Positions 1 through 64,000 of a stretch of 64,000 bases of DNA are shown here, piece by piece. The stretch lies in the NCBI RefSeq assembly GCF_001078595.1, contig NZ_LFTY01000002.1, positions 2,785,773 through 2,849,772 of the forward strand, read 5' to 3'. Made by a program: the position numbers and the translations under genes. The notes beneath the pieces are model-generated. The model was not told the origin of the DNA. It did not search any database and saw only the letters and a program-made list of their open reading frames with translations. Source of the stretch: Candidatus Rhodobacter oscarellae. Lineage in GTDB: Bacteria > Pseudomonadota > Alphaproteobacteria > Rhodobacterales > Rhodobacteraceae. Position 1 is the first letter of the stretch, and each line of letters opens with the position of its first letter.

Positions 1-45
1 GTTGGCCGTTCAGTAACCGTACCTGCCTTCACTAAGGAGAATACC

Positions 46-1089
46 ATGCCAGCAGCGGACGCCAGTGCTCGGCGCGCTCGGGGGAACGGGTTTGCCTTGC
101 GTGCACTTTTCACGCGGCCCGAGTTCACCGCAATCGTCGGAACCGTTGTCGTTTTCGCGTTCTTCGCGATATTCACAGGCGACGCTGGTTTCCTCTCCTT
201 GGTGATGACAAGAAACTATCTGGAGGTGGCGGCGACTATTGGCATCATCGCCGCCCCCATCACGCTTTTGCTCGTGGCTGGTGAATTCGATCTGTCGGTT
301 GGATCTGTCGTCGCCGCCTGCGAGATCACACTGAGTTACCTAATTGTCTACGCGGGGTGGGCGGTGCTGCCGGCCTTCCTTTTCAGCGTCGCGGTCGCCA
401 CACTGATCGGGCTGACCAACGGATACCTCGTCGTCAAAACAAAGCTCCCGTCGTTCATCATAACACTTGCGACGCTGTTTATAATTCGCGGGGCGACACA
501 GGGCATCCTGCGGATGCTGACCGGCAATAGCATCATCGACCGGGTGCGCTCGGTATCCGACGAAGATCCGGTGTCGCTGTTGTTCAATTCCTCAGTTGGA
601 CCGTTCTCGATATCGCTGATCTGGTGGATTGGCGTCTCGCTTCTCTGCGCATGGGTCTTGCAGAGGTCGATCTTCGGGAACTGGATCTACGCGACCGGCG
701 GAAACCGCGCCGCCGCTGTGCGCACCGGTATTAAGGTGGACCGGGTCAAGATAATCCTTTACGTGGCCACCGCCGTTTCGGCAGCGCTTGTCGCCGCCAT
801 CAATGTCTATGCTATCAACCAGGGCAACGCCAACGCCGCTCTGGGGCGCGAATTCGAGGTCGTGACGGCCGCCGTGATTGGCGGCGCGCTGCTGACCGGC
901 GGCTATGGCTCGCCCATCGGGGCGTTCTTCGGCGCCCTGTTGTTCGGGATGGTCGGCCAGGGCTTCTTCTTCACGCCGCTGCCTGACGTGTGGTTCATGA
1001 CCTTCCTCGGCGGGATGCTTCTGATCGCAGTGGTCATCAATAATTATACGCGCACCCTGGCGCTAAAGCCGAAGGGAGGCCGTTCATGA
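46..1089 (+). CDS. Sugar ABC transporter permease (RbsC/FrcC-like)
   Basis: This 347-residue polytopic inner-membrane protein has about ten hydrophobic segments and the signature of the branched-chain/ribose permease family: a GEFDLSVGS motif near residues 78-86 and a glycine-rich GGALLTGGYGSPIGAFFGALLF stretch, cut here as GGALLTGGYGSP near 285-296. In this family it forms the channel of a ribose/fructose/xylose-type importer. The ATG follows an AAGGAG Shine-Dalgarno at about 35-40. Its stop overlaps the next gene, an ATPase, by 4 bp, so the two are co-translated. No periplasmic binding protein is visible; it would be expected upstream of the window. The substrate cannot be told from sequence alone. 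Confidence 0.9.
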   Translation: MPAADASARRARGNGFALRALFTRPEFTAIVGTVVVFAFFAIFTGDAGFLSLVMTRNYLEVAATIGIIAAPITLLLVAGEFDLSVGSVVAACEITLSYLIVYAGWAVLPAFLFSVAVATLIGLTNGYLVVKTKLPSFIITLATLFIIRGATQGILRMLTGNSIIDRVRSVSDEDPVSLLFNSSVGPFSISLIWWIGVSLLCAWVLQRSIFGNWIYATGGNRAAAVRTGIKVDRVKIILYVATAVSAALVAAINVYAINQGNANAALGREFEVVTAAVIGGALLTGGYGSPIGAFFGALLFGMVGQGFFFTPLPDVWFMTFLGGMLLIAVVINNYTRTLALKPKGGRS

Positions 1090-1865
1090 GCGCCGCACCT
1101 TACCTCGAAGCCGTCGGCGTCTCTAAGTTCTATGACAGTTTCTCCGCCCTCAAGGATGTGACCATCAGTGTCGCCCCGGGGGAGGTCGTTTGCCTGCTGG
1201 GGGACAACGGGGCCGGAAAGTCCACCCTTATTCAGACCCTGAATGGCGTGATCAAGCCAGACGAGGGCACCATTCGGGTCAATGGCGAGGACATTGTCTT
1301 TGATGGGCCGGACGACGCGCTCGATCTCGGCATCGCCACCGTGTTCCAGGACCTCGCGGTGGTGCCGATGATGCCGGTCTACCGCAACTTCTTCCTTGGT
1401 CGGGAGCCCGCCAAGGGGCGATGGCCCTTCCGCCGGTTCGACACCGAGCATGCCATCGCGGCCACCAAAGAGGCGATGCGCGGCATGGGCGCGGAGGCCG
1501 CCGATGTCATGCGGCCGATTGCAACCCTGTCCGGCGGCCAAAGGCAGAGCGTCGCGGTCGCGCGCGCGGTCCACTTCGGGGCGAAGGTCCTGATTCTTGA
1601 CGAGCCGACCTCGGCACTCGGGGTGCGTCAGGCCGAGATGGTCCTGAACTACGTCCGCGAGGCGCGCGACAACGGGGTCGGCGTGATCCTGATCACACAC
1701 AACGTGCAGCATGCGTATCCGGTCGGCGACACCTTTGTGGTCTTGTTCCTGGGCCGCTCTTTGGGAACCTTCAAGAAGTCGGAACTGACCGAGCAGCAAC
1801 TGATGCGGCTGATGGCGGGTAAGACCGAGACCCTGAAGGAACTTGGGGCCGATCCCGCAGTCTAA
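1086..1865 (+). CDS. Sugar ABC transporter ATP-binding protein (single-domain, FrcA-like)
   Basis: This 259-residue ATPase energises the preceding permease. Walker A (GDNGAGKST) lies at residues 39-47, the signature LSGGQRQ near 148-154 and Walker B (VLILDEPTSAL) near 167-177, followed by the switch histidine in LITHNVQHA. It has one nucleotide-binding domain, like FrcA, and not the two fused domains of RbsA or XylG. The start ATG overlaps the permease stop (ATGA). A gene-free region follows and no further transporter component is present, so the operon ends here. Confidence 0.9.
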   Translation: MSAAPYLEAVGVSKFYDSFSALKDVTISVAPGEVVCLLGDNGAGKSTLIQTLNGVIKPDEGTIRVNGEDIVFDGPDDALDLGIATVFQDLAVVPMMPVYRNFFLGREPAKGRWPFRRFDTEHAIAATKEAMRGMGAEAADVMRPIATLSGGQRQSVAVARAVHFGAKVLILDEPTSALGVRQAEMVLNYVREARDNGVGVILITHNVQHAYPVGDTFVVLFLGRSLGTFKKSELTEQQLMRLMAGKTETLKELGADPAV

Positions 1866-2173
1866 TCGTAACGCTGGCGGGCCAGCTGGTTGCTGCCGGT
1901 GCTGCCCGGCCTCGCAGGAGGTTTCCTTGTGGCACGTTACGCCTAGGCATTGCCTCTGACGTTGGTGAAGCGCTTTACTATCGACAGCAAACTCCCCCAA
2001 GAGGAACCCCGCGCCCCAAGAACCGGAAAGGATGCGGAAACAGAACATTGGAGGGGAACACAGATGCTCCGAGCCACACGAGTTTCTGCGCTGAACTGTC
2101 CGCCGGTGTCGCACTTGGAGTTGGAGCCTCGCAACGTCCACTCCAGGCCAAACCCCGTCCCAGACCCCAGGCC
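1866..2173. other. Gene-free stretch with an operator and a possible abandoned gene start
   Basis: No convincing gene lies in these 308 bases. They contain a LacI-type operator (1965-1978). About 85 bases downstream comes a strong Shine-Dalgarno-like GGAGGGG and an ATG at 2064, but the following 44 codons resemble no protein I know and run into the convergent gene. This looks like the promoter and first codons of a lost sugar-transport operon; that reading is inference. Confidence 0.4.
1965..1978. promoter_or_regulatory. LacI-family operator-like palindrome
   Basis: The 14 bases read GTGAAGCGCTTTAC, an almost perfect palindrome around the AAGCGCTT core typical of LacI/PurR-family operators (one mismatched pair). 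No LacI regulator and no intact downstream sugar gene is in the window, so the site is orphaned. Confidence 0.5.
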
Positions 2174-2530
2174 TCAGCGCAGCGCAAAATCCGCATAAAT
2201 CCCGGTGCCGCGGTCCGATATGAACCGCACGGTGTTGCCGCGCATCTTCACCAGCTGGCAATTCGGCCCCAGGTCGGTGTCGCCATGATAGAGATCTCGA
2301 CAGAACGCCCCGTTTTGCCAGCGCCAATTGCCCGTCACCGGTTTGCCGAAGGCGCGGCCTTGGATCCGCCCGTTATTCGTCACGCTAAGCTTGATGCCAA
2401 GCCGCGTGAGTTTCTTCCCGGTCACCAGATCCACAAAGCTCCGCTCGTCCTGGATGTGACGGAATGACTCCGCCGCAGCAGGTACCGAAAAGAGCCCAAC
2501 CAAACATAAAAACACAACAAGAATTCGCAT
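2174..2530 (-). CDS. Small secreted hypothetical protein
   Basis: A 118-residue protein begins with a clean Sec signal peptide (basic MR, hydrophobic core ILVVFLCLVGLF, cleavage after VPAAA near residue 20). The mature part is about 98 residues with two cysteines (CRDLY and NCQLVK), which could form a disulfide, and many Trp/Arg/Gly residues. It resembles small periplasmic proteins of Rhodobacteraceae that carry a beta-rich domain, but I do not recognise a named family. It is a single minus-strand gene, converging on the sugar ABC operon. Confidence 0.7.
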   Translation of the reverse strand: MRILVVFLCLVGLFSVPAAAESFRHIQDERSFVDLVTGKKLTRLGIKLSVTNNGRIQGRAFGKPVTGNWRWQNGAFCRDLYHGDTDLGPNCQLVKMRGNTVRFISDRGTGIYADFALR

Positions 2531-2591
2531 CGGATGCCCCCGACTGAACGCGCACTAACAAATAGGGCTACGTATCGGGGGATCGTTTGGA

Positions 2592-3404
2592 TCAGTTTAA
2601 TCCAAGCACGTCCATCATGTCGTATTGCCCCGGCTTTTGCCCCTGCCCCCAAAGCGCGGCCCGCAGCGCGCCCTTGGCGAACAGGCTGCGATCGCTGGCC
2701 ACGTGGCGCAGGGTGAGGCGCTCGCCGGCGCCCGCGAAGACCACGTCATGCTCGCCGATGATGTCGCCGCCGCGGATCGCGGTGAAGCCGATGTCGCCGC
2801 GCTTGCGGGCGCCGGTGATGCCGTCGCGGCCCCGGTCGGCGACGTCCTCTAACGCAACGCCGCGCCCCTCAGCCGCGGCCTCGCCCAGCATCAGCGCGGT
2901 GCCCGAGGGCGCGTCGACCTTTTGGTTGTGATGCGCCTCGATGACCTCGATGTCGAAATCCTCGTCCAGCGCGGCAGAGACCATGCGGGTCAGCTTCACC
3001 AGCAGGTTGACGCCCAGGCTCATATTGCCGGCGCGCACGATCACCGCATGGCGCGATGCGGGCTCGAGTGCTGCGATCTCCTCGGCGCTCATGCCCGTGG
3101 TGCCGATGACATGCACCACGCGGGCCTGCGCGGCGATGCGCGCGAACTCCAAGGTCGCCGCGGGGGCGGTGAAGTCCAGCACGGCCTGCGCCTTGGCGAA
3201 GGCCTCCAGCGGGTCGTCGGTCACGGTCACGCCCAGGTCCGCGCCGCCCATGGCCGCGCCCAGGTCCTGCCCCAGCCAGGGGTGGCCCGCGCGTTCGACC
3301 GCGCCCACCAGCCGCGCCTTGTCCGAGCCCAGCACCGTGCGCACCAGCATCTGCCCCATGCGCCCGCTGGCGCCCGTCACCACGATCCCAGGTCGTTCCG
3401 TCAT
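2592..3404 (-). CDS. dapB: 4-hydroxy-tetrahydrodipicolinate reductase
   Basis: This cytoplasmic enzyme reduces 4-hydroxy-tetrahydrodipicolinate to tetrahydrodipicolinate with NAD(P)H in lysine and diaminopimelate synthesis. The 270-residue protein has the nucleotide-binding GASGRMG at residues 11-17 and the catalytic and substrate motif [15 protein letters not shown] near 154-168. A longer in-frame start exists at 3452, but the ATG at 3404 is preceded by GGAGGG at good spacing and begins [14 protein letters not shown], as family members do. It is transcribed away from the polysaccharide deacetylase gene. Confidence 0.95.
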
Positions 3405-3490
3405 CTCGCCCTCCGTTTGCGCCCCTGTACCCTGCCGCCCCGCGCTTGGCAAAGCTTGTGTTTCACCTCCGCACCGTTCAAGCAGCGGGA

Positions 3491-4198
3491 ATGCGTTACT
3501 TGTTCATTGCGATCTGTATCCTGGCCGCCGCGTTTTACGGGCTGCGCGAACTGGCGCGGGTCGAGAGCGTGCAGTTGTTCGGCGAAATGCGCAGCCACGG
3601 GCCGCAGGACCGGCCCCGCGTTGCGCTGACCTTTGACGACGGCCCGAGCCAGCCTCACACGACCGAGGTGCTGGCTATGCTGGCCGAGCAGGACGCCGTG
3701 GCGACCTTCTTTTTGATCGGAGAGGCGATCGCAAAGCACCCCGAGGCCAGCCGCGCCATCGCTGAGGCCGGCCATGAGATCGGCAACCACTCTTATACCC
3801 ACGCGCGGATGGTGTTCCGCGCGCCGGGCTTTGTGCGCCGCGAGCTGGACCAGACGGACGCCGCGATCCGGGGCCTGGGCTATGACGGCCCGATCCACTT
3901 CCGCGCGCCCTATGGCAACAAGCTCTTTGTGCTGCCCTGGGTGCTTGCCCGGCAGAACCGGCTCTCGGTGATGTGGAGCCTGGAGGGCGACGGCGATCTG
4001 GCGCTGCAAAAGGACCCGGCGGCGCTGGCCAAGCATGTGGTGTCGCAGGCGCGGGCGGGGGATATCATCCTGCTGCACCCGATGTACTCCACCCGCCCGG
4101 GAACGCGGGCAGCGCTGCCTGCGATCCTCACCGGGCTGCGCGATCGCGGCTTTGAGCTGGTCACCGTTTCAGAGCTTCTTGGCAAAGCGCCACACTGA
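3491..4198 (+). CDS. Polysaccharide deacetylase (NodB domain)
   Basis: A 235-residue protein has an N-terminal hydrophobic segment ([18 protein letters not shown]) that acts as signal or membrane anchor, followed by a NodB carbohydrate-esterase family 4 domain. The metal-site motifs TFDDGP (near residues 47-52) and HSYTH (near 100-104) are intact, as is the RAPYGN motif. Such enzymes remove N-acetyl groups from peptidoglycan or other glycans in the periplasm. The ATG at 3491 follows an AGCGGGA; an upstream in-frame start at 3446 would spoil the signal sequence. The substrate is unknown. Confidence 0.88.
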
Positions 4199-4282
4199 AC
4201 GCTTCCAAAACCGCTGAAAGTGTCATAACTAGGTCAGCCCAGCGCAGGCTGGGATGTGCCGCAGATCAGGACCACGCGTTTC

Positions 4283-4681
4283 ATGGGCAAGCAATCTCAT
4301 AATCCGGGCCGCGCCCCGTCGCAGCGCCAGCTGCGCGTCGGAGAGCTGATCCGGCGCACGCTGTCAGACGTGCTTAACCGCGGGGACATTCACGACCCCG
4401 ATCTGAACCGCATGTCGATCACGGTGTCCGAGGTGCGCACCTCGCCCGACCTCAAGGTCGCGACGGCTTACGTATTGCCGCTGGGCGGGAACTTTCGCGA
4501 GGAAGCGCTCGACGCCTTGCGCCGCAACCGCGGCGAGCTGCGCCGGGCGATCAACAAGGGCCTGACGCTGAAATTCTCGCCCGAGCTGCGCTTTGTGCTG
4601 GACGAGAGCTTTGACCGCATGGATGAGACCCGGCGCCTGCTGGGCCAAGACGACGTGCGGCGGGATATTGACGAGGGCTAG
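4283..4681 (+). CDS. rbfA: 30S ribosome-binding factor A
   Basis: This 132-residue KH-like RNA-binding factor is needed for 16S rRNA 5'-end maturation and 30S assembly. The family pattern is clear: [14 protein letters not shown] near the start, the [21 protein letters not shown]-type core (seen here as [20 protein letters not shown]), and the [19 protein letters not shown]-terminus. I chose the ATG at 4283 (MGKQSHNPG); a GTG at 4256 is in frame but adds atypical residues. The stop abuts the next gene's ATG, and truB follows, as in many alphaproteobacterial rbfA-truB clusters. Confidence 0.93.
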
Positions 4682-5413
4682 ATGCGGGGGCTTGCGCTGC
4701 TCATCGCGACGCTGCTCGCGCCCGCGACGCAAGCCGCAGAATGCCAAGCCGCGCGCTTTGACGGCGCCGGTTTTACCTGGTGCGTGGTGGATCTTGAGGC
4801 AGAGCAGATGCGGCTCTGGCTGCATGACGACGCGGGCACGCCCTTTGGCAGCTTTGACCGGCTGGATCAGCATCTAAGCCAGAGCGGCGCGCGCCTGGGC
4901 ATCGCGATGAACGCGGGCATGTACCACCCCGACCGCGCGCCGGTGGGCCTATATGTCGAGCAATCAAAGACCCTGGCGCCGATTGTGACCCGCGCCGGGC
5001 CCGGCAACTTCGGCATGCTCCCGAACGGCGTGCTCTGCCTGCGCGACGGCGGGGCCGCCGTGATGGACAGCCGCGCGCATGCCGGGACGCTTGATTGCCG
5101 CTTTGCGACGCAATCCGGGCCGTTGCTGGTGATCGACGGCGCGCTTCACCCGCGCTTTCTGGCCGATAGCGACAGCCGCCACATCCGCAACGGCGTGGGC
5201 GTGCGCGCCAATGGCCGCGAGGTGGTGCTGGGGATCTCCGACGAGCCGGTGAACTTCCATCACTTCGCGCGGTTCTTCCGCGACCTGGCCGGCACGGCGA
5301 ACGCTCTTTACCTGGATGGCAAGGTCTCCAAGCTCTACGTGCCCGGGCTGGACCGGCACGACCTGGGGCTGCCGATGGGACCGATCATAGGCACGGTTAA
5401 GCCCGCCGGTTGA
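4682..5413 (+). CDS. Phosphodiester glycosidase family protein (DUF2233/NAGPA-like), secreted
   Basis: The 243-residue protein has a short signal peptide ([15 protein letters not shown], cleavage near residue 18) and the NAGPA-like fold marks: [19 protein letters not shown] near residues 77-95, [15 protein letters not shown], and [33 protein letters not shown] split over 171-203. Homologues hydrolyse N-acetylglucosamine-1-phosphodiesters or cell-wall sugar phosphodiesters. The ATG directly follows the rbfA TAG with no gap, so the two are probably translationally coupled. The exact substrate is unknown. Confidence 0.82.
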
Positions 5414-5468
5414 CATTGGCGCACCGGGCGCGGTAGCCGACGCGCTCGTAAAAACAGGAACAAGTAGC

Positions 5469-6374
5469 ATGGCACGCAAGCGCAAGGGACTCGACATCTC
5501 GGGCTGGCTGGTGGTGGACAAGCCCGCGGGCATGACCTCGACCGCGGTGGTCAACAAGGTCCGCTGGGCGTATGAGGCCAAGAAGGCCGGGCATGCGGGC
5601 ACGCTGGACCCCGAGGCGACCGGCGTTTTGGCCGTGGCCCTGGGCGAGGCCACCAAGACGGTGCCCTATATCACCGACGCGCTGAAGGCCTACCGCTTCA
5701 CCACGCGGCTGGGCCAGGCCACCAACACCGACGACGCCGAGGGCGAGGTGATCGCCAGCTCTGATACCCGCCCGGATGACGACGCGATCAAGGCCGCGCT
5801 GCCCAGCTTTGAGGGCGACGTCATGCAGGTGCCGCCGCAATTCTCCGCCGTGAAGATCGACGGCGAGCGCGCCTATAAGCGCGCCCGCGATGGCGAGGAG
5901 ATGGAGATCGCCGCCCGCCCGCTTTTTGTGGACGAGCTGTCCTTCGTTGAGCGCCCGGACGCGGATCACGTGGTTTTGGACCTGGTCTGCGGCAAGGGCG
6001 GCTATGTGCGCTCGATCGCGCGCGACCTGGGCGAGATGCTGGGCTGCAAGGGCCATGTGACCACGCTGCGGCGGCTCTGGTCCGGGCCGTTCGAGGCCTC
6101 GGACGGGCTGACCCTCGCGCAGATCGACGAGATGGCGAAGTCGCCGGATCTGGACGGTTTTCTGCGGCCGCTGGAGGACGGGCTGTTCGACCTGCCAGAG
6201 CTGCGCTGCACGCCAGAGGGCGCGGCCCGGCTGCGCAACGGCAACCCCGGCATGGTGTTCAGCTCCGAGGCGGAATACGGCGACGAGGCCTGGGCCAGCT
6301 TTGATGGCAAGGCCGTGGCGGTGGGCACTTACCGCGCGGGCGAGCTGCACCCCAGCCGGGTCTTCGTGCTTTGA
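5469..6374 (+). CDS. truB: tRNA pseudouridine(55) synthase
   Basis: TruB isomerises U55 in the T-loop of all tRNAs. The 301-residue protein begins [30 protein letters not shown], typical of alphaproteobacterial TruB, and carries the catalytic aspartate motif [11 protein letters not shown] at residues 44-54, the [18 protein letters not shown] motif (here [14 protein letters not shown] then RDLGEMLG), and a PUA-like C-terminus. It is downstream of rbfA and its stop overlaps a TTG-started DUF1643 gene. The rpsO gene that commonly follows is 4 kb away. Confidence 0.95.
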
Positions 6375-6892
6375 TCACACGCCGCCATGAGGCGGAAGGC
6401 TGCGCCTCTGTGGCCGAATACTCCGACTGCGAGCGCTACCGCTACAGCCTAACCCGGACCTGGGACCACCCCGGGCGCGGCGTGGCCTTCGTGATGCTCA
6501 ACCCCTCCACCGCCAGCGAGCTGCGCAACGACCCCACCGTAGAGCGCTGCGAAAGGCGCGCCCGCGCGATGGGGTTCGGCGCGTTCCGGGTGGTGAACCT
6601 CTTTGCTTGGCGGGCCACCGACCCAAAGGACCTGCGCGCGGCCGCCGAACCGGTGGGCGAGGGCAACGACGCGGCGCTCTTGGCAAGCGCGGGATGGGCG
6701 CAGCAAATCATCTGCGGCTGGGGCACGCATGGCGCGCACCGTCAGCGCGGCGCGCAGGTCGAGGCGCTGCTGCGCGGCACGGGCCAAGAGCTCTTCGCGC
6801 TGGGTCTGACCAAAGAGGGTCACCCCAGGCACCCGCTCTATGTGGGCTACGCGCAAGGGCCGGTGGCTTGGAGCCCTCAGGGCGCGTGCTAA
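6371..6892 (+). CDS. DUF1643 domain-containing protein
   Basis: The 173-residue protein matches the DUF1643 pattern: [31 protein letters not shown] near residues 40-60, [18 protein letters not shown], and CGWGTHG, ending with HPLYV. No biochemical role is established; members are often found near phage and nucleic-acid genes. The start is a TTG whose last two bases begin the truB stop codon (TTGA), implying coupling. An internal ATG at the MLNPSTAS position would cut into the domain. Confidence 0.8.
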
Positions 6893-6971
6893 GATTGCCG
6901 GGGCGGGTGCTCGGGCCGCCAGGGCGTTAAACGCCATTCGACATCCCGGATCACCCCGCTAGTCTTGGCGC

Positions 6972-8156
6972 ATGACCGATCCGATTCCCCCCTTCTCCGC
7001 CGCCGAGTATGATCGCCGCCTTGCCAAGGCGCGCGCCGCCATGGCCGCGCAGGACCTGGACGCCGTGATTGCCACCGATCCCTCGAACCAGGCCTGGCTG
7101 ACCGGCTATGACGGCTGGTCCTTTTATGTGCATCAGGCGGTGGTGCTGCCGGCCGGCGGTCGCCCGCTTTGGTGGGGGCGCAATCAGGACGCGAACGGCG
7201 CCAAACGCACGGTGGACCTAAGCCGCACGGACGTGGCGGGCTATGCCGACCACTACGTGCAATCCACCACACGGCACCCGATGCAGGACCTCGCCGCGCG
7301 GCTCTCTGACATGGGGCTTGGCGCAGGCCGGATCGGCGTCGAGATGGACAATTACTATTACTCGGCCAAGGCCCATGCCGCCCTGTCCGAGGCACTGCCC
7401 CAGGCCACGCTCCTGGACGCGACGGCTTTGGTGAACTGGTGCCGCGCGGTGAAGTCCGACGAAGAGCTGGGCTTTATGCGCCGTGCGGCGCGCATCACCG
7501 AGAAGATCCAGCGCCATGCCATCGAGCGCGCCGCCCCCGGCCTGCGCAAGAACGAGCTGGCCGCAGGTATCATGGCCGAGGGCATTCTGGGCGTCGGCGA
7601 GGACTGGGGCGACTACCCCGCCATCGTGCCCCTGCTGCCAAGCGGGTCCGACGCCGCCGCGCCGCATCTGACCTGGGACGGGCGCGAGATGCGCGACGGC
7701 GAGGCGACGTTCTTTGAGCTTGCCGGCGTCTACCGGCGCTATCACGTGCCCTGCTCGCGCACCGTGTTCCTGGGCGATCCGCCGGACCACATCCGGCGCG
7801 CCGAGGCCGCGCTGATCGCCGGGTTAGAGGCGGGCCTGGACGCCGCCCGCGCGGGCAACCAGGCGCGCGACATCGCCAACGCCCTGGGCGCCGAGATGGA
7901 GAAGGCCGGGATCGAACGCGGCGCCCGCTGCGGCTATGCCATCGGGCTCAGCTATCCGCCGGACTGGGGCGAGCGCACGATCAGCCTGCGCGAGGAGGAC
8001 GAGACCGTGCTAGAGCCCGACATGACCTTCCACTTCATGCCGGGTCTTTGGATGGATGACTGGGGCCTGGAGATCACCGAGCCCATTCGCATCACCGCGG
8101 AGGGCCCGGCGGAGTGCTTTTGCGATCTGCCGCGGGAATTGATCGCGAAGCCCTAG
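6972..8156 (+). CDS. doeA: M24-family peptidase, probable ectoine hydrolase (DoeA/EutD-like)
   Basis: The 394-residue protein has the creatinase/prolidase layout: an N-terminal domain with DPSNQAWLTGYDGWSFYVHQ near residues 36-55, the wording found in ectoine hydrolases, and a C-terminal pita-bread domain. The usual M24 metal-binding Asp pair is altered (FFELAGVYRRYHVPCSRTVFLG), as expected for DoeA, which opens the ectoine ring to N-acetyl-diaminobutyrate and not a peptide bond. The partner genes doeB, doeC, doeD and asnC are not adjacent, so the pathway assignment rests on sequence alone. A generic Xaa-Pro peptidase is the alternative. Confidence 0.72.
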   Translation: MTDPIPPFSAAEYDRRLAKARAAMAAQDLDAVIATDPSNQAWLTGYDGWSFYVHQAVVLPAGGRPLWWGRNQDANGAKRTVDLSRTDVAGYADHYVQSTTRHPMQDLAARLSDMGLGAGRIGVEMDNYYYSAKAHAALSEALPQATLLDATALVNWCRAVKSDEELGFMRRAARITEKIQRHAIERAAPGLRKNELAAGIMAEGILGVGEDWGDYPAIVPLLPSGSDAAAPHLTWDGREMRDGEATFFELAGVYRRYHVPCSRTVFLGDPPDHIRRAEAALIAGLEAGLDAARAGNQARDIANALGAEMEKAGIERGARCGYAIGLSYPPDWGERTISLREEDETVLEPDMTFHFMPGLWMDDWGLEITEPIRITAEGPAECFCDLPRELIAKP

Positions 8157-8220
8157 AGGGAACCCCCGGCGGGGCCTGGCTCACTTGTTGGCTTCTAAGC
8201 CAGGCGCCAACGGCGATGGT

Positions 8221-10053
8221 TTAGGCCGCCGAGCCGAGCGGGAAGATATCGGGCTCTACCGAGGCATAGACGTCTGACGCGGTGGCGGTCGGCGCGCCTT
8301 GCAGCACCGCCACCAGGTCACCGTTCACGATCACCACGGCATCAGAGCCATCCGCGGAAGGGCGCACCTCGACCACGGGTTCTTCATTCTCGCCGATCTG
8401 CGGGTTCAGCGACACGCGCAGGAAGTCCTCCCCGACCTGGAAGTCCGCCACCTGGGCCACCTCCAAACCGTCCGCGCCGTCATGGTATAGCCAGAACATG
8501 TCGCTGCCCGCGCCGCCTTCGGCGGTGTCGTGGCGGTCAAAGATAAGCGTGTCGTCGCCCTCGCCGCCCGCCAGGCTGTCCGCATCCTCGCCAATATGCC
8601 AGGCGAATTCGTGGTGCTCGATAATCTCGCGTTCCTCGGTGCGGCCAAGATGGTCGATCACGTCGTTGCCCGCGCCGCCCAGCAGCGTATCCGCGCCATG
8701 CCCGCCGCGGATCAGGTCATCGCCCGCGCCGCCGTCAATACTGTCATCGCCACCCGGCGCGCCGCCCGCATGCTCGCCGCCTTCCAGCACGTCATTGCCC
8801 GCGCCGCCTGTGATCACGTCAGCGCCGCTGCCGCCGTCGGCGTAGCCGCCGGTCTCGCCGGCGGTCAGATCATCCGCCCCCGCACCGCCGTACAAAGCCC
8901 CGCTTCCCGAGCCGCCGACAAGCGTGTCGTCGCCCTCGCCGCCAAAGGCATACCCGCCATCGCTGCCCAGAGTGATGAGGTCATCGCCCAGCGCCCCGTC
9001 AACCACTTGAACCACGCCATCCGTTCCAACGACGGGGGCGGTCTGCCCCATCTCCAAGGACGTGCTTGCGCCGGTGCCTTCGGCCAAGGCAACCGCGTCA
9101 CCCGCATCGCTGAGCGTGAGGTCCTCCACACCCGCCGCAAGCGCCGAGCTTAGGGTCTCGCCCATTCCGACAAGGTTGTCGCTGTCCCGCTCCAACAGTT
9201 CACGCAGCGCAAGATCCCCCTCGGGGCCGAATGTCTCGTCGTTCGGACCCACCGGATCGAGCGGGTCACCGGCGCCTCCGTCCACCACTGGATCAGCCGG
9301 AGCATCCGGGTCCACGGGATCGAGGATTGTGTCGGGGTCAATGGGCTCTACAGGCCGCGGGTCCGGGGCGTTGGGGTCCACGGGATCAATGATCGTGTCG
9401 GGGTCAAGAGGCTCCACAGGCCGTGGGTCCGGCGCGTTCGGATCGACCGGGTCAATGACGCCCAAAAGCGGGTCCACCAATTCGCGATCCGGGTCAAGCT
9501 CGGTCTGCGGCGGCGCGTCGGGTGAAACCACTTGGCCTATTTCCTCGGCGACCAAGGCATCGGACAAGGAGATCTCAAAGATCGAGCCATCAACCGCATC
9601 GGGCAGGCGCAGCATGATGTCGTCCGCCGGAACCTCGCCCTGATCCTGGAATAGGATGGAGATCTCGGCCTCGCCACCGATATCGAAACGCGCCATTGCG
9701 CCGTCGGGGGTATCCATCGCCTCAAAGAGGATGCCGCCCGTCGTGCCCGAAAGATCAAGCTCCACGATATCCCGGTCGGGCTCGAAACTCTCGATGGTCA
9801 TGTCGCCAGAGCCGCTGTCCAGGCTGTATATCTCGCCGGTCGCGCCCGCCTCGTCGCCCGATGCCCCGGTCGGGTCGTCCCCTTCGGGCGAGACGACGTC
9901 CTCCAGCGGCACGACCTGAGACTGCGGCTCCGCGCCGCCCGCTTCCGCGGCCGCGCCGTCATCCGCCTGGTCGTCGGCATCGCTATCGACTTCTACCAAG
10001 AAAGGCAGCGCCGCCAGGGGCACCAGTCCCAGTATGATCAAGGCCGCAAGCAT
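8221..10053 (-). CDS. Haemolysin-type calcium-binding (RTX-like) repeat protein
   Basis: This 610-residue acidic protein starts with one hydrophobic helix (LAALIILGLVPLAALPFLV) and then a very Asp/Glu/Ala-rich linker. Next comes a domain ending around residue 190, a Pro/Asp repeat tract (DNA 9300-9458), and at least eight GGxGxDxLxGGxGxD-type calcium-binding nonapeptide runs near residues 360-485. The C-terminus (VAQVADFQVGEDFLRVSL) resembles the region after RTX repeats in Rhodobacteraceae proteins. The N-terminal helix suggests a membrane anchor and not type I export alone. Its role is probably at the cell surface; no secretion genes are adjacent. Confidence 0.8.
   Translation of the reverse strand: MLAALIILGLVPLAALPFLVEVDSDADDQADDGAAAEAGGAEPQSQVVPLEDVVSPEGDDPTGASGDEAGATGEIYSLDSGSGDMTIESFEPDRDIVELDLSGTTGGILFEAMDTPDGAMARFDIGGEAEISILFQDQGEVPADDIMLRLPDAVDGSIFEISLSDALVAEEIGQVVSPDAPPQTELDPDRELVDPLLGVIDPVDPNAPDPRPVEPLDPDTIIDPVDPNAPDPRPVEPIDPDTILDPVDPDAPADPVVDGGAGDPLDPVGPNDETFGPEGDLALRELLERDSDNLVGMGETLSSALAAGVEDLTLSDAGDAVALAEGTGASTSLEMGQTAPVVGTDGVVQVVDGALGDDLITLGSDGGYAFGGEGDDTLVGGSGSGALYGGAGADDLTAGETGGYADGGSGADVITGGAGNDVLEGGEHAGGAPGGDDSIDGGAGDDLIRGGHGADTLLGGAGNDVIDHLGRTEEREIIEHHEFAWHIGEDADSLAGGEGDDTLIFDRHDTAEGGAGSDMFWLYHDGADGLEVAQVADFQVGEDFLRVSLNPQIGENEEPVVEVRPSADGSDAVVIVNGDLVAVLQGAPTATASDVYASVEPDIFPLGSAA
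9300..9458 (-). repeat. In-frame 78-bp tandem repeats coding a Pro/Asp tract
   Basis: Two near-identical units and a partial third encode the 26-residue block DPVDPNAPDPRPVEP followed by [LI]DPDTI[IL]. Unit length is a multiple of three, so copy-number change would keep frame and alter the spacing between the membrane anchor and the calcium-binding domain. Confidence 0.75.
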
Positions 10054-10369
10054 GGTTCGCTCCAGTCATCCCAAGATGTCACAATAGCATTGATTGAGGC
10101 GGGAACGCTGGGAATAGTAGAGTCAATTTAAGGTAAATGGCTGGCGCCACCGGGATCTGCGGCCCCGGCTCGCCAGGGCGCGCGCCGAGAACGCGCCTCA
10201 ACCGCCGCGGACAGGCGCAGGGACCGCCGCGAAGATTCCGCTTCCATTGCGCAAGGATTTCTCTTATACGCGCCCATCTTCGCCTCCAATGGGGGCAAAG
10301 ACCCCTCCACGGGCCCTGCTGGACGACATCCCGGCTTGCGCCATCAACCCTTTAAGACAGGAGACCCCG
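10054..10369. other. Intergenic region with likely rpsO promoter
   Basis: These 316 bases separate the divergent RTX-like gene and rpsO. I see no gene. A TTATAC hexamer at about 10264-10269 is a possible -10 for rpsO, but no good -35 is spaced from it. The rpsO Shine-Dalgarno (AGGAG) lies just before 10363. Confidence 0.35.
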
Positions 10370-10639
10370 ATGTCGATCACTGCCGAAGAAAAGACCCGCC
10401 TGATGAAGGAATTCGCCACCAAAGAGGGCGACACCGGTTCGCCTGAGGTTCAGGTGGCCATCCTCACCAGCCGCATCGCGACCCTGACCGAGCACTTCAA
10501 GACCCACAAGAAGGACAACCACTCGCGCCGTGGCCTTCTAAAGCTGGTCGCGCAGCGCCGGAAGCTTTTGGACTACACAAAGGCCAAGGACGTGGCGCGC
10601 TATCAGGACATCATCAAGCGCTTGGGCATCCGCCGCTAA
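10370..10639 (+). CDS. rpsO: 30S ribosomal protein S15
   Basis: S15 is an 89-residue primary 16S-rRNA binding protein of the 30S platform. The sequence [61 protein letters not shown] is unmistakable, and the length is exactly that of the family. The ATG at 10370 follows AGGAGACCCCG. A strong terminator follows 25 bp after the stop. The pnp gene, usually next, is absent. Confidence 0.97.
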
Positions 10640-10664
10640 GGCCGCCCTTTGTCGCGACGCTGAG

Positions 10665-10689
10665 AGCCCGGGCCAGTCCCGGGCTTTTT
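10665..10689 (+). terminator. Rho-independent terminator of rpsO
   Basis: The arms AGCCCGGG (10665-10672) and CCCGGGCT (10678-10685) enclose a 5-base loop and run straight into TTTT. It lies 25 bp after the rpsO stop codon. Confidence 0.88.
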
Positions 10690-10794
10690 GCTGTCTAGGC
10701 ATGGCGGATTTCACGCAGTTGTCACCAAATGACCGCACCATGGCTTGAAGCCCGGCGCGTTCTTCCCAACATCAGCGAAAAACCTGGAGGACAC

Positions 10795-11373
10795 ATGCCC
10801 GACCCAAATCCCGCCGCCTCGGAATTCCTGCTGACCCGACGCTCGCGCCCGGCCAAGACACTCTCGGGGCCCGCGCCGGATCGCGCGGCGCTTGAACCGC
10901 TGCTGACAGCGGCTGCGCGCAGCCCCGATCACGGCAAGCTAGAGCCCTGGCGGTTCATCGTGCTGGAGCGCGGCGCCTTGGACCGGCTGGCCGCGCTGGT
11001 GCGCACGCGCGGCCCGGCGCTTGGGATCGAGCCCGAGAAGGTCGAGAAGGCCGCAAACGAGTACACCAATTCGCCGCTGGCCGTGGCGGTGGTCAGCGCG
11101 CCCAAGCCCTCAGAGAAGGTCCCCGAGATCGAGCAGGTCTACTCCGCCGGGGCGGTCTGCCTGGCGCTGTTGAACGCGGCGCTGGCCGCGGGTTGGGGCG
11201 CGAACTGGCTTTCGGGCTGGCCCAGCCATGACCGTGACTTCATCCGCGACGGGCTGGGGCTTGCCGATCACGAACGGGTGGCCGGGCTGATGCATATCGG
11301 GACCGAAACCGTCGCGCCTCCAGAGCGCCCGCGGCCGGACCTGGACGCCATCACCGAGTGGCGTTCCGCGTGA
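10795..11373 (+). CDS. Nitroreductase family protein
   Basis: The 192-residue protein has the small FMN-dependent nitroreductase pattern: LLTRRSRPAKTL near residues 11-22, ARSPDHGKLEPWRFIV near 42-57 (the flavin-contacting region), and GWGANWLSGWP near 135-145. It resembles E. coli YdjA, which reduces nitro compounds with NAD(P)H; the physiological substrate is unknown. The ATG at 10795 follows CTGGAGGA; upstream in-frame codons from 10729 are not typical. Its stop overlaps the next gene's GTG, giving a two-gene operon. Confidence 0.88.
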   Translation: MPDPNPAASEFLLTRRSRPAKTLSGPAPDRAALEPLLTAAARSPDHGKLEPWRFIVLERGALDRLAALVRTRGPALGIEPEKVEKAANEYTNSPLAVAVVSAPKPSEKVPEIEQVYSAGAVCLALLNAALAAGWGANWLSGWPSHDRDFIRDGLGLADHERVAGLMHIGTETVAPPERPRPDLDAITEWRSA

Positions 11374-12062
11374 ACGCCACCGCCCTGCCCCGCGCGCTGT
11401 CGCTGGCGCTCGCGCAGCTCGCCGACAGGCGCATCCTTGGGATCCTGGTCCTGGCGCTGGTGATTGCCGTGCTGGTCACCGGGCCATTCCTGCTGGTGAT
11501 TGTCGGTATCGCCGCGGTGATCGACTGGATCCCATCGCCCGCCGGGCTTTGGGGCGGCGAGACCTCAGAGCAGGGCGGCGGCTGGGTGCGCTGGTCGTCC
11601 TGGCTCTTTTGGACCTACATCATGTCGCCCCTCGCCGTGGCCATCATCGGCGCGCTGTTGGAGCCCATCGTGGAGGCGGTGGAGGCGCGCCACTACCCGC
11701 ACTTGCCAAAGGTCCGCAGGCGCGGCGCGGGCGAGGTCATCGGCTACGCGCTACGGTTCTTGGGTTTGATGCTGGGCGTCAGCCTTGCGGCCTGGGTCAT
11801 CGCCTGGCTCACCGGGCTGCCCGCCGCACTGCTGTTTGTGCTGGCCGGCGGCTATCTGATCGCAAGAGAGTATTTCGAAACCGTGGCGCTGCGGCGGGTG
11901 CCGACGCCAGAGGCGAAGGCGGCCTTCCGCACAGGCATATTGCCGCTTTGCGCGGTCGGCCTATTGGTCGGGCTTGGCTTGAACATCCCGGTGGTACAGC
12001 TTGTCGCCCCGCTCATAGGGGTCGCCGCGTTCACGCATCTCTACCACGCCAGCCCGAGCTAG
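11370..12062 (+). CDS. EI24 domain-containing (CysZ-like) membrane protein
   Basis: A 230-residue integral membrane protein has four main hydrophobic regions and the EI24/CysZ hallmarks: LSLALAQLADRRILGILVLAL near the start, the GGYLIAREYFETVALRR motif near residues 165-181, and a final hydrophobic pair. CysZ relatives import sulfate; the function of this subfamily in alphaproteobacteria is not established. I prefer the GTG at 11370, which overlaps the nitroreductase stop (GTGA), over a GTG four codons upstream. Confidence 0.78.
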   Translation: MNATALPRALSLALAQLADRRILGILVLALVIAVLVTGPFLLVIVGIAAVIDWIPSPAGLWGGETSEQGGGWVRWSSWLFWTYIMSPLAVAIIGALLEPIVEAVEARHYPHLPKVRRRGAGEVIGYALRFLGLMLGVSLAAWVIAWLTGLPAALLFVLAGGYLIAREYFETVALRRVPTPEAKAAFRTGILPLCAVGLLVGLGLNIPVVQLVAPLIGVAAFTHLYHASPS

Positions 12063-12068
12063 GCCGCG

Positions 12069-12536
12069 CTACGCCGATTCTTTGTACTTTCTCTCCACGT
12101 CTTGCGCGAATTGCCAGGTGCGGTTCGCAAAGCGCTTGTTGAGGTTGCCGCGCGCGAATTTCAGCGATTGCACCAGCAGGCGTCCCGCCAAGGTCCGCGC
12201 CTTAAGATCGACAGAGACCTGCATACGCGTGCGGCGCGGCGACAGGGCCACCAGCTCTAGCGCCACATCGCCCTCAAGCCCGCCGGCTTCCGTCGCGGTG
12301 ACAAAGCCATTCGGCGCCTCAAATTCGGTCATCCGGGCGTAGACCTCGCGCATGCGGCCACGGAACTTAAACTTCAGGTTCCACTCCGATCCGATGCCCG
12401 GCTTGCCGTAAGCATCATGGCGCTGCACCTCGGCGCCGCGGCGCAGGGCCTGGCGCTCGAAGCCGTCAAAATCAGTGACCGAAGCAAAGACGTGCTCGAT
12501 CGGTGCTTCGATGTCTTCTTTGGTCGAAAAACGCAT
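12069..12536 (-). CDS. SRPBCC (START-like) family protein
   Basis: The 155-residue protein shows the helix-grip layout: MRFSTKEDIEAPIEHVFASVTDFDGFERQALRR at the start (seen as RFSTKEDIEAPIEHVFASVT), a beta-rich middle (WNLKFKFRGRMREVYARM), and a long C-terminal helix (LLVQSLKFARGNLNKRF). Such folds bind hydrophobic ligands in a cavity. The ligand is unknown. It converges with the EI24 gene, 6 bp apart. Confidence 0.8.
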   Translation of the reverse strand: MRFSTKEDIEAPIEHVFASVTDFDGFERQALRRGAEVQRHDAYGKPGIGSEWNLKFKFRGRMREVYARMTEFEAPNGFVTATEAGGLEGDVALELVALSPRRTRMQVSVDLKARTLAGRLLVQSLKFARGNLNKRFANRTWQFAQDVERKYKESA

Positions 12537-12572
12537 GCTGCTGCTCTATGTCTTATTGGTCTTTTCGCCGGG

Positions 12573-13535
12573 TTAATCTAGCGCGTCTCGCAGCCAATTC
12601 CAAATAAGGAAATGCGCGATTGCGCCCTTTCGGGCCGGTTTCATGGCGTCGCTGTTGCCCGCAAACACATCCATCATCTGCTCGCGGGTGACCCACTTGG
12701 CATCCTCGATCTCATTGGGGTCAATTGTGATCTCGTCAGAGGTCGCCTCGCCCCAGCAGCCGAACATCAGCGAGTTGGGATAGGGCCAGGGCTGCGAGCT
12801 GAGATACTCCACCGCGCCCACGCGCACGCCGGCCTCCTCGAAGACCTCGCGGCGCACCGCGGCCTCGATGGTCTCGCCCGGTTCCACGAAGCCCGCCAGC
12901 AGCGAGTACATCTCCTCCGGCCAGCCGGGAGAACGCCCCATCAGCACCTTGTTGCCGCGGGTGATCAGCATGATCACCACCGGGTCCGTGCGCGGAAAAT
13001 GCGGCGCGTTGCAGGCCGAGCAATTGCGCTGCCACCCGGCGTTCGTGATCTCGGAGCGGCTGCCGCAGCGGGCGCAGAACTTATGCGTCCGGTGCCAGTT
13101 AAACAGCGCCTGCGCGGTGACAATCAGCTCGGCGTCACGCGCCGATAGCCGCGTCATGACTCCGCGCAATTCGTGAAACACATAGCCGGGGCCAAGCGCC
13201 GGATGCGCCACCTCGGAGGGGTCAAAGAACTGCCCCATCGTGTCCGGCAGCGCCTCTGGCTCCCAATGCGAGATGTCGTAGGCAAAGCGCGCGCCCGCCT
13301 CGTCGAGACCCAGAAACAGCGGAGCCGCCGCGCCCTGCAGGACCGGGTGATCCGTCTTGACCAGCCCCGCCGCGTCGCGGTCCTCGCCCGCAAGCAAGGG
13401 CTTGCCGCGCCAGAACACCAGCCCGCGGGCCTGCGGGTCCGCCAGAAGCCGCGAAATCGCCTCCGGCTTGTCCCGAAGCTCGGCCGCCCGGTCCAAGCCA
13501 GAGCCCCCGAATGTCACCTCTTCCGCGATCTTCAT
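12573..13535 (-). CDS. nudC: NADH pyrophosphatase / RNA decapping hydrolase
   Basis: NudC hydrolyses NAD(H) to NMN and AMP and can remove NAD caps from RNA. The 320-residue protein has the four-cysteine zinc knuckle (CARCGS and CSACNAPHFPRTDP near residues 155-180), the Nudix box GFVEPGETIEAAVRREVFEEAG, and the family signature SQPWPYPNSLM. I chose the ATG at 13535 (MKIAEEVTF), preceded by AGGGAGA; an in-frame start at 13634 would add 33 residues of low plausibility. It is transcribed alone. Confidence 0.93.
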   Translation of the reverse strand: MKIAEEVTFGGSGLDRAAELRDKPEAISRLLADPQARGLVFWRGKPLLAGEDRDAAGLVKTDHPVLQGAAAPLFLGLDEAGARFAYDISHWEPEALPDTMGQFFDPSEVAHPALGPGYVFHELRGVMTRLSARDAELIVTAQALFNWHRTHKFCARCGSRSEITNAGWQRNCSACNAPHFPRTDPVVIMLITRGNKVLMGRSPGWPEEMYSLLAGFVEPGETIEAAVRREVFEEAGVRVGAVEYLSSQPWPYPNSLMFGCWGEATSDEITIDPNEIEDAKWVTREQMMDVFAGNSDAMKPARKGAIAHFLIWNWLRDALD

Positions 13536-13688
13536 GTTTCGATCTCCCTGGCGACTGTCTGGCATGCCGGGCCGCCGCGCGCAAACGGTCAGGCGGCCCC
13601 AAAGGCCGGGTTTTTTCGCAAGGCAAGCGCCCAAGTCCAGGTCAGCAGCCAGGCCGCCCCGCCCCGCGGGGCCTTCAATGCTCCGTCA

Positions 13689-14510
13689 CTAGCGCGGCGC
13701 CGGGCGCGCGCCGCCTGCAAAGGCGATCTCCACCGACCCGAACGGGCCAAAATCTGCATGGATCTCTGCCCCGGGCGGGCATTCCACCGGGCGGATGAAG
13801 CTGCCCGACAGGATCACCTGACCGGGTTCGATGCTCTGGCCGTATTGCGCCATGCGTCGGGCCAGCCAGACCACGCTCTCGACCGGGTCGTTCAGCACGC
13901 CCGCGCCCAGCCCGGTTTCCTCGACCTCCCCGTTGCGCGACACGATCGCCCCGACCCAGCGCAGGTCGCTGTCGGGGGGGTGCCGTTCGCGCCCCAGGAC
14001 GATCCCGGCATTGGCGGCGTTGTCGCTGATCGTGTCGAAGATCCTGCGCGGCTGGCCGGAGGCGGCGTCGCGGCGCTCGACCCGGGTGTCGAGGATCTCG
14101 ATTGCGGGGGCCACGTATTGCGTCGCGGCCATCACGTCCGCGCGCGTGACGCCCTCGCCGCCCACCGCGCCGCCCATGACAAAGGCGATCTCGGCCTCGA
14201 TCCTCGGCTGGATGAAGCGCCCCGCCGGCACCGTCGCGCCGCTGTCAAAGGCCATGTCGTCGAACAATATTCCGCTGTCCGGGATGTCGATGCCCAGCGC
14301 CGATTGCATCGCCTTCGAGGTCAGCCCGATCTTCCAGCCGATCACGCGGCGCCCCTGCTCGAGCTTGGCGGCGAGGATGGCGGATTGGATGGCATAGGCG
14401 TCATCCATGGAGATCTCCGGGTGGCGCAGCGTCAAGAGCCCGATCTGCTGCCCGGTGCGCTCGGCCCGCAGCAGATCCGCGGCGGCGGCGGCGTGTTCCT
14501 GGGGGGTCAT
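13689..14510 (-). CDS. hpaH: 2-oxo-hept-4-ene-1,7-dioate hydratase
   Basis: HpaH adds water to 2-oxohept-4-ene-1,7-dioate in the homoprotocatechuate meta-cleavage pathway. The 273-residue protein has the hydratase/FAH-like pattern: DDAYAIQSAILAAKLEQGRRVIGWKIGLTSKAMQ (here cut to VIGWKIGLTSKAMQ near 80-93), the metal-site EAEIAFVMG near 130-138, and an LSGSFIRPVECPPG end. Its ATG overlaps the stop of the FAH-family gene upstream by 4 bp, so it is part of the hpa operon. Confidence 0.9.
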   Translation of the reverse strand: MTPQEHAAAAADLLRAERTGQQIGLLTLRHPEISMDDAYAIQSAILAAKLEQGRRVIGWKIGLTSKAMQSALGIDIPDSGILFDDMAFDSGATVPAGRFIQPRIEAEIAFVMGGAVGGEGVTRADVMAATQYVAPAIEILDTRVERRDAASGQPRRIFDTISDNAANAGIVLGRERHPPDSDLRWVGAIVSRNGEVEETGLGAGVLNDPVESVVWLARRMAQYGQSIEPGQVILSGSFIRPVECPPGAEIHADFGPFGSVEIAFAGGARPAPR

Positions 14511-15355
14511 TCGTCCACCACTCCGTTCTTGAGGATGCCGATGCCCTGGGCCTCAACCTCAACCTCGTCGCCGGGTTTGAGGAAGATCGGCGGGTCGAAC
14601 CGCGCCCCCGCCCCGGTGGGGGTGCCGGTGACGATGATGTCGCCGGGCACCAGGGTGGTGAAGGTCGAGATATACGCGATCTGCCGCCGGATCGGGAACA
14701 GCATCCGTCCGGTGCGGTCCTCTTGGCGGGTCTCGCCGTTCACTCGGGTGGTCAGCCGCACATCGTCCAACTGCGCGGGGTCCTCAAACGGTACCAGCCA
14801 GGGGCCCATCGCGCCGGAGCCGTCCCAGTTCTTGCCCTGTGTGACGTTGAACTTGGCGTGGCGCACCCAGTCACGGATCGTGCCCTCGTTGCACAGCGTC
14901 AGCGCGGCGATGTGGTCATAGGCCTGCGCCTGCGGGATGCGCCGCCCGGCCTTGCCGATCACCACGGCGATCTCGCCCTCGTAGTCCAGCTTGTGGCTCT
15001 CCGGCGGGCGGGTCAGGGGCTGGCCATGCCCGGTGAAGCTGCGCGCGAATCGCGGGAATAGGGACATGTTCGGCGGCGCGTCCTGGCCGTCCTTATACTC
15101 GGCATTGCGGTCGGGGAAGTTCACGCCCACGCAGATGATCTTCTCGGGGTCGGGCACGGGGATGTCATAGCTGAACTCGGTATGGGTCACGTCGCGGCCG
15201 GCGGATGCCAGCGCCAGCTCTGCCAGGCCGCCCGCGGCGATGACGTCGCGCAGGGTCCTCCACTGCGGGAATTCGGGGGACAGCGCGGTGAAACCCGCCT
15301 CTGACACGGTCCCATAAAGCTGCGCGCCGCTCGCGCGTATGGTTGCAAATCTCAT
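14507..15355 (-). CDS. hpaG: Fumarylacetoacetate hydrolase family protein (HpaG-like decarboxylase/isomerase)
   Basis: The 282-residue protein has the C-terminal FAH fold: KIICVGVNFPDRNAEY near residues 72-87, metal-binding LDYEGEIAVVIGK near 123-135, DWVRHAKFNVTQGKNWDGSGAMGPW near 160-184, and DIIVTGTPTGAG near 232-243. In this operon the natural role is 5-carboxymethyl-2-oxo-hex-3-ene-1,6-dioate decarboxylation. FAH proteins are promiscuous in annotation, so the symbol rests on context. The ATG at 15355 follows AGGAAAGAAA. Next gene upstream is the extradiol dioxygenase. Confidence 0.78.
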   Translation of the reverse strand: MRFATIRASGAQLYGTVSEAGFTALSPEFPQWRTLRDVIAAGGLAELALASAGRDVTHTEFSYDIPVPDPEKIICVGVNFPDRNAEYKDGQDAPPNMSLFPRFARSFTGHGQPLTRPPESHKLDYEGEIAVVIGKAGRRIPQAQAYDHIAALTLCNEGTIRDWVRHAKFNVTQGKNWDGSGAMGPWLVPFEDPAQLDDVRLTTRVNGETRQEDRTGRMLFPIRRQIAYISTFTTLVPGDIIVTGTPTGAGARFDPPIFLKPGDEVEVEAQGIGILKNGVVDE

Positions 15356-15412
15356 TTTCTTTCCTGCTTCTTCTTGGCCAAAAATACGGATGCGCGCCGC
15401 CTGCCGAACGCG

Positions 15413-16396
15413 CTACGGCGCGATGATCGGGCTGGCAGCGATGGTCGAGTCTTGCGTGTCCACGCCCACGAACCGCGTGCCATGCTGAAACCAGCTTTCC
15501 GGCGCGGGCGCCCCCCAAAGGGTCTGGCGCTGCGGGTCCTGCAGGTCCCATTTGATCGGCTCGAGGTCGGGATCAACGGTCTGGTAGTCCGAGCAGTAGA
15601 TCTCGGTGCGGTGCCCGTCAGGGTCCAGGATATAGAGGAAGAACGCGTTCGAGATGCCGTGCCGCCCGGGCCCGCGCTCGATATTGCCGACATAGCCGGT
15701 GGTGGACATCAGATCCAAGAGGTCGATGATGTTCAGCGGCGTCGGCACCCAGAAGGCCAGGTGATGCATCCGGGGTCCCGTGCCGTTGGTGAAGGCCATG
15801 TCATGCACGCCGCCCTTGCGGTGCATCCAGGCCGCCCAAAGGCGCTTGCTCTCCTCATCCTCGGTGTATTCCGTCACGCGGAACCCAAACTGGGAGTAAA
15901 ACGCCACGCTCTCGTCCACATTCGGCGAGAAGACATTGAAATGGTCGATCCGCAGAGGCTTGACCCCACGATAGAGCGCGTATTTCTGGTGGATCGGCTC
16001 CAGCCGGTCCATCTTGTGATAGAACTCCAGCGGGATGCCGAAATTGTCCGAGGTCAGCAGCGTGCGGCCCTGATAGGGGCGCTCGACCCATTGCGTCGGG
16101 CGGTTCTGGGACTGAAAGAACGCCTCGGCGCGGTCCAGGTCCTCCTCGTCGAAGGTCTTAAAGCCCATCACCTCCACCGTGCCGGGTTGCGCGGATCTCT
16201 GCAGGATCACGCAATGATGGCCGCGCTCCTCCATGGCGCGCAGATAGACATGAGTGTCATTCGCGTCGGTGACCTGAAGCCCCAGTATGTCGGAATAGAA
16301 CTTTGTCGACGCGGCCAGATCAGAGACGTTCAGGCAGACATGGCTAAGCCGGATCGTATTGAATGGCGGGTAAAGGTTTGGTGCGGGGATCGGCAC
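15413..16396 (-). CDS. hpaD: Extradiol ring-cleavage dioxygenase, VOC type (HpaD-like)
   Basis: The 327-residue protein has two glyoxalase/VOC modules. The first begins IRLSHVCLNVSDLAASTKFYSDILGLQV near residue 19, and the second begins LRIDHFNVFSPNVDESVAFYSQFGF near 151. The C-terminal module keeps the type I extradiol metal ligands: His in RIDHF, His in HHLAFWV and Glu in HRTEIYCSDYQ. The expected reaction is oxygenolytic opening of 3,4-dihydroxyphenylacetate. The start is a GTG preceded by AGGAGG. It lies between the hpaG-like and hpaE-like genes. Confidence 0.85.
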   Translation of the reverse strand: MPIPAPNLYPPFNTIRLSHVCLNVSDLAASTKFYSDILGLQVTDANDTHVYLRAMEERGHHCVILQRSAQPGTVEVMGFKTFDEEDLDRAEAFFQSQNRPTQWVERPYQGRTLLTSDNFGIPLEFYHKMDRLEPIHQKYALYRGVKPLRIDHFNVFSPNVDESVAFYSQFGFRVTEYTEDEESKRLWAAWMHRKGGVHDMAFTNGTGPRMHHLAFWVPTPLNIIDLLDLMSTTGYVGNIERGPGRHGISNAFFLYILDPDGHRTEIYCSDYQTVDPDLEPIKWDLQDPQRQTLWGAPAPESWFQHGTRFVGVDTQDSTIAASPIIAP

Positions 16397-16417
16397 GTTG
16401 GCCTCCTGGTTTGTCGC

Positions 16418-16482
16418 GCCCCGGGCTTGACCCGGGGCCTCTAATTCAAATCTTGGCGCAGGTCCCGGGTCAAGCCTGGGAC
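16418..16482. repeat. Large inverted repeat of the CCCGGGTCAAG type
   Basis: Arms at 16418-16440 and 16460-16482 are inverted copies with a few mismatches around a 19-base loop. Both contain CTTGACCCGG or its complement. Elements with this motif are scattered in many alphaproteobacterial genomes. It sits between hpaE and hpaD on the minus strand, so a transcript through it would form a strong hairpin. Confidence 0.75.
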
Positions 16483-16518
16483 GGGTGGGCCCTGTCTTTG
16501 TCCTGTCTTAGTCCTGTC

Positions 16519-18033
<1,515 letters not shown>

Positions 18034-18186
18034 AATTCTTCCCCCTGGGATTGTGCGGCCAGGGCGCGGGCCAAACATGCGGGCCCCGCCTGGCCGCTTC
18101 CCTTGCGTTAGACCGCGTGCCGGTGCGTGTGAAGCGAAATCAAGGCCCTACCGTGGATTGCACGACGGGCGTGGCGCGGGGGACGC

Positions 18187-19113
18187 TTAACGGTCGAGCG
18201 GCACCAAGATATCGCGCTGCAAGGCCAAGAGCGCCTCCGCGTCCTGACACCCGGAATAGAGCGCGGCGACGCTCCAACCACTGGCCAGCTGCACCACAAA
18301 GGCGCCTATATTCTCAGCCGAGACGCGCGTGCAGATCCCGCCGAAATGCCACATGTTGCGCCCCTTGGGCACGTTGCGCATCAGGACGCCCGGACCATAG
18401 AGCACCCCCGGGGCGACCTGCACGCTCGGCCAATCGGCCCGCGCCTCTAGCCCCGCAACGAAGCGCGCCAGATCCGGAGCCGCGCCCGCATAGCCCCCCG
18501 CCATGCCAAGCGCGCGCGTGCCCGGCGCCATGGCGAGGCTTTCCAGCCCCTGCCAGGAGCCCGCGCGGGCCTTGCAGGTCTCGAACGGGTCAGCCCCGCC
18601 AGCGGCGCGCAGGACGTCGCCCAGCACCAGGTAGTTCTCGTTATTGTAGCGATGCTCTGGCGTCGCCAGCGGGCGGGTCCTCAGCGCCTCGATGATCCGC
18701 TCGGCGTGGCGCGTGCTGCGCAGGGTGCGGCCCGTGGCGCCCTCCTGCGTGCTGTCCGGCCAGAGCCCGCTTGTGTGGGTGAGCAGCGCGCCCAGGGTGA
18801 CCCTGCCCTGCGGGCCCTGCCACCCCAGATGCTGCTGCAAGGTATCGGCGAGCGACAGCGCGCCTGCCCGCGCCAGATCCAGCACGCATTGCGCCGCGAG
18901 GGTCTTGGAGACAGAGGCGAGAGGCATCGCGGCGCTCGGCGCCGCCGCCACCCCTAGCTGCTCGGTCAAAACGCCCTCGGGCGAGATCACGGCCAGGGTA
19001 GCGGGCGCGGCCCCATGCGAGGCGACCCAAGCGCGATAGGCGTCGCCGATCTCGGCGGCCCCGGCCTGAAACGGCCAGAGACCCAAGAGCAGAACCGCCA
19101 GCGCGGCCCGCAT
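18187..19113 (-). CDS. Serine hydrolase, beta-lactamase/class C PBP-like, secreted
   Basis: The 308-residue protein has a signal peptide (RAALAVLLLGLWPFQAGA, cleavage near residue 20). The beta-lactamase-fold SxxK motif is SVSK near residues 67-70, within MPLASVSKTLAAQCVLDL. LLTHTSGLWPDS follows, and YNNENYLVLGDVL holds the second-motif tyrosine. A third motif of the HFGG kind (MWHFGGICTRV) is near the end. The substrate could be a peptide or ester; real beta-lactam resistance is not implied. The ATG at 19113 overlaps the map stop (TGATG). Confidence 0.82.
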   Translation of the reverse strand: MRAALAVLLLGLWPFQAGAAEIGDAYRAWVASHGAAPATLAVISPEGVLTEQLGVAAAPSAAMPLASVSKTLAAQCVLDLARAGALSLADTLQQHLGWQGPQGRVTLGALLTHTSGLWPDSTQEGATGRTLRSTRHAERIIEALRTRPLATPEHRYNNENYLVLGDVLRAAGGADPFETCKARAGSWQGLESLAMAPGTRALGMAGGYAGAAPDLARFVAGLEARADWPSVQVAPGVLYGPGVLMRNVPKGRNMWHFGGICTRVSAENIGAFVVQLASGWSVAALYSGCQDAEALLALQRDILVPLDR

Positions 19114-19961
19114 CACGCCGTGTATGTGGGGTGGTACTTATCGCCCGGTGATAGGGTGAATATCTCGAACCCATCGGCGGTCACGCCGATCGAGTGCTCG
19201 AACTGCGCGCTGAGGGATTTGTCGCGGGTCACCGCGGTCCAGTCATCGGCCAGCACCTTGGTCTCGGGGCGGCCCAGGTTCACCATCGGCTCGATGGTGA
19301 AGAACATGCCCTCCTCGAGCACCGCGCCGGTGCCCGCGCGCCCGTAGTGCAAGACGTTGGGCGGCGCGTGGAACACCCGCCCCAGCCCATGCCCGCAGAA
19401 GTCGCGCACCACGGACATGCGATGCGCCTCGACATAGGCCTGAATGGCGTGGCCGATATCGCCGAAAGTGTTGCCCGGCTTGACTGTCTCGATGCCCTTG
19501 AACAGCGCGTCATGGGTCACCTGGATCAGCCGCTCGGCGCGGCGGGAAAGCTTGCCCGCGACATACATCCGGCTGGTGTCGCCAAACCAGCCATCCACGA
19601 TCACCGTGACGTCGATATTCAGGATGTCGCCATCCTTCAGCACCTTGCCGCCAGGGATGCCGTGGCAGACCACATGGTTCACGCTGATGCAGCTGGCGTG
19701 CTGATAGCCCTTATAGCCGATGGTGGCTGACTTCGCGCCCGCCGCCTCGACCGCGTTGCGGATGAAGTCATCCAACAAGGCGGTGGTCGCGCCGACCTGC
19801 ACAAGAGGCGCCACGTTGTCGAGGATCTCAGCGGCCAAACGGCCCGCCGCGTGCATGCCCTCAAAATCGCTCGGCTCATAGATGCGAATGCCGTCTTTGG
19901 TCAGGCGTCCTCGGTTGCGCTCGTCCACGGGTCTGTCTCTCTGCTTGGTGTCGCGCTGCAT
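19113..19961 (-). CDS. map: Methionine aminopeptidase, type I
   Basis: Map removes the initiator methionine from nascent proteins. The 282-residue sequence has the five metal ligands in order: Asp in ILNIDVTVIVDGW, Asp in GWFGDTSRM, His in FCGHGLGRVFH, Glu in FTIEPMVN and Glu in SAQFEHS. A conserved PNVLHYG lies between them. The N-terminal 20 residues (MQRDTKQRDRPVDERNRGRL) are charged, and an internal start could be used. It is followed directly by the serine hydrolase gene and preceded by sfsA. Confidence 0.93.
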   Translation of the reverse strand: MQRDTKQRDRPVDERNRGRLTKDGIRIYEPSDFEGMHAAGRLAAEILDNVAPLVQVGATTALLDDFIRNAVEAAGAKSATIGYKGYQHASCISVNHVVCHGIPGGKVLKDGDILNIDVTVIVDGWFGDTSRMYVAGKLSRRAERLIQVTHDALFKGIETVKPGNTFGDIGHAIQAYVEAHRMSVVRDFCGHGLGRVFHAPPNVLHYGRAGTGAVLEEGMFFTIEPMVNLGRPETKVLADDWTAVTRDKSLSAQFEHSIGVTADGFEIFTLSPGDKYHPTYTA

Positions 19962-19984
19962 ATAGGGCAGGTCGCCGCCGAGGG

Positions 19985-20689
19985 CTAGGGGTCGACGGGT
20001 ACGCAGTGGCGCAGCGTCACAGCCTCGGGCGTGATGGCGCAGTCATAGGCAATGACCTCAACGCCCGCCTGCATGGCCGCGTCAAAGGCGGCCGCATAGG
20101 CCGGGTCGATATCCGCGGCGATGCTGACCCGGTCGCAGTCGGTGCGCTGGATCAGAAAGAACACCACCGCGCGATGGCCCTGCCGGGCCATCTCGGCCAG
20201 GTCGCCCATATGCTTGGCGCCGCGGGCGGTGACGCTGTCGGGGAACTCGCCGAGGCCCGCCTGGCGGCTCAGCGTCACCGATTTCACCTCGACATAGGCA
20301 TCGCGCCGACCGGGCGATTGCATCAGGAAATCGACGCGGCTCTTGGCGGCATAGGGCACCTCGGGCCGCACTAGGTCATAGCCCGAAAGCTCGGGCACGC
20401 GGCCCGCCATCAGCTCGGCCCGCAGCATCCGGTTCGGCAGGCTGGTGTCGACGCCGGTCAGATGCCCGTTCTCGTGATCGACCAGCCGCCAGCCGTATTT
20501 GAGCTTCTTCTTGGGGTCGTCATTGGGCTCTAGCCAGCAGCGCAGCCCGGGGTCCTTGAGGCCCATCATCGAGCCGGGATTGGCGCAATGGGCGGTGACC
20601 TCTCGCCCGTCCTCCAGCACCATATCGGCCAGGAAGCGCTTGTAGCGCCTCAGCAACCGTGCCGGGATGAGAGGGGTTTGAAACTTCAT
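19985..20689 (-). CDS. sfsA: DNA/RNA nuclease SfsA
   Basis: The 234-residue protein matches SfsA throughout: LIPARLLRRYKRFLADMVLEDG near residues 7-28, TAHCANPGSMMGLKDPG near 32-48, the catalytic-type SRVDFLMQSPGRRDAYVEVKSVTL near 118-141 (PD-(D/E)xK-like), DSVTARGAKHMGDLAEM, and FFLIQRTDCDRV. SfsA was named for sugar-fermentation stimulation and has been described as a nuclease. It sits just upstream of map with a 23-bp gap, so the two are probably co-transcribed. Confidence 0.92.
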   Translation of the reverse strand: MKFQTPLIPARLLRRYKRFLADMVLEDGREVTAHCANPGSMMGLKDPGLRCWLEPNDDPKKKLKYGWRLVDHENGHLTGVDTSLPNRMLRAELMAGRVPELSGYDLVRPEVPYAAKSRVDFLMQSPGRRDAYVEVKSVTLSRQAGLGEFPDSVTARGAKHMGDLAEMARQGHRAVVFFLIQRTDCDRVSIAADIDPAYAAAFDAAMQAGVEVIAYDCAITPEAVTLRHCVPVDP

Positions 20690-20713
20690 ATGAGCGCTCT
20701 ATACCGGGCGACG

Positions 20714-20758
20714 CAAAAATCTTGGAAGATTTTTGTCAAGAATTTTGGAAAATTCTTG
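20714..20758. repeat. Paired-palindrome element in a divergent promoter region
   Basis: Palindrome 1 spans 20714-20735 (arms CAAAAATCTT and AAGATTTTTG, centre GG). Palindrome 2 spans 20737-20758 (arms CAAGAATTTT and AAAATTCTTG, centre GG). One base separates them. It occupies half of the 91-bp space between the divergent starts of sfsA and the MoaB/CinA-like gene, so it cannot be a terminator for either. Confidence 0.85.
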
Positions 20759-20780
20759 CCCCCGCCCAGAGGAGACGTGC

Positions 20781-21509
20781 ATGCCCAACCCCACCGCCGC
20801 GATGCTTGTGATCGGGGACGAGATCCTCTCGGGCCGGACGCGCGATGCGAATATGTACCACCTCGCGGGCGAGCTGACCAAGGTCGGGATCGACCTGTGC
20901 GAGGTGCGCGTGGTCTCGGACGACCGCGCGGCCATTATGGCCGCGGTGAACGCGCTTAGAAGCGCGTTTGACCACCTCTTCACCTCCGGCGGGATCGGCC
21001 CCACCCATGACGACATCACCGCCGATTGCGTGGCCGCCGCCTTTGGCGCGCAGATCGACGTGCGCGCGGATGCCCGCGCGATCCTAGCGGCGCATTACGC
21101 CCGCGCCGGGACCGAGATCAACGACGCGCGCCTGCGCATGGCGCGCATCCCCGACGGCGCGGTCCTGATCGACAACCCGATCTCTGCGGCGCCGGGTTTC
21201 ACGCTGGAAAACGTGCATGTCATGGCCGGGGTGCCCGCGATCTTTCAGGCCATGGTCGCATCTGTCCTGCCCAAGCTTTCGGGCGGCGCTCCGCTGGTCA
21301 GCGAGAGCGTGCGGATCGAGCGCGGCGAGGGCGACGTGGCCGGTCCCTTGGCCGCGCTGGCCGCGGCCCATTCGGAGCTGTCGCTGGGATCCTACCCGTT
21401 CAGCCAGAACGGCATCTACGGCACCAATATCGTCGTGCGCGGCTCCGATGCGGAGAGCGTCGCCGCCGTGGCGCGGGACCTTAGGGCGCAATTTCCGGGC
21501 GCGATATGA
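20781..21509 (+). CDS. Molybdopterin-binding (MoaB/CinA N-domain) protein
   Basis: The 242-residue protein has the MoCF-biosynthesis/CinA nucleotide-binding fold: AMLVIGDEILSGRTRDANMYHL near residues 7-28, TSGGIGPTHDDITADCVA near 72-89, and NPISAAPGFTLENVHVMAGVP near 133-153. It lacks the C-terminal CinA amidohydrolase domain, as do many alphaproteobacterial homologues. The ATG at 20781 follows AGAGGAG; an upstream in-frame GTG/ATG at 20733 would run through the palindrome element. The stop overlaps the next gene (ATGA). Confidence 0.87.
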   Translation: MPNPTAAMLVIGDEILSGRTRDANMYHLAGELTKVGIDLCEVRVVSDDRAAIMAAVNALRSAFDHLFTSGGIGPTHDDITADCVAAAFGAQIDVRADARAILAAHYARAGTEINDARLRMARIPDGAVLIDNPISAAPGFTLENVHVMAGVPAIFQAMVASVLPKLSGGAPLVSESVRIERGEGDVAGPLAALAAAHSELSLGSYPFSQNGIYGTNIVVRGSDAESVAAVARDLRAQFPGAI

Positions 21510-22201
21510 CGGCCGATCAGCTTTATGCGGTGATTGAGGCCACTTGGCCCCCGGCCGCCACGCGGCGCGACGGCGACTGGACATTGCGTGACGGCGCGGG
21601 GGGCGGCAAGCGCGTCAGCGCGGCGACCCTCGACGGCGCGGGCGCATGGGACGCCCAAAGCGCCCAGAGCCCCGCCCTGGTGATGGTCCGCGCGGGTGAG
21701 GACAGGCTCGATGCCGTGCTGGCGGGGCAGGGCTATGCGGTGGCCGACCCCACTGTGGCCTATGCCTGTCCCGTCGCGGCGCTGACGGGCGCGCCTTTGC
21801 CGCCGGTCTCCTCCTTTGCGCTGTGGCCGCCCTTGGCGATCCAGCGCGACCTCTGGGCGGAGGGCGGGATCGGACCGGAGCGCGTCGCGGTGATGGAGCG
21901 GGCGGGCGGCCCAAGGGCCGCGATCCTGGCGCGGCACAACGATCAGCCCGCCGGCACGGGTTTCGTTGCGATCCATGACAACGTCGCGATGATCCACGCC
22001 ATCGAGGTCACCCCGGCGATGCGCCGCCAGGGCGTCGGCGCGAATATCTTGCGGCGCGCGGCGCTATGGGCGCAACATCAGGGCGCCACGACGCTTGCGC
22101 TGCTTGTGACCCGCGCGAACGCCCCGGCCAACGCGCTCTACTCTTCCCTGGGGATGCAGATTGTGGGACACTATCACTACCGCACAAAAGAAGGCGCCTG
22201 A
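21506..22201 (+). CDS. GNAT family N-acetyltransferase
   Basis: The 231-residue protein carries a C-terminal GNAT core: AMIHAIEVTPAMRRQGVGANILRRAALWAQHQGATTLALLVT near residues 160-200, with the acetyl-CoA P-loop RRQGVGA, and the terminal ANALYSSLGMQIVGHYHYR. The N-terminal 130 residues are less conserved and hold several Trp and Ala-rich stretches. The acceptor is unknown. It is the second gene of a run of four overlapping or closely spaced plus-strand genes. Confidence 0.85.
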   Translation: MTADQLYAVIEATWPPAATRRDGDWTLRDGAGGGKRVSAATLDGAGAWDAQSAQSPALVMVRAGEDRLDAVLAGQGYAVADPTVAYACPVAALTGAPLPPVSSFALWPPLAIQRDLWAEGGIGPERVAVMERAGGPRAAILARHNDQPAGTGFVAIHDNVAMIHAIEVTPAMRRQGVGANILRRAALWAQHQGATTLALLVTRANAPANALYSSLGMQIVGHYHYRTKEGA

Positions 22202-22215
22202 CGCCCGGAGCAGAG

Positions 22216-22791
22216 ATGACCGACCCAAAGAATTCGCCCACCGCGCTGGACCTGCCGCAGGTCGACCCGCTGCCGCCCGAGACGCAGAAATACTTCGACG
22301 TCTGCGAGGACAAGCTGGGCATGGTGCCCAACGTGCTGCGCGCCTACGCCTTTGACATCGACAAGCTGAACGCCTTCACCGGCATGTATAACGACCTGAT
22401 GCTGGCGCCCTCGGGGATCAGCAAGCTGGAGCGCGAGATGATCGCCGTGGTGGTCAGCGCGATCAACCGCTGCTGGTACTGCCAGGTGGCGCATGGCGCG
22501 GCGGTGCGGCAGCTCTCGGGCGACCCCAAGCTGGGCGAGGCGATGGTGATGAACTGGCGCGTGGCCGATCTAAGCGACCGGCAGCGCGCGATGCTGCGCT
22601 TTGCCGAGCAGGTCACCAAGGCCAGCGCCGAGATCGAGGAGGCGGACCGCGAAGCGCTGCGCGCGCATGGGTTCAGCGACCGCGACATCTTTGACATCGC
22701 CAGCGTGGTGGGGTTTTTCAACATGTCGAACCGGGTGGCCTCGGCCACGGGGATGCAGCCCAACCACGCCTATCACGCGGCGGCGCGGTGA
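22216..22791 (+). CDS. Peroxidase-related (AhpD-like carboxymuconolactone decarboxylase fold) protein
   Basis: The 191-residue all-helical protein has the redox pair C86-W-Y-C89 followed by QVAHG (CWYCQVAHG), preceded by ISKLEREMIAVVVSAINR. This is the signature of the uncharacterised peroxidase-related family with the AhpD fold. Members are expected to reduce peroxides through a Cys-Cys relay; the partner here is unknown. The ATG at 22216 has a GGAGCAGAG upstream. Its stop overlaps the GTG of the OmpA-like gene. Confidence 0.87.
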   Translation: MTDPKNSPTALDLPQVDPLPPETQKYFDVCEDKLGMVPNVLRAYAFDIDKLNAFTGMYNDLMLAPSGISKLEREMIAVVVSAINRCWYCQVAHGAAVRQLSGDPKLGEAMVMNWRVADLSDRQRAMLRFAEQVTKASAEIEEADREALRAHGFSDRDIFDIASVVGFFNMSNRVASATGMQPNHAYHAAAR

Positions 22792-23714
22792 GGTTAGCGG
22801 CCTGCCTCTTTTGCCTGGCGGCGCCCAGCGCGGCGCTAGCGCTGGAGCTGGAATTCCCCACGCAAGCCACCCCGATCGCGGAAACAAGCACCTCAAAGGA
22901 CAGCGTTTTCCTGCCCACCGCCGCCTTCTCGGAGGGCGCCAAACAAGGCGTCACCGCCGAGGGCGCCGTGACCCAGATGACCTGGCGGGTGGGAGCGGGC
23001 AGCCTGACCACGCTGCAGCTGCTCAAACCGCTGCGCGTGCAGCTTGAAGCCGCGGGCTACCAGATCGCCTTCGAATGCGAGGACCGGCAATGCGGCGGGT
23101 TTGACTTCCGCTACCAGCTGGAGCTGCTGCCAGAGCCCGACATGCATGTCAGCCTCGGCGACTACCGCTACCTTCTGGCGCAGCGCCATGGCGATGACGG
23201 CCCGGAATACGCAAGCCTGGTGGTCAGCCGCAGCGCCAATGCGGGGTTTGTGCAGCTCACCCAGGTCGGCGCCACGCCGCAGGCCGCGACCGTCGTCGCT
23301 TCCACCAAGGCGCCGCGCGCGACCGTGGCCGACGCCGGCCCGGTGGGCGCGCAGCTGGAGGCGACGGGTCATGCCACCTTGGGCGATCTGAGCTTCAAGC
23401 CCGGCAGATCGGAGCTTGCCGACCAAGATTTTGCCTCTCTGCAGGGGCTTGCCGCGTATCTGACCGCCCGGCCCGAGCGCACCGTCGTTTTGGTCGGCCA
23501 CACCGACAGCGAGGGCAGCCTGGCGGCGAATGTGGCGCTGTCCAAGCGCCGCGCCGCGGCGGTGATGGACCGGCTCGTGCGCGCGCTTGGCGTCAGCCGG
23601 GCGCAGGTCTCGGCGGATGGGGTCGGGTTCCTTGCCCCGGTGGCCACCAACCTGACCAAGGACGGGCGCGCACAGAACCGCCGCGTCGAGGCCATCCTGA
23701 CCTCAACGGAGTGA
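22788..23714 (+). CDS. OmpA family outer-membrane/periplasmic protein
   Basis: The 308-residue protein starts with a signal peptide (LAACLFCLAAPSAALA) on a GTG that overlaps the upstream stop. The last 105 residues form an OmpA/MotB peptidoglycan-binding domain: LSFKPGRSELAD, VVLVGHTDSEGSLAANVALSKRRAAAV (cut here to VVLVGHTDSEG plus LSKRRAAAV), and a GFLAPVATN ... QNRRVEAIL end. The N-terminal half has one CEDRQC pair, probably a disulfide. It likely ties the envelope to peptidoglycan. Confidence 0.87.
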   Translation: MRLAACLFCLAAPSAALALELEFPTQATPIAETSTSKDSVFLPTAAFSEGAKQGVTAEGAVTQMTWRVGAGSLTTLQLLKPLRVQLEAAGYQIAFECEDRQCGGFDFRYQLELLPEPDMHVSLGDYRYLLAQRHGDDGPEYASLVVSRSANAGFVQLTQVGATPQAATVVASTKAPRATVADAGPVGAQLEATGHATLGDLSFKPGRSELADQDFASLQGLAAYLTARPERTVVLVGHTDSEGSLAANVALSKRRAAAVMDRLVRALGVSRAQVSADGVGFLAPVATNLTKDGRAQNRRVEAILTSTE

Positions 23715-23795
23715 CCGGCAGGCCCTGCCGCATTGCTTTACATACGCGCTTGCCGGATGCTGCCCCCGACGGGACAATTCTACGAGGCCGCCTCC

Positions 23796-24664
23796 ATGCG
23801 CAAGCCGAACATCATCCTGATCTTCACCGACAATCAGATGGCCGAGACTTTGGGCTGCTATGGCAACGCCGAGGTCTACACGCCCAACCTCGACCGGATG
23901 GCCGCGCGCGGCAGGCGGTTCTCGAACGCCTTTTGCTCGCCCTGCCGGAAGAGATGCAGCGGCTTGGCTATGCGACGGGGCTCTTTGGCAAGTACCACCT
24001 GGGCGACCCGTCGGCCAAGGCGCCCGGCTGGGACCACTGGGTGACGATGGCGGCCGGCCATGTGCGGTCCTTCTACGACAACCGCATCTTTGACAACGGT
24101 GAGGTCTACGCCCAGCCGGGCCATTCGGTGGATTTCTTCACCGACAAGGCGCTGGACTGGATCGGCGCGCAGGACGGGCCCTGTTTCGCCTAGGTGCCCT
24201 TCCCGGCGCCCGACGGGCACTGGCCCGCCACCAATGACGGCAACCGCAACCGCCATGCCGCGCGGTATGACGGCTGCCCGATGGACAGCGTGCCCCGGCG
24301 GGGCCTATCCGCCGAGGCCGTGCGGAACTTTATGATGGGGCAGGCGGGCAGCGGGCGCGGCCTGGATTTCTCGATGCTTATGCGCGCGCCGAACGCCCCG
24401 GACCTGCCGGACGCGCTCTATGATCTCAGCAACGACCCCGGCGAGGAGGTGAACCTGGCCGATGATCCGGCGCATGCGGGGGTGGTCAGGGATCTCTCGG
24501 CCAGGATCGACGCCTATTTCGCGCGCCATTCCAGGCCGGACGCCGATCTGTGGTCCGGGCGCGCGCCAATACAGAACAGCATGCTGCAGGACTACTGGCG
24601 CGGGGTCTGGGGCCAGGACTGGGCGCCGGTATTTGCCTACCAGGACGCGCCTGCCGCGACCTGA
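23796..24664 (+). pseudogene. Sulfatase pseudogene (deletion, frameshift and in-frame stop)
   Basis: Frame 1 from ATG 23796 encodes a sulfatase N-terminus (PNIILIFTDNQMAETLGCYGN, cut as NIILIFTDNQMAETLGCYGN, and TPNLDRMAARGRRFSNAFC). At about 23940 the match jumps frame to ALPEEMQRLGYATGLFGKYHLGD and continues to a TAG at 24191. The same frame then resumes with PFPAPDGHWPATNDGN and the C-terminal DALYDLSNDPGEEVNLAD block up to the TGA at 24662. The segment normally holding the CxPSR formylglycine site and following helix is missing. At least three lesions make it non-functional. Confidence 0.85.
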
Positions 24665-24666
24665 CT

Positions 24667-25050
24667 GCGGCGCCACCCATCGCGCTTAGCAAAGAGCCCA
24701 ACGACGGCACAGCCATCGGCATGGCGGTGACGGAATCGCTTGGCTACAACCTTTTGACCGCCGCGAACGGCCTGTCGCCCGCGGACTTCACGGGGCTCGC
24801 GACAACGGCGGGGTTCCAGCTTGCGATTGTTGGGCAGACCGAGGACGGCTGGAAGACCATGTTCGACGTGATCGAGGCGGTGAAAGGCGGACAAGAGATC
24901 AGCGTCGGCGTGATGAGCCCGCGCATCGACGATCTGGCCTATCTGCTGCAGAGGGCGCTTGGGGACGCGATTGAATCCATCGTGACCGGGGGCGACCCGT
25001 TCTTTCTGTTCTCCAGCCCCACCGCCGCCGCCATGACCGCAACGCTTTAG
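24667..25050 (+). pseudogene. Fragment of a Bug/TctC-type solute-binding protein
   Basis: Directly after the sulfatase remnant, an open stretch encodes about 127 residues resembling the middle of tripartite tricarboxylate receptor proteins: NDGTAIGMAVTESLGYNLL, GLSPADFTGLATTAGFQLAIVG, TMFDVIEAVKGGQEISVGVMSPRIDDLAYLL (quoted in part). It lacks a signal peptide, the first lobe and the C-terminus, and it has no start with a ribosome site. It meets the convergent multicopper oxidase gene with a 4-bp overlap. I infer a decayed transporter gene; the family call is from pattern only. Confidence 0.5.
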
Positions 25051-26507
25051 GTCACGGTGAACTGCCCCATCATGCCGCAATCCTCGTGCTCTAGGATGTG
25101 GCAGTGATACATGTAGGGCGCGTCGGCGGGGGCCTCGTGGTCGAACCGCATCATCACCTCGGACCAGCCGTCCTCGACATGCACCATGTCCTTCCAGCCC
25201 TGCGCATAGGCGGGCGGCGGGGCGCCGTTCTGGCTTAGGATGCGGAACGAGCCGCCATGGATGTGGAACGGGTGCAGCATGTCATCGACGCTGATCCGCC
25301 AGATCTCGGTGTCGCCCCTGCGCACGGCCTCGTCGATGCGGTCCATCTTCATCGGCTGGCCGTTGATCGCCATGGCGCCGCCGCCGCAGAAGTTGCCCCA
25401 GTTGGCGGCCAGCGCGGCAAGGTCCGCGCCGGTGTCCATCTCTAGCGCGAAGGAGCGGGTCACGCGCGCCGCGGACGGCTCAGGCGGCGCGAGATTGGCC
25501 AGCGCGTCTGGCAGCGCGGCGTCAAGGCCCGGCTCGGCATTCGAGTTGAGCGTCAGCGCGGCGGTCTCTGCGCCACCAAAGAGCCCCGCCAAGAACCCGC
25601 CGCCCTCGCCGAAGCTGACGTTGAGGCTGTTGCTGGCGGCGCGGCGCAGGTCGACCAGGATCTCATAGCGCTCGCCCGGGGACATCAGGATGCTGTCGGC
25701 CTCGACCCGCGCCGCCAGGAACCCGCCATCCGAGGCGATCACCTGCACCGGCCCCTCCGCCATCGACAGCGTCAGGAAACGCGCGTTGCAGGCGTTCAGG
25801 ATGCGCAAGCGCACCAGCCCGCGCGGCACGGTTTGCGCCAGCGGCGCGATGGCGCCGTTCACCACCAGGGTGTCGCCCTGGAACCCGTCCTCGAAGACCT
25901 CGCCCGAGACCTCATAGCGCATCCGCCCCGCGCCATCGAAGAGCTTGTCCTGCAGGACCAGGGTAAAATCGTCCACGCCGTAGCTCCGCGGCAGGTCGGC
26001 GGACAGGCTGGCGTCGTCCTCGATCAGCATGACTCCGGCCAGCCCCTTGTAGGTCTGCTGCGCGGTGCGGCCATGGGTGTGGGAATGGAACCAGTTCATC
26101 GAGGCGCGCTGCTGGATCGGCACGTCAGGGGACCAGGTCTGGCCGGGGGCGATCTCTTGGTGCGGGCCGCCGTCCACCGGGCCGGGTATGTGCAGCCCGT
26201 GCCAGTGCAGCGTCGTGGGGTCGGCCAGGCCGTTGCTGACGTCAAACGGCAGGGTCTGGCCCTGCTTCACGCGCAGCACGGGGCCCAGATAGCTGCTGTT
26301 GATCCCGTAGGTGGCGCTGGCCGCACCGTTGCCGAAATCATGGGTGGCGGGCGCAAGGCCCAGCGCAATGCGGCCCTCTATGCCGCCGGTGAGGTCGGTC
26401 ATCGCCAGCACCGGCAGCGGGCGCGCGCCCGTCTGAGCCCAGCCCATCCCGGCGCCCGCCATGGCCACCCCCGCCCCGCTTGCCTTCAGAAATCTGCGCC
26501 TGTTCAT
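25047..26507 (-). CDS. Multicopper oxidase (CueO/SufI-like), Tat-exported
   Basis: The 486-residue protein begins with a twin-arginine signal (NRRRFLKASGAGVAMAGAGM). All four copper-ligand motifs are visible: HWHGLHIPG near residues 101-109, HSHTHG near 144-149, HPFHIHGG near 412-419 and HCHILEHEDCGMM near 466-478, with Cys and His for type 1 copper. It should be a periplasmic laccase-like oxidase, perhaps for Cu(I) or phenolics. It is divergent from a MarR regulator; the operators between them suggest control by it. Confidence 0.93.
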   Translation of the reverse strand: MNRRRFLKASGAGVAMAGAGMGWAQTGARPLPVLAMTDLTGGIEGRIALGLAPATHDFGNGAASATYGINSSYLGPVLRVKQGQTLPFDVSNGLADPTTLHWHGLHIPGPVDGGPHQEIAPGQTWSPDVPIQQRASMNWFHSHTHGRTAQQTYKGLAGVMLIEDDASLSADLPRSYGVDDFTLVLQDKLFDGAGRMRYEVSGEVFEDGFQGDTLVVNGAIAPLAQTVPRGLVRLRILNACNARFLTLSMAEGPVQVIASDGGFLAARVEADSILMSPGERYEILVDLRRAASNSLNVSFGEGGGFLAGLFGGAETAALTLNSNAEPGLDAALPDALANLAPPEPSAARVTRSFALEMDTGADLAALAANWGNFCGGGAMAINGQPMKMDRIDEAVRRGDTEIWRISVDDMLHPFHIHGGSFRILSQNGAPPPAYAQGWKDMVHVEDGWSEVMMRFDHEAPADAPYMYHCHILEHEDCGMMGQFTVT

Positions 26508-26525
26508 TGCGGCCTCCCAAGAACT

Positions 26526-26578
26526 TCAACTATGGTTGACGAAGTAAGGCTTCCTGGAGGTATGTCAACCTTGATTGA
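26526..26578. promoter_or_regulatory. Two TCAA-N6-TTGA operator sites
   Basis: Site 1 is TCAA-CTATGG-TTGA at 26526-26539. Site 2 is TCAA-CCTTGA-TTGA at 26565-26578, extended to TGTCAA and TTGACA. Their centres are 39 bp apart. Such short dyads in a divergent gap are the normal arrangement for MarR-family regulators, so they probably control the multicopper oxidase and the regulator. Site 2 overlaps the proposed start of the regulator gene. Confidence 0.6.
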
Positions 26579-27023
26579 CAAAAAAGACGACACGTTCCTG
26601 GGAACCAACCTGAAGGGCATGATGATGACCCTCCTGGCGCAGTGGAACGGCTATATGGACGAGGGCCGCGCGGCGACGGAGTTCGCCGAGATCCGCCAGT
26701 CCGACATGCGGGTCTTTGGGCAGCTTCGCGGGCGGGTGATGAAGCTGTCGGACATCCACCGCGAGCTGGGCTTTTCCCGCCAGGCCGCGCAGCAGGCGGT
26801 GGACCGGCTCGCCGGTCACGGCGTGCTGCAGGTCGCCCTGGCCCAGGGCAGCCGGCGCGACAAGGTGGTGTCGGTGACCGAGAAGGGGCAGCGGCTTAGG
26901 ACCCTCGCCGCCGTGCAGATCCGCCAGATCGAGGAAGGCTGCGCCGATGTGATCGGCGAGGACGGCAAGGAGCAGCTGCGCGCGCTCTTGGTGCGGCTGG
27001 TGGAGGGCCAGCGGCGGAGCTGA
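26562..27023 (+). CDS. MarR family transcriptional regulator
   Basis: The 153-residue protein has a winged-helix pattern: RVMKLSDIHRELGFSRQAAQQAVDRLAGHGVLQV near residues 64-97 (quoted in parts: LSDIHRELGFSRQAAQQAVD), a wing QGSRRDKVVSVTEKGQRL, and long N- and C-terminal dimerisation helices. The start is uncertain: ATG 26562 has GGAGG only one base away, while TTG 26571 has the same GGAGG at a normal distance of ten bases. It faces the multicopper oxidase across two matching operators. Confidence 0.8.
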   Translation: MSTLIDKKDDTFLGTNLKGMMMTLLAQWNGYMDEGRAATEFAEIRQSDMRVFGQLRGRVMKLSDIHRELGFSRQAAQQAVDRLAGHGVLQVALAQGSRRDKVVSVTEKGQRLRTLAAVQIRQIEEGCADVIGEDGKEQLRALLVRLVEGQRRS

Positions 27024-27169
27024 TCCCTCAAGGGGACCGCGGCCTCCTACAGGCCCAATAAAGAGGCGCGTGCGGGCTGAACTTTTGCGCCGGGGGCGCC
27101 TGCCTGGATTACGGCTTTTCGTCCCTGCGCCGCCCTCATAGGGTGGCCCCGACTAAAGGAGACCAAGAC

Positions 27170-27868
27170 ATGAAAAAAGTTGCACTGATCACCGCCGGGG
27201 GCTCTGGCATGGGCGCGGACGCCGCGCGGCGGCTGCACGCGGACGGGTTCGAGGTGGCGATCCTCTCCAGCTCGGGCAAGGGCGAGGCGCTGGCCGAGGA
27301 GCTGGGCGGGGTCGGGCATACCGGCTCGAACCTTGAGATCGCGGGCCACCAGGCGCTGGTGGACAAGGCCATGGCGAAATGGGGCCGCGTGGACGTGCTG
27401 GTCAACTCCGCCGGGCACGGACCCAAGGGGCCGATCCTCGATATCAGCGACGAGGACTGGCACAAGGGCATGGACTACTACCTGATGAACGTGATCCGCC
27501 CGACCCGGATCGTGACCCCGATCATGCAGGCCCAGGGCGGCGGCGCGATCATCAACATCTCGACCTTCTGCGTGTTCGAGCCCGATCCGCTCTTTCCCAC
27601 CAGCGCCGTGTTCCGCGCCGGGCTGGCAAGTTTCGCAAAGCTCTTCGCCACCAAATACGCGCCCGACAATGTGCGGATGAACAACGTGCTGCCGGGGTTC
27701 ATCAACAGCCTGCCCGAAAAGGAGGAGCGCCGCCAGCGGGTGCCCTTGGGCCGCTACGGCACCACGGCAGAGGTCTCGTCCTTGGTCTCCTACCTGGCGT
27801 CTGAGGGCGCGGGCTACATCACGGGGCAGAACATGCGCATGGATGGCGGGGCCACGGCGTCGGTCTAG
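27170..27868 (+). CDS. Short-chain dehydrogenase/reductase family protein with atypical active site
   Basis: The 232-residue protein has a Rossmann start (KVALITAGGSGMGADAARRL, with GGSGMG near residues 9-14), NSAGHGPKGP for the NAG motif, and the C-terminal GYITGQNMRMDGG. The usual catalytic YxxxK is replaced: the aligned segment reads LFPTSAVFRAGLASFAK, giving Phe142 and Ala146. This wording recurs in an alphaproteobacterial SDR group as I recall it, so it may be a real subfamily. Start ATG 27170 follows AAAGGAG. Confidence 0.83.
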   Translation: MKKVALITAGGSGMGADAARRLHADGFEVAILSSSGKGEALAEELGGVGHTGSNLEIAGHQALVDKAMAKWGRVDVLVNSAGHGPKGPILDISDEDWHKGMDYYLMNVIRPTRIVTPIMQAQGGGAIINISTFCVFEPDPLFPTSAVFRAGLASFAKLFATKYAPDNVRMNNVLPGFINSLPEKEERRQRVPLGRYGTTAEVSSLVSYLASEGAGYITGQNMRMDGGATASV

Positions 27869-27993
27869 GCAAGCGCTGGGGGGGGGATGGTTATCGGCCC
27901 GCCCAGGGATTTCGCAGACAAGCGGTGCGTGCTTACGCGCGCGCACCCTTTCGGGCCAATCACACCGCCCACAGGCCGGCTCAATTCTATCCG

Positions 27994-28905
27994 CTAGGCG
28001 ATCTGCGACTGCACCGGCACCTGCGTCTGGTTGGTGGCCGGCCGCAGGGTGATCACGTAAAAGCAGCACCCCCATTGCGCCGTGCCGCTGACGGTGAGGT
28101 GGAAGCGCTCGATCATTGTGCCGCGGATCGCCAGGCTGACAACGTCCCGCACGGTCTCCGAGCGCGCCATCTCTTCGGGCGTGGCGGGCAGCTCGATGTC
28201 GATCCCCGCGAACTGGAACAGGTCCACTTCCGAGCCCAGGTAAAGCTCGCGCCCGAAGGATTCGCGCGCGGCGCGGTTGGCAAAGCGGATGATCTGATCG
28301 CGATCCACGATCAGCACCGGGTCGGGGATGATCTCTAGCCCCGCGCGCAGCTCATTGTCCGCCAGGGTCATGACCAGGAACTGGCGGATGTCACCGCTTT
28401 CGTCCAAGAGCGGGAAGATCAGCCGCGACCACTGCAGCGCGAAGATGGCTTTGGGCGGCTCGTGCACGGTGAAGACCGGCAGGCGGTGCTGCAGCGCGGC
28501 CCGAAACACGGCGTCAAAGAACAGCGCGATGTGGCCGCCAAGCGTCTGTGTGGTCTGCCCCAGCAGCTTCAGGCCGCGAATGTTGGCGATGCCGTCGCCG
28601 AAGTGGCGGTAGCGGAAGACGCGGCCATCCGCCTCCACGTCCAGGAGCGTCATCCAGTCCTCTAGCCCTCTGAAATCCTCGAGCCGGAAGTCCTGCATGC
28701 GGATACCGCCATCCACCGCAAGCGCGGTGCAGCGGGAATGGAACTGCCGCAGCAGCGGGTTGTCGATATCATCAAGGCTGGGATCCCAAAGGATGGTGGG
28801 TTCGCGCGCGCCATGCGTTCGAAAAATTTCAGCGAATGCGCTGGTTCGCTCCGGGCGCAACCCATCCGCCAACGCGCTTACCGCGTCTTGGTCTCGGTTC
28901 TGCAT
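27994..28905 (-). CDS. PAS domain protein
   Basis: The 303-residue protein appears to contain a PAS-like sensor region (residues about 70-165, with FRYRHFGDGIANIRGLKLLGQ) and a second PAS domain (about 175-250, with IIPDPVLIVDRDQIIRFANRAA). There is no kinase, GGDEF or HTH output domain, so it may sense a ligand and act through a partner. I prefer the ATG at 28905, with GAGAGG upstream, over a GTG at 28941. Confidence 0.72.
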   Translation of the reverse strand: MQNRDQDAVSALADGLRPERTSAFAEIFRTHGAREPTILWDPSLDDIDNPLLRQFHSRCTALAVDGGIRMQDFRLEDFRGLEDWMTLLDVEADGRVFRYRHFGDGIANIRGLKLLGQTTQTLGGHIALFFDAVFRAALQHRLPVFTVHEPPKAIFALQWSRLIFPLLDESGDIRQFLVMTLADNELRAGLEIIPDPVLIVDRDQIIRFANRAARESFGRELYLGSEVDLFQFAGIDIELPATPEEMARSETVRDVVSLAIRGTMIERFHLTVSGTAQWGCCFYVITLRPATNQTQVPVQSQIA

Positions 28906-29035
28906 TCGGTTGAGCCTCTCAGGAGTCGGGCCTGGTTCCACCTGAGCGGAGTCTGCAACGCATTTCCTAACGAAATGTTAACGTGCGCGCGCTGCACCGG
29001 GAAACAGCTTGTTGCTGAGGCGCTTATGCCCAACA

Positions 29036-29070
29036 TAAAAAGGGCGCCCGCGAGATCGCGGACGCCCTTA
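29036..29070 (-). terminator. Terminator of the peptide-binding protein gene
   Basis: On the minus strand the arms AAGGGCG...CGCCCTT form a 13-pair stem with one mismatch and a 4-base loop, followed by a T run (29036-29040 as A on the plus strand). It lies about 20 bp after the stop of the upstream minus-strand gene. Confidence 0.85.
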
Positions 29071-29088
29071 ATGCGGTGTTAGGGAGGG

Positions 29089-30651
29089 TTAATTGGCTGT
29101 GACCCACCGTAGGATAAAGAAGTTATCCGGGCGCTGGACCAATTCCACGCCGGCGCGTGTGCCCCAGACCAGCGGCTGCACATACATCGTCACATAGGCG
29201 TGCTCGGACTGATAAATCCCGGTGACCTCATCGATCATAGTCTGGCGCTTGGTGTCGTCGATCTCGGACTGGATCATCGGCAGCAGCTCGTCGATGCGCG
29301 CGTTCGAGTACCCGCCGAAGTTCCAGCTGCCCAGCTTCTTCTCGGAGTTGGGCGTCGAGGCCAGGAACCGCACGGGGTGCTCGTGGTCGAAGGTGCCCGG
29401 CGACCAGCCCAGCAGGTACATGTCGTAATTGTCGGCGCGCAGCTCTGGCCAGTAGTTGTTGACCGGCATCGCGTCGAGCTCTGCCTTCACGCCGATCTGC
29501 GCCAGCATGGACACCGCCGCCTGACAGACCGCCTCGTCGTTCAGATAGCGATCATTGGGGCATTTCAGGCCAAACGAGAAGCCGTCGGCATAGCCGGCCT
29601 CGGCCAGCAGGGCCTTGGCGGCCTCCACGTCATAGACCGGGCGGGCGTCGTTGGCACTCGAGAAGCCGCGCATGGCCGGGCTCACCAGCTGGCTTGCCAG
29701 CTCGGCATTGCCGCGCATGATCGTGGCCAGGATGGCGTCGACATTGATCGCCTTGGCCACGGCCTCGCGCACGCGCACGTCCTGGAACGGGTTCGGCTTG
29801 CCCGCGTCGGCGCCGTATTTCAGCGTGTCCGCCTCATGCCCAAAGCCGAACATGATCACGCGGGCCTCGATCCCCTGGATCACGTTCATGCCGTCACGCT
29901 CGGCGATGCGGCCCGCGTCCTGGATCGGCACCGGGTTGATCAGGTCCACGTCGCCGGACAACAGAGCCGCCACCGCCGTGGCCGGGTTCTTGATCGGGGT
30001 AAAGGTGGCCTCGGTGATGTTGTGCTCGACCTCGCCCCACCAGCCGTCAAAGGGCGTCAGCTTGGTCTGCAGCCCCGGCTGGCGGTCCGAAACCATGAAG
30101 GCGCCGGTGCCGTTCGCCTGCAGGGTGGCGGCGTTGCCGTTCTCCTTGTCGGGCACGGCGGCGTCGATGCCGGTCGTCCAGCCCGCGTCCATGATCATCC
30201 AGTTGGCGATGCTGTCGGGGAAGATCGGGTTCGGCGCGCTCGTCAGGAAGTCCACGGTGAAGTCGTCCACCTTCTTGACCTCGGCAATGGGCGCGAACCA
30301 GCCCTTGACGTCAGAGACCTCGGAGGCCGCGCGCTCATAGCTGAAGATCACGTCATCGGCGTTGAAATCGCTGCCGTCTTGGAACTTCACGCCCTCGCGC
30401 AGGGTAAAGCGCCAGCCCTCGCCCTCGCCGATGGGCTCCCAGGAGGTGGCCAGGGCGGGCTCGATCGCCATGTCCTTGCCGCGGCGCACCAGGCCCTCGT
30501 AGACGTTGTTCAGAAAGCTAAGGACCGGGGCCGAGTTTACGGCATGCGGGTCCATGGTCTGCGGGTCGGTGGTGCCCGCCCATTTAAAGGTCTCTGCTGA
30601 TGCGGCTGTTGCGGCCATGGCGGCCAGCGCCGCGAAGGCGATTGTTCTCAT
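29089..30651 (-). CDS. Peptide/nickel-type ABC substrate-binding protein (SBP family 5)
   Basis: The 520-residue protein has a signal peptide (AFAALAAMAATAASA) and the SBP_bac_5 layout: DPQTMDPHAVNSAPVLSFLNNVYEGLVRR near residues 30-58 (quoted in part), WRFTLREGVKFQDGSDFNADDVIFS, VREAVAKAINVDAIL, and LGWSPGTFDHEHP. It binds peptides, opines or glutathione-like solutes in the periplasm. No permease or ATPase gene is adjacent, so it is an orphan receptor here. It ends in its own terminator. Confidence 0.88.
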   Translation of the reverse strand: MRTIAFAALAAMAATAASAETFKWAGTTDPQTMDPHAVNSAPVLSFLNNVYEGLVRRGKDMAIEPALATSWEPIGEGEGWRFTLREGVKFQDGSDFNADDVIFSYERAASEVSDVKGWFAPIAEVKKVDDFTVDFLTSAPNPIFPDSIANWMIMDAGWTTGIDAAVPDKENGNAATLQANGTGAFMVSDRQPGLQTKLTPFDGWWGEVEHNITEATFTPIKNPATAVAALLSGDVDLINPVPIQDAGRIAERDGMNVIQGIEARVIMFGFGHEADTLKYGADAGKPNPFQDVRVREAVAKAINVDAILATIMRGNAELASQLVSPAMRGFSSANDARPVYDVEAAKALLAEAGYADGFSFGLKCPNDRYLNDEAVCQAAVSMLAQIGVKAELDAMPVNNYWPELRADNYDMYLLGWSPGTFDHEHPVRFLASTPNSEKKLGSWNFGGYSNARIDELLPMIQSEIDDTKRQTMIDEVTGIYQSEHAYVTMYVQPLVWGTRAGVELVQRPDNFFILRWVTAN

Positions 30652-30749
30652 GAGCTTAACTCCCAGATTGTCGTCTTGTATCGCCCCAGCCTAACCCAGT
30701 GGCAGGAATTGCCAAGAGGCGATCGCGCACGTGGCCGTGATCGCGGGCG

Positions 30750-31183
30750 CTATTCGTTCTCGCGGGCCTCAAGCTGCCCTAAAGTATAGCGTTTAGAGAT
30801 AGTTCCGTGCAAACCGGGGGCAAAATCCGGGTCCTGCGGCAGGCATCCCAGGCCGCAGAGCTGGCGCGACACGCCGGTCTGCCCGTCGATGAACCAGAAC
30901 CGCCCGCCCGGCGTGGACAGGTACCCGTCCAGCCCCTCCTCCATATCCGCCAGCACATCCGAGACCGAGGGCACCTCGCTATCGGCGTCCTCGTCGAAGC
31001 CGCCATGGGTGTGGAAGCTGGCGATGATCTCGGCGGCGTCGCGCGGGTCGCGCGGTTGGCCGCGAAAGAGCTGTCTTGCAGCTGCATCAGCACGTTGCGC
31101 GCCGCGGCGATCTCGTCCTGGCTCTGCGCCGCGGCCGGCTGTGCAAGCAGGGTGCCAGCGATGATCAATCCTAGATGCCTCAT
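30750..31183 (-). pseudogene. Broken DUF4329 paralogue
   Basis: From ATG 31183 (AGGAGA upstream) the frame codes a signal peptide and AQSQDEIAAARNVLMQLQDSSFAANR. At about 31040-31070 the match shifts frame to ASFHTHGGFDEDADSEVPSVSDV and runs to the true C-terminus at 30750. The Cys-containing segment present in the intact neighbour (FCGMLGRTKDGRL to SCLPRRPF, about 40 residues) is deleted. The same coding sequence is otherwise collinear with the next gene, so this is a decayed tandem copy. Confidence 0.82.
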
Positions 31184-31211
31184 GCCCGTTTCTCCTTGCA
31201 ATGCCTGGGGG

Positions 31212-31745
31212 CTAGCCGCCACCGAACCGGCGGGCAAGCTGCTCTAGCGTGTAGACCTTGCGCACCGGGCCCCAAGCGCCGGGGATAAAGCCCGGGTCCT
31301 GCGGCAGGCAGCCCAGGCCGCAGATCTGCCGCGACACGCCGGTGGTGCCGTCAATGTACCAGAACCGCCCGCCCGGCGTGGCCAGGTAACCGTCCACCCC
31401 GTCATCCATATCGCCCAGCACGTCGTCCAGCGAGGGCACCTCGCCATCCGCGTTCTGCTTGTAGGCGCCGTGGGTGTGGTAGCTTGCCACCAGTGTTTTG
31501 GCACGAAAGGGCCGGCGCGGCAGACAGCTCACGCGGCGCCCGCGCCTGGGCTTGGAAGCCACCAGGCGCCCGTCCTTGGTGCGCCCCAGCATGCCGCAGA
31601 ACTCGCGGTTGCGGTCAAAGGACGCGGCCTGCACGCTTGCCAGGACCTGCCGCGCCAGGGCCAGCTCGTCCGACAGCTGCGCGGCGCCTGGCAGGGCGAG
31701 CCCAAGCCAAAGCGCGAGAGAGGTTGCAGCAATCCGTGCGAGCAT
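31212..31745 (-). CDS. DUF4329 domain-containing secreted protein
   Basis: The 177-residue protein has a signal peptide (LARIAATSLALWLGLALPGAA) and a DUF4329 domain: EFCGMLGRTKDGRL, ASYHTHGAYKQNADGEVPSLDDV, GVDGYLATPGGRFWYIDG, and CGLGCLPQDPGF. The HTH...S...D order is reminiscent of JAB/MPN metalloproteases, and such proteins may be effectors or envelope factors, but the function is not known. The likely start is ATG 31745; a longer frame reaches 31850. A broken copy lies just downstream. Confidence 0.78.
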   Translation of the reverse strand: MLARIAATSLALWLGLALPGAAQLSDELALARQVLASVQAASFDRNREFCGMLGRTKDGRLVASKPRRGRRVSCLPRRPFRAKTLVASYHTHGAYKQNADGEVPSLDDVLGDMDDGVDGYLATPGGRFWYIDGTTGVSRQICGLGCLPQDPGFIPGAWGPVRKVYTLEQLARRFGGG

Positions 31746-31849
31746 GTCTGCATTTGTCGGTGGCACCGCAGGAAATGCAAGCGACAAGCGCGGCTGTGAG
31801 CGGAGCGCTGCGCTCCCCTCGGCCCTCCCCAGCGGACCCTGGCGCGACA

Positions 31850-31991
31850 CAATTTTCTTGCAAGAAAATTGCGAAACTCTTGCAAGAGTTTCTTCGGCGC
31901 GAGCCGCAATGATCCGCTATGCGCACCCTCTCACCGGACGCGGGCCCAACTTTCCTTGGAAGGAAAGTGCAAATCTCTTGCAAGAGATTTG
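31850..31991. repeat. 142-bp composite repeat with four palindromes (copy 1)
   Basis: Order: palindrome 31850-31871 (arms CAATTTTCTTG / CAAGAAAATTG), one base, palindrome 31873-31892 (GAAACTCTTG / CAAGAGTTTC). Then a 56-base core follows at 31893-31948. Then come palindrome 31949-31968 (ACTTTCCTT / AAGGAAAGT, centre GG), one base, and palindrome 31970-31991 (CAAATCTCTTG / CAAGAGATTTG). An inverted copy of the whole unit is at 35097-35238. The core contains AATGATCCGC and ATGCGCACCCTCTCACCGGA, nearly unchanged between copies. Confidence 0.9.
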
Positions 31992-32069
31992 CCGCCCCCC
32001 TCCCCGTTTTCCTGATTGCGCTTTCGCCTACATCTCGCCAATCTCCCGGCGAAAAACGAGGCACCCGAT

Positions 32070-33368
32070 ATGACCCGCACATCCGCCGATCTGATCGCCG
32101 ACCGCACGCGCCTTTTGGGGGCCAAGGTCACCACCTTCTACGAAGAGCCCGTGCATCTGGTGCGCGGCGAGGGCGTCTGGGTCTGGGACGCGGACGGGCG
32201 CCAGTACCTGGACTGCTACAACAACGTGCCGCATGTGGGCCATTGCCACCCCAAGGTTGTCGAGGCCGTGGCGACCCAGGCGGCCACGCTCAACACCCAT
32301 ACGCGCTACCTGCACGAGGGCATCCTGCGCTATCTTGACCGGCTGACGGCAAGCTTCGCCGACCCGCTCTCTATGGGCGTGCTGACCTGCACCGGCTCCG
32401 AGGCGAACGACTTGGCGCTGCGCATGGCCGAGGCGGTCACCGGCAAGCGCGGCATCATCGTCACCGACCACACCTATCACGGCAACACCACCGCGGTGGC
32501 GGCGCTGTCGCGCACGAACCCGCCCAAGACCGGCGATGGCAGCCATATCCGGCACGTGCCCGCGCCGGACAGCTACCGCCCGCTGGGCGGGCAGGCCGGT
32601 GCGGCCCATGCGCGGGCCTTCGCGGCCGAGGTGCAGCGCGCGATCAGCGACCTCGAGGAGGCTGGGCACGGCTTCTCCTGCATGATGCTCTGCCCGTTCT
32701 TTGCCAATGAGGGGTTCCCGGATCTCGATCCGGGGTTCCTGGCGCCGACCGAGGCCGCGATCCGCGCCGCCGGTGGCGTGCTGATCGCCGACGAGGTGCA
32801 GCCCGGCTTCGGGCGCCTGGGCAGCCATATGTGGGGGCATCAGCGCACGGTCTGCGCGCCGGACATCGTGACCCTTGGCAAGCCCATGGGCAACGGCTTT
32901 CCCGTGGCGGGGGTGATCACCTCGCCCGCGGTGATGGAGGCCTTCCAAGAGACCTTCCGCTACTTCAACACCTTCGCCGGCAACCCGGTGGCCTGCGCGG
33001 CCGCCGAGGCCGTGCTAGATGTGATCGAGGAGGAGGGGCTGATGGCGCGGGCCGCCGATGTTGGCGCCTATGCCAAGACCGCGATGCAGCAGCTGGCCGC
33101 CCAGCACGCGGTGATTGGCGATGTGCGCGGCGCCGGGCTGTTCTGCGGCGTCGAGCTCGTCACCGATCGGGCCAGCAAGGCCCCGGCCGCCGCGTTCACC
33201 ACGCGCATGGTCGATGCGCTGCGCCAGGACGGCATCCTGCTCAACCGCCTGGGCATCCACTACAATACGCTCAAGATCCGCCCGAACCTGCAGTTCAGCC
33301 GCGCGCATGTGGACCAGATGGTCGAGGCGCTGCACAGGGCGCTGCAAAACACGCCGATCCAGGCGTAG
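32070..33368 (+). CDS. Class III PLP-dependent aminotransferase (phospholyase-like)
   Basis: The 432-residue protein has the class III fold-I pattern: GVWVWDADGRQYLDCYNNVPHVGHCHP near residues 45-71 (quoted in parts), the PLP-binding TCTGSEANDLALRMAE near 108-123, ADEVQPGFGRLGSHMWG near 247-263 and the Schiff-base lysine in TLGKPMGNGFPVAG near 280-293. Its closest recalled relatives are alanine-glyoxylate transaminase 2-like proteins and ethanolamine-phosphate phospholyase. The substrate is not evident. The ATG at 32070 was preferred over 32016, which lies in the non-coding leader. Confidence 0.85.
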   Translation: MTRTSADLIADRTRLLGAKVTTFYEEPVHLVRGEGVWVWDADGRQYLDCYNNVPHVGHCHPKVVEAVATQAATLNTHTRYLHEGILRYLDRLTASFADPLSMGVLTCTGSEANDLALRMAEAVTGKRGIIVTDHTYHGNTTAVAALSRTNPPKTGDGSHIRHVPAPDSYRPLGGQAGAAHARAFAAEVQRAISDLEEAGHGFSCMMLCPFFANEGFPDLDPGFLAPTEAAIRAAGGVLIADEVQPGFGRLGSHMWGHQRTVCAPDIVTLGKPMGNGFPVAGVITSPAVMEAFQETFRYFNTFAGNPVACAAAEAVLDVIEEEGLMARAADVGAYAKTAMQQLAAQHAVIGDVRGAGLFCGVELVTDRASKAPAAAFTTRMVDALRQDGILLNRLGIHYNTLKIRPNLQFSRAHVDQMVEALHRALQNTPIQA

Positions 33369-33519
33369 GGGGAAACAAAGCCGGGTCTCTAGTGGGCTTG
33401 TTCCCGAAACGGGGACAATGACCCAAAATGAGAAGATCTTCGGCAAAGTTAACTCTAAATTGGCTGCTCCCAGTGCGGAGAGGTTTTCGGACATTCTTTG
33501 CAGGCCAAAAGGTGAATTC

Positions 33520-33819
33520 ATGTTGGATATGCAGCGCGGGATTGATCCGCGATCTCTGGGGCGGGCGAAGCTGTTTGAGCTTCTGCGCCAGGACTGCCTC
33601 AAGAGGCTGGCGCGTGGGACCCCTGGCGGGCTCTATGAGGCCGGGATGGCGATCAACCAATTTCACCCGATGTATCTGGGCGAGCGCGCGGCAAAAGCGG
33701 CGCCGCGCAAGCCAACGCCACGCCCCGCGGCGGTGCCCGCCGGGCTCGACCGCAGCGATGCGTTCGAGTTTGAGCCCGCGGTGCAGAACACTGTTGCAGC
33801 CCTCTACCCAGAGGCATAG
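33520..33819 (+). CDS. Hypothetical small basic protein
   Basis: A 99-residue protein starts at an ATG preceded by AAGGTG at proper spacing: MLDMQRGIDPRSLGRAKLF and so on. A longer frame begins at ATG 33418, but its site is poor. It is helical at first (SLGRAKLFELLRQDCLKRLARG), then Pro/Ala-rich (APRKPTPRPAAVPAG) and ends acidic-hydrophobic. I recognise no family. It lies between the aminotransferase and trpS. Confidence 0.5.
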   Translation: MLDMQRGIDPRSLGRAKLFELLRQDCLKRLARGTPGGLYEAGMAINQFHPMYLGERAAKAAPRKPTPRPAAVPAGLDRSDAFEFEPAVQNTVAALYPEA

Positions 33820-33954
33820 GCCCCGGCGGTGCCAGACCGCCGCCGGTATTATGGACCACCTTTGCCTGGCCCGCGCCCGTCTTGGCGCACCCCCTTGCGG
33901 CCCGCCTTCCTTGACGCCCCCCGCCCCTTCCGGTAGCGCATCCCGGCGCAACCC

Positions 33955-33976
33955 GTAGGGCGGGACTTGTCCCGCC
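33955..33976. repeat. GTAGG-palindrome repeat (copy 1)
   Basis: GTA then arms GGCGGGAC and GTCCCGCC around TT. It ends 24 bp before the trpS start, so it lies in the trpS leader. Related elements are at 41602-41626 and 63804-63826, with different arm sequence but the same GTAGG opening. Confidence 0.7.
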
Positions 33977-34000
33977 GCCGCCTCAGGAGGCACCAAGACA

Positions 34001-35023
34001 ATGGCCGATTTCACCCCCCGAGTTTTCTCCGGCATGCAGCCCTCTGGGGATCTGCACCTTGGCAATTACCTTGGGGCGATGAAGCGCTGGGTGGATATGC
34101 AGAACGCGGGCACGCATGAGACGGTCTATTGCATGGTGGACCTGCATGCGATCACGGTCTGGCAGGACCCCAAGGCGCTCGCCGCGGCCACGCGCGAGCT
34201 CTGCGCGGGCTACATCGCGGCGGGCATCGACCCCGAGCGCTCGATCCTGATCAACCAATCCGCCGTGCCCGAGCACGCGCAGCTGGCCTGGGTCTTCAAC
34301 TGCGTCGCCCGGATGGGCTGGATGCAGCGCATGACCCAGTGGAAGGACAAGGCCGGCAAGAACGCGCAGAACGCCTCTTTGGGGCTCTTCGCCTACCCCG
34401 CGCTGATGGCCGCCGACATACTGGTCTACCACGCCACCCATGTGCCCGTGGGCGACGACCAGAAGCAGCATCTGGAGCTGACCCGCGACATCGCGATCAA
34501 GTTCAACCATGATTTCGGCGTGGATTTCTTCCCCGAGACCGAGCCGGTGATCGAGGGCGCGGCCACCCGCGTGATGTCCCTGCGGGACGGGTCCAAGAAG
34601 ATGTCCAAGAGCGATCCCAGCGATATGAGCCGGATCAATATGACCGACGACGCGGACGCGATCGCGAACAAGATCCGCAAGGCGCGCACGGATCCAGAGC
34701 CGCTGCCGTCGGAATATGTGGGCCTGGCCGGGCGCCCCGAGGCGCGCAACCTGGTGAACATCATGGCCGCGCTGTCCGGGCGCAGCGTGGATCAGGTGAT
34801 GTCGGATGTGGGCGGGATGCAGTTCGGGCAGTTCAAGCCGCAGCTGGCGGAGCTGGCGGCGGAGACGATGGGCCCCATCGGCGCCGAGATGTCCCGGCTG
34901 ATGGATGACCAGGCCGAGATCGACCGGATCCTCGCCCGCGGCGCCGAGCGCGCCCGCGAGATCACCGCCCCAATCCTGGCAAAGACCTACGAGATCGTCG
35001 GCATGGTGGGCTCTGGCGCTTAA
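34001..35023 (+). CDS. trpS: Tryptophan--tRNA ligase
   Basis: This class I synthetase charges tRNA-Trp. The 340-residue protein has the HIGH-like [11 protein letters not shown] at residues 16-26, the tryptophan-pocket region [32 protein letters not shown] (partly quoted) and KMSKSDPSD near 200-208. The AAQQQVMSD-type C-terminal helices follow. The length is normal for bacterial TrpRS. It is flanked on both sides by inverted copies of the composite palindrome element. Confidence 0.96.
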
Positions 35024-35044
35024 CCGCTCTTTTCGAGAGCGGTT
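35021..35044 (+). terminator. Possible trpS terminator hairpin
   Basis: Arms AACCGCTCT (35021-35029) and AGAGCGGTT (35035-35043) overlap the trpS stop codon and are followed by only a short T run, so termination may be weak. Confidence 0.5.
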
Positions 35045-35522
35045 TGCTTGGTCAGTCCTTCGCAGCTCTAAGGCCCAGATCGCCCATTGGACGCGCCAAA
35101 TCTCTTGCAAGAGATTTGCACTTTCCTTCAAAGGAAAGTTGGGGCCGCGTCCGGTGAGAGGGTGCGCATGGCGGATCATTGCGGCGCGCGCCAAAGAAAC
35201 TCTTACAAGAGTTTCGCAATTTTCTTGCAAGAAAATTGTGGCGCACCAACGCCCGCTCCGGCCCAAATCTCACATCCCTTTCAACAAGCAAGTTCCAGCA
35301 CCGTGTCAGCCCCGCGCGCATCGCGGCACGCCGCCCGCGCCGCCGGTCGCCGCGTCACAAAACTGTGGCCTCGCCGCGATAGATTGTGGCCATCGTCCCG
35401 CGATGGAATCTTCCCCACCCCATCGCATACTCGACCCCTGGCCTGCCCGCGGCCGGGGGTCACTTCGCCTGGACCTTCCCCTCCCGCGCGCCTAGTCTCG
35501 CACCAAACAGGAGGATCACCGC
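35024..35522. other. Gene-free region between trpS and the BCAT-like gene
   Basis: This 499-base stretch holds the second composite palindrome repeat (35097-35238). The remainder to 35522 is GC-rich, without a credible gene. The Shine-Dalgarno AGGAGGA of the downstream gene is at about 35510-35516. Confidence 0.7.
35097..35238. repeat. 142-bp composite repeat with four palindromes (copy 2, inverted)
   Basis: The reverse complement of this segment matches 31850-31991 along its whole length. Palindromes are at 35097-35118, 35120-35139, 35196-35215 and 35217-35238, each pair separated by one base. Centre changes (TTGGAA to TTTGAA, TTGCAA to TTGTAA) fall in the loops, so the stems are kept. The core at 35140-35195 differs from copy 1 at only a few positions. 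Confidence 0.9.
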
Positions 35523-36383
35523 ATGGTCATGGGCACCGACATTCGCACCTTTTATCAGGGCACCTGGCACGAGGGCGACGTCCCCATCATGAGCGCCGCC
35601 GATCATGGCGCCTGGCAGGGCACCAACGTCTTTGACGGCGCCCGCCTGTTCGAGGGCGTGGCCCCGGACCTAGAGGCGCATTGCGCGCGGGTGAACCGCT
35701 CGGCCGAGGCGCTGATGATCGAGCCCACGGTCTCGACCGAGGACATGGTCGAGATCGCCTGGGAGGGCCTAAAGCGCTACCCAAAGGACGCCGCGGTCTA
35801 TATCCGGCCGATGTACTGGGCGATTGACGCCGGCCCGATGGGCGTCGTGCCCGCGCTGGGCAAGACCGGCTTTGCGATCTGCCTGGAGGCCAAGCCGCTG
35901 GCCCCGCCGGATGCGGCCACCACGCTGACCACCACGCGCTTCCGCCGCCCGGTGCTGGAGAACGCGGTGACCAACGCCAAGGCGGGCTGCCTCTATCCCA
36001 ACAACGCGCGCATGCTGGCCGAGGCGAATGCCAAGGGCTACGGCAACGCGCTGGTGGCGGACGCCAATGGCAACGTGGCCGAGAGCTCCACGGCGAACGT
36101 GTTCATGGTCAGGGACGGCGAGGTCTTCACCCCCATCCCCAACGGCACCTTCCTGGCCGGGATCACCCGCGCGCGGCACATCTCGAACCTCGGCCTGGAC
36201 GGCACCAAGGTGCACGAGACCGTGCTGAGCTTTGACGACTTCCGCGAGGCCGACGAGGTGTTCCTGTCCGGCAACATGATGAAGGTCACGCCGGTGACCG
36301 AGTTCGACGGCACGCATTACCAGGTGGGGCCGGTGACGCGGCGCGTGCGCGAGATGTACTGGGACTGGGCGCATTCGGCATGA
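35523..36383 (+). CDS. Branched-chain aminotransferase-like class IV aminotransferase
   Basis: The 286-residue protein is a fold-type IV PLP enzyme: QGTNVFDGARLFEGVAPDLEAHCARVNRSAEAL near the start (partly quoted), YIRPMYWAIDAG, the lysine motif NAVTNAKAGCLYPNNARMLAEA near 148-169, and the NVAESSTANVFMVRDGEVFTPIP cofactor loop. It resembles IlvE but is shorter and probably acts on a branched or related amino acid. Strong AGGAGG precedes ATG 35523. Its stop overlaps the OCD-like gene (ATGA), forming a two-gene operon. Confidence 0.85.
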   Translation: MVMGTDIRTFYQGTWHEGDVPIMSAADHGAWQGTNVFDGARLFEGVAPDLEAHCARVNRSAEALMIEPTVSTEDMVEIAWEGLKRYPKDAAVYIRPMYWAIDAGPMGVVPALGKTGFAICLEAKPLAPPDAATTLTTTRFRRPVLENAVTNAKAGCLYPNNARMLAEANAKGYGNALVADANGNVAESSTANVFMVRDGEVFTPIPNGTFLAGITRARHISNLGLDGTKVHETVLSFDDFREADEVFLSGNMMKVTPVTEFDGTHYQVGPVTRRVREMYWDWAHSA

Positions 36384-37345
36384 GCGACGAGGGCTTTCTC
36401 TACCTCCCGGACGGCGCGCTGGAGGCGCTGGGGATCGCGCCGGGCGAGGTGGCGGACGCCATCGAGAAGGCGCTGATCCAGAAGTCGGAGGGCGCGCTGC
36501 ATACCACGCCGAAATCGGCGCTGCTGCCCGGTGACGCCCGCTATATGATGTCCACCCTGGCGGTGGGCAATGCCGAGGACCTGACCGTGCTCAAGCAGGT
36601 GAGCGTCTGCCCCGAGAACCCGGGCCGGGGCCTGCCCGCGATCAACGGCGCGATCATGGCGCTAGACGCGCAGACGGGGCTGCTGAGGGCGATTCTGGGC
36701 GCGAACTGGATCACGGGCGCGCGCACGGCGGCGCTGTCGGCGGTGGCGGCGCGGCGGCTGGCGAACCCGGCCTCCAAAAGCGTGGCCTTCGTGGGGGCGG
36801 GGGTGCAGGCCTCGACCCATCTCGCGGCGTTCATGGAGCTCTTCCCGCTGGAGGAGGTGCGCGTCTATGGGCGCGGCGCGGCGAACGCGGACCGGCTCTG
36901 CGCCGAGGCAAAGGCAAAAGGCCTCGCGGCCCGCAGGGCCGCCACCCCGCAAGAGGCACTGGAGGGCGTGGACCTGGTGGTTACCTCGGTGACGCTGGAT
37001 TACGCCATCGCGCCCTTCCTGGACGCGGGCTGGCTCAAGCCCGGCGCCTTCGCCGCGATCACCGATCTGGGCATCCCCTGGCATCAAGAGAGCCTCAAAG
37101 CGTTCGGGCAGGCGGTCATTGATGAGCGCGAGCAGGAGGCGGCCTCCGAGCGCAAAATGATCCCGCCCGAGATCGTGGGGGCCGACCTGACAGAGCTGGT
37201 CAGCGGCGCCAAGCCTCTGCGATATGACCCCGCCCGCCCGTCCTGTTTCGCGTTCCGCGGCATCGCGCTGGGGGACTACGCCGCCACGGCCTTGGTGCTA
37301 GAGCGCGCCCAGGCCGCAGGCGCGGGCCAGCGCGTCACCGCCTGA
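36380..37345 (+). CDS. Ornithine cyclodeaminase/mu-crystallin family protein
   Basis: The 321-residue protein has the family Rossmann motif VAFVGAGVQASTHLAAFMELF near residues 135-155, the substrate-site region MMSTLAVGNAEDLTVLKQVSV near 55-75, ANWITGARTAALSAVAARRLA, and DLGIPWHQES. Relatives are ornithine cyclodeaminase, ketimine reductase and alanine or pyrroline-2-carboxylate dehydrogenases. Coupling to a class IV aminotransferase suggests a keto-acid or imine-amino-acid interconversion; the substrate is not known. Confidence 0.83.
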   Translation: MSDEGFLYLPDGALEALGIAPGEVADAIEKALIQKSEGALHTTPKSALLPGDARYMMSTLAVGNAEDLTVLKQVSVCPENPGRGLPAINGAIMALDAQTGLLRAILGANWITGARTAALSAVAARRLANPASKSVAFVGAGVQASTHLAAFMELFPLEEVRVYGRGAANADRLCAEAKAKGLAARRAATPQEALEGVDLVVTSVTLDYAIAPFLDAGWLKPGAFAAITDLGIPWHQESLKAFGQAVIDEREQEAASERKMIPPEIVGADLTELVSGAKPLRYDPARPSCFAFRGIALGDYAATALVLERAQAAGAGQRVTA

Positions 37346-37422
37346 GGCGCGCCGCCGCAGCCCGGCCCCATTGCTTCGCCCGCCGGAACCGGCGATGATC
37401 CGGTTCAACCAAGGGAGACCCC

Positions 37423-37878
37423 ATGCGCAAGTTCCTGGTCGTGCTGGATGACAGCAAAGAATGCCTCAACGCCATGCAATACGCCGCCCTGCGCGCCGCG
37501 CGCACCGGCGGCGGCGTGCAGGTTCTATCCATCATCCCGCCGGAGGAGTTCCAGCACTGGATCGGGGTCGGCGCGATCATGCGCGAGGAGGCCCGCGAGC
37601 GCATCCACACCCATTTCGAGGTCTTCGCCAAGTGGATGCGCGACCGGCAGAACGTCGACCCAGAGCTGGTGATCCGCGAGGGCGAGCCGGTGCCAGAGAT
37701 CCTCGCCCAGGTGCGCGAGGACAGCGAGATCGGCGTGCTGGTGCTGGGCGCGGGCAATGACGGGTCCGGGCCGGGGCCGCTGGTAAACCAGCTCAGCCGC
37801 TCCTCGGGGAGCCTGCCGGTGCCGATCACCATCGTGCCGGGCGAGCTGTCGCGCGATCAGCTCGAGGCGATCTGCTAG
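37423..37878 (+). CDS. Universal stress protein (UspA family)
   Basis: The 151-residue single-domain protein has a Usp fold: KFLVVLDDSKECLNAMQYAALRAARTGGGVQVLSII at the start (quoted in part: KFLVVLDDSKECLNAMQYAA) and a C-terminal ATP-loop-like LVLGAGNDGSGPGPLVNQLSR followed by VPITIVPG. Such proteins bind nucleotides and help survival under stress. It is a single gene upstream of nfuA. The ATG follows AAGGGAGA. Confidence 0.87.
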   Translation: MRKFLVVLDDSKECLNAMQYAALRAARTGGGVQVLSIIPPEEFQHWIGVGAIMREEARERIHTHFEVFAKWMRDRQNVDPELVIREGEPVPEILAQVREDSEIGVLVLGAGNDGSGPGPLVNQLSRSSGSLPVPITIVPGELSRDQLEAIC

Positions 37879-37959
37879 CTGGGGCCTCGCAGGGGCCGCG
37901 CGCCCGCCCGATTGGGCGTCTTTGCGCGTGGCATCTGCTGGCGGTCCCCGTGGCGTACT

Positions 37960-37976
37960 TTTAGAATCATTCTAAA
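37960..37976. promoter_or_regulatory. Irr-box / iron control element
   Basis: The 17 bases TTTAGAATCATTCTAAA form a perfect palindrome matching the iron control element recognised by Irr in Rhizobiales and Rhodobacterales (TTTAGAA-N3-TTCTAAA). It lies 58 bp upstream of the nfuA start, next to a likely TTGACT -35 at about 37980. Irr senses haem and iron status, so nfuA expression is probably tied to iron. Confidence 0.85.
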
Positions 37977-38034
37977 CTCTTGACTTGGGCGCCCCCAGGC
38001 CGCATATCCATACACCAAGAGAGGGAGCACCCAG

Positions 38035-38595
38035 ATGTTCATTCAGACCGAATCCACGCCGAACCCCGCCACGCTGAAATTCCTGCCCGGCCAGACCGTG
38101 CTAGAGGCCGGCACCGCCGACTTCCCGACGGCGGATACCTCCGGGGATTCGCCCCTGGCGCAGCGCATCTTCGCGGTCGAGGGTGTCACCGGCGTGTTCT
38201 TCGGCAATGACTTCGTGACGGTGACCAAAGAGGACGCCGTCGCCTGGGAGCATATCAAGCCCGCCATCCTCGGCGCGATCATGGAGCACTACCAGTCCGG
38301 CCAACCGGTGATCCAGGGCGAGGCCGCGGCGGGCTCTGGCCATGCCGAGCATACCGGCCCGGATGGCGAGATCGTCGGCCAGATCAAAGAGCTTCTGGAC
38401 ACCCGCGTGCGCCCCGCCGTGGCGCAGGACGGCGGCGACATCACCTTCCACGGCTTCGAGCGCGGCGTGGTCTACCTGCATATGCAGGGCGCCTGCGCGG
38501 GCTGCCCCTCCTCGACGCTGACGCTGAAGATGGGCATCGAGAACCTGCTGCGCCACTACATCCCCGAGGTGCTCGAGGTGCGCCCTGTTGCCTGA
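38035..38595 (+). CDS. nfuA: NifU-family iron-sulfur cluster carrier (NfuA-like)
   Basis: The 186-residue protein has the eukaryote/alphaproteobacterial NFU layout: an N-terminal Nfu_N domain (MFIQTESTPNPATLKFLPG, VEGVTGVFFGNDFVTVTK) and a C-terminal NifU-like domain (IKELLDTRVRPAVAQDGGDI, then the cluster-binding CAGCPSSTLTLK with C-x2-C). It delivers Fe-S clusters to target apoproteins. The upstream Irr box fits this role. Its end overlaps the following GFA gene by 8 bp. Confidence 0.93.
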   Translation: MFIQTESTPNPATLKFLPGQTVLEAGTADFPTADTSGDSPLAQRIFAVEGVTGVFFGNDFVTVTKEDAVAWEHIKPAILGAIMEHYQSGQPVIQGEAAAGSGHAEHTGPDGEIVGQIKELLDTRVRPAVAQDGGDITFHGFERGVVYLHMQGACAGCPSSTLTLKMGIENLLRHYIPEVLEVRPVA

Positions 38596-39004
38596 CAGGG
38601 TGACGGCGCGATGCTACTGCGGCGCGGTTCGGATCGAGGCGAAAGCGCCTCTGGTGGTGAGCTATTGCCATTGCGGCGACTGTAAGCGCTGGACCGGCGC
38701 GGCGGTGCCCGTGCTCGCAGGCTTCGCGGAGGCGGATTTCCCGCTGCCGCCGGGATTGCGAGAGCGGCATTTCGGCGAGGCCGTGACCCGCTGGACCTGC
38801 GCTGCCTGTGATGGGCCCATCGCGGGCCGGTTCGCCTATGTCCCGGACCAGATCTACGTGCCCCTCGGGATCATCGACCAGATGGACGCATTGGCCCCGA
38901 CGATGCACTGCCACGCCGAGCAGCAGGTGCCCTGGCTGCACCCCGAGGACGGGCTGCCGCGCGTGCAGGGCTCCGGGCGCGACGCGCTGAACGCCGCCAA
39001 ATGA
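38588..39004 (+). CDS. GFA (CENP-V) domain protein
   Basis: The 138-residue protein has zinc-binding cysteines in the GFA pattern: ARCYCGAVRIEAKAP near residues 7-21, YCHCGDCKRWTGAAVPVLAGF near 27-47, and WTCAACDGPIAGRFAY near 73-88. The family includes glutathione-dependent formaldehyde-activating enzyme and S-hydroxymethyl glutathione synthase-like proteins; the true activity of this one is unknown. The start is a TTG overlapping the nfuA end. Its last codons overlap tsaB. Confidence 0.85.
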   Translation: MPDRVTARCYCGAVRIEAKAPLVVSYCHCGDCKRWTGAAVPVLAGFAEADFPLPPGLRERHFGEAVTRWTCAACDGPIAGRFAYVPDQIYVPLGIIDQMDALAPTMHCHAEQQVPWLHPEDGLPRVQGSGRDALNAAK

Positions 39005-39645
39005 TCACGCTGGGCTTCGACACCTCCGGCCCCTGGTGCGGGGCGGCGCTGATCGTGGACGGGGACTGCCCCGCCGCGCGGTACGAGGACATGACCAAGG
39101 GCCAGGCCGAGCGGCTGATGCCCATGCTGCAAGAGGTGCTGGCCGAGGCGGGCGCCGCCTGGGGCGACCTGGATCGCATCGGCGTGGGCATCGGCCCCGG
39201 CAACTTCACCGGGGTGCGCATCTCGGTCTCCGCGGCGCGCGGGCTGGCGCTGGGCCTGGGCGTGCCCGCGATGGGCGTGACGCTGCTGGAGGCGCTGGCC
39301 TATGGGACCGAGGGTCCCGTCCTGGCCTGCTTGGACGCGCGGCGCGGGCAGGGCTACTTCCAGAGGTTCGGCTATGGAACCGCAGAGCCGTTCCTGGGCA
39401 GCCTGGACGATCTAGAGCCAGAGCCCGGCCTGAAATGCATTGGCAGCTTGGGCGCAGAGGCCGCGGCGCATCTGGGCGCCGCGCACGCGCCCGCGCTCTA
39501 TGCGCCGGGATCCGCGATTGCCAGGATCGCCGCCCGCAGGTCCGCCGCCGCGCCAGAGCGTCCGGCGCCCCTCTATCTTCGCGCCGCCGATGCCGCCCCG
39601 CCGCGCGAGGCGCCGCCGGTTATCTTACCCGAGACCTTGCCGTGA
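39001..39645 (+). CDS. tsaB: tRNA t6A biosynthesis protein TsaB
   Basis: TsaB is an inactive-ATPase partner of TsaD needed for N6-threonylcarbamoyladenosine on ANN-decoding tRNAs. The 214-residue protein has LGFDTSGPWCGAALI at the start, the conserved DRIGVGIGPGNFTGVRISVSAARGLALGL region near residues 58-86 (quoted in part: GPGNFTGVRISVSAARGLA) and LACLDARRGQGYFQRF. The ATG overlaps the GFA stop, and the rimI GTG overlaps its own stop, giving a tight operon. Confidence 0.92.
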   Translation: MITLGFDTSGPWCGAALIVDGDCPAARYEDMTKGQAERLMPMLQEVLAEAGAAWGDLDRIGVGIGPGNFTGVRISVSAARGLALGLGVPAMGVTLLEALAYGTEGPVLACLDARRGQGYFQRFGYGTAEPFLGSLDDLEPEPGLKCIGSLGAEAAAHLGAAHAPALYAPGSAIARIAARRSAAAPERPAPLYLRAADAAPPREAPPVILPETLP

Positions 39646-40052
39646 CGCCGGAGGAATTGGCGGCGCTGCACGCGCGCTGTTTCACCGTGCCGCGGCCCTT
39701 CACGGCGCTGGAATTCGCCGACCTGCTGGCCGGGCCGACGGTGTTCCTGTGCACGATCCAGGACGGCTTCGCGCTGGGCCGGGCGGTCGCGGGCGAGGCA
39801 GAGCTTGTGACCATCGCCGTGGACCCGGACGCCCGCCGCGCGGGCAGGGGCAGGGCGCTGCTAGAGACCTTCGCCGCCGAGGCCCGGCGGCGCGAGGCGC
39901 AGGCGGTCTTCCTAGAGGTGGACGAGGCGAACGCCGCCGCCATCGCGCTCTATCAGCAGGACGGCTTCGCCAGGATCGGCACGCGCCCGCGCTACTACAA
40001 GCATCCCAACGGAGAGCTTAGCAACGCGGTCGTCATGCGCCGCGCGCTTTAG
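39642..40052 (+). CDS. rimI: Ribosomal-protein-alanine N-acetyltransferase-like GNAT
   Basis: The 136-residue GNAT protein has the acetyl-CoA site VTIAVDPDARRAGRGRALLETF near residues 56-77 and VFLEVDEANAAAIALYQQDGFARIGTRPRYYKHPNG near 88-123 (quoted in parts), typical of RimI. RimI acetylates ribosomal protein S18 at its N-terminus, though many RimI-like proteins act on other targets. The GTG start overlaps the tsaB stop (GTGA), the usual tsaB-rimI arrangement. It converges with the membrane-protein gene, with a 4-bp overlap. Confidence 0.9.
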   Translation: MTPEELAALHARCFTVPRPFTALEFADLLAGPTVFLCTIQDGFALGRAVAGEAELVTIAVDPDARRAGRGRALLETFAAEARRREAQAVFLEVDEANAAAIALYQQDGFARIGTRPRYYKHPNGELSNAVVMRRAL

Positions 40053-41548
40053 GCCGCGCCGATCAAGCACGCGAAGCCCTCAAACACCCAGATCGTGCCG
40101 TTCAGAATGCCGGGCCACCAGCGGACGGCCTCGACGATCAGAAACACCGGCACAAAGAAGGCCAATGTGAAGGCCAGCGCCAAAGTGACCCGCCCGCCCC
40201 GCGCCGCGATGGCGTCCTCCGGGGCGTCGCGCAGCCATGCGGTGATGCGCAGCCGCCAGGGCTTTGGGTAGATGGTGAAAAACGCCGTGGCCGCGACCAC
40301 CCCGTGCAGCACGGTCGGGATCAGGGTCGAGAACAGCATGAACAAGAGCCACCAGTACTGACCCCGCGTGGCCGGGCCTTTGATCTCGGCAAAGAGAACT
40401 TCGAGACTCAACAATGGCACCCCGCCCGGCTGCGCCATATGGATGAACAGGATAATCACCGCGCCAAGCCCAAAAAAGATCACCACCGCGCCGGCCAGGT
40501 CGATCACCCAGGACCAGGGCAGCATCCCCTGCACGCCCTTGCGCAAGGACCAGCGAGTCAGACCAATGGACGCAAAATCCGCCAGCCCGTTCACCAGCGG
40601 CAGGAAAGACAGGAACAAAAGCTGCCCGCGTTCTTCATTGTCTAGCTCGGGCATGAAAGGCGTGGCGAACCACACGAAAACCAACGCCATCGCCGCCCAT
40701 AGGCCAAGTACCAATCTAGGACGACCAGTTTTCTGTCCGAACCATAGATTGAGCCAGCTTCCTGTGCCTACGCCTGCGCCTGCGACTACGAACACGAGTA
40801 CGACTGCGAATCCGAATGCGAATGCGAATGCGACTGCGAATGCGAATGCGCCTACGCCTGCGAATGCGCCTGCGACTGCGGCTGCGACTGCGCCGACGAA
40901 TACGAATGCGACTGCGCCTGCGAATACGCCTACAAATGCGAATGCGAATGCTCCTGCGCCTGCGACTGCGAATGCGACTGCGGAACTATCGAGCCAGATC
41001 GACAGGCCCAACATTGCCATTATCGACCCCCACCCGACGAAGACTAGTAGTCGTCGGGTGAGATCGGTGAACCGGGTGGAAATTAGCACCATGGCCAAGC
41101 CAAAACCTAAAAGGCTTATCGTCCCATAGCGCAGCCAGGTGCGTGGCTCCGGTGCCAGAACCTCTACACCGCCAACCATCCCCGAATTCGTCACCATCCA
41201 GCGCAGGCAAAGCGACAGGACCGGATAGGCCAAGGCGAAGATCAGCGTAAAGGACAGCAGGTTCAGACTCCACGCTCGTGCGGGGTGGGTCTTGGGCAAG
41301 ATGCGCTCGTCGCGCGCACACAGCACCGAATCCAGGATGTTCAGCCTGCGTTTTAACAGCCGCCGATAGGCCACGCCCCAGGTGTCGTCCTGCAGCCAGA
41401 CCATCATCCGCCTGCGGCTATTCGGGCTGTCTTTCAGATTGCCGATGAACCAGAAGCATGAGGTGAAGGTGACGGCAAAAAGCGCGCCCCAAAATCCTAG
41501 CTCCGAAATGACTTTTAGCAATCCGTCCAAAATGCGCCGCTCGCTCAA
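40049..41548 (-). CDS. Polytopic membrane protein with an alternating Ala-X repeat region
   Basis: The protein of about 499 residues has multiple predicted membrane segments before (FWGALFAVTFTSCFWFIG, NLLSFTLIFALAYPVLSLCL), across and after the repeat (ILFIHMAQ, WWLLFMLFSTLIPTVLHGVVAATAFF). Residues about 187-261 are almost only Ala, Phe, Val and Gly, with Ala at nearly every second position. I recognise no family. The start is uncertain: TTG 41548 or TTG 41530 begins just before the first membrane segment, while an ATG at 41668 would include intergenic repeats. No function is inferred. Confidence 0.68.
   Translation of the reverse strand: MSERRILDGLLKVISELGFWGALFAVTFTSCFWFIGNLKDSPNSRRRMMVWLQDDTWGVAYRRLLKRRLNILDSVLCARDERILPKTHPARAWSLNLLSFTLIFALAYPVLSLCLRWMVTNSGMVGGVEVLAPEPRTWLRYGTISLLGFGLAMVLISTRFTDLTRRLLVFVGWGSIMAMLGLSIWLDSSAVAFAVAGAGAFAFAFVGVFAGAVAFVFVGAVAAAVAGAFAGVGAFAFAVAFAFAFGFAVVLVFVVAGAGVGTGSWLNLWFGQKTGRPRLVLGLWAAMALVFVWFATPFMPELDNEERGQLLFLSFLPLVNGLADFASIGLTRWSLRKGVQGMLPWSWVIDLAGAVVIFFGLGAVIILFIHMAQPGGVPLLSLEVLFAEIKGPATRGQYWWLLFMLFSTLIPTVLHGVVAATAFFTIYPKPWRLRITAWLRDAPEDAIAARGGRVTLALAFTLAFFVPVFLIVEAVRWWPGILNGTIWVFEGFACLIGAA
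40764..40986. repeat. Degenerate hexanucleotide minisatellite (about 37 units)
   Basis: Units are GCGAAT, GCGACT and GCGCCT on the plus strand, with rare variants (ACGCCT, GCGGCT). Read on the minus strand each gives GCA plus TTC, GTC or GGC, so the products are Ala-Phe, Ala-Val and Ala-Gly pairs. Six-base units keep the reading frame whatever the copy number. Confidence 0.9.
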
Positions 41549-41601
41549 CCTATGGGCAGGGTAACGGCATCTCTTTCGCGAGGGAAGGCAGGGCAGCCAT
41601 C

Positions 41602-41626
41602 GTAGGATGGGGTTCCACCCCATCCT
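41602..41626. repeat. GTAGG-palindrome repeat (copy 2)
   Basis: Arms GGATGGGGT (41605-41613) and ACCCCATCC (41617-41625) around TCC, preceded by GTA. It shares the opening GTAGG with the copy before trpS. Confidence 0.7.
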
Positions 41627-41723
41627 GCCGCCCAGGTGGTGCGCGCGGTGCCACGCCCCTGCCCCCAACGAATTCCTAACCCGCCGCGCGGTCTATTAAC
41701 CCGGGCGGTTTGGCGGAACGGGT

Positions 41724-41761
41724 CCGACGAAAGTCCGACGTTTTGCCGACAAAAGTCCGAC
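41724..41761. repeat. Helically phased CCGAC (GTCGG) array, four units
   Basis: CCGAC occurs at 41724, 41735, 41746 and 41757, spaced exactly 11 bp, with A/T-rich tetramers between. On the minus strand, the sense strand for asd, they read GTCGG. A matching three-unit array is at 63703-63729. One-turn spacing puts all copies on the same face of the helix. Confidence 0.8.
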
Positions 41762-41836
41762 CGCCGAAAACCCCACAAAAGAAGGGGTTAACGCCCTGAT
41801 TCGCAGGGCTGGCGGCGGTTCGGGGCGCGCGCAGCG

Positions 41837-41851
41837 TTAACCGGCGTTTAA
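41837..41851. promoter_or_regulatory. CtrA-like site TTAA-N7-TTAA
   Basis: TTAA (41837-41840), seven bases, TTAA (41848-41851). This matches the alphaproteobacterial CtrA consensus. Other TTAAC words occur nearby. It is about 290 bp upstream of the membrane-protein start, so control of that gene is possible but unproven. Confidence 0.4.
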
Positions 41852-41875
41852 CCCGACCGCTTCGCGGACCGGTGG

Positions 41876-42898
41876 TCAGCCCTTCTTCAGAACCTCGCGG
41901 CCCAGCAGCTCGGCGATCTGCACCGCGTTCAAAGCCGCGCCCTTGCGCAGGTTGTCGCTAACGCACCACAGGTTCAGCCCGTTCTCGATCGTGCTGTCCT
42001 GACGGATCCGGCTGATGAAGGTGGCATAGTCCCCGGCGCTCTCCACCGGGGTCACATAGCCGCCATCCTCGCGCTTATCGACCACCAGGATGCCCGGCGC
42101 GGTGCGCAGGATCTCGCGGGCCTCGTCCTCGTCCAGGAAGTCCTCGAACTCGATGTTTATCGCCTCGGAATGGCCCACAAAGACCGGCACGCGCACGCAG
42201 GTCGCGGTGACCTTAATCCTTGTATCCACTATCTTTTTCGTCTCCGCGACCATCTTCCACTCTTCCTTGGTCTCGCCTGAGTCCATGAAGCTGTCGATAT
42301 GCGGGATCACGTTGAAGGCGATCTGCTTGGTGAACTTGGCGGGGGGGACTTCGCTGGTCGGGTTGTAGATCGCCTTGGTCTGGTCCCAGAGCTCGTCCAT
42401 GCCGTCCTTGCCCGCGCCGGACACGGACTGGTAGGTCGAGACAACGACGCGCTTGATCGTGGCCCGGTCATGCAGCGGCTTGAGCGCCACCACCATCTGC
42501 GCGGTCGAGCAGTTGGGGTTCGCAATGATGTTCTTGTTGGCGTAGTCATGCACCGCTGACGGGTTCACCTCGGGCACGATCAGCGGCACCTGCGGGTCGT
42601 AGCGGTAGAGCGACGAGTTATCGATCACCACACATCCCGCCGCCGCGGCCTTAGGCGCGTATTTCTTCGTCGCCTCCGAACCAATGGCAAACAGCGCCAT
42701 GTCCCAGCCCGTGAAGTCGAACGTATCAAGGTCCTGAGTGATCAGGGTGTCATCGCCAAAGGAGCACTCGGTGCCAAGCGACCGGCGCGAGGCGAGTGCT
42801 GCAATCTCATCGACGGGGAACTCGCGCTCGGCGAGGATATTCAGCATTTCGCGGCCCACGTTGCCCGTGGCGCCCGCGACGACGATTTTGTAACCCAT
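41876..42898 (-). CDS. asd: Aspartate-semialdehyde dehydrogenase
   Basis: Asd reduces aspartyl phosphate to aspartate semialdehyde for lysine, threonine and methionine. The 340-residue protein has the NADP motif VVAGATGNVGREMLN near residues 6-20, the catalytic Cys130 in ANPNCSTAQMV, and STYQSVSGAGKDGMDEL near 153-169. Length and order match bacterial enzymes. It is divergent from the CoA-transferase gene at 43016, with 117 bp between starts. Confidence 0.96.
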   Translation of the reverse strand: MGYKIVVAGATGNVGREMLNILAEREFPVDEIAALASRRSLGTECSFGDDTLITQDLDTFDFTGWDMALFAIGSEATKKYAPKAAAAGCVVIDNSSLYRYDPQVPLIVPEVNPSAVHDYANKNIIANPNCSTAQMVVALKPLHDRATIKRVVVSTYQSVSGAGKDGMDELWDQTKAIYNPTSEVPPAKFTKQIAFNVIPHIDSFMDSGETKEEWKMVAETKKIVDTRIKVTATCVRVPVFVGHSEAINIEFEDFLDEDEAREILRTAPGILVVDKREDGGYVTPVESAGDYATFISRIRQDSTIENGLNLWCVSDNLRKGAALNAVQIAELLGREVLKKG

Positions 42899-43015
42899 TT
42901 TCGGCGTGCTCCTTGGATCGGCGTCGCCTGATAGCCCAAGGGGTACACGGGGAAAAGCGCTTTCTTGTGATGGCCGCCATCAGGGCATAACAATGCAGGC
43001 AAGGGAGGGCCGCCG

Positions 43016-44206
43016 ATGCCTGCCAAGCCGCTTGAGGGCGTGAGGGTTCTGGATTTGACGAATGTGCTCGCCGGACCGTTCTGCTGCCACCAGTTGGCGC
43101 ATCTGGGCGCGGAGGTCCTGAAGGTCGAGGCGCCGGGGCGCGGCGACCTGGCGCGGCAGCTGGGCCAGGACGAGGGGCTCTCGGCGCAGAATATGGGCAT
43201 CTCGTTCCTGGCGCCGAACCCCGGCAAGCGGTCGATGACGCTGAACCTTAAATCCGAGGCGGGCAAGGACATCCTGCGGCGCCTGGTGGCGCGCTCGGAC
43301 GTGCTGGTGGAGAACTTCCGGCCCGGGGTGATGGACCGGCTGGGCCTGGGCTATGAGGCGCTGAAGGCGGAGAACCCGCGCCTGATCTACTGCGCGATCT
43401 CGGGCTTTGGCCAGGACGGGCCGCTACGGGACCGCCCCGCCTATGACCAGATCATCCAGGGCATGGCCGGCGCGATGGCGATCACCGGCGACGCAGGCAG
43501 CGCGCCATTGCGCGCGGGCTGGCCGGTGGCGGACACGGTGGGTGGGCTGACCGCGGCGATGGCGATCTCGGCGGCGCTAAACGCGCGCCCGCGTGGGGGC
43601 TTCATCGACGTGGCGATGCTCGATTCTTTGCTGGCAACGATGGGCTGGGCGGTGTCGAATCTGCTGGTGGGCGGCGTGCACCCAGTGCCCGCGGGCAACG
43701 AGAACCTCACCTCGGCGCCCTCGGCGGCCTATCAATGCGCCGACGCGCCGATCAATATTGCGGCCAACAAGCAGGAGCAGTGGGAGCTTTTGGCGCGGCA
43801 TCTGGGGCTGGCGGAGATGCTGGCGGACCCGGATTTCGCCACGCGCGCGGATCGCAAGGCCAACCGTCACGCGCTGAACGCGCGGATCGCGGCGGTGCTG
43901 CGCAGCCGCGACGCCTCGGTGTGGGTGGAGGAGTTGAACGCGATTGGCGTGCCCGCCGGGCCGGTTTTGAGCATGGAGGAGGCGTTGCAGCAGCCGCAAT
44001 ACCAACAGCGCGATCAGGTCGCGGGGTTCACGCTGCGGGACGGGCGCTCGGTTGAGGTTGTCCGCACCGGCGTGCAGATCGACGGGGCGCCGCTGACCGT
44101 TGAGGCCGGCCCGCCAGAGCTTGGCGCCGACACCGAAACCGTTTTGACAGAGCTTGGCCTTTCCGAGGCCGAGATTGCCGAATTGCACAAGGAGGGCGCC
44201 CTATGA
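43016..44206 (+). CDS. CaiB/BaiF (family III) CoA-transferase
   Basis: The 396-residue protein has the family III pattern: LEGVRVLDLTNVLAGPFCCHQLAHLGAEVLKVEAPG near residues 5-40 (quoted in part: LTNVLAGPFCCHQLAHLGA), SDVLVENFRPGVMDRLGLGYEAL, and YCAISGFGQDGPLRDRPAYDQIIQG. These contain the catalytic aspartate normally found in the PAYD segment. Such enzymes move CoA between organic acids. It overlaps the citryl-CoA lyase-like gene (ATGA), so it likely forms the CoA thioester that the lyase cleaves. Confidence 0.92.
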   Translation: MPAKPLEGVRVLDLTNVLAGPFCCHQLAHLGAEVLKVEAPGRGDLARQLGQDEGLSAQNMGISFLAPNPGKRSMTLNLKSEAGKDILRRLVARSDVLVENFRPGVMDRLGLGYEALKAENPRLIYCAISGFGQDGPLRDRPAYDQIIQGMAGAMAITGDAGSAPLRAGWPVADTVGGLTAAMAISAALNARPRGGFIDVAMLDSLLATMGWAVSNLLVGGVHPVPAGNENLTSAPSAAYQCADAPINIAANKQEQWELLARHLGLAEMLADPDFATRADRKANRHALNARIAAVLRSRDASVWVEELNAIGVPAGPVLSMEEALQQPQYQQRDQVAGFTLRDGRSVEVVRTGVQIDGAPLTVEAGPPELGADTETVLTELGLSEAEIAELHKEGAL

Positions 44207-44967
44207 GCGACGTATCCGATTGGTGGCGCACCGCGATCATCGACATGGAGCCGGGGCGGATCGACATCCGCGGGCGTCCCATTCAGGAGCTGATTGGCGC
44301 TGTGAGCTTTCCCCAGATGATCTGGCTGATGCTGCGCGGGGACCTGCCGACCGAGGGCCAGGCCCGGCTGTTGGAGCATGCCTTGGTGGCGGCGGTGGAC
44401 CATGGCCCGCAGGCGCCGTCGATCGCCACAGCGCGGATGGCGGTGACCTGCGGGGCCAGCCTGAACCAGGCGATGGCGAGCGCGGTGAACCTGCTGGACG
44501 ACGTGCATGGCGGCGCCGGGGAGCAGGCGGTGGAGCTTTACCACATGGCGTTGGAGAGCTCTGTGCCCGAGGCGGTCTCTCGTTGGCAGGCCGAGCGCGG
44601 CAAATACGTGCCCGGCTTTGGTCACCGCTTCCACACGCCGACTGATCCCCGCGCACCCCGGCTGATGGCGCTGACCCGCGAGGCCGCCCGTCAGGGCGAT
44701 GCGAGCGGCGCCTTCGTGGAGATCGCCGAGGGGATCGAGGCGCATCTCGCCAGCAAGGCGGGCAAGCCCGTGCCGATGAACATCGATGGCGCCACGGCGG
44801 TGATCTATGCCGAGCTGGGCTTTGCGCCGCCCCTGGCGCGCGGGCTGTTCTGCCTAAGCCGCTCGGTGGGCATCCTGGCGCATGCCTGGGAGCAGACCGA
44901 GCAGGGCGGGCGCAACAAGGGCCCGACCCCGCCGGAGTACCGATGGACATATGAGCCAGAGGGCTAG
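44203..44967 (+). CDS. Citryl-CoA lyase-like (citrate synthase superfamily) protein
   Basis: The 254-residue protein is a short citrate-synthase-fold member: RIDIRGRPIQELIGAVSFPQMIWLMLRGDLP near residues 20-50 (quoted in part), DDVHGGAGEQAVELY near 100-114 with the conserved HGGAG histidine, VPGFGHRFHTPTDPRAPRLM near 143-162 (the second histidine and the arginine), and a C-terminal GLFCLSRSVGILAHAWEQ. It is shorter than citrate synthase and resembles citryl-CoA lyases. Cleavage of a 3-hydroxy-acyl-CoA tricarboxylate is likely, but the substrate is unknown. Confidence 0.85.
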   Translation: MSDVSDWWRTAIIDMEPGRIDIRGRPIQELIGAVSFPQMIWLMLRGDLPTEGQARLLEHALVAAVDHGPQAPSIATARMAVTCGASLNQAMASAVNLLDDVHGGAGEQAVELYHMALESSVPEAVSRWQAERGKYVPGFGHRFHTPTDPRAPRLMALTREAARQGDASGAFVEIAEGIEAHLASKAGKPVPMNIDGATAVIYAELGFAPPLARGLFCLSRSVGILAHAWEQTEQGGRNKGPTPPEYRWTYEPEG

Positions 44968-44971
44968 GACC

Positions 44972-45193
44972 CTAGACGGGACGTCCGCTACCCCACGCGA
45001 TCTGCGCCCAAACGCGCTCGTGCACGACATAGCTTACGGTCCCTATAAGCGTGCTTGCGACAGCAAATCCCCCGGCAGTGGCCAAGCTGCCGGTCATCAG
45101 AAAACCAAGCAGGGTCATCATTGCAAAGCCAGAGACTTGCCACGTCGTGGCTTTCGCTAGGGTGCGTTTCGCAGTATCCATATCGTGCTCCAT
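44972..45193 (-). CDS. DUF2061 small membrane protein
   Basis: The 73-residue protein has two hydrophobic segments (SGFAMMTLLGFLMTGSLATAGGFAVA and the following IGTVSYVVHERVW). The TAKRTLAKATTWQVSGF start and HERVWAQIAWG end are those of DUF2061 proteins. The function is unknown. It lies on the opposite strand between the lyase and AtuA-like genes, and so splits an otherwise co-directional catabolic operon. Start MEHDMDTAK or the internal MDTAK are both possible. Confidence 0.8.
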   Translation of the reverse strand: MEHDMDTAKRTLAKATTWQVSGFAMMTLLGFLMTGSLATAGGFAVASTLIGTVSYVVHERVWAQIAWGSGRPV

Positions 45194-45321
45194 TCATTTT
45201 GTGGGCAGTGGTACTGGAGGATGGGTGCGGTGATAATTCTGGATATGCGCTGCAAAAAATCCCATCTGTCGATTTTGCAAACAGTTGTAGATAATTATCC
45301 CGGGACGTGGAGCTTAGTCGC

Positions 45322-46650
45322 ATGACCCGCATCCTTATCCCCTCCGGCGCTTTGGGCCTTGGCTATGACAAGACCGCCCTTGAACGCGGGATCGCCGCCA
45401 AGCCGGACCTGATCGCCATTGACGGCGGCTCGACCGATAGCGGGCCCAGCTATCTGGGCCGCGGGGTCAGCAAGTATAGCCGCGCCTCGACCAAGATCGA
45501 ATGGGCCGGGCTGATCGATGCGGCGCAACGCGCGGGCTGCCCCTTGGTGATCGGCACGGCGGGGACCTGTGGGGCGGATAGCGCGGTGGACTGGCTGGTG
45601 GGGATCACCGAAGAGATCCTGCGCGAGCGGGGGGCGACGCTGCGCGTCGCGATCCTCAAGTCGGGGCAGACGGAGATTAAGGCCGCGGCGCTGGCGCCGC
45701 TCCACCCCGCGCCGGAGATCGACGACGCGCTGCTGGCGGACTGCACCAACATCGTGGCGCTGGCCGGGGCAGAGCAGATCCAGGCGGCGCTGGACACCGG
45801 CGCCGACATCGTCATCGCCGGGCGCACCACGGATACGGCGATCATCGCCGCCCTGCCGTTGCAGCGGGGCTGCCATCCCGGTGGGGCCTGGCACGGCGCC
45901 AAGATCGGCGAATGCGGCGCCTTATGCGCCACGAACCCGCAATCGGGGGTGATCCTGGTGGATTTCGACGCCGAGGGCTTCACCGTGACACCCTTGGCCG
46001 ATGGCGCCCACGCCACGCCGCACACCGTTTCGGCGCATATGCTCTATGAGAATTCCGACCCGTTCATCCTATACGAACCCGGCGGGCATCTGGACGTGAC
46101 CGGGGCGCACTATGACGCGCTGGACGACAGGCGGGTGCGCGTGACGGGGTCGCAATGGGTGCCGGGGCGCTACTCGGTGAAGCTGGAGGGCGCGCGGCGG
46201 GTCGGCTACCAGTCGGTGCTGCTGACGCTGCTGCGGGACCGGCGCTATGTCGAGAACGCCCCTGCCTGGTGCGACGACATCCTGACCAAGTGCCGCGCCA
46301 AGGCCGAGGCCCGCCTGGGCACGGATGCGTTCGAGATCGAGCTGCGGATCATTGGCCGCGACGCCACCCTGGGCGCGCTGGAGAACCGCGCGAATGGCGC
46401 GGTGGAGCTGGGCGTGATGGGGATCGTGACCGCGCAGACGCCGGAGCTTGTGGACGAGATCGGAAAGATGCTGAACCCCTACCTTCTGCACCACCCGCTG
46501 ACGCCCGAGGAGGAGCAGCCCACCTTCGCCTTCCCCTTCTCGCCCGCCGAGATCGAGCGGGGCGAGATCTATGAGTTCTGCCTTAACCATGTGCTGCCGC
46601 TGGAGCACCCGATGGACGCGTTCCGGCTAGAGGTGCGCGAGATTGGCTGA
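45322..46650 (+). CDS. AtuA/DUF1446 family protein
   Basis: The 442-residue protein matches the DUF1446/AtuA domain: RILIPSGALGLGYDKTALERG near residues 3-23, DLIAIDGGSTDSGPSYLGRG near 29-48, GTAGTCGADSAVDWLVG, and VIAGRTTDTAIIAALP near 160-175. AtuA functions in acyclic terpene (citronellol) use in Pseudomonas, but its reaction is unclear; family members also occur near CoA-transferases and lyases. I chose ATG 45322 (MTRIL), with GGAG nine bases upstream, over GTG 45307. It overlaps the DUF4387 gene. Confidence 0.87.
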   Translation: MTRILIPSGALGLGYDKTALERGIAAKPDLIAIDGGSTDSGPSYLGRGVSKYSRASTKIEWAGLIDAAQRAGCPLVIGTAGTCGADSAVDWLVGITEEILRERGATLRVAILKSGQTEIKAAALAPLHPAPEIDDALLADCTNIVALAGAEQIQAALDTGADIVIAGRTTDTAIIAALPLQRGCHPGGAWHGAKIGECGALCATNPQSGVILVDFDAEGFTVTPLADGAHATPHTVSAHMLYENSDPFILYEPGGHLDVTGAHYDALDDRRVRVTGSQWVPGRYSVKLEGARRVGYQSVLLTLLRDRRYVENAPAWCDDILTKCRAKAEARLGTDAFEIELRIIGRDATLGALENRANGAVELGVMGIVTAQTPELVDEIGKMLNPYLLHHPLTPEEEQPTFAFPFSPAEIERGEIYEFCLNHVLPLEHPMDAFRLEVREIG

Positions 46651-46945
46651 GCTGGGCTCTATCGTCGAGAAGGTGCGCAGCAAGAACGCGGGGCCGTTCT
46701 GGCTGACCATCGACATCTTCTGCGGCTCGGCGCAGGCCTTCGCGCGGGTGCGCGATGGAGTCTCGACCGACCGCGTGGCGGGGCTGTTCCAGACGGAGGC
46801 CTCCGAGCTGAAGCGCTTTGACATCCCGTCGCTGAACGTGGTGAAGTTCTCGTTGCCGCGCCCGCAGGTGCAGGGCACGCGCGCGGACCGCGACATGCAT
46901 GGGGCGAGCTATGCGGCGCTGATCGCAGAGCTAGAGGTCAACTAA
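46643..46945 (+). CDS. DUF4387 domain-containing protein
   Basis: The 100-residue protein has the DUF4387 signature: VEKVRSKNAGPFWLTIDIFC near residues 8-27, FQTEASELKRFDIPSLNVVKFSLPRP near 49-74 (quoted in part: LKRFDIPSLNVVKFSLPRP), ending with DRDMHGASYAALIAELEV. DUF4387 is fused to or beside AtuA in many genomes, so the two probably act as a pair. The TTG start overlaps the AtuA stop by 8 bp. It meets phnF in convergent orientation, with an 8-bp overlap. Confidence 0.85.
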   Translation: MAELGSIVEKVRSKNAGPFWLTIDIFCGSAQAFARVRDGVSTDRVAGLFQTEASELKRFDIPSLNVVKFSLPRPQVQGTRADRDMHGASYAALIAELEVN

Positions 46946-47651
46946 CGCCGCCCAGCGTCAGCGTGACGCGCTCGCCCGCGAACCAGGTGCGGCCGAACTC
47001 GATGGGCCGCCCGTCCGGGTCCAGGTTGATCCCCTCGGAATAGATCAGCGGCGCGCCCTCGCGCAGGCTCAGATGCAGAGCCTGGGTGGGGCCGGCCAGC
47101 GCCGCGGTCAGCCGCGTCGACGCCCTGGTGAAGTCCTCGATCTTGCACGCCCTCAGCGCCGTGGTCACCGAGCCGGTAACGCGCAGCGCCGCCGGAAGAC
47201 CGGGCAAGGGCGCGGCGGGGAAAACGCTCAGGAAAACCGCAATCGGCGTCCCGTCCGCCGTTGAGAGCCCGTGATAGGCGTGGACAAGCGCCGCCTCTGC
47301 GAGGCCCAGCGCGCGCCGCTCGTCGGCGTCTGCCGGGCGGGTCTCGACCGACAGCACTTCCTTGCCGGGGATCTTGCCCGCGGCCTCCAAGTTCTTGTGG
47401 AAGCGCACGCGCTGCCCGATGGGGTAGTCGGTCGGGTGGTGCGACACGAATACGCCCGCGCCGCGGCGGGAAAAGACCAGCCCGTCCTCGGCCAGCGCCG
47501 CCAGCGCGTGCCGCACGGTGTGGCGGTTCACGCCGAACCGCGATGCCAGCCGCGCCTCGGTCGGCAGCTTGTCCCCGGGCGCGTAGTGCCCGCTTGCGAT
47601 CTCCTGGCGGAGCGCCTCGGCGATGGATTTCCAGATCGGGGTGCGGGCCAT
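46938..47651 (-). CDS. phnF: Phosphonate operon GntR/HutC regulator PhnF
   Basis: The 237-residue protein has an N-terminal GntR winged helix (WKSIAEALRQEIASGHYAPGDKLPTEARLASRFGVNRHTVRHALAALAEDGLVFSRRGAGVFVS, quoted as KLPTEARLASRFGVNRHTVR) and a C-terminal UTRA ligand domain ending LTLGGVS. PhnF represses phosphonate genes. It is divergent from phnG with a long dyad between the starts, which is the expected operator. Confidence 0.92.
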   Translation of the reverse strand: MARTPIWKSIAEALRQEIASGHYAPGDKLPTEARLASRFGVNRHTVRHALAALAEDGLVFSRRGAGVFVSHHPTDYPIGQRVRFHKNLEAAGKIPGKEVLSVETRPADADERRALGLAEAALVHAYHGLSTADGTPIAVFLSVFPAAPLPGLPAALRVTGSVTTALRACKIEDFTRASTRLTAALAGPTQALHLSLREGAPLIYSEGINLDPDGRPIEFGRTWFAGERVTLTLGGVS

Positions 47652-47709
47652 GCTGTCACCAAAGTTTCACATGACGGGCCTTGCCAGAGTCGCGGCCCGC
47701 CGGTAATGA

Positions 47710-47739
47710 TTTGTCTAGTTGTATAGTGTACTAGACAAA
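47710..47739. promoter_or_regulatory. Probable PhnF operator
   Basis: Arms TTTGTCTAG (47710-47718) and CTAGACAAA (47731-47739) are perfect inverted repeats around a 12-base A/T-rich spacer. It lies between the divergent phnF and phnG genes, 16 bp before phnG. The GTCTAG/CTAGAC words resemble known PhnF-type operators. Confidence 0.75.
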
Positions 47740-47755
47740 CCCGCAAGGTGTCTAA

Positions 47756-48199
47756 ATGACCAAAGAGAACCCCCGCAAGGATTGGATGGGCACGCTGGCC
47801 AAGGCCCCCGCCGAGGCACTGGCGGCGCTTTGGCAGCAGGCGGGCCTGGCCCCCGACTTCCAGTGGCTGCGCCGGCCCGAGATCGGCGCGGTGATGGTCC
47901 AGGGCCGCACCGGCGCCACCGGCGCGCCCTTCTGCCTGGGCGAGATGACCGTGACGCGCGCCTCGGTGCGGCTCGCCAGCGGCGAGGTCGGCCATGCCGT
48001 CGTTCAGGGCCGTGATCGCGCGAAGGCCGAGCAGGCCGCGCTGGCGGACGCGCTGCTGCAATCTGATGCCGCCGAGACCGTGAAGCGCGACATCATAGCG
48101 CCCCTCGCGGCGGGCTGGGCCAAGACCAAGACCGAGCGCGCGGCCAAGGCCGCCGCCACCAAGGTCGATTTCTTCACGATGGTGCGGGGGGAGGACTGA
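47756..48199 (+). CDS. phnG: C-P lyase core subunit PhnG
   Basis: PhnG is part of the PhnGHIJ core that converts alkylphosphonates to ribose-phosphate derivatives. The 147-residue protein has WMGTLAKAPAEALAALWQQAG near the start, the PEIGAVMVQGRTGATGAPFCLGEMTVTRASVRL core (quoted in part: VMVQGRTGATGAPFCLGEM) and VGHAVVQGRDRAKAEQAALADALL. It begins the operon; the Shine-Dalgarno is AAGGTG. Confidence 0.94.
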   Translation: MTKENPRKDWMGTLAKAPAEALAALWQQAGLAPDFQWLRRPEIGAVMVQGRTGATGAPFCLGEMTVTRASVRLASGEVGHAVVQGRDRAKAEQAALADALLQSDAAETVKRDIIAPLAAGWAKTKTERAAKAAATKVDFFTMVRGED

Positions 48200-48759
48200 T
48201 GAGCGTCACACTAGAAGGCGGCTTTGCCAATCCACCCGTTGATGCGGCGCAAGCCTTCCGCGCCGCGATGGAGGCCATGGCCCGCCCGGGCCGGATCTAC
48301 GAGATCGGCGGCGCGGTGCCGCCCGCACCGATGTCGGTCGCGGCGGGGGCGCTTATCCTGACGCTATGCGACGCCGGCACGCCGGTGCATCTGGCGGGCG
48401 CATGGGACTGCGAACCGGTGCGGACCTGGATCACCTTCCACACCGGCGCCCCGGTGGTGGGCGCGGCAAAGGCGATGTTCGCGCTCGGCGACTGGGCCGC
48501 TTTGCAGCCGCTGGATGCCTATATGGTGGGCCTGGCCGACTACCCCGACCGCTCCGCGACGCTGATCGTCGAGAGCACCGCCCTCGCGCGCGAAGGCGCC
48601 ACCCTAAGCGGCCCCGGCATTGAAAGCGAACACGCGCTGAACCTCCCCGAGCTGGCGGCGTTTCAAAGAAACGCGATGCTCTTTCCGCTTGGGCTGGATT
48701 TCTACTTCACCGCCGGCACCGCAGTAGCAGGCCTGCCGCGCACAACGAGGGTTTCCTAG
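48199..48759 (+). CDS. phnH: C-P lyase core subunit PhnH
   Basis: PhnH is the PLP-enzyme-like structural subunit of the C-P lyase core. The 186-residue protein has GFANPPVDAAQAFRAAMEAMARPG near residues 7-30 (quoted in part) and ALILTLCDAGTPVHLA near 51-66, ending with DFYFTAGTAVAGLPRTTRV. The ATG shares one base with the phnG stop (TGATG). Confidence 0.93.
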   Translation: MSVTLEGGFANPPVDAAQAFRAAMEAMARPGRIYEIGGAVPPAPMSVAAGALILTLCDAGTPVHLAGAWDCEPVRTWITFHTGAPVVGAAKAMFALGDWAALQPLDAYMVGLADYPDRSATLIVESTALAREGATLSGPGIESEHALNLPELAAFQRNAMLFPLGLDFYFTAGTAVAGLPRTTRVS

Positions 48760-49842
48760 ATGTATGTCGCCGTAAAGGGTGGCGAGAAGGCCATCGACAA
48801 CGCCCATGCCTGGCTCGCCGAAGAGCGGCGCGGCGATCTGAACGTCGCCGAGCTGAGCCTGGAGCAGATTCGCGAGCAGCTTGCCCTGGCGGTGAACCGC
48901 GTGATGGCCGAGGGCTCGCTCTATGATCCGGACCTGGCGGCGCTGGCGATCAAGCAGGCGCGCGGTGACCTGATCGAGGCGATCTTTCTGATCCGCGCCT
49001 ACCGCACCACCCTGCCCCGGTTCGGGCGCTCGGAGCCCTTGGAGACCGGCGAGATGGCTTGCGATCGGCGGATCTCGGCGACCTTCAAGGACGCGCCGGG
49101 CGGGCAGGTGCTGGGGCCGACCTTTGACTACACGCACCGCTTGCTGGATTTCAAACTGGCGGCTGACGGCGCGCCCGTCGAGGTGCCGCAAGCGGCCCCG
49201 CGACAAGAGGCCACGCCGCATATCACCGAGTTCCTCAACAAGGAGGGGCTGATCGAAGAGCAGCCCGCCTCTGACGCCCCTGCGCCGGACCTGACCCGCG
49301 AGCCGTTGGAGACGCCCGCCGAGCGCCCCCTTCGGCTGCAATCGCTGACCCGCGGCGACGAGGGGTTCGTGCTGGGCATGGCCTACTCCACCCAGCGCGG
49401 ATACGCCCGCAACCACGCCTTCGTGGGCGAGCTGCGCATCGGCAAAGTGGCCGTCGAGATGGAGCTGCCCGAGCTGGGCTTCGCCGTCGAGATCGGCGAG
49501 GTCGAGCTGACTGAATGCGAGACGGTGAACCAGTTCAAAGGATCAAAGACCGAGCCGGCGCAGTTCACCCGCGGCTACGGGCTGGTCTTTGGCCAGTCAG
49601 AGCGCAAGGCGATCGCCATGGCGCTGGTCGACCGGGCGCTGCGCTGGAAGGAGCTGGGCGAGGACAACGTGGGCGCCCCCGCGCAGGACGAGGAATTCGT
49701 GCTCTACCATTCCGACAACATCCAGGCGACCGGGTTCCTAGAGCATATCAAGCTGCCGCATTATGTGGACTTCCAATCCGAGATCGAGCTGGTGCGTAAG
49801 CTGCGCGCCGAGGCCGGGGCCCGCAAAGAGGCAACGCAGTGA
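48760..49842 (+). CDS. phnI: C-P lyase core subunit PhnI
   Basis: PhnI carries the nucleosidase activity that starts phosphonate ribosylation, together with PhnG, PhnH and PhnL. The 360-residue protein has YVAVKGGEKAIDNAHAWLAEERRGD near the start (quoted in part: VAVKGGEKAIDNAHAWLAEE), QGMVLGMAYS-like EGFVLGMAYSTQRGYARNHAFVGELR, and QSERKAIAMALVDRALR. The ATG immediately follows the phnH stop. It is followed by two opposite-strand small ORFs and not directly by phnJ. Confidence 0.95.
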   Translation: MYVAVKGGEKAIDNAHAWLAEERRGDLNVAELSLEQIREQLALAVNRVMAEGSLYDPDLAALAIKQARGDLIEAIFLIRAYRTTLPRFGRSEPLETGEMACDRRISATFKDAPGGQVLGPTFDYTHRLLDFKLAADGAPVEVPQAAPRQEATPHITEFLNKEGLIEEQPASDAPAPDLTREPLETPAERPLRLQSLTRGDEGFVLGMAYSTQRGYARNHAFVGELRIGKVAVEMELPELGFAVEIGEVELTECETVNQFKGSKTEPAQFTRGYGLVFGQSERKAIAMALVDRALRWKELGEDNVGAPAQDEEFVLYHSDNIQATGFLEHIKLPHYVDFQSEIELVRKLRAEAGARKEATQ

Positions 49843-49865
49843 TGCGCGCCGGGGGCTTGCAAAGC

Positions 49866-50024
49866 TCAGCGCCGCCAGCCGTCCAGAACCTGGCGCTTGC
49901 GGGCCTTATCGGCCTCGGTCTCGCGCGGGAAGTGGCGGTCCTCGTAGCGCTCCCACAGCGCGACGACCAGCGTCACCGCCAGGAAGAAATCTATGAAGAT
50001 CAGAGAGTTGATCAGAACAACCAT
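49866..50024 (-). CDS. Small single-span membrane protein inside the phn operon
   Basis: A 52-residue protein starts at ATG 50024 (MVVLINSLIFIDFFLAVTLV) and has one hydrophobic span followed by a charged tail (ERYEDRHFPRETEADKARKRQVLDGWRR, quoted in parts: ERYEDRHFPRE and KRQVLDGWRR). A GGGGT lies 5-6 bases upstream. It is antisense to the operon, in the phnI-phnJ gap. Longer in-frame starts exist at 50057. The composition is protein-like, but no family is recognised. Confidence 0.5.
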   Translation of the reverse strand: MVVLINSLIFIDFFLAVTLVVALWERYEDRHFPRETEADKARKRQVLDGWRR

Positions 50025-50123
50025 GGCGCACCCCATACCCACGCGTGGCCCCGTCACGAGTGCGGGGCACAGGCGCGCGATACTGCACGGGAAGTCTTCA
50101 CATTCGGTGAAAACCCCGGAGCG

Positions 50124-50288
50124 CTAGGCCTTACCGGGCCAGTCGAAGATGCCCTTGCGCGCGCGGGTGTCATAGTACCAGCCGTCCGGGCCCGCGAACT
50201 CCTGCGGCAGCAGGCGGAACGCCAGCGGTTTAAAGACGAACCATGCGGCAACACACGCGCAGGTCAAGGTGGCGGCAGCGGTCAGCAT
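50124..50288 (-). CDS. Small membrane-anchored protein inside the phn operon
   Basis: A 54-residue protein from ATG 50288 (MLTAAATLTCACVAAWFVF) has one hydrophobic span and a tail LPQEFAGPDGWYYDTRARKG. An AGGA lies about 9 bases upstream. Like its neighbour at 49866, it runs against the operon. I cannot name a family; the aromatic GWYYD segment looks conserved-type. Confidence 0.5.
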   Translation of the reverse strand: MLTAAATLTCACVAAWFVFKPLAFRLLPQEFAGPDGWYYDTRARKGIFDWPGKA

Positions 50289-50350
50289 GACGCGACATCC
50301 TGTGGCTGGAATCAACTGGCGAAAAGATATGCGGCAAGTGAGACAGTTTC

Positions 50351-51253
50351 ATGACTGAGCCTCTGGAAACACATCATAAAGTTAACCCGAGAAACGCGGA
50401 GTACAACTTTGCCTATCTCGACGAGGACACCAAGCGGATGATCCGCCGGGCGATCCTCAAGGGGCTGGCGATTCCGGGCTACCAGGTGCCCTTCGCCAGC
50501 CGCGAGATGCCCATGCCCTATGGCTGGGGCACCGGCGGGGTGCAGGTCTCGGCCGCGGTGCTGACGCCGGACGACACGATGAAGGTGATCGACCAGGGCG
50601 CCGATGACACCACGAATGCGGTCTCGATCCGGCGCTTCTTTGAGAAGACCGCGGGCGTGGCGGTGACCGAGGCCACCGCAGAGGCCAGCGTGATCCAGAC
50701 CCGCCACCGCATCCCCGAGACGCCGCTGACCGAGGATCAGATCCTGGTCTATCAGGTGCCGATCCCGGAGCCGCTGCGCTTCTTGGAGCCCCGCGAGAGC
50801 GAGACCCGCAAGATGCACGAGCTTGAGGAATACGGGCTGATGCATGTGAAGCTCTACGAGGACATCGCCCGGCATGGGCGCATCGCCACCAGCTATGCCT
50901 ACCCGGTGAAGGTCGAGGGGCGCTACATCATGGACCCCTCGCCGATCCCCAAATTCGATAACCCCAAAATGGAGATGGCGGCGATCCAGCTCTTTGGCGC
51001 GGGGCGCGAGCAGCGGATCTATGCGGTGCCGCCTTATTCGCAGGTGGTGAGCCTGGACTTCGACGACCACCCGTTTGACCCGTCGAAAGCCGATCATCCC
51101 TGCGACCTCTGCGGGGCCGAGCACAGTTATCTCGACGAGGTCATCGTGGACGACGCGGGCGGGCGGATGTTTGTCTGCTCCGACACTGATTTCTGCGCCG
51201 CCCGCCGCGCGCAAGGCCATGTGGGACGGCTGGGCACGGAGGACGCCGCATGA
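50351..51253 (+). CDS. phnJ: C-P lyase radical SAM subunit PhnJ
   Basis: PhnJ cleaves the carbon-phosphorus bond. The 300-residue protein has NAEYNFAYLDEDTKRMIRRAILKGLAIPGYQVPFASREMPMPYGWGTGGVQ (quoted in part: ILKGLAIPGYQVPFASREMP) and the family Cys array C251-x2-C254-x21-C276-x5-C282, exactly the spacing known for PhnJ. No AUG-linked Shine-Dalgarno is obvious. It is separated from phnI by two opposite-strand small genes. Confidence 0.97.
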   Translation: MTEPLETHHKVNPRNAEYNFAYLDEDTKRMIRRAILKGLAIPGYQVPFASREMPMPYGWGTGGVQVSAAVLTPDDTMKVIDQGADDTTNAVSIRRFFEKTAGVAVTEATAEASVIQTRHRIPETPLTEDQILVYQVPIPEPLRFLEPRESETRKMHELEEYGLMHVKLYEDIARHGRIATSYAYPVKVEGRYIMDPSPIPKFDNPKMEMAAIQLFGAGREQRIYAVPPYSQVVSLDFDDHPFDPSKADHPCDLCGAEHSYLDEVIVDDAGGRMFVCSDTDFCAARRAQGHVGRLGTEDAA

Positions 51254-51264
51254 TCTTGGCGCCC

Positions 51265-51307
51265 CAATTTTCTTGCAAGAAAATTGCCGGAATTTTCCAA
51301 AATTCCG
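51265..51307. repeat. Paired-palindrome element between phnJ and the phnK remnant
   Basis: Palindrome 51265-51286 (arms CAATTTTCTTG / CAAGAAAATTG), one base, then palindrome 51288-51307 (arms CGGAATTTT / AAAATTCCG, centre CC). The first palindrome is identical to those in both composite repeats. It lies 11 bp after the phnJ stop, inside a run of co-directional genes. Confidence 0.88.
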
Positions 51308-51323
51308 CCACCGCGAGAAACAG

Positions 51324-51467
51324 ATGACACCTCTTCTATCCGCTAAAGACATCGCCAAGGCCTACGGTCGGCAAATCGGCTGCGCTGACGTTTCCTTTGA
51401 TCTCTCTCCTGGTGAGGCCATCGGCCGCCTGCGCGCACCCGTTGCCTTTTCTGGAGACGAGGCATGA
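51324..51467 (+). pseudogene. Duplicated 5' fragment of phnK
   Basis: Bases 51324-51421 match 52027-52124, the start of phnK, with 6 differences in 98 (about 94%). The frame gives MTPLLSAKDIAKAYGRQIGC and then departs at residue 33 into unrelated codons, ending at TGA 51467. The stop overlaps the ATG of the phosphatase gene. It has no Walker A and cannot be an ATPase. It reads as the scar of an insertion or recombination. Confidence 0.88.
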
Positions 51468-52030
51468 AGGTGATCTTCCTGACCCATGCCGAGGTGATCA
51501 TCGACCCTGACACCCCCGTGCCGGACTGGCCTTTGAACGACCTGGGGCGCGCGCGGCATGCCCGCTTTGCCACCGATCCGGCCTTGCAAAGCGTCGGCAC
51601 GATCTTTTGCTCTGCCGAGCGCAAGGCACGTGATGCGGCCGAGATCACCGGCGCGGTCCTGGGCGTAGCGCCACGCATCCGCCCGGCTCTGGGTGAGAAT
51701 GACCGCAGCGCCACGGGTTACCTGCCCGGACCCGAATTCGAGGCCACAGCCGACCTGTTCTTTGCCAATCCGCAAGACAGCATTCGCGGATGGGAACGCG
51801 CGGTGGATGCGCAGGCGCGCATCGTCACTGCCGTCCGGGAGGCGCTGGCGGAGCCGCGCTCTGAGGGCGACGTTCTTATCGTGGCGCATGGCGGTGTGGC
51901 CACACTGCTGCGCTGCCATCTGGCAGGGATCCCGATCTCACGCGCGCAGGATCAATCGGGCGGCGGCGGCAACTGGTATGCTTTCGCCCCGGACATGACC
52001 TCCGCGGCAACCGAATGGAGGGCCATATGA
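51464..52030 (+). CDS. Histidine phosphatase superfamily protein in the phn operon
   Basis: The 188-residue protein has the histidine-phosphatase fold pattern: MKVIFLTHAEV with His8, the CSAERKARDAAEITGAVLG segment near residues 47-65, and the second histidine in VLIVAHGGVATLLRCHL (His142). The usual RHG/RHE opening is changed to THAE, so the first phosphate-binding Arg is lost. It lies between a partial and a full phnK, both in phase, and its end overlaps phnK. A role in handling phosphoribosyl intermediates is inference from position. Confidence 0.78.
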   Translation: MKVIFLTHAEVIIDPDTPVPDWPLNDLGRARHARFATDPALQSVGTIFCSAERKARDAAEITGAVLGVAPRIRPALGENDRSATGYLPGPEFEATADLFFANPQDSIRGWERAVDAQARIVTAVREALAEPRSEGDVLIVAHGGVATLLRCHLAGIPISRAQDQSGGGGNWYAFAPDMTSAATEWRAI

Positions 52031-52797
52031 CACCTCTTCTATCCGTCAAAAACATCGCCAAGACCTACGGTCGGCAAATCGGCTGCGCTGACGTTTCCTT
52101 TGATCTCTTTCCTGGTGAGGTCATGGGCATCGTCGGCGAGAGCGGCTCGGGCAAGTCAACCCTCTTGAATTGCCTGGCCGGGCACCTCGCCCCTGATCGG
52201 GGCGAGGTTCTCTTTGACACCCGCGCCGAGGGACTTCGGGACACTGTGACCATGTCCGAACCTGCGCGGCGGATGCTGGCGCGCACCGACTGGGCCTTTG
52301 TACATCAGAACCCGCGCGACGGGCTGCGCATGGGCGTCTCGGCGGGCGGCAATGTGGGCGAGCGGCTGATGGCCGTGGGCGCGCGGCATTACGGCGAGAT
52401 CCGCGAGACCGCGCTGGACTGGCTGGACCAGGTCGAGATCGACGGCGCGCGCGTGGACGACCGGCCCTCGACCTTCTCCGGCGGGATGCAGCAGCGGCTG
52501 CAGATCGCGCGCAACCTGGTGACGGGGCCAAGGCTGGTCTTCATGGACGAGCCCACCGGCGGCCTGGACGTCTCGGTGCAGGCGCGCCTGCTTGACCTCT
52601 TGCGGGGCCTTGTGCGGCGGCTGGGGCTCTCGGCGATCATCGTCACCCATGACCTCGCCGTGGTGCGCCTGCTGGCGGACCGGCTGATGGTGATGAAATC
52701 CGGCCACGTGGTCGAATCCGGCCTGACGGATCAGGTGCTGGACGACCCGCAGCACGCCTACACCCAATTGCTGGTGTCGAGCGTGTTGCAGGTGTGA
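52027..52797 (+). CDS. phnK: C-P lyase ATP-binding subunit PhnK
   Basis: PhnK is the ABC-type ATPase of the C-P lyase complex. The 256-residue protein has Walker A GESGSGKST near residues 38-46, the signature TFSGGMQQRLQIARNLVTGPRLVFMDEPTGGLDVS (quoted in part: TFSGGMQQRLQIARNL), and ITHDLAVVRLLAD. The ATG at 52027 follows GGAGGG. The N-terminal 33 codons are duplicated upstream at 51324. Confidence 0.95.
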   Translation: MTPLLSVKNIAKTYGRQIGCADVSFDLFPGEVMGIVGESGSGKSTLLNCLAGHLAPDRGEVLFDTRAEGLRDTVTMSEPARRMLARTDWAFVHQNPRDGLRMGVSAGGNVGERLMAVGARHYGEIRETALDWLDQVEIDGARVDDRPSTFSGGMQQRLQIARNLVTGPRLVFMDEPTGGLDVSVQARLLDLLRGLVRRLGLSAIIVTHDLAVVRLLADRLMVMKSGHVVESGLTDQVLDDPQHAYTQLLVSSVLQV

Positions 52798-52834
52798 GCG
52801 CAATGCGTATTTGGAACAAGGTGAAGGGGCAGTC

Positions 52835-53515
52835 ATGATCGAACTCACGGACGTCACCAAGTCGTTCACCCTGCACAATCAGGGCGCGGCGGAGATCCCG
52901 GTGATCACCGGCGCGGGCTTCTCCGTGGCGCCGGGGGAGTGCGTGGCGCTCACCGGCGCGTCCGGGGCGGGCAAGTCCACCCTGATGCGGATGATCTACG
53001 GCAACTACCTGGCGCAGGCGGGCTCGATCCGCGTGGGCGGGGTGGACGTTGCGCGCGCCGCGCCACGGGAGATCCTGGCCCTGCGGCGTCAAACCCTTGG
53101 CTACGTGACGCAGTTCCTGCGCGTGGTGCCGCGGGTGCCCACGGTCGAGGTCGTGGCCGAGCCCCTGCTGGAGGTCGGCACGCCCAACGAAGACGCCCGT
53201 CTTAGGGCAGAGGAGCTGTTGCGCCGGCTGAACATCCCGCAACGGCTCTGGGCGCTCTCGCCCACCACCTTCTCGGGCGGCGAGCAGCAGCGCGTAAACG
53301 TGGCCCGCGGCTTCGCGCACCAATTCCCGGCGATGCTGCTGGACGAACCAACCGCCAGCCTGGATGCCGAGAACCGCAACACCGTGCTTGAACTGATCGA
53401 AGAAGCCAAGGCCGCCGGCAGCGCCATAGTGGGGATCTTCCATGACGCGCCCGCCCGCGACCGCGTGGCGGATCGCGAGATCGACGTGGGCGCCTTCACG
53501 CCCAAGGCCGCCTGA
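52835..53515 (+). CDS. phnL: C-P lyase ATP-binding subunit PhnL
   Basis: PhnL is the second ABC-type ATPase of the phosphonate system and is thought to act with PhnI. The 226-residue protein has TKSFTLHNQGAAEIPVITGAGFSVAPGECVALTGASGAGKST (Walker A GASGAGKST near 42-50), the TFSGGEQQRVNVARGFA signature and the Walker B MLLDEPTASLD. The ATG at 52835 is preceded by AAGGGG. Confidence 0.95.
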   Translation: MIELTDVTKSFTLHNQGAAEIPVITGAGFSVAPGECVALTGASGAGKSTLMRMIYGNYLAQAGSIRVGGVDVARAAPREILALRRQTLGYVTQFLRVVPRVPTVEVVAEPLLEVGTPNEDARLRAEELLRRLNIPQRLWALSPTTFSGGEQQRVNVARGFAHQFPAMLLDEPTASLDAENRNTVLELIEEAKAAGSAIVGIFHDAPARDRVADREIDVGAFTPKAA

Positions 53516-53516
53516 G

Positions 53517-54077
53517 ATGGGCGGGCGGTTCATCGCGGTCGTGGGTCCGTCCGGCGTCGGGAAGGACACGGTGATGCAGGCTCTGGTGGCGGCGGACGCG
53601 CGGCTTGGCCTGGTGCGCCGGGTGATCACCCGGCCCGCCGAGGCGGGGGGCGAGGATTTCGTGGGCGCAACCGAGGCGGACTTCGCCAAGCGCGAGGCCG
53701 CCGGAGAGTTCGCGCTGTCCTGGCCCGCCCACGGGCTGCGCTATGGCATCCCCAATTCCGTCCGGGCCGATCTGGACGCGGGGCGCATCCTGTTGGCGAA
53801 CCTCTCGCGCAAGCGGTTGACCGAGGCCGCGGCGGCCTTCCCCGGCATGCTGGTTCTGAACCTAACCGCCGCGCCCGAGGTGCTGGCCGCCCGGCTGGCC
53901 GCGCGGGGCCGCGAGACCGAAGAGGACATCGCCAAGCGGCTCACCCGCCGGGTCGCGCTGCCCGAGGGGCTGGACGTGCTGACCCTCGACAATGGCGGCG
54001 ACCTTGAGGACACCGTGCGCGCCGCGCTGTCACATATCTTTGCCGATCGGGCGCTAGACACGCCCGAACACGCCTAA
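53517..54077 (+). CDS. phnN: Ribose 1,5-bisphosphate phosphokinase PhnN
   Basis: PhnN phosphorylates ribose 1,5-bisphosphate to PRPP, salvaging the product of the C-P lyase route. The 186-residue protein has the kinase P-loop VVGPSGVGKDTVMQALVA near residues 8-25, RRVITRPAEAGGEDFVGATEADF (quoted in part), and GLRYGIPN. The ATG follows the phnL stop by one base, so coupling is likely. Confidence 0.93.
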   Translation: MGGRFIAVVGPSGVGKDTVMQALVAADARLGLVRRVITRPAEAGGEDFVGATEADFAKREAAGEFALSWPAHGLRYGIPNSVRADLDAGRILLANLSRKRLTEAAAAFPGMLVLNLTAAPEVLAARLAARGRETEEDIAKRLTRRVALPEGLDVLTLDNGGDLEDTVRAALSHIFADRALDTPEHA

Positions 54078-54089
54078 GGACCGAACGAC

Positions 54090-55229
54090 ATGACCACCGA
54101 GACCTGCCTCGCCAATGCTGAGCTTGTGCTTCCCACTGAGACCATCCGCGGCAGCATCCTGTTCCGCGATGGGCTGATCGCCGAGATCAACGAGGGGCGC
54201 GCCGTGCCCGCTGGCGCGGTGGATTGCGGCGGGGATCACGTCGCGCCGGGGCTGGTGGAGCTGCATACCGACAACCTAGAGCGCCACCTCTCGCCGCGCC
54301 CCAAGGTCAACTGGCCGCATTACGCCGCGATCATGGCCCATGACCGCGAGCTGGCCTCCACCGGGATCACCACCGTCTTTGACGCGCTGCGTGTGGGCTC
54401 GAATCCCAGCCGCGGCAGCTACCCCAAATACGCCCGCGAGGTCGCCACCGAGATCATGGCCCTGCGCGCGCGCGGCGCGCTGAAGATTAGCCACCACCTG
54501 CACCTGCGCGCCGAGATATGCTCGGAGACGCTGACCGCCGAGCTTGGAGAGTTCGACGACAGCGACCGCGTGGGCATCGTCTCGCTGATGGACCACACGC
54601 CCGGGCAGCGCCAGTTCCGCGACGTCTCGAAGCTGGAGGTCTACTACAAGGGCAAGCACGGGTTCTCTCAGGCGGAGTTCGAAGAGTATATGGCCTATCT
54701 GCGCGGCGTGTCGGCACAGAATGGCGCGGCGCACACCGCGGCGACCGTCTCCGCAGCCGCGCGCTTTGGCGCGACGCTGGCGAGCCATGACGACACCACG
54801 ACCGAGCACGTGGCGGCCTCCAAGTCGCACGGGGCATCGCTGGCGGAGTTCCCAACCACCGAGGACGCGGCGCAGGCCTGCCGCGCCGAGGCGATCCAGG
54901 TGATCATGGGCGCGCCGAACCTGGTGCGGGGCGGCTCGCATTCCGGCAATGTCTCGGCCCAGGCGCTGGCAGAGCAAGACTGCGTCGACATACTATCGTC
55001 GGACTACATCCCCTCCTCGCTGCTTCTGGGCGGTGCGCAGCTTGGCCAGCTTTGGGGGGACATGGCGCGCGGCATCGCGACGGTGACCAAGAACCCGGCC
55101 GAGAGCGCGGGGCTGGCGGATCGCGGTGCCTTGGAATTGGGCCGGCGGGCGGATGTGATCCGGTTCGATTTGGCGGGCACGACCCCCGTGCTGCGCGCGG
55201 CTTATGTGCAGGGCGCGCAGGTCGGCTGA
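54090..55229 (+). CDS. phnM: Alkylphosphonate diphosphatase PhnM
   Basis: PhnM releases pyrophosphate from 5-phosphoribosyl-1-(triphosphate)-phosphonate. The 379-residue amidohydrolase-fold protein has GGDHVAPGLVELHTDNLERHLSPRPKV near residues 48-74 (quoted in part: APGLVELHTDNLERH), MDHTPGQRQFRDV, LASHDDTTTEHVAAS, and VRGGSHSGNVSA, covering the metal and active-site motifs. The ATG follows AAGGA. It ends the operon; phnCDE transporters are not present. Confidence 0.95.
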   Translation: MTTETCLANAELVLPTETIRGSILFRDGLIAEINEGRAVPAGAVDCGGDHVAPGLVELHTDNLERHLSPRPKVNWPHYAAIMAHDRELASTGITTVFDALRVGSNPSRGSYPKYAREVATEIMALRARGALKISHHLHLRAEICSETLTAELGEFDDSDRVGIVSLMDHTPGQRQFRDVSKLEVYYKGKHGFSQAEFEEYMAYLRGVSAQNGAAHTAATVSAAARFGATLASHDDTTTEHVAASKSHGASLAEFPTTEDAAQACRAEAIQVIMGAPNLVRGGSHSGNVSAQALAEQDCVDILSSDYIPSSLLLGGAQLGQLWGDMARGIATVTKNPAESAGLADRGALELGRRADVIRFDLAGTTPVLRAAYVQGAQVG

Positions 55230-55237
55230 GCGCGGCC

Positions 55238-55280
55238 ACTTTCCTTGCAAGGAAAGTGCAAATCTCTTGGAAGAGATTTG
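55238..55280. repeat. Paired-palindrome element between convergent phnM and purD
   Basis: Palindrome 55238-55257 (arms ACTTTCCTTG / CAAGGAAAGT), one base, palindrome 55259-55280 (arms CAAATCTCTT / AAGAGATTTG, centre GG). These are the second half of the composite repeat and lie between two convergent genes, where a two-way terminator could act. Confidence 0.88.
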
Positions 55281-55310
55281 GGCCCGCCCAGAGTGTCTGT
55301 TCCGTCTTTC

Positions 55311-56579
55311 CTAATCGGACAGCGCTCGCCAGCCGATGTCGCGCCGATGCACGCCCTCGGGCCAGTCGATCTGGTCGACCATCGCATAGGCGCGGTCCCG
55401 CGCCTCTTGCAGGGTCGCCCCCCGTGCGGTGACGTTCAGCACGCGCCCGCCATTCGCGGTCACCTTGCCATCAATCTCCTTGGTGCCGGCGTGGAAGACC
55501 ATGTTAGAGGAATCCTCTGGCAGCGCGTCCAGGCCGCCGATCACCGAGCCCTTCTGGTAGCCGCTCGGATAGCCCTCCGCCGCCATGACCACCGTCATCG
55601 CGTGGTCGTCGGCCCAGTTCACCTGCGCCTCGGCCAGGCGCGCCTCGGCGCAGGCCTGCATCAGGTCCAGCGCCTGCGCGCCAAGCCGCATCATCAAGAC
55701 CTGGCATTCGGGGTCGCCCCAGCGGGCGTTGTATTCGACCAGGCGCGGCGCGCCGTCCTGGACCATCAGCCCCACATATAGCACGCCCTGATAGGGCATC
55801 CCGCGCTTGGACATCTCGGCCACGGTCGGCTTAACGATCTCCTGCAGCGCGCGGTCCGCCACCGCGCCCTCCAGCACCGGGGCGGGGGAATAGGCGCCCA
55901 TGCCGCCGGTGTTCGGCCCGGTGTCGCCCTCGCCGATGCGCTTGTGGTCCTGCGAGCTGCCCACGGGCAGCACGGCCTCGCCGTCGCAGAGCACGAAGAG
56001 CGAGCCCTCCTCGCCCTCCATGAACTCCTCGATCACCACCTCGGCCCCGGCCTCGCCAAAGCTGCCGCCGAACATGTCGTCGATGGCGTCCAGCGCCTCG
56101 GCCTCAGTCATCGCCACGATCACGCCCTTGCCCGCGGCCAGCCCGTCGGCCTTGACCACGATGGGCGCGCCCTGCGCTTTGACATAGTCGCGCGCGGGTG
56201 CCGCCTCGGTGAACCGCGCCCAGGCCGCCGTGGGCGCGCCGCAGGCGTCGCAGATCTCTTTGGTGAAGCGCTTGGAGGCCTCAAGCTGCGCGGCCTCTTG
56301 GCTGGGCCCGAAGACCAGGATCCCCGCCGCGCGCAGCCGGTCCGACACGCCCGCCGCCAGCGGCGCCTCCGGCCCCACGATCACAAAGTCGATGCTTTGC
56401 GCCAGGGCGAACTCCGCCACCGCGCCGCCGTCGTTGATGTCCAAGGCGGCGCATTCGGCGAGCTGCGCGATGCCCGCATTGCCCGGCGCCACGATCAGGC
56501 GGTCGCATTTTGGGTTCTGCTTGACCGCCCAGGCGAGGCTGTGCTCGCGGCCGCCGCCGCCAAGGATAAGGATGTTCAT
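55311..56579 (-). CDS. purD: Phosphoribosylamine--glycine ligase
   Basis: PurD joins phosphoribosylamine and glycine in purine synthesis. The 422-residue ATP-grasp protein has MNILILGGGGREHSLAWAV at the start, IVKADGLAAGKGVIVA near 138-153, EGEEGSLFVLCDGE near 180, and LVEYNARWGDPECQVLM near 285-301. I chose ATG 56579, preceded by GGAGAGC; an in-frame start at 56717 adds 46 implausible residues. Confidence 0.95.
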   Translation of the reverse strand: MNILILGGGGREHSLAWAVKQNPKCDRLIVAPGNAGIAQLAECAALDINDGGAVAEFALAQSIDFVIVGPEAPLAAGVSDRLRAAGILVFGPSQEAAQLEASKRFTKEICDACGAPTAAWARFTEAAPARDYVKAQGAPIVVKADGLAAGKGVIVAMTEAEALDAIDDMFGGSFGEAGAEVVIEEFMEGEEGSLFVLCDGEAVLPVGSSQDHKRIGEGDTGPNTGGMGAYSPAPVLEGAVADRALQEIVKPTVAEMSKRGMPYQGVLYVGLMVQDGAPRLVEYNARWGDPECQVLMMRLGAQALDLMQACAEARLAEAQVNWADDHAMTVVMAAEGYPSGYQKGSVIGGLDALPEDSSNMVFHAGTKEIDGKVTANGGRVLNVTARGATLQEARDRAYAMVDQIDWPEGVHRRDIGWRALSD

Positions 56580-56741
56580 CTGTTGCTCTCCATTTGGCGG
56601 CCTGCTCCTCGCGCCCTGAGCGGGCAAGCCCGCTTGTCGGGCCCTCCTCGCAGCGAGGACGCCCGCAAGGCGCGGAGGAGCCTTTCCCTTAACGCAAGGG
56701 CGTTCTAGTCTTGGCACAAGAGCAGCACAAGACCGGCATAT

Positions 56742-56840
56742 ATGTGGTCCTACCGCTTCGCTACTTGAGGACGTGATGTCGTCCTACCGCTTCGCTACTT
56801 GAGGACGTGATGTTGTCCTACCGCTTCGCTACTTGAGGAC
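56742..56840 (+). repeat. Three tandem 34-bp units forming chained mini-ORFs upstream of xseA
   Basis: Unit phases begin at 56747, 56781 and 56815. Each codes an eight-codon ORF ending SYRFAT and a TGA: MWSYRFAT (56742-56768), MSSYRFAT (56776-56802), MLSYRFAT (56810-56836). The TGA overlaps GAGGA, the Shine-Dalgarno for the following start; the last one serves xseA. GTCCT and AGGAC in each unit also form an inverted pair. Confidence 0.8.
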
Positions 56841-56846
56841 ATGTGC

Positions 56847-58406
56847 ATGGATCTAATCGACGACCCCACCCCCGGCTCCAACACGCCCGAATTCACCGTC
56901 GGCGAGATCGCGGGCGCGGTCAAAAAGCTTGTCGAGGCAGAGCTCGGCTGGGTCCGCGTGCGCGGCGAGGTGGGCCGCGTGGTGCTGGCCCGCTCCGGGC
57001 ATCTTTATTTTGACCTCAAGGACGACCGCAACGTCCTTAGCTGCATGACCTGGAAGGGCCAGGTGCCAGGGATCGGCGTGATGCCCGAGGAGGGCATGGA
57101 GGTCGTGGCCGAGGGGCGCATGACCGCCAGCGGTTTCCAATCCAAGTTCTCGCTGAACGCCCAGCACGTCGCCGTGGCGGGCGAGGGCGCCCTGATGGCG
57201 CTTTTGGAGAAGCGCAAGAAGCAGCTCGCCGCAGAGGGGCTCTTTGACGACGCCCGCAAGCGCCCGCTGCCGTTTCTGCCCGAGGTGATCGGGGTGGTCA
57301 CCAGCCCGCAGGGCGCGGTGATCCGGGATATCTTGCACCGGTTGCGGGATCGCTTCCCACGCAAGGTGCTGGTCTGGCCCGTGGCGGTGCAGGGTCAGGC
57401 CTGCGCGCCAGAGGTCGCCCGCGCGATCGAGGGCTTCAACGCGCTGACGCCTGGCGGGGCCCTGCCCCGACCGGATCTGCTGATCGTCGCCCGCGGTGGC
57501 GGCTCCATCGAGGACCTCTGGGGCTTCAACGAGGAAATCGTGGCCCGCGCCGCGGCGGCCTCCGAGATCCCGCTCATCTCCGCCGTGGGGCATGAGACGG
57601 ACACGACCCTGATCGACTTCGTCTCGGATAAGCGCGCGCCTACGCCCACGGCAGCGGCGGAGCTGGCGGTGCCGGTGCGCCTAGAACTGCTGGCCTGGGT
57701 CGAAGCGCAGGGCGCGCGGGTCTCTGGGGGGCTGAGCCGTTTGATCCAGCAGCGCAAGACCCGCCTAGCGGATCTGGCGCGGGCCCTGCCGCGTCCCGAG
57801 GGGCTGACGGCCTCGGCACGGCAGCGTCTGGACCATATGGACGCGCGCCTGCCGCAGGCGCTCACCGCCGCGGCGAGCAAGAAACGGCTTCGGCTAAGCG
57901 AAGTAGCTGGCGCATTGCGGCCGCAGGCCTTGCGGCAGGGCCTGAGCGAGCGCGCGCGCGCCTTGACCACGGCAGCGGAACGCCTGGCCGCCGGCCACGC
58001 CCGCCAGGACAAGCGCCGCCGCGAGGTGCTCGCCACGCAGTCCAGCCGTCTTCGCCCCGAACGCCTGGAGCGCGACCTGGTCCGCGCTGGCGAAGCCTTC
58101 ACCCGCTTGGAACGGCGCTTTGCCGCGGTCGCGGGCACGCAGACCGCCACCTGGCGTAGGCAGCTTGAGGGGCTGGAGAGGCTGCGCCTCTCTATGGGCT
58201 ATGAGGCCACGCTAGAGCGCGGCTATGCCGTCGTGCGCGACGGCGAGACCGTTGTGACCAGCAAGTCCGGGGCCGAAGAGGCCAGCGCGCTGGAGATCCA
58301 ATTCTCTGACGGGCGGTTCTCGGTGGGCGGCGAGCGACCAAAACCGGCGCCGAAACGCGCGACAAAGCCGAGCCCGCCCGATGAGGAGCAGGGCAGCCTC
58401 TTCTAG
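56847..58406 (+). CDS. xseA: Exodeoxyribonuclease VII large subunit
   Basis: XseA is the catalytic subunit of exonuclease VII. The 519-residue protein has an N-terminal OB-fold (FTVGEIAGAVKKLVEAELGWVRVRGEVGRV, quoted in part: WVRVRGEVGRVVLARSGHLY), the catalytic region GVVTSPQGAVIRDILHRLRDRFP, ARGGGSIEDLWGFNEE and ISAVGHETDTTLIDFV, and a long Arg-rich coiled-coil tail. I prefer the ATG at 56847, with GAGGA seven bases upstream, over one at 56841. xseB is not adjacent. Confidence 0.95.
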   Translation: MDLIDDPTPGSNTPEFTVGEIAGAVKKLVEAELGWVRVRGEVGRVVLARSGHLYFDLKDDRNVLSCMTWKGQVPGIGVMPEEGMEVVAEGRMTASGFQSKFSLNAQHVAVAGEGALMALLEKRKKQLAAEGLFDDARKRPLPFLPEVIGVVTSPQGAVIRDILHRLRDRFPRKVLVWPVAVQGQACAPEVARAIEGFNALTPGGALPRPDLLIVARGGGSIEDLWGFNEEIVARAAAASEIPLISAVGHETDTTLIDFVSDKRAPTPTAAAELAVPVRLELLAWVEAQGARVSGGLSRLIQQRKTRLADLARALPRPEGLTASARQRLDHMDARLPQALTAAASKKRLRLSEVAGALRPQALRQGLSERARALTTAAERLAAGHARQDKRRREVLATQSSRLRPERLERDLVRAGEAFTRLERRFAAVAGTQTATWRRQLEGLERLRLSMGYEATLERGYAVVRDGETVVTSKSGAEEASALEIQFSDGRFSVGGERPKPAPKRATKPSPPDEEQGSLF

Positions 58407-58479
58407 AGAGCGAAGGCGCGCGCAGGGAGCATTGGCCGAAACCTGCCGCCCTAAAGGCACGCACGGCTAACTCAACGGA

Positions 58480-59247
58480 TCAACTCTGCGGGAACAGCCG
58501 CTTCATCTCGGCCTCATATGACGCCCAAGAGATCGTCGCGTAATTCCCGGCATAGCCGTGGTAATGCGACGTGCCCTTGGAGGTGGGCAGCCCGGCCCAG
58601 ACCTTGGCAAGGTTGTTCATGAACTGCACGCGGGTCAGCTTGCCCGCGCGGAACTTGCCGAACCCGGCATTGGCCATCAGCAGGTCCGCCATGCGGTCCT
58701 GCACCTGCGGCGAGAACACCACGCGCCCGTCCACCCCAAGCTCGGACACAAGGTAGCGCAGCGTGCTGGGGATGATCTGGTAGCGCCCGATGGCGTGCGG
58801 CTGCCCCGGCGTGGCCTTGATCCAGGCGAAGATCTCGGAAATCGTCATTTGCGTGGGCCGCTTGCCGGGCTTGATCCGCGCGCCGTGCTGCACCGCGTTA
58901 TAGCCCGCGGCCCCGGCCTCTGCCGAGGCGATGAGATCCCGCAGTCCGGTCACGCCCGGCGCCCGCTGCCCCGACAGAATTCGCTTGGCGGGCTGGTTCT
59001 CACGCTCAGGGAGGGGGGCGAAGAAGGTGCCGACGTCGCGGTCCAGAAACAGGCTGGCGCGACCCATGGGCTGGTCGGGCGGCAGGCTGGCCTGTTGCGG
59101 CATCGGCGCGGCGGCGCCCGAGAGGTTCACCAGCGGCGCGCGCGCGCCCGTGGCGTCTGGGTCTATCAGCAGCGAGAACGCCGCAGCGCAATGCGCCCAC
59201 AGCGCCATGAAAACGAATGTTAGAAAGGGTTTCGCGCGTTGACGCAT
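58480..59247 (-). CDS. Secreted lysozyme-like glycoside hydrolase
   Basis: The 255-residue protein has a signal peptide (PFLTFVFMALWAHCAAA), a linker rich in Ala/Pro, and a C-terminal domain starting LRDLIASAEAGAAGYNAVQHG near residues 102-122, with IGRYQIIPSTLRYLVSELGV near 153-172 and a conserved end YHGYAGNYATISW. The pattern (a catalytic Glu followed by GRYQ) resembles GH104/phage-type muramidases. It would act on peptidoglycan in the periplasm. The exact family is uncertain. Confidence 0.68.
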   Translation of the reverse strand: MRQRAKPFLTFVFMALWAHCAAAFSLLIDPDATGARAPLVNLSGAAAPMPQQASLPPDQPMGRASLFLDRDVGTFFAPLPERENQPAKRILSGQRAPGVTGLRDLIASAEAGAAGYNAVQHGARIKPGKRPTQMTISEIFAWIKATPGQPHAIGRYQIIPSTLRYLVSELGVDGRVVFSPQVQDRMADLLMANAGFGKFRAGKLTRVQFMNNLAKVWAGLPTSKGTSHYHGYAGNYATISWASYEAEMKRLFPQS

Positions 59248-59322
59248 CCTGGGCCTTCTGGCGGTTCATGCTCTGCTCCGACGCAGTAAGCCCCAAGGGT
59301 TTAGATATGGTTCCCATCGCAA

Positions 59323-59352
59323 CAAAAAAGGCCCGGGCGCGAACGCCCGGGC
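59323..59352 (-). terminator. Terminator of the glnK-amt operon
   Basis: On the minus strand the arms GCCCGGGCG and CGCCCGGGC with a TTCG loop (59331-59352) are followed by CTTTTTT. It lies about 28 bp after the amt stop codon. Confidence 0.92.
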
Positions 59353-59380
59353 AAGTGTCAACCAGTCTCTTGGGAGGAGA

Positions 59381-60715
59381 TTAAGTGGTTGAGAACTCTG
59401 GATAGGCCTCCATGCCCAGCTCGGAGGTGTCGAGGCCGTTGATCTCGGCTTCCTCGTCAACCCGGATGCCCGTGACGAGCTTCAGGATGTACCAGACCAC
59501 ACCGGAGGCGACGAAGGTGAACACACCCACGACCACGATGGAGTAGATCTGCGTGCCCAGGTTGGCGTCGCCGTTGGTCAGGACCACGGCCAGGGTGCCC
59601 CAGATGCCCGCGAAGAGGTGCACCGGGATGGCGCCAACCACGTCGTCGATCTTCAGGCGGTCCAGGAAGGGCACACCGAAGACCACGATCGCGCCGCCCA
59701 CGGCACCGATCAGGCCCGCCATGAAGAGCGTCGGCGTCAGCGGCTCGGCGGTGATGGACACCAGACCAGCCAGCGCGCCGTTCAGCACCATGGTCAGGTC
59801 AACCTTGCCGTAGACCAGCTGCGTCAGGATCATCGCGGCGATGGCGCCACAGGCCGCAGCCATGTTGGTGTTCACGAAGATCCGGCTCACGTCGGCGATG
59901 TCGCTGATCGAGCCCATGGCCAGCTGCGAGCCGCCATTGAAGCCGAACCAACCCAGCCAAAGGATGAACGTGCCCAGCGTTGCCAGAGGCAGGTTCGAGC
60001 CCAGCATCGGAACGACCTTGCCGTCCTTGTACTTGCCAACCCGGGAGCCCAGGATGATCGCGCCCGCCAGAGCGGCCCAGCCACCCACAGAGTGCACAAC
60101 GGTCGAACCGGCGAAGTCCAAGAAGCCCATGTTGTCCAGGAAGCCGCCGCCCCATTTCCAGGAGGCCTGCAGCGGGTAGATCACGCCAGTCAGCACGACC
60201 ACAAAGGCGAGGAAGGGCCAGAGCTTGATGCGCTCGGCCAGCGCGCCCGACACGATCGAGGCGGTCGCGGCACAGAACATCAACTGGAAGAAGTAGTCCG
60301 AGCCGGTCGACGCATAGGCATAGTCGTCCACGGCGTCGGCGCCAACGCCCACGGCCTCCATGACCGCCGGGCCCCAAACGCCCGAAAGGATGCCTTCGAT
60401 CGACCAGGTACCCAGCGGGTACATCAGGTTATAGCCGATGGCGTAGTAGGCGATACAGGCGAAGCCGAAGAGGCCCATGTTCTTGGTCAGCTGCATGGTC
60501 ACGTTCTTCTGGCGCACCAGGCCGGCCTCGAGCATCGCAAAGCCACAGGCCATGAAGAACACCAGGAAGCCGCCGATCAGGAACAGCAACGTGGTCATGA
60601 TCCACACCACGTCGGTGGGGACGGCCGCGGGTGCCTCCGCTGCCTCCTGCGCCAGGCCCAACGAGGGCAGTGCCACCATCAGGGCGGCCGCGCTTACAGT
60701 CTTTAGAAGTTTCAT
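59381..60715 (-). CDS. amtB: Ammonium transporter Amt
   Basis: The 444-residue protein has a signal-like N-terminus (ALMVALPSLGLAQEA) and eleven hydrophobic segments with Amt hallmarks: FFMACGFAMLEAGLVR, DFAGSTVVHSVGGWAALAGAIILG near residues 200-223 (quoted in part), and HLFAGIWGTLAVVL. It conducts ammonium across the inner membrane and is gated by GlnK. It is downstream of glnK with a 24-bp gap and ends in a strong terminator. Confidence 0.95.
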   Translation of the reverse strand: MKLLKTVSAAALMVALPSLGLAQEAAEAPAAVPTDVVWIMTTLLFLIGGFLVFFMACGFAMLEAGLVRQKNVTMQLTKNMGLFGFACIAYYAIGYNLMYPLGTWSIEGILSGVWGPAVMEAVGVGADAVDDYAYASTGSDYFFQLMFCAATASIVSGALAERIKLWPFLAFVVVLTGVIYPLQASWKWGGGFLDNMGFLDFAGSTVVHSVGGWAALAGAIILGSRVGKYKDGKVVPMLGSNLPLATLGTFILWLGWFGFNGGSQLAMGSISDIADVSRIFVNTNMAAACGAIAAMILTQLVYGKVDLTMVLNGALAGLVSITAEPLTPTLFMAGLIGAVGGAIVVFGVPFLDRLKIDDVVGAIPVHLFAGIWGTLAVVLTNGDANLGTQIYSIVVVGVFTFVASGVVWYILKLVTGIRVDEEAEINGLDTSELGMEAYPEFSTT

Positions 60716-60739
60716 ATCAGGTCCTCGTAATGCGGCGCT

Positions 60740-61078
60740 CTACAGCGCGTCTTCATTGGTTTCGCCGGTGCGCACGCGCACGGCCTGAGCCACATCGAGG
60801 ACAAAAATCTTGCCGTCCCCAATCTTGTCGGTTTTTGCCTTGCTTTGGATCGTCTCGACCACCTGCTCCGCAATCGCGTCCGGTACGACGATCTCCAGCT
60901 TGGCCTTGGGCACGAAATTCACGTCGTATTCCGCGCCGCGATAAATCTCTGTGTGTCCGGATTGGGCGCCGAAGCCCTTGATCTCGGACACCATCATGCC
61001 ACCTACGCCGACCTCGGTGAGCGCTTCGCGCACCTCGTCGAGCTTGAATGGCTTGATCGCTGCAATGATCAGTTTCAC
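60740..61078 (-). CDS. glnK: Nitrogen regulatory protein P-II (GlnK)
   Basis: GlnK senses 2-oxoglutarate and ATP/ADP and blocks AmtB. From GTG 61078 the protein is the canonical 112 residues: VKLIIAAIKPFKLDEVREAL, the T-loop GFGAQSGHTEIYRGAEYDVN with the uridylylation Tyr51, and the C-terminal GDGKIFVLDVAQAVRVRTGE. AAGGGGA precedes the GTG. An in-frame ATG at 61096 is less likely. Confidence 0.95.
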   Translation of the reverse strand: MKLIIAAIKPFKLDEVREALTEVGVGGMMVSEIKGFGAQSGHTEIYRGAEYDVNFVPKAKLEIVVPDAIAEQVVETIQSKAKTDKIGDGKIFVLDVAQAVRVRTGETNEDAL

Positions 61079-61195
61079 CCTATTCCCCTTTGACATCAGG
61101 TTCCCGAGATACGGGAGGCACTGCCGCAAAACAGCGCTGCAGCGCGGCAACCTCAATGGCGCGCTGCGGCTGGGCGGGGCGTTTCCCGGCCAATC

Positions 61196-61240
61196 TGCAC
61201 AAAAATTATACTTTCTGTGCGCAATGGTGAAAAATTGTGC
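61196..61240. promoter_or_regulatory. Dyad-rich control region upstream of glnK (possible NtrC sites)
   Basis: TGCAC at 61196-61200 and GTGC at 61217-61220 form one dyad. GCGCAAT (61219-61225) and ATTGTGC (61234-61240) form another overlapping one. The spacer is A/T-rich, unlike its surroundings. GCAC/GTGC half-sites are typical of NtrC operators, and glnK-amt is usually NtrC-activated, but no clear sigma-54 promoter is visible. Confidence 0.45.
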
Positions 61241-61342
61241 GGAATGCGAATTCGCGCCCTCGCCGCCCGGCCAAGAATCGGGTCCACATTTCCGCGCCGC
61301 CGCGCTAAACTGGGTCAAACAACGAAGCCGAGCAGGGCTAAG

Positions 61343-63517
61343 ATGAGCAGTAAGGGTAACGGCACACGTCGCGTGGTGAACACGCGCCGCACGAATGGCG
61401 CGGGCGGTGGCAAGGGCTACACGCCCGTTGCGGCGCGAAACAAGGCAAAAGCGAAACCGAAGAAGCCCCGCGGCCCGCGCCGGGCGGCGGCGCCCAAGCG
61501 CGGGTTGTTCCGTCGGATCGGTGGCTTCTTTTCGTGGCTGATCTGGCTGGCGGTGTCGCGCGGCGCCATCGCGTTGGCGCTGGTCTCTGGCATCACCATC
61601 TGGAACTTCATGTCCGGGATCCCCGAGCTTGAGGATCTGCTCGACAGCCGCACCCGCGGCTCGGTGACGATCATGGACCGCAATGGCGAGGTGTTCGCCT
61701 GGCGCGGCAAGCAGTTCGGCGGCTCGATCACCACCGATACGGTGGCCCCGGTGCTGCGCGACGCGGTGGTCGCCACCGAGGATAAGCGGTTCTACCGGCA
61801 TCTGGGCGTTAGCCCGCGCGGCATAGCCAGCGCCATGCGGATCAACATGCGCGAGGGGCGCCCGCCGCTTTCCGGGCATGGCGGCTCCACGATCACCCAA
61901 CAGGTCGCCAAGCTGATCTGCATGGGCGTGCCCTATGACAAGGACATCTGGGACAGCGAGCGCGCCTACGAGGCGGACTGCCGCGAGAGCTCGATGTGGC
62001 GCAAGCTCAAAGAGATGCATTACGCCGTCGCGATGGAGCTGAAGTTCACCAAGGACGAGATCCTGACGATCTACCTCAACCGCGCCTTCCTGGGCGCCGG
62101 GGCGCATGGGTTCGAGGCCGCCGCGCAGCGCTACTTTGGGCGCTCGGCGGCCGAGGTGAACGCACCGCAGGCGGCGATGCTGGCGGGGCTTCTGGTGGCG
62201 CCGACGCGTTACGCGCCGACCAACAACCTAGAGCGCAGCCAGGACCGCGCCGCCACGGTGCTCAAGCTGATGCATGAGCAGGGCTATATCACGGACGCGG
62301 ACCGCGCCACGGCGGCGGCGGCGCCCGCCACGCTGAGCCAGGCGGCGGAGGCCCGTGCGGGGGGCTACTTTGCCGATTGGGTGATGGGGCGCGGACCGGA
62401 CTTCCTGACGCGGGATACGACCGAGGACGTGGTGGTCAAGACCACCTATGACCAGCGCATCCAGACCGCCGCCGAGGAGGGCCTGCAGGCGGTGCTGGAC
62501 GCCAAGCTCAAGGAGGGCTCAAAGGCGCAGGCGGCGATTGTGATCATGTCGGCGGACGGCGCGGTGCGCGCCATGGTGGGCGGGCGGCAGTTCAAGGGCG
62601 TCTCGGGCGGGTTCAACCGCGCGGTGCAGGCCAAGCGGCAGACCGGCTCGGCGTTTAAGCCCTTCGTCTATGCCACGGCGCTGGATCTGGGCTGGCGGTT
62701 CGATGACTTCGTGGATGACAGCCCGCTGACGATCGACATTCCCGGCTCGGGGCCCTGGACGCCCAAGAACTACACGCGCGATTTCCGCGGGCCGGTGAGC
62801 CTGACCGAGGCGCTGATCTGGTCGCTGAACATCCCGGCGATCCGGGTCTCCGAGGCGGTGGGGCGCGGGATGGTGCGCACGGTGGCCGAGAGCTTTGGGA
62901 TCGAGAGCGACCTGGCCTCTGGCCCGGCGCTGGCGCTGGGCACCTCTGAGGCCAGCCTGCTGGAGATGACGGGCGCCTATGCGGGCATCCTGAACGGCGG
63001 CTCCTCGGTGCGGCCCTACGGGCTGGTGGACCTGCGGTTCCTAGGCGAGCAGAGCCCGCTGATGACGCAGACCGGCGGGCTAGGGGAGCGGGTGATCTCG
63101 CCCCAGGCGGCGCAGCAGCTGATCTACATGATGCACCAGGTGGTCGAGACGGGCACCGGCGGGCGCGCCAAGCTGGACGGCTGGCAGGTGGCGGGCAAGA
63201 CCGGCACCACGAACAGCGCGCGGGATGCCTGGTTTCTGGGCTTCTCGGCGGATTACGTGGCGGGCATCTGGATGGGCTATGACGACAACACGCCGCTTTC
63301 CGGGGTGACGGGGGGCGGGCTGCCGGCGGAGATCTGGCAGGAGGTCATGACCCGCGTGCATGCCGGGCTGCCGCCGCGCACGCTGCCGATGCTCACGCCG
63401 GCGCAGCTGCCGCGGGACGTGCCGACGGCGGTGTCTTCGCCCGGCCGCCCGAACCAGGGCCTCGGAAACGCGATCGAGAACGTGCTGGACTCGATCTTCG
63501 GCGCCCCAAGGCGATAG
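61343..63517 (+). CDS. mrcA: Penicillin-binding protein 1A (bifunctional)
   Basis: The 724-residue protein has a basic cytoplasmic tail, one membrane span (GAIALALVSGITIWNFM), then a GT51 glycosyltransferase domain with the catalytic EDKRFYRHLGV (Glu146) and GGSTITQQVAKL, and a transpeptidase domain with S436-x-x-K439 (GSAFKPF), SLN and KTGTT. It polymerises and cross-links peptidoglycan. The start ATG 61343 is preceded by AGGGCTAAG; upstream in-frame ATGs extend into the glnK promoter region. Confidence 0.94.
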   Translation: MSSKGNGTRRVVNTRRTNGAGGGKGYTPVAARNKAKAKPKKPRGPRRAAAPKRGLFRRIGGFFSWLIWLAVSRGAIALALVSGITIWNFMSGIPELEDLLDSRTRGSVTIMDRNGEVFAWRGKQFGGSITTDTVAPVLRDAVVATEDKRFYRHLGVSPRGIASAMRINMREGRPPLSGHGGSTITQQVAKLICMGVPYDKDIWDSERAYEADCRESSMWRKLKEMHYAVAMELKFTKDEILTIYLNRAFLGAGAHGFEAAAQRYFGRSAAEVNAPQAAMLAGLLVAPTRYAPTNNLERSQDRAATVLKLMHEQGYITDADRATAAAAPATLSQAAEARAGGYFADWVMGRGPDFLTRDTTEDVVVKTTYDQRIQTAAEEGLQAVLDAKLKEGSKAQAAIVIMSADGAVRAMVGGRQFKGVSGGFNRAVQAKRQTGSAFKPFVYATALDLGWRFDDFVDDSPLTIDIPGSGPWTPKNYTRDFRGPVSLTEALIWSLNIPAIRVSEAVGRGMVRTVAESFGIESDLASGPALALGTSEASLLEMTGAYAGILNGGSSVRPYGLVDLRFLGEQSPLMTQTGGLGERVISPQAAQQLIYMMHQVVETGTGGRAKLDGWQVAGKTGTTNSARDAWFLGFSADYVAGIWMGYDDNTPLSGVTGGGLPAEIWQEVMTRVHAGLPPRTLPMLTPAQLPRDVPTAVSSPGRPNQGLGNAIENVLDSIFGAPRR

Positions 63518-63702
63518 CCGCGCCACGTCATCGGCGGGGAGGATGTCGCCGCCGAGCTGGACGCCAAACGCGCCATTGATCAGGGCACGCGGCTGGCCGC
63601 CACGCTGTAGGGGTTACCGAGGGGTGAACGGCGCGGGCGGCGGTTTTCGCCGTGGGTCTGCGATTCGGGCGGTTAACGGCTTATTTTGTTGGGAAATCCG
63701 CG

Positions 63703-63729
63703 GTCGGCAAAGCGTCGGCAAAGTGTCGG
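63703..63729. repeat. Helically phased GTCGG array, three units
   Basis: GTCGG occurs at 63703, 63714 and 63725, 11 bp apart, with another at 63748. It resembles the four-unit array at 41724-41761, and both lie downstream of a gene in the same relative orientation. Confidence 0.75.
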
Positions 63730-63803
63730 CCTTGCGTATGGCACTATGTCGGGCAAGGAGCGTGATTAACGGACCGCGCGGTGATGGAAGGTCGTGTGAT
63801 CGC

Positions 63804-63826
63804 GGTGGGCAGATTGCCCACCCTAC
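63804..63826. repeat. GTAGG-palindrome repeat (copy 3, inverted)
   Basis: Arms GGTGGGCA and TGCCCACC around GAT, then CTAC. The reverse complement opens GTAGGGTGGGCA, like copies 1 and 2. Confidence 0.7.
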
Positions 63827-63938
63827 GGCTCGCTGCTTCGGGCCGGGAGGCGGTGTTCTTTTTGATTTGGGTAGAAAGCGCCTGAGGTATCAGACCGTCT
63901 GGCGCATCGGGACGATCAGCCGTATCGCGCGCGGGTTC

Positions 63939-63983
63939 CGAAATCCTCAAAGGATTTCGATTCGCAATCCTTTAAGGATTGCG
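63939..63983. repeat. Paired-palindrome element at the window end
   Basis: Palindrome 63939-63959 (arms CGAAATCCT / AGGATTTCG, centre CAA) and palindrome 63963-63983 (arms CGCAATCCTT / AAGGATTGCG, centre T), three bases apart. The spacer is longer than the one base seen in the other copies. Confidence 0.75.
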
Positions 63984-64000
63984 CGCCCGGCGGAGAGGTC

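Follow-up and report, generated by a model that had tools for sequence, protein, structure and literature searches.

A four-palindrome composite and its inverted copy

The window analysed here, a 64,000-nucleotide stretch of the Candidatus Rhodobacter oscarellae genome, carries a 142-bp composite element at positions 31850-31991, in the gap between divergent genes. A first-pass annotation of the window had described two pairs of palindromes, each pair split by one base, around a 56-base core; we found palindromes P1 to P4 exactly as placed, with C31872 separating P1 from P2 and G31969 separating P3 from P4. The repeat unit is larger than 142 bp: in many copies, imperfect inverted repeats of ~30 bp lie outside the palindromes (TTTTGGCCTGGAGCGGGC...GCCCGCTCCAGGCCAAAA). 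The features of the composite and of its inverted copy are as follows, in window coordinates.

31820-31849, + strand: outer inverted repeat, left side, degenerate at 31850 (40-copy alignment, consensus TTTTGGCCTGGAGCGG...TTGGCGCG)
31850-31871, + strand: P1, 22-bp perfect palindrome with a fixed GC centre
31873-31892, + strand: P2, 20-bp perfect palindrome with a free centre dinucleotide
31893-31948, + strand: core, 56 bp, kept in length while its sequence drifts (copies differ pairwise by 30%, and some have an unrelated core, again 56-57 bp long)
31949-31968, + strand: P3, 20-bp palindrome of 9 pairs round a GG centre, centre dinucleotide free
31970-31991, + strand: P4, 22-bp perfect palindrome, centre nearly always GC; 24 bp with G31969 and C31992
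31992-32020, + strand: outer inverted repeat, right side, degenerate at 31850 (40-copy alignment)
35097-35118, - strand: P4 of the inverted copy
35120-35139, - strand: P3 of the inverted copy
35140-35195, - strand: core of the inverted copy, 56 bp
35196-35215, - strand: P2 of the inverted copy
35217-35238, - strand: P1 of the inverted copy

The inverted copy at 35097-35238 keeps every arm, and its palindromes differ from those at 31850 only in the centres of P2 and P3, bearing out the earlier description of intact stems with changes in the central bases. Its core mismatches the 31850 core at few of the 56 positions; judged by sequence, the two copies are close relatives, hence their similar cores. 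Each palindrome is predicted to fold as RNA at -5.9 to -8.6 kcal/mol, and the predicted fold of the whole composite is strong on both strands (z -4.7 and -5.2). The gene upstream of the inverted composite, trpS, already has a perfect hairpin of its own at 35022-35044.

Genome-wide copies and constraint on the arms

Searching the genome for exact composites (P2 and P3 arms exact, with a gap of 45-70 bp) yielded 96, of which 46 are forward and 50 reverse; a reversed-pattern control yielded 0. The 4.0-Mb replicon holds 85 of them and the 1.04-Mb replicon 11. Tandem AT-rich palindrome pairs number 62 in 864 kb of the host genome, whereas 184 kb of Markov-shuffled sequence contained none; they are not a chance product.

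A profile search of the same 864 kb recovered 22 copies above 200 bits, with a clean gap to everything else and very few decayed composites. Given that gap, the divergence sample is not biased to intact arms. Pairwise divergence among these copies is 0-0.9% in the arms, compared with 30% in the core and 37-40% in the outer ends, which argues that selection or recognition acts on the arms. Centre dinucleotides diverge by 23-29% in P2 and P3 and by 0-4% in P1 and P4. Gene conversion, considered as a source of arm uniformity, was rejected; it would not spare the variable centre dinucleotides of P2 and P3.

About six copies combine an unrelated core with a nearly constant core length. In L263-L268 the core is unrelated to the consensus yet measures 56-57 bp (63 in L267), P2 and P3 are unchanged, P4 is mostly unchanged, and P1 is altered on both arms together, from CAATTTTC to CCAATTTC or CAAATCTC. 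Covariation, which the first-pass annotation had proposed as a check on folded structure, bore the structure out: across 14 copies, 97% of cells in the four-hairpin structure are paired and 13 are double-change cells, a count reached by 0 of 500 shuffles, with slid controls giving 0-1, although few independent events underlie these numbers. The annotation had read the pattern as selection on structure combined with a conserved, sequence-specific core. For the palindromes this stands, given their near-invariant arms and compensated changes; for the core it does not, as only length persists, including in copies whose core sequence is unrelated. The near constancy of the core that it had noted applies to the 31850 and 35097 copies but not genome-wide.

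Placement at gene ends

Genes were called by a simple codon-score method, and gene distances are approximate. Among the roughly 64 composites with gene context, 34 lie in convergent, 25 in co-directional and 5 in divergent gaps, against 69 (16%), 284 and 90, respectively, of 443 background intergenic gaps. The convergent enrichment has a Fisher p of about 1e-10 (run on 35/65, one duplicate included). Composites occur in either orientation relative to the genes.

The window also contains solitary tandem pairs:

20714-20758, no strand assigned: pair built on other arms, lying between divergent genes and breaking the gene-end rule
51265-51307, + strand: P1-type palindrome plus CGGAATTTTCCAAAATTCCG, 11 bp behind the phnJ stop
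55237-55280, no strand assigned: P3-like plus P4-type palindrome, in a convergent gap, 7 and 30 bp from the gene ends
63939-63983, no strand assigned: pair built on other arms, close to the edge of the window

At loci L110 and L131, two other Rhodobacteraceae also carry a pair between phnJ and phnK, so that it is kept there in three genomes, with differing second palindromes. Solitary pairs across Rhodobacteraceae, gathered separately in two sets, lie at a median distance of about 8 bp from the nearest upstream stop, many of them inside tight co-directional or operon gaps only a few bases behind the stop codon. In the flanks examined, no consistent U/T-run followed the hairpins, so that the intrinsic-terminator combination of GC-rich stem and U-run was not seen; matches from a terminator scanner within composites mostly count T of the neighbouring palindrome. 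Classical intrinsic terminators were ruled out by this lack of a consistent U-run.

Tandem palindromes across Rhodobacteraceae

The P1 22-mer, its centre left free, was scanned in 85,000 genomes. By title, the 76 loci among the matches listed all belong to Rhodobacteraceae, barring the loci of one MAG. That MAG, titled Exiguobacterium profundum (L083 and other CP059262.1 loci), contains many Rhodobacteraceae-type palindrome pairs, and its label is probably wrong. An adjacent second palindrome, with highly varied arms, accompanies P1 at 70 of the 76 loci among the matches listed; in a second set, collected with another palindrome, 46 of 55 loci have a partner. The second-set palindrome is present in 23 of 296 family genomes, and the tandem-pair habit is therefore patchy; 100 kb from each of eight relatives showed tandem clusters in G036 only. 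The arm consensus is restricted beyond what pairing demands: CARRWWYYTT-NN-AARRWWYYTG.

The composite itself was absent from the other Rhodobacteraceae and class-level genomes searched, where only partial pair matches appeared, and from the plasmids and phages searched. A P2 scan of viral contigs gave scattered matches; in three IMG/VR contigs (L167, L177 and L201), P2-like palindromes stand in regular 58-bp arrays that are possibly CRISPR-like or tandem repeats. The first-pass annotation had looked to related genomes for further copies: those searched lack the composite, which is abundant in its host genome; what the family shares is the palindrome pairs. The finding is broader than the annotation supposed.

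G036, which belongs to another genus, contains seven four-palindrome arrays (L251-L257) with GC-rich arms unrelated to the composite and no long core. The centre is fixed as CG in their outer palindromes and free in the inner ones, the same rule as in the composite, and compensated changes occur in one inner and one outer palindrome. Six of the seven lie in convergent gaps, 4-55 bp from both stops and most of them nearly stop to stop. These arrays are an independent case of four-palindrome organisation. Triple arrays with differing arms are found in three Rhodobacteraceae genomes (L103, L121 and L145), just upstream of what seems to be the same gene.

Possible mobility

The composite has the terminal inverted repeats of a MITE; these are imperfect, about 16-30 bp long and degenerate in many copies. 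A further dispersed family, about 310 bp long and with ~21 copies in the 864-kb sample, has the same ends; it shows conserved internal stems and variable loops of its own and also lies near gene 3' ends. Examples include L045:15575-15906, L049:8354-8685 and L051:1349-1680. From its sequence, the composite unit looks MITE-like, at about 200 bp.

A direct repeat of at least 5 bp, as left by target-site duplication, flanked 0 of 32 copies (null mean 0.8), and no longer element with the composite's ends, at up to 2 mismatches, appeared as an autonomous parent. The REP-associated Y1/RAYT transposase (PF01797), found in control genomes, is absent from the host genome, and of eight other genomes with pairs seven, G036 included, lack it too; as it is missing from the host, it was rejected as the mobiliser. 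The earlier suggestion of a small mobile element thus gains from the dispersal and the terminal repeats shared with a second family, and loses from the missing target-site duplication and Y1/RAYT.

Comparison with known systems

BIMEs are dispersed intergenic palindromes combined in larger mosaics that favour gene 3' ends and convergent gaps. The composite shares this preference, and the REP/BIME mosaics of enterobacteria, which have been proposed to stabilise mRNA 3' ends or to bind gyrase, resemble it as palindrome mosaics; REP sequence composition and the binding of gyrase or IHF also characterise BIMEs. The mosaics differ in that the composite is unrelated in sequence, consists of tandem perfect palindromes rather than imperfect REPs, and has no RAYT in its host genome. 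An earlier suggestion of a BIME-type site therefore holds for dispersal and siting at gene 3' ends and fails for Y1/RAYT. RIME and ABC mosaic elements of Rhizobium and Sinorhizobium are, like the composite, alphaproteobacterial intergenic palindrome mosaics, a likeness drawn by description; they are not known to include family-wide tandem palindromes behind stop codons.

Bacterial MITEs of the ERIC or RU type are also non-coding, about 200 bp long, multicopy and bounded by terminal inverted repeats, and the composite's ends are common to a second family; it differs from them in showing neither target-site duplication nor an identified transposase, and in having internal palindromes far more conserved than its ends. 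Bidirectional intrinsic terminators likewise place hairpins between convergent genes and serve both strands, whereas the composite and pairs have no consistent U-tract, have paired or quadruple palindromes and also occur within operons, as at phnJ-phnK. REPINs of Pseudomonas and others occur in high copy number; their palindromic ends are invariant, their spacers keep chiefly their length, and they show compensatory changes (PMC3116915). Conserved palindromic ends round a spacer of conserved length are present here too; REPINs, however, are two REPs with a RAYT, whereas the composite has four palindromes, outer terminal repeats and no RAYT. It is closest in kind to BIMEs and REPINs, yet is better kept apart from the REP, BIME and REPIN families: RAYT was not found in its host genome, and its sequence is unrelated to that of REPs. 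Searches of the open literature gave no description of these palindromes, and tandem hairpins behind stop codons are apparently an undescribed habit of Rhodobacteraceae as a whole.

A proposed role and its alternatives

Our preferred reading, which we judge evenly poised between right and wrong, is that the composite is a gene-end tandem-hairpin cassette that acts at mRNA 3' ends on both strands and is housed in a MITE-like dispersed unit. Its working parts would be the two pairs of adjacent 20-22 bp palindromes, with the core merely fixing their distance. Behind a stop codon, each palindrome would fold into a hairpin of 8-10 bp in the transcript of either strand; the hairpins may mark the 3' terminus of the preceding message and shield it from 3'-5' exonucleases, and possibly take part in transcript-end formation. 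Owing to their palindromic symmetry they could serve both strands, for instance between convergent genes. The module takes the form of a simple pair or triple in most Rhodobacteraceae carriers, and in Candidatus Rhodobacter oscarellae two pairs would have been carried by transposition to about 100 places on the ~200-bp MITE-like unit.

Position at gene ends, dependence on pairing and two-strand symmetry fit hairpins in mRNA 3' ends. The presence of pairs in tight operon gaps, together with the lack of a U-run, suggests that 3'-end protection or cistron separation is likelier than classical termination. A comparison of sense-strand G.U with A.C mismatches, meant to separate action as RNA from action as DNA, gave 14:3 in the exploratory set but was not replicated in the independent set, at 2:3. 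The arms are more uniform than pairing needs, which hints at sequence recognition, and their restricted alphabet leaves room for a binding protein. Counter to a gene-end role, the 31850 composite and the 20714 pair are flanked by divergent genes, a setting in which one would not expect a 3' end, and trpS, ahead of the inverted composite, already has its hairpin.

A purely selfish REPIN- or MITE-like element, with arms recognised by a recombinase, a core that matters for its length and gene ends as tolerated insertion sites, is possible if doubtful. The ~96 dispersed copies and the terminal repeats common to the 310-bp family favour it, as do that family's similar gene-end siting, conserved stems and variable loops and the like pattern of REPINs. 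It accounts poorly for the scarcity of decayed composites, for pairs kept at orthologous positions and for a convergent share above that of the 310-bp family (34/64 vs 5/21, p 0.02), and neither Y1/RAYT in the host genome, nor a target-site duplication, nor, in the terminal-repeat search, an autonomous partner was seen. For E. coli BIMEs, absorbing positive supercoils between convergent genes is a proposed role, and a double-stranded DNA site of that sort at gene ends, bound by a dyad-binding protein or gyrase or forming a cruciform, could explain why arm sequences are restricted beyond pairing, P1 and P4 centres are fixed, a spacing of 55-58 bp is kept and convergent placement occurs in both orientations. 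We consider it unlikely: four different palindromes per element and many arm pairs family-wide are unlike the site of one protein, and many pairs sit in tight co-directional gaps a few bases from the stop. The structured RNA raised by the first-pass annotation fares worst, being highly improbable as a stand-alone sRNA gene family. The strong fold predicted on both strands would suit it, but the palindromes by themselves account for that fold, an Rfam 15 covariance-model scan of the window gave 0 matches, the core drifts and orientation to genes is random.

Extending the hairpin-cassette reading to the family, we tentatively entertain a Rhodobacteraceae gene-boundary system, in which a shared arm grammar behind stops might be read by a dedicated RNA- or DNA-binding factor, with compensated arm evolution and independent four-palindrome cassettes. 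How mRNA ends are defined and protected is poorly known in GC-rich alphaproteobacteria with few classical terminators. A hairpin module behind stops that has been retained at an orthologous position, has multiplied independently in two genera and reaches ~100 copies in one genome offers an experimental handle, and palindromes kept while the intervening sequence drifts make a good case for parting host function from selfish spread.

The phnJ-phnK region

Directly behind phnJ, a stop-broken 5' fragment of phnK starts at 51324 (region 51324-52797), followed by a histidine phosphatase-like gene, judged by eye, at 51464-52030 and an apparently intact phnK from 52015. The insertion between phnJ and the intact phnK apparently left a second copy of the phnK start.

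Follow-up and report, generated by a model that had tools for sequence, protein, structure and literature searches.

The 64,000-nt stretch of Candidatus Rhodobacter oscarellae DNA analyzed here (the window) carries three very short open reading frames (mini-ORFs) chained one after another in front of xseA, the gene for the exonuclease VII large subunit, and the question is whether this chain is a device that sets xseA output or has a simpler origin. A preliminary description of the locus had proposed a translational relay or attenuator tuning exonuclease VII, with a plain tandem repeat accompanied by an inverted pair as the fallback. Its reading of the layout was exact. Positions 56742-56843 of the forward strand consist of three tandem 34-nt copies (unit 1: 56742-56775; unit 2: 56776-56809; unit 3: 56810-56843; identity 100, 97, and 94%), and TRF reported a period of 34 with 2.9 copies; three copies as nearly perfect as these are no product of chance. 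Every unit provides an ATG, seven codons ending in SYRFAT, and a TGA (MWSYRFAT* at 56742-56768, MSSYRFAT* at 56776-56802, and MLSYRFAT* at 56810-56836; codon 2 translates as Trp, Ser, and Leu), and in every unit the TGA overlaps a GAGGA, which begins at 56767, 56801, and 56835, respectively. The units also contain a 26-bp hairpin core each (56747-56772, 56781-56806, and 56815-56840, all on the + strand), which in unit 1 runs as a GTC-CT stem, a conserved 16-nt loop, and AG-GAC; the outer stems of adjacent hairpins form the AGGACG-TGATGT-CGTCCT palindrome that spans the unit 1/2 junction. Rfam returned no match to the array at the gathering score. A CRISPR array was ruled out, the bases between cores being short and alike within an array, with no unrelated spacers of fixed length. 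Elsewhere in the window, positions 40774-40982 hold a long hexamer array (consensus CTGCGA, ~35 copies).

The frame of xseA offers two ATGs, at 56841 and 56847. The xseA protein of G295, a genome of the same genus (locus L156), begins MDLIDD and matches the window from the ATG at 56847, so we set the start there (xseA: 56847-58406, + strand). This start puts the GAGGA of unit 3 (56835-56839, + strand) 7 nt upstream, a good Shine-Dalgarno distance, and it presumably serves xseA in this role, as had been proposed. The leader of G295 reads AAGG-CCGGACCT-ATGGAC, whereas in the window the array lies between CCGGCATAT and ATGGAT; by manual count the spacing from CCGG to the start is 110 bases in the window vs. 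4 in G295, or about three units extra, and the ATG of unit 1 falls approximately where the relative has its xseA ATG. We scanned 30 xseA loci, taken from 38 genomes with an xseA match, and none of the other 29, among them that of the sole same-genus relative, has the repeat. Positions 56703-56741 (+ strand) retain what appears to be the ancestral xseA leader, with a TTCTA block (putatively -10-like) and the stretch where the old ribosome-binding site lay. The TTCTA block is common to several relatives, which suggests that transcription starts upstream of the array and that the array is transcribed; a start downstream of the units, which the preliminary description had named as fatal to its relay, is thus not what the leader suggests. 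A promoter and terminator scan and RNA folding of the xseA leader gave nothing above chance. A leader-peptide attenuator was ruled out (no terminator-like site, no alternative hairpin, fold z-score +1.0).

The unit is not confined to xseA. A 24-base core at up to three mismatches occurs at five places in this genome, three of them the xseA units. The fourth (L004) matches exactly and precedes a rhodanese/trhO-like gene, where start, stop, and Shine-Dalgarno are laid out as at xseA, and the fifth (L005) lies inside an acyl-CoA dehydrogenase gene (both gene names are readings of the translation); the two differences in L005 form a matching pair, GTC/GAC becoming GCC/GGC. With a 20-base core, the genome has seven places at up to two mismatches and 10 at up to three, the backwards control giving none, and all three flanking pairs are kept in nine of the 10. 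G295, the sole other same-genus genome compared, has no copy of the core anywhere at up to three mismatches. The fallback, an ordinary tandem repeat plus an inverted pair, was therefore close to the truth, except that its unit is a dispersed hairpin repeat.

Copies collected from many genomes form one family with the core NNN-CTACCGCTTCGCTRCTTGAG-N'N'N': a T-rich arm of ~8-12 nt, a variable outer stem of 3 bp, a CT/AG that is fixed, and a 16-nt loop that hardly varies. The central 20-mer is nearly invariant, the exception being A or G at position 14; the T-rich arm reaches to about -12 upstream, and downstream of the stem no position exceeds 0.21 bits. The outer stem covaries. Among 203 copies the three flanking positions pair in 194, 179, and 178, and the fourth in only 49; among 333 copies (up to four mismatches; backwards control, two hits) the corresponding counts are 321, 295, and 293 vs. 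193, 111, and 213 predicted by base composition. With arrays reduced to a single copy and shared flanks removed, 192 of 238 nonredundant copies form all three pairs (5,000 shuffles: mean 38.5, maximum 58). GCG/CGC, GTC/GAC, GCC/GGC, GGC/GCC, and CGC/GCG are the most frequent stems. Because the predicted folding energies of the repeat are ordinary (for examples with the GCG/CGC stem the minimum-energy DNA fold differs from the proposed hairpin), our claim of a hairpin rests on covariation and not on energy. Two Brevundimonas / Alpha proteobacterium L41A loci (L061 and L080) have a stem of at least 12 bp, GGATCAATCCACG ... CGTGGATTGATC, vs. the usual three variable pairs.

The heptamer GCGAAGC is an extra-stable DNA mini-hairpin. 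Such a mini-hairpin may form on the lower strand of the repeat, a lead to which DNA folding lends weak support; among the 333 copies, the inner 6-12 pair shows three double changes from G-C to A-T, and of the three bases in the small loop the middle one varies most (25 changes vs. 10 and 10).

The family is widespread. The 20-mer at up to two mismatches was found in 43 of 295 genomes of the bacterial family (Rhodobacteraceae), where the backwards pattern gave six hits, one each in six genomes. In 27 genomes chosen for having a hit, the richest have 106, 98, 89, and 57 copies, and the backwards control was zero in all 27. A scan of GTDB contigs recovered at least 119 stretches with the repeat; carriers among the matches listed are alphaproteobacterial (Rhodobacterales, Erythrobacteraceae, Parvularcula, Robiginitomaculum, Brevundimonas, and Methyloceanibacter) and actinobacterial (Euzebyaceae and Nitriliruptorales). 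Viral contigs contribute a further 89 stretches; four of these contigs (L226, L201, L209, and L191) have five to 10 copies each, at gene junctions or within long ORFs. The 35-base consensus matches 13 of 72,556 plasmid records, and none of 50,697 phage records or 5,426 E. coli genomes. No annotated feature lies beneath the 12 annotated plasmid matches, in an annotation table that omits RNA genes. Copies are found 5′ of genes, in frame inside genes, between rRNA genes, and inside 23S rRNA. On these grounds we conclude, with a probability of roughly 0.86, that the xseA array consists of a small stem-loop repeat of ~35 bp, dispersed in many genomes and present here in three head-to-tail copies.

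Two other repeats were met during the searches. Many copies in Robiginitomaculum (L068, L078, L087, L103, L127, and L141) seemingly lie within a longer mosaic repeat (TTTGCATTTTTAGCAAAAGTGGGAAG ... GGGTTTTGCGGCCAAAAATGCGAC), and L058:4800-5900 (query 600-685) has another dispersed repeat of ~85 bp, present on both strands and in many of the Erythrobacter genomes searched.

Comparison of occupied and empty sites gives the size of the insertion. At one Erythrobacter locus, a copy is present in two of 30 genomes as an insertion of ~36 bp (read from the alignment), and at a second locus seven of 30 genomes have one to three copies. The acyl-CoA dehydrogenase gene of this genome exceeds that of G295 by a net 12 codons, or 36 bp, in frame; two tyrS genes likewise carry the repeat in frame, as the peptides PSSSEAVG and PSSSDAAG. 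Tandem arrays recur across the family, with spacings in the first sample of 33 (11 cases), 34 (17), 35 (16), 36 (16), 38 (2), 39 (3), and 51 (1), and of 31-36 in Euzebyaceae. Insertions of ~36 bp together with tandem spacings mostly of 33-36 indicate that the insertion unit is approximately the tandem unit. No target-site duplication was identified at the compared sites, which are only ~70-82% identical and leave the ends of the element uncertain by a few bases, and no strain-level pair among those compared caught a copy moving. The absence of copies from G295 could reflect loss, yet its empty sites at xseA and acyl-CoA dehydrogenase look clean. Presumably copies are gained by insertion of a nonautonomous element, through an enzyme or copying process that uses the folded single strand, and arrays would build up through successive insertions or through slippage by whole units. 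A fixed loop on an exchangeable stem suggests recognition of a folded strand.

These results bear directly on the proposed relay, according to which ribosomes start, stop at TGA, rebind at GAGGA, and restart, so that unit number sets xseA output and arrays 5′ of genes would be retained for this purpose. The chaining of start, stop, and Shine-Dalgarno is perfect at xseA and recurs at a second gene of the same genome (L004), and at two other loci (L082 and L146) two-unit arrays end 5 nt before an ATG and the downstream frames begin alike. In the first sample, an ATG mini-ORF was present in seven of 20 copies just 5′ of genes vs. 32 of 242 others (P = 0.017), or, for bacterial loci only, in seven of 13 vs. 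28 of 148 (P = 0.008), and GAGG in 19 of 20 vs. 156 of 242; these upstream counts are rough since ORFs were called by length only. The ATG excess was, however, absent in a new sample (1/2 vs. 6/26; 1/10 vs. 5/56), which also lent no support to the GAGG difference. Selection for start codons on the mini-ORFs, suggestive in the first sample, was not replicated, so we do not claim it.

Other patterns also argue against the relay. The NTG before the stem belongs to the repeat, and C is not depleted at its first base (T 82, A 44, G 27, and C 24 of 177; 23 C at the preceding base). Among the 333 copies changes affect all codon positions, and the most variable sites are one first position (116), one third (30), and one second (25). 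Copies just 5′ of genes are about equally often reversed; both orientations exceed expectation near start codons (21 sense and 28 antisense of 315 vs. 10.2 expected for each; Euzebyaceae: 10 and 8 of 66 vs. 2.3), an excess that is expected if such places best tolerate copies. With the unit dispersed in unrelated contexts, missing from 29 of 30 xseA loci, and variable in a way that does not resemble coding constraint, a dedicated relay or attenuator that tunes exonuclease VII is not upheld, and we consider a functional relay improbable. As far as the sequences tell, the mini-ORFs follow from the repeat's own sequence and bear no sign of coding selection; their chaining would be incidental, though individual genes may make use of it.

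The same start-proximal excess in both orientations, together with the strongly conserved loop and compensating stem, might instead mean that copies are binding sites for a protein or regulator, or RNA-processing sites, that arose by convergence or selection and not by insertion. In-frame copies in acyl-CoA dehydrogenase and tyrS, copies in rRNA spacers and 23S rRNA, and empty sites shorter by ~36 bp speak against this, as do the neighboring genes, which do not recur; the enrichment near starts is also expected if copies at other sites are selected against. We regard convergence as the least probable of the alternatives, with hardly any weight next to insertion.

If copies are inserted, one of the closest known parallels is the REP. 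According to the accessible text of Di Nocera et al. (2013, PMC3733652), REPs of the GTAG and CGTC superfamilies are palindromes of 20-40 bp, dispersed and sometimes intragenic. The present repeat resembles them, as far as that text describes them, in being a short dispersed stem-loop without an ORF of its own that lies between genes and sometimes inside them (PMC3733652), and a REP-type element mobilized by a Y1 (IS200/RAYT) transposase is one candidate. However, a search for the transposase domain PF01797 in 12 genomes found it absent from nine, including this one and the four richest in copies (57-106), although the latter are draft metagenome assemblies in which absence is not absolute; the remaining three genomes gave four hits. 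The present repeat also differs from REPs, as that text presents them, in its fixed loop and varying outer stem, in having no GTAG or CGTC tag left unpaired beyond the stem (upstream there is only the T-rich arm), and in its head-to-tail arrays with a near-exact period (PMC3733652). We therefore rejected a Y1 transposase as the mobilizer in the copy-rich genomes and think a REP-type origin very unlikely. A recurring neighbor gene was also considered as mobilizer and none was seen: the 502 ORFs adjoining copies yielded only frames from rRNA regions and a few small clusters (four to five loci).

Rickettsia palindromic elements and MITE-like repeats offer a second comparison. In the accessible portion of Delihas (2007, PMC2229807), these measure ~100-200 bp and mostly have terminal inverted repeats, many have a target-site duplication, and the mobilizing mechanism is given as unknown. 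On that description, Rickettsia palindromic elements share with the present repeat a nonautonomous nature and insertion both into RNA genes and, in frame, into conserved genes; the differences are that our repeat is only ~35 bp long, has a stem of 3 variable and 2 fixed bp, and, in contrast to many MITEs, has no target-site duplication identified (PMC2229807).

Of the plasmid matches, all four that were opened lie in rRNA operons. Copies inside 23S rRNA near its 5′ end were found in Cereibacter sphaeroides, Rhodobacter sp. CZR27, and Sulfitobacter pontiacus (plasmid loci L450:1501-1534, L451, and L452), and folding of these three loci places the copy in a longer helix; Sulfitobacter and Gemmobacter aquarius relatives have a 23S hairpin shorter by ~34-40 nt there. 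Five further loci have a 23S copy in the opposite orientation (L029, L091, L144, L398, and L399, of which L029, L398, and L399 are one genome). Judged by its position, this site, which is distinct from the copies in the window, is putatively the helix-9 site of intervening sequences, which RNase III excises. Such sequences in 23S rRNA helix 9 are known in Alphaproteobacteria from the accessible text of two reports (PMC4990558, PMC8708148). The Cereibacter, Rhodobacter, and S. pontiacus copies, which lengthen a hairpin near the 23S 5′ end by ~34-37 nt, may be comparable to them, whereas the present repeat also occurs far from rRNA genes; judged by sequence and position, the repeat is a possible source of helix-9 intervening sequences.

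For xseA itself, the array would have been inserted between the ancestral ribosome-binding site and the start codon, separating the two, and the TGAGGA of the last copy would then have become the replacement Shine-Dalgarno, so that xseA would stay expressed. Translation begun at the old site would run through the mini-ORFs and, as a by-product, may resume at xseA. No well-placed Shine-Dalgarno other than the last GAGGA was seen at xseA or L004, so ribosomes at these two genes may indeed stop and reinitiate along the unit. Translational coupling by an overlapping stop codon and Shine-Dalgarno, and attenuation by leader peptides, are known systems. The likeness to coupling lies in a TGAGGA followed by a start codon a few bases on; the difference from both is that here the peptide codons show no sign of selection and the layout derives from a dispersed repeat. 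The array thus most probably arose by insertion and gives xseA its ribosome-binding site by chance, rather than being built as a relay.

The apparent relay accordingly looks to have an ordinary explanation in a dispersed repeat, and it is the repeat family that looks undescribed in the literature we searched. By sequence string and topic we found no description of it there, most subscription papers lying outside that literature, and one may exist elsewhere. More tentatively, and at slightly less than even odds, we propose an undescribed kind of miniature mobile DNA: a hairpin of 35 bp whose 16-nt recognition loop is fixed and whose stem can be exchanged, present in two phyla and in viral genomes, moved by machinery other than Y1, and seeding ribosome-binding sites, in-frame peptides, and 23S rRNA hairpins where it lands. 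If the family is real and mobile, it would provide a natural, countable system for studying how repeats without an enzyme of their own spread, and some extra hairpins of alphaproteobacterial 23S rRNA may have originated from it. A loop that stays fixed while its stem varies yet keeps pairing points directly to the mechanism of recognition, and the xseA case suggests that a gene can survive an insertion that replaces its ribosome-binding site.
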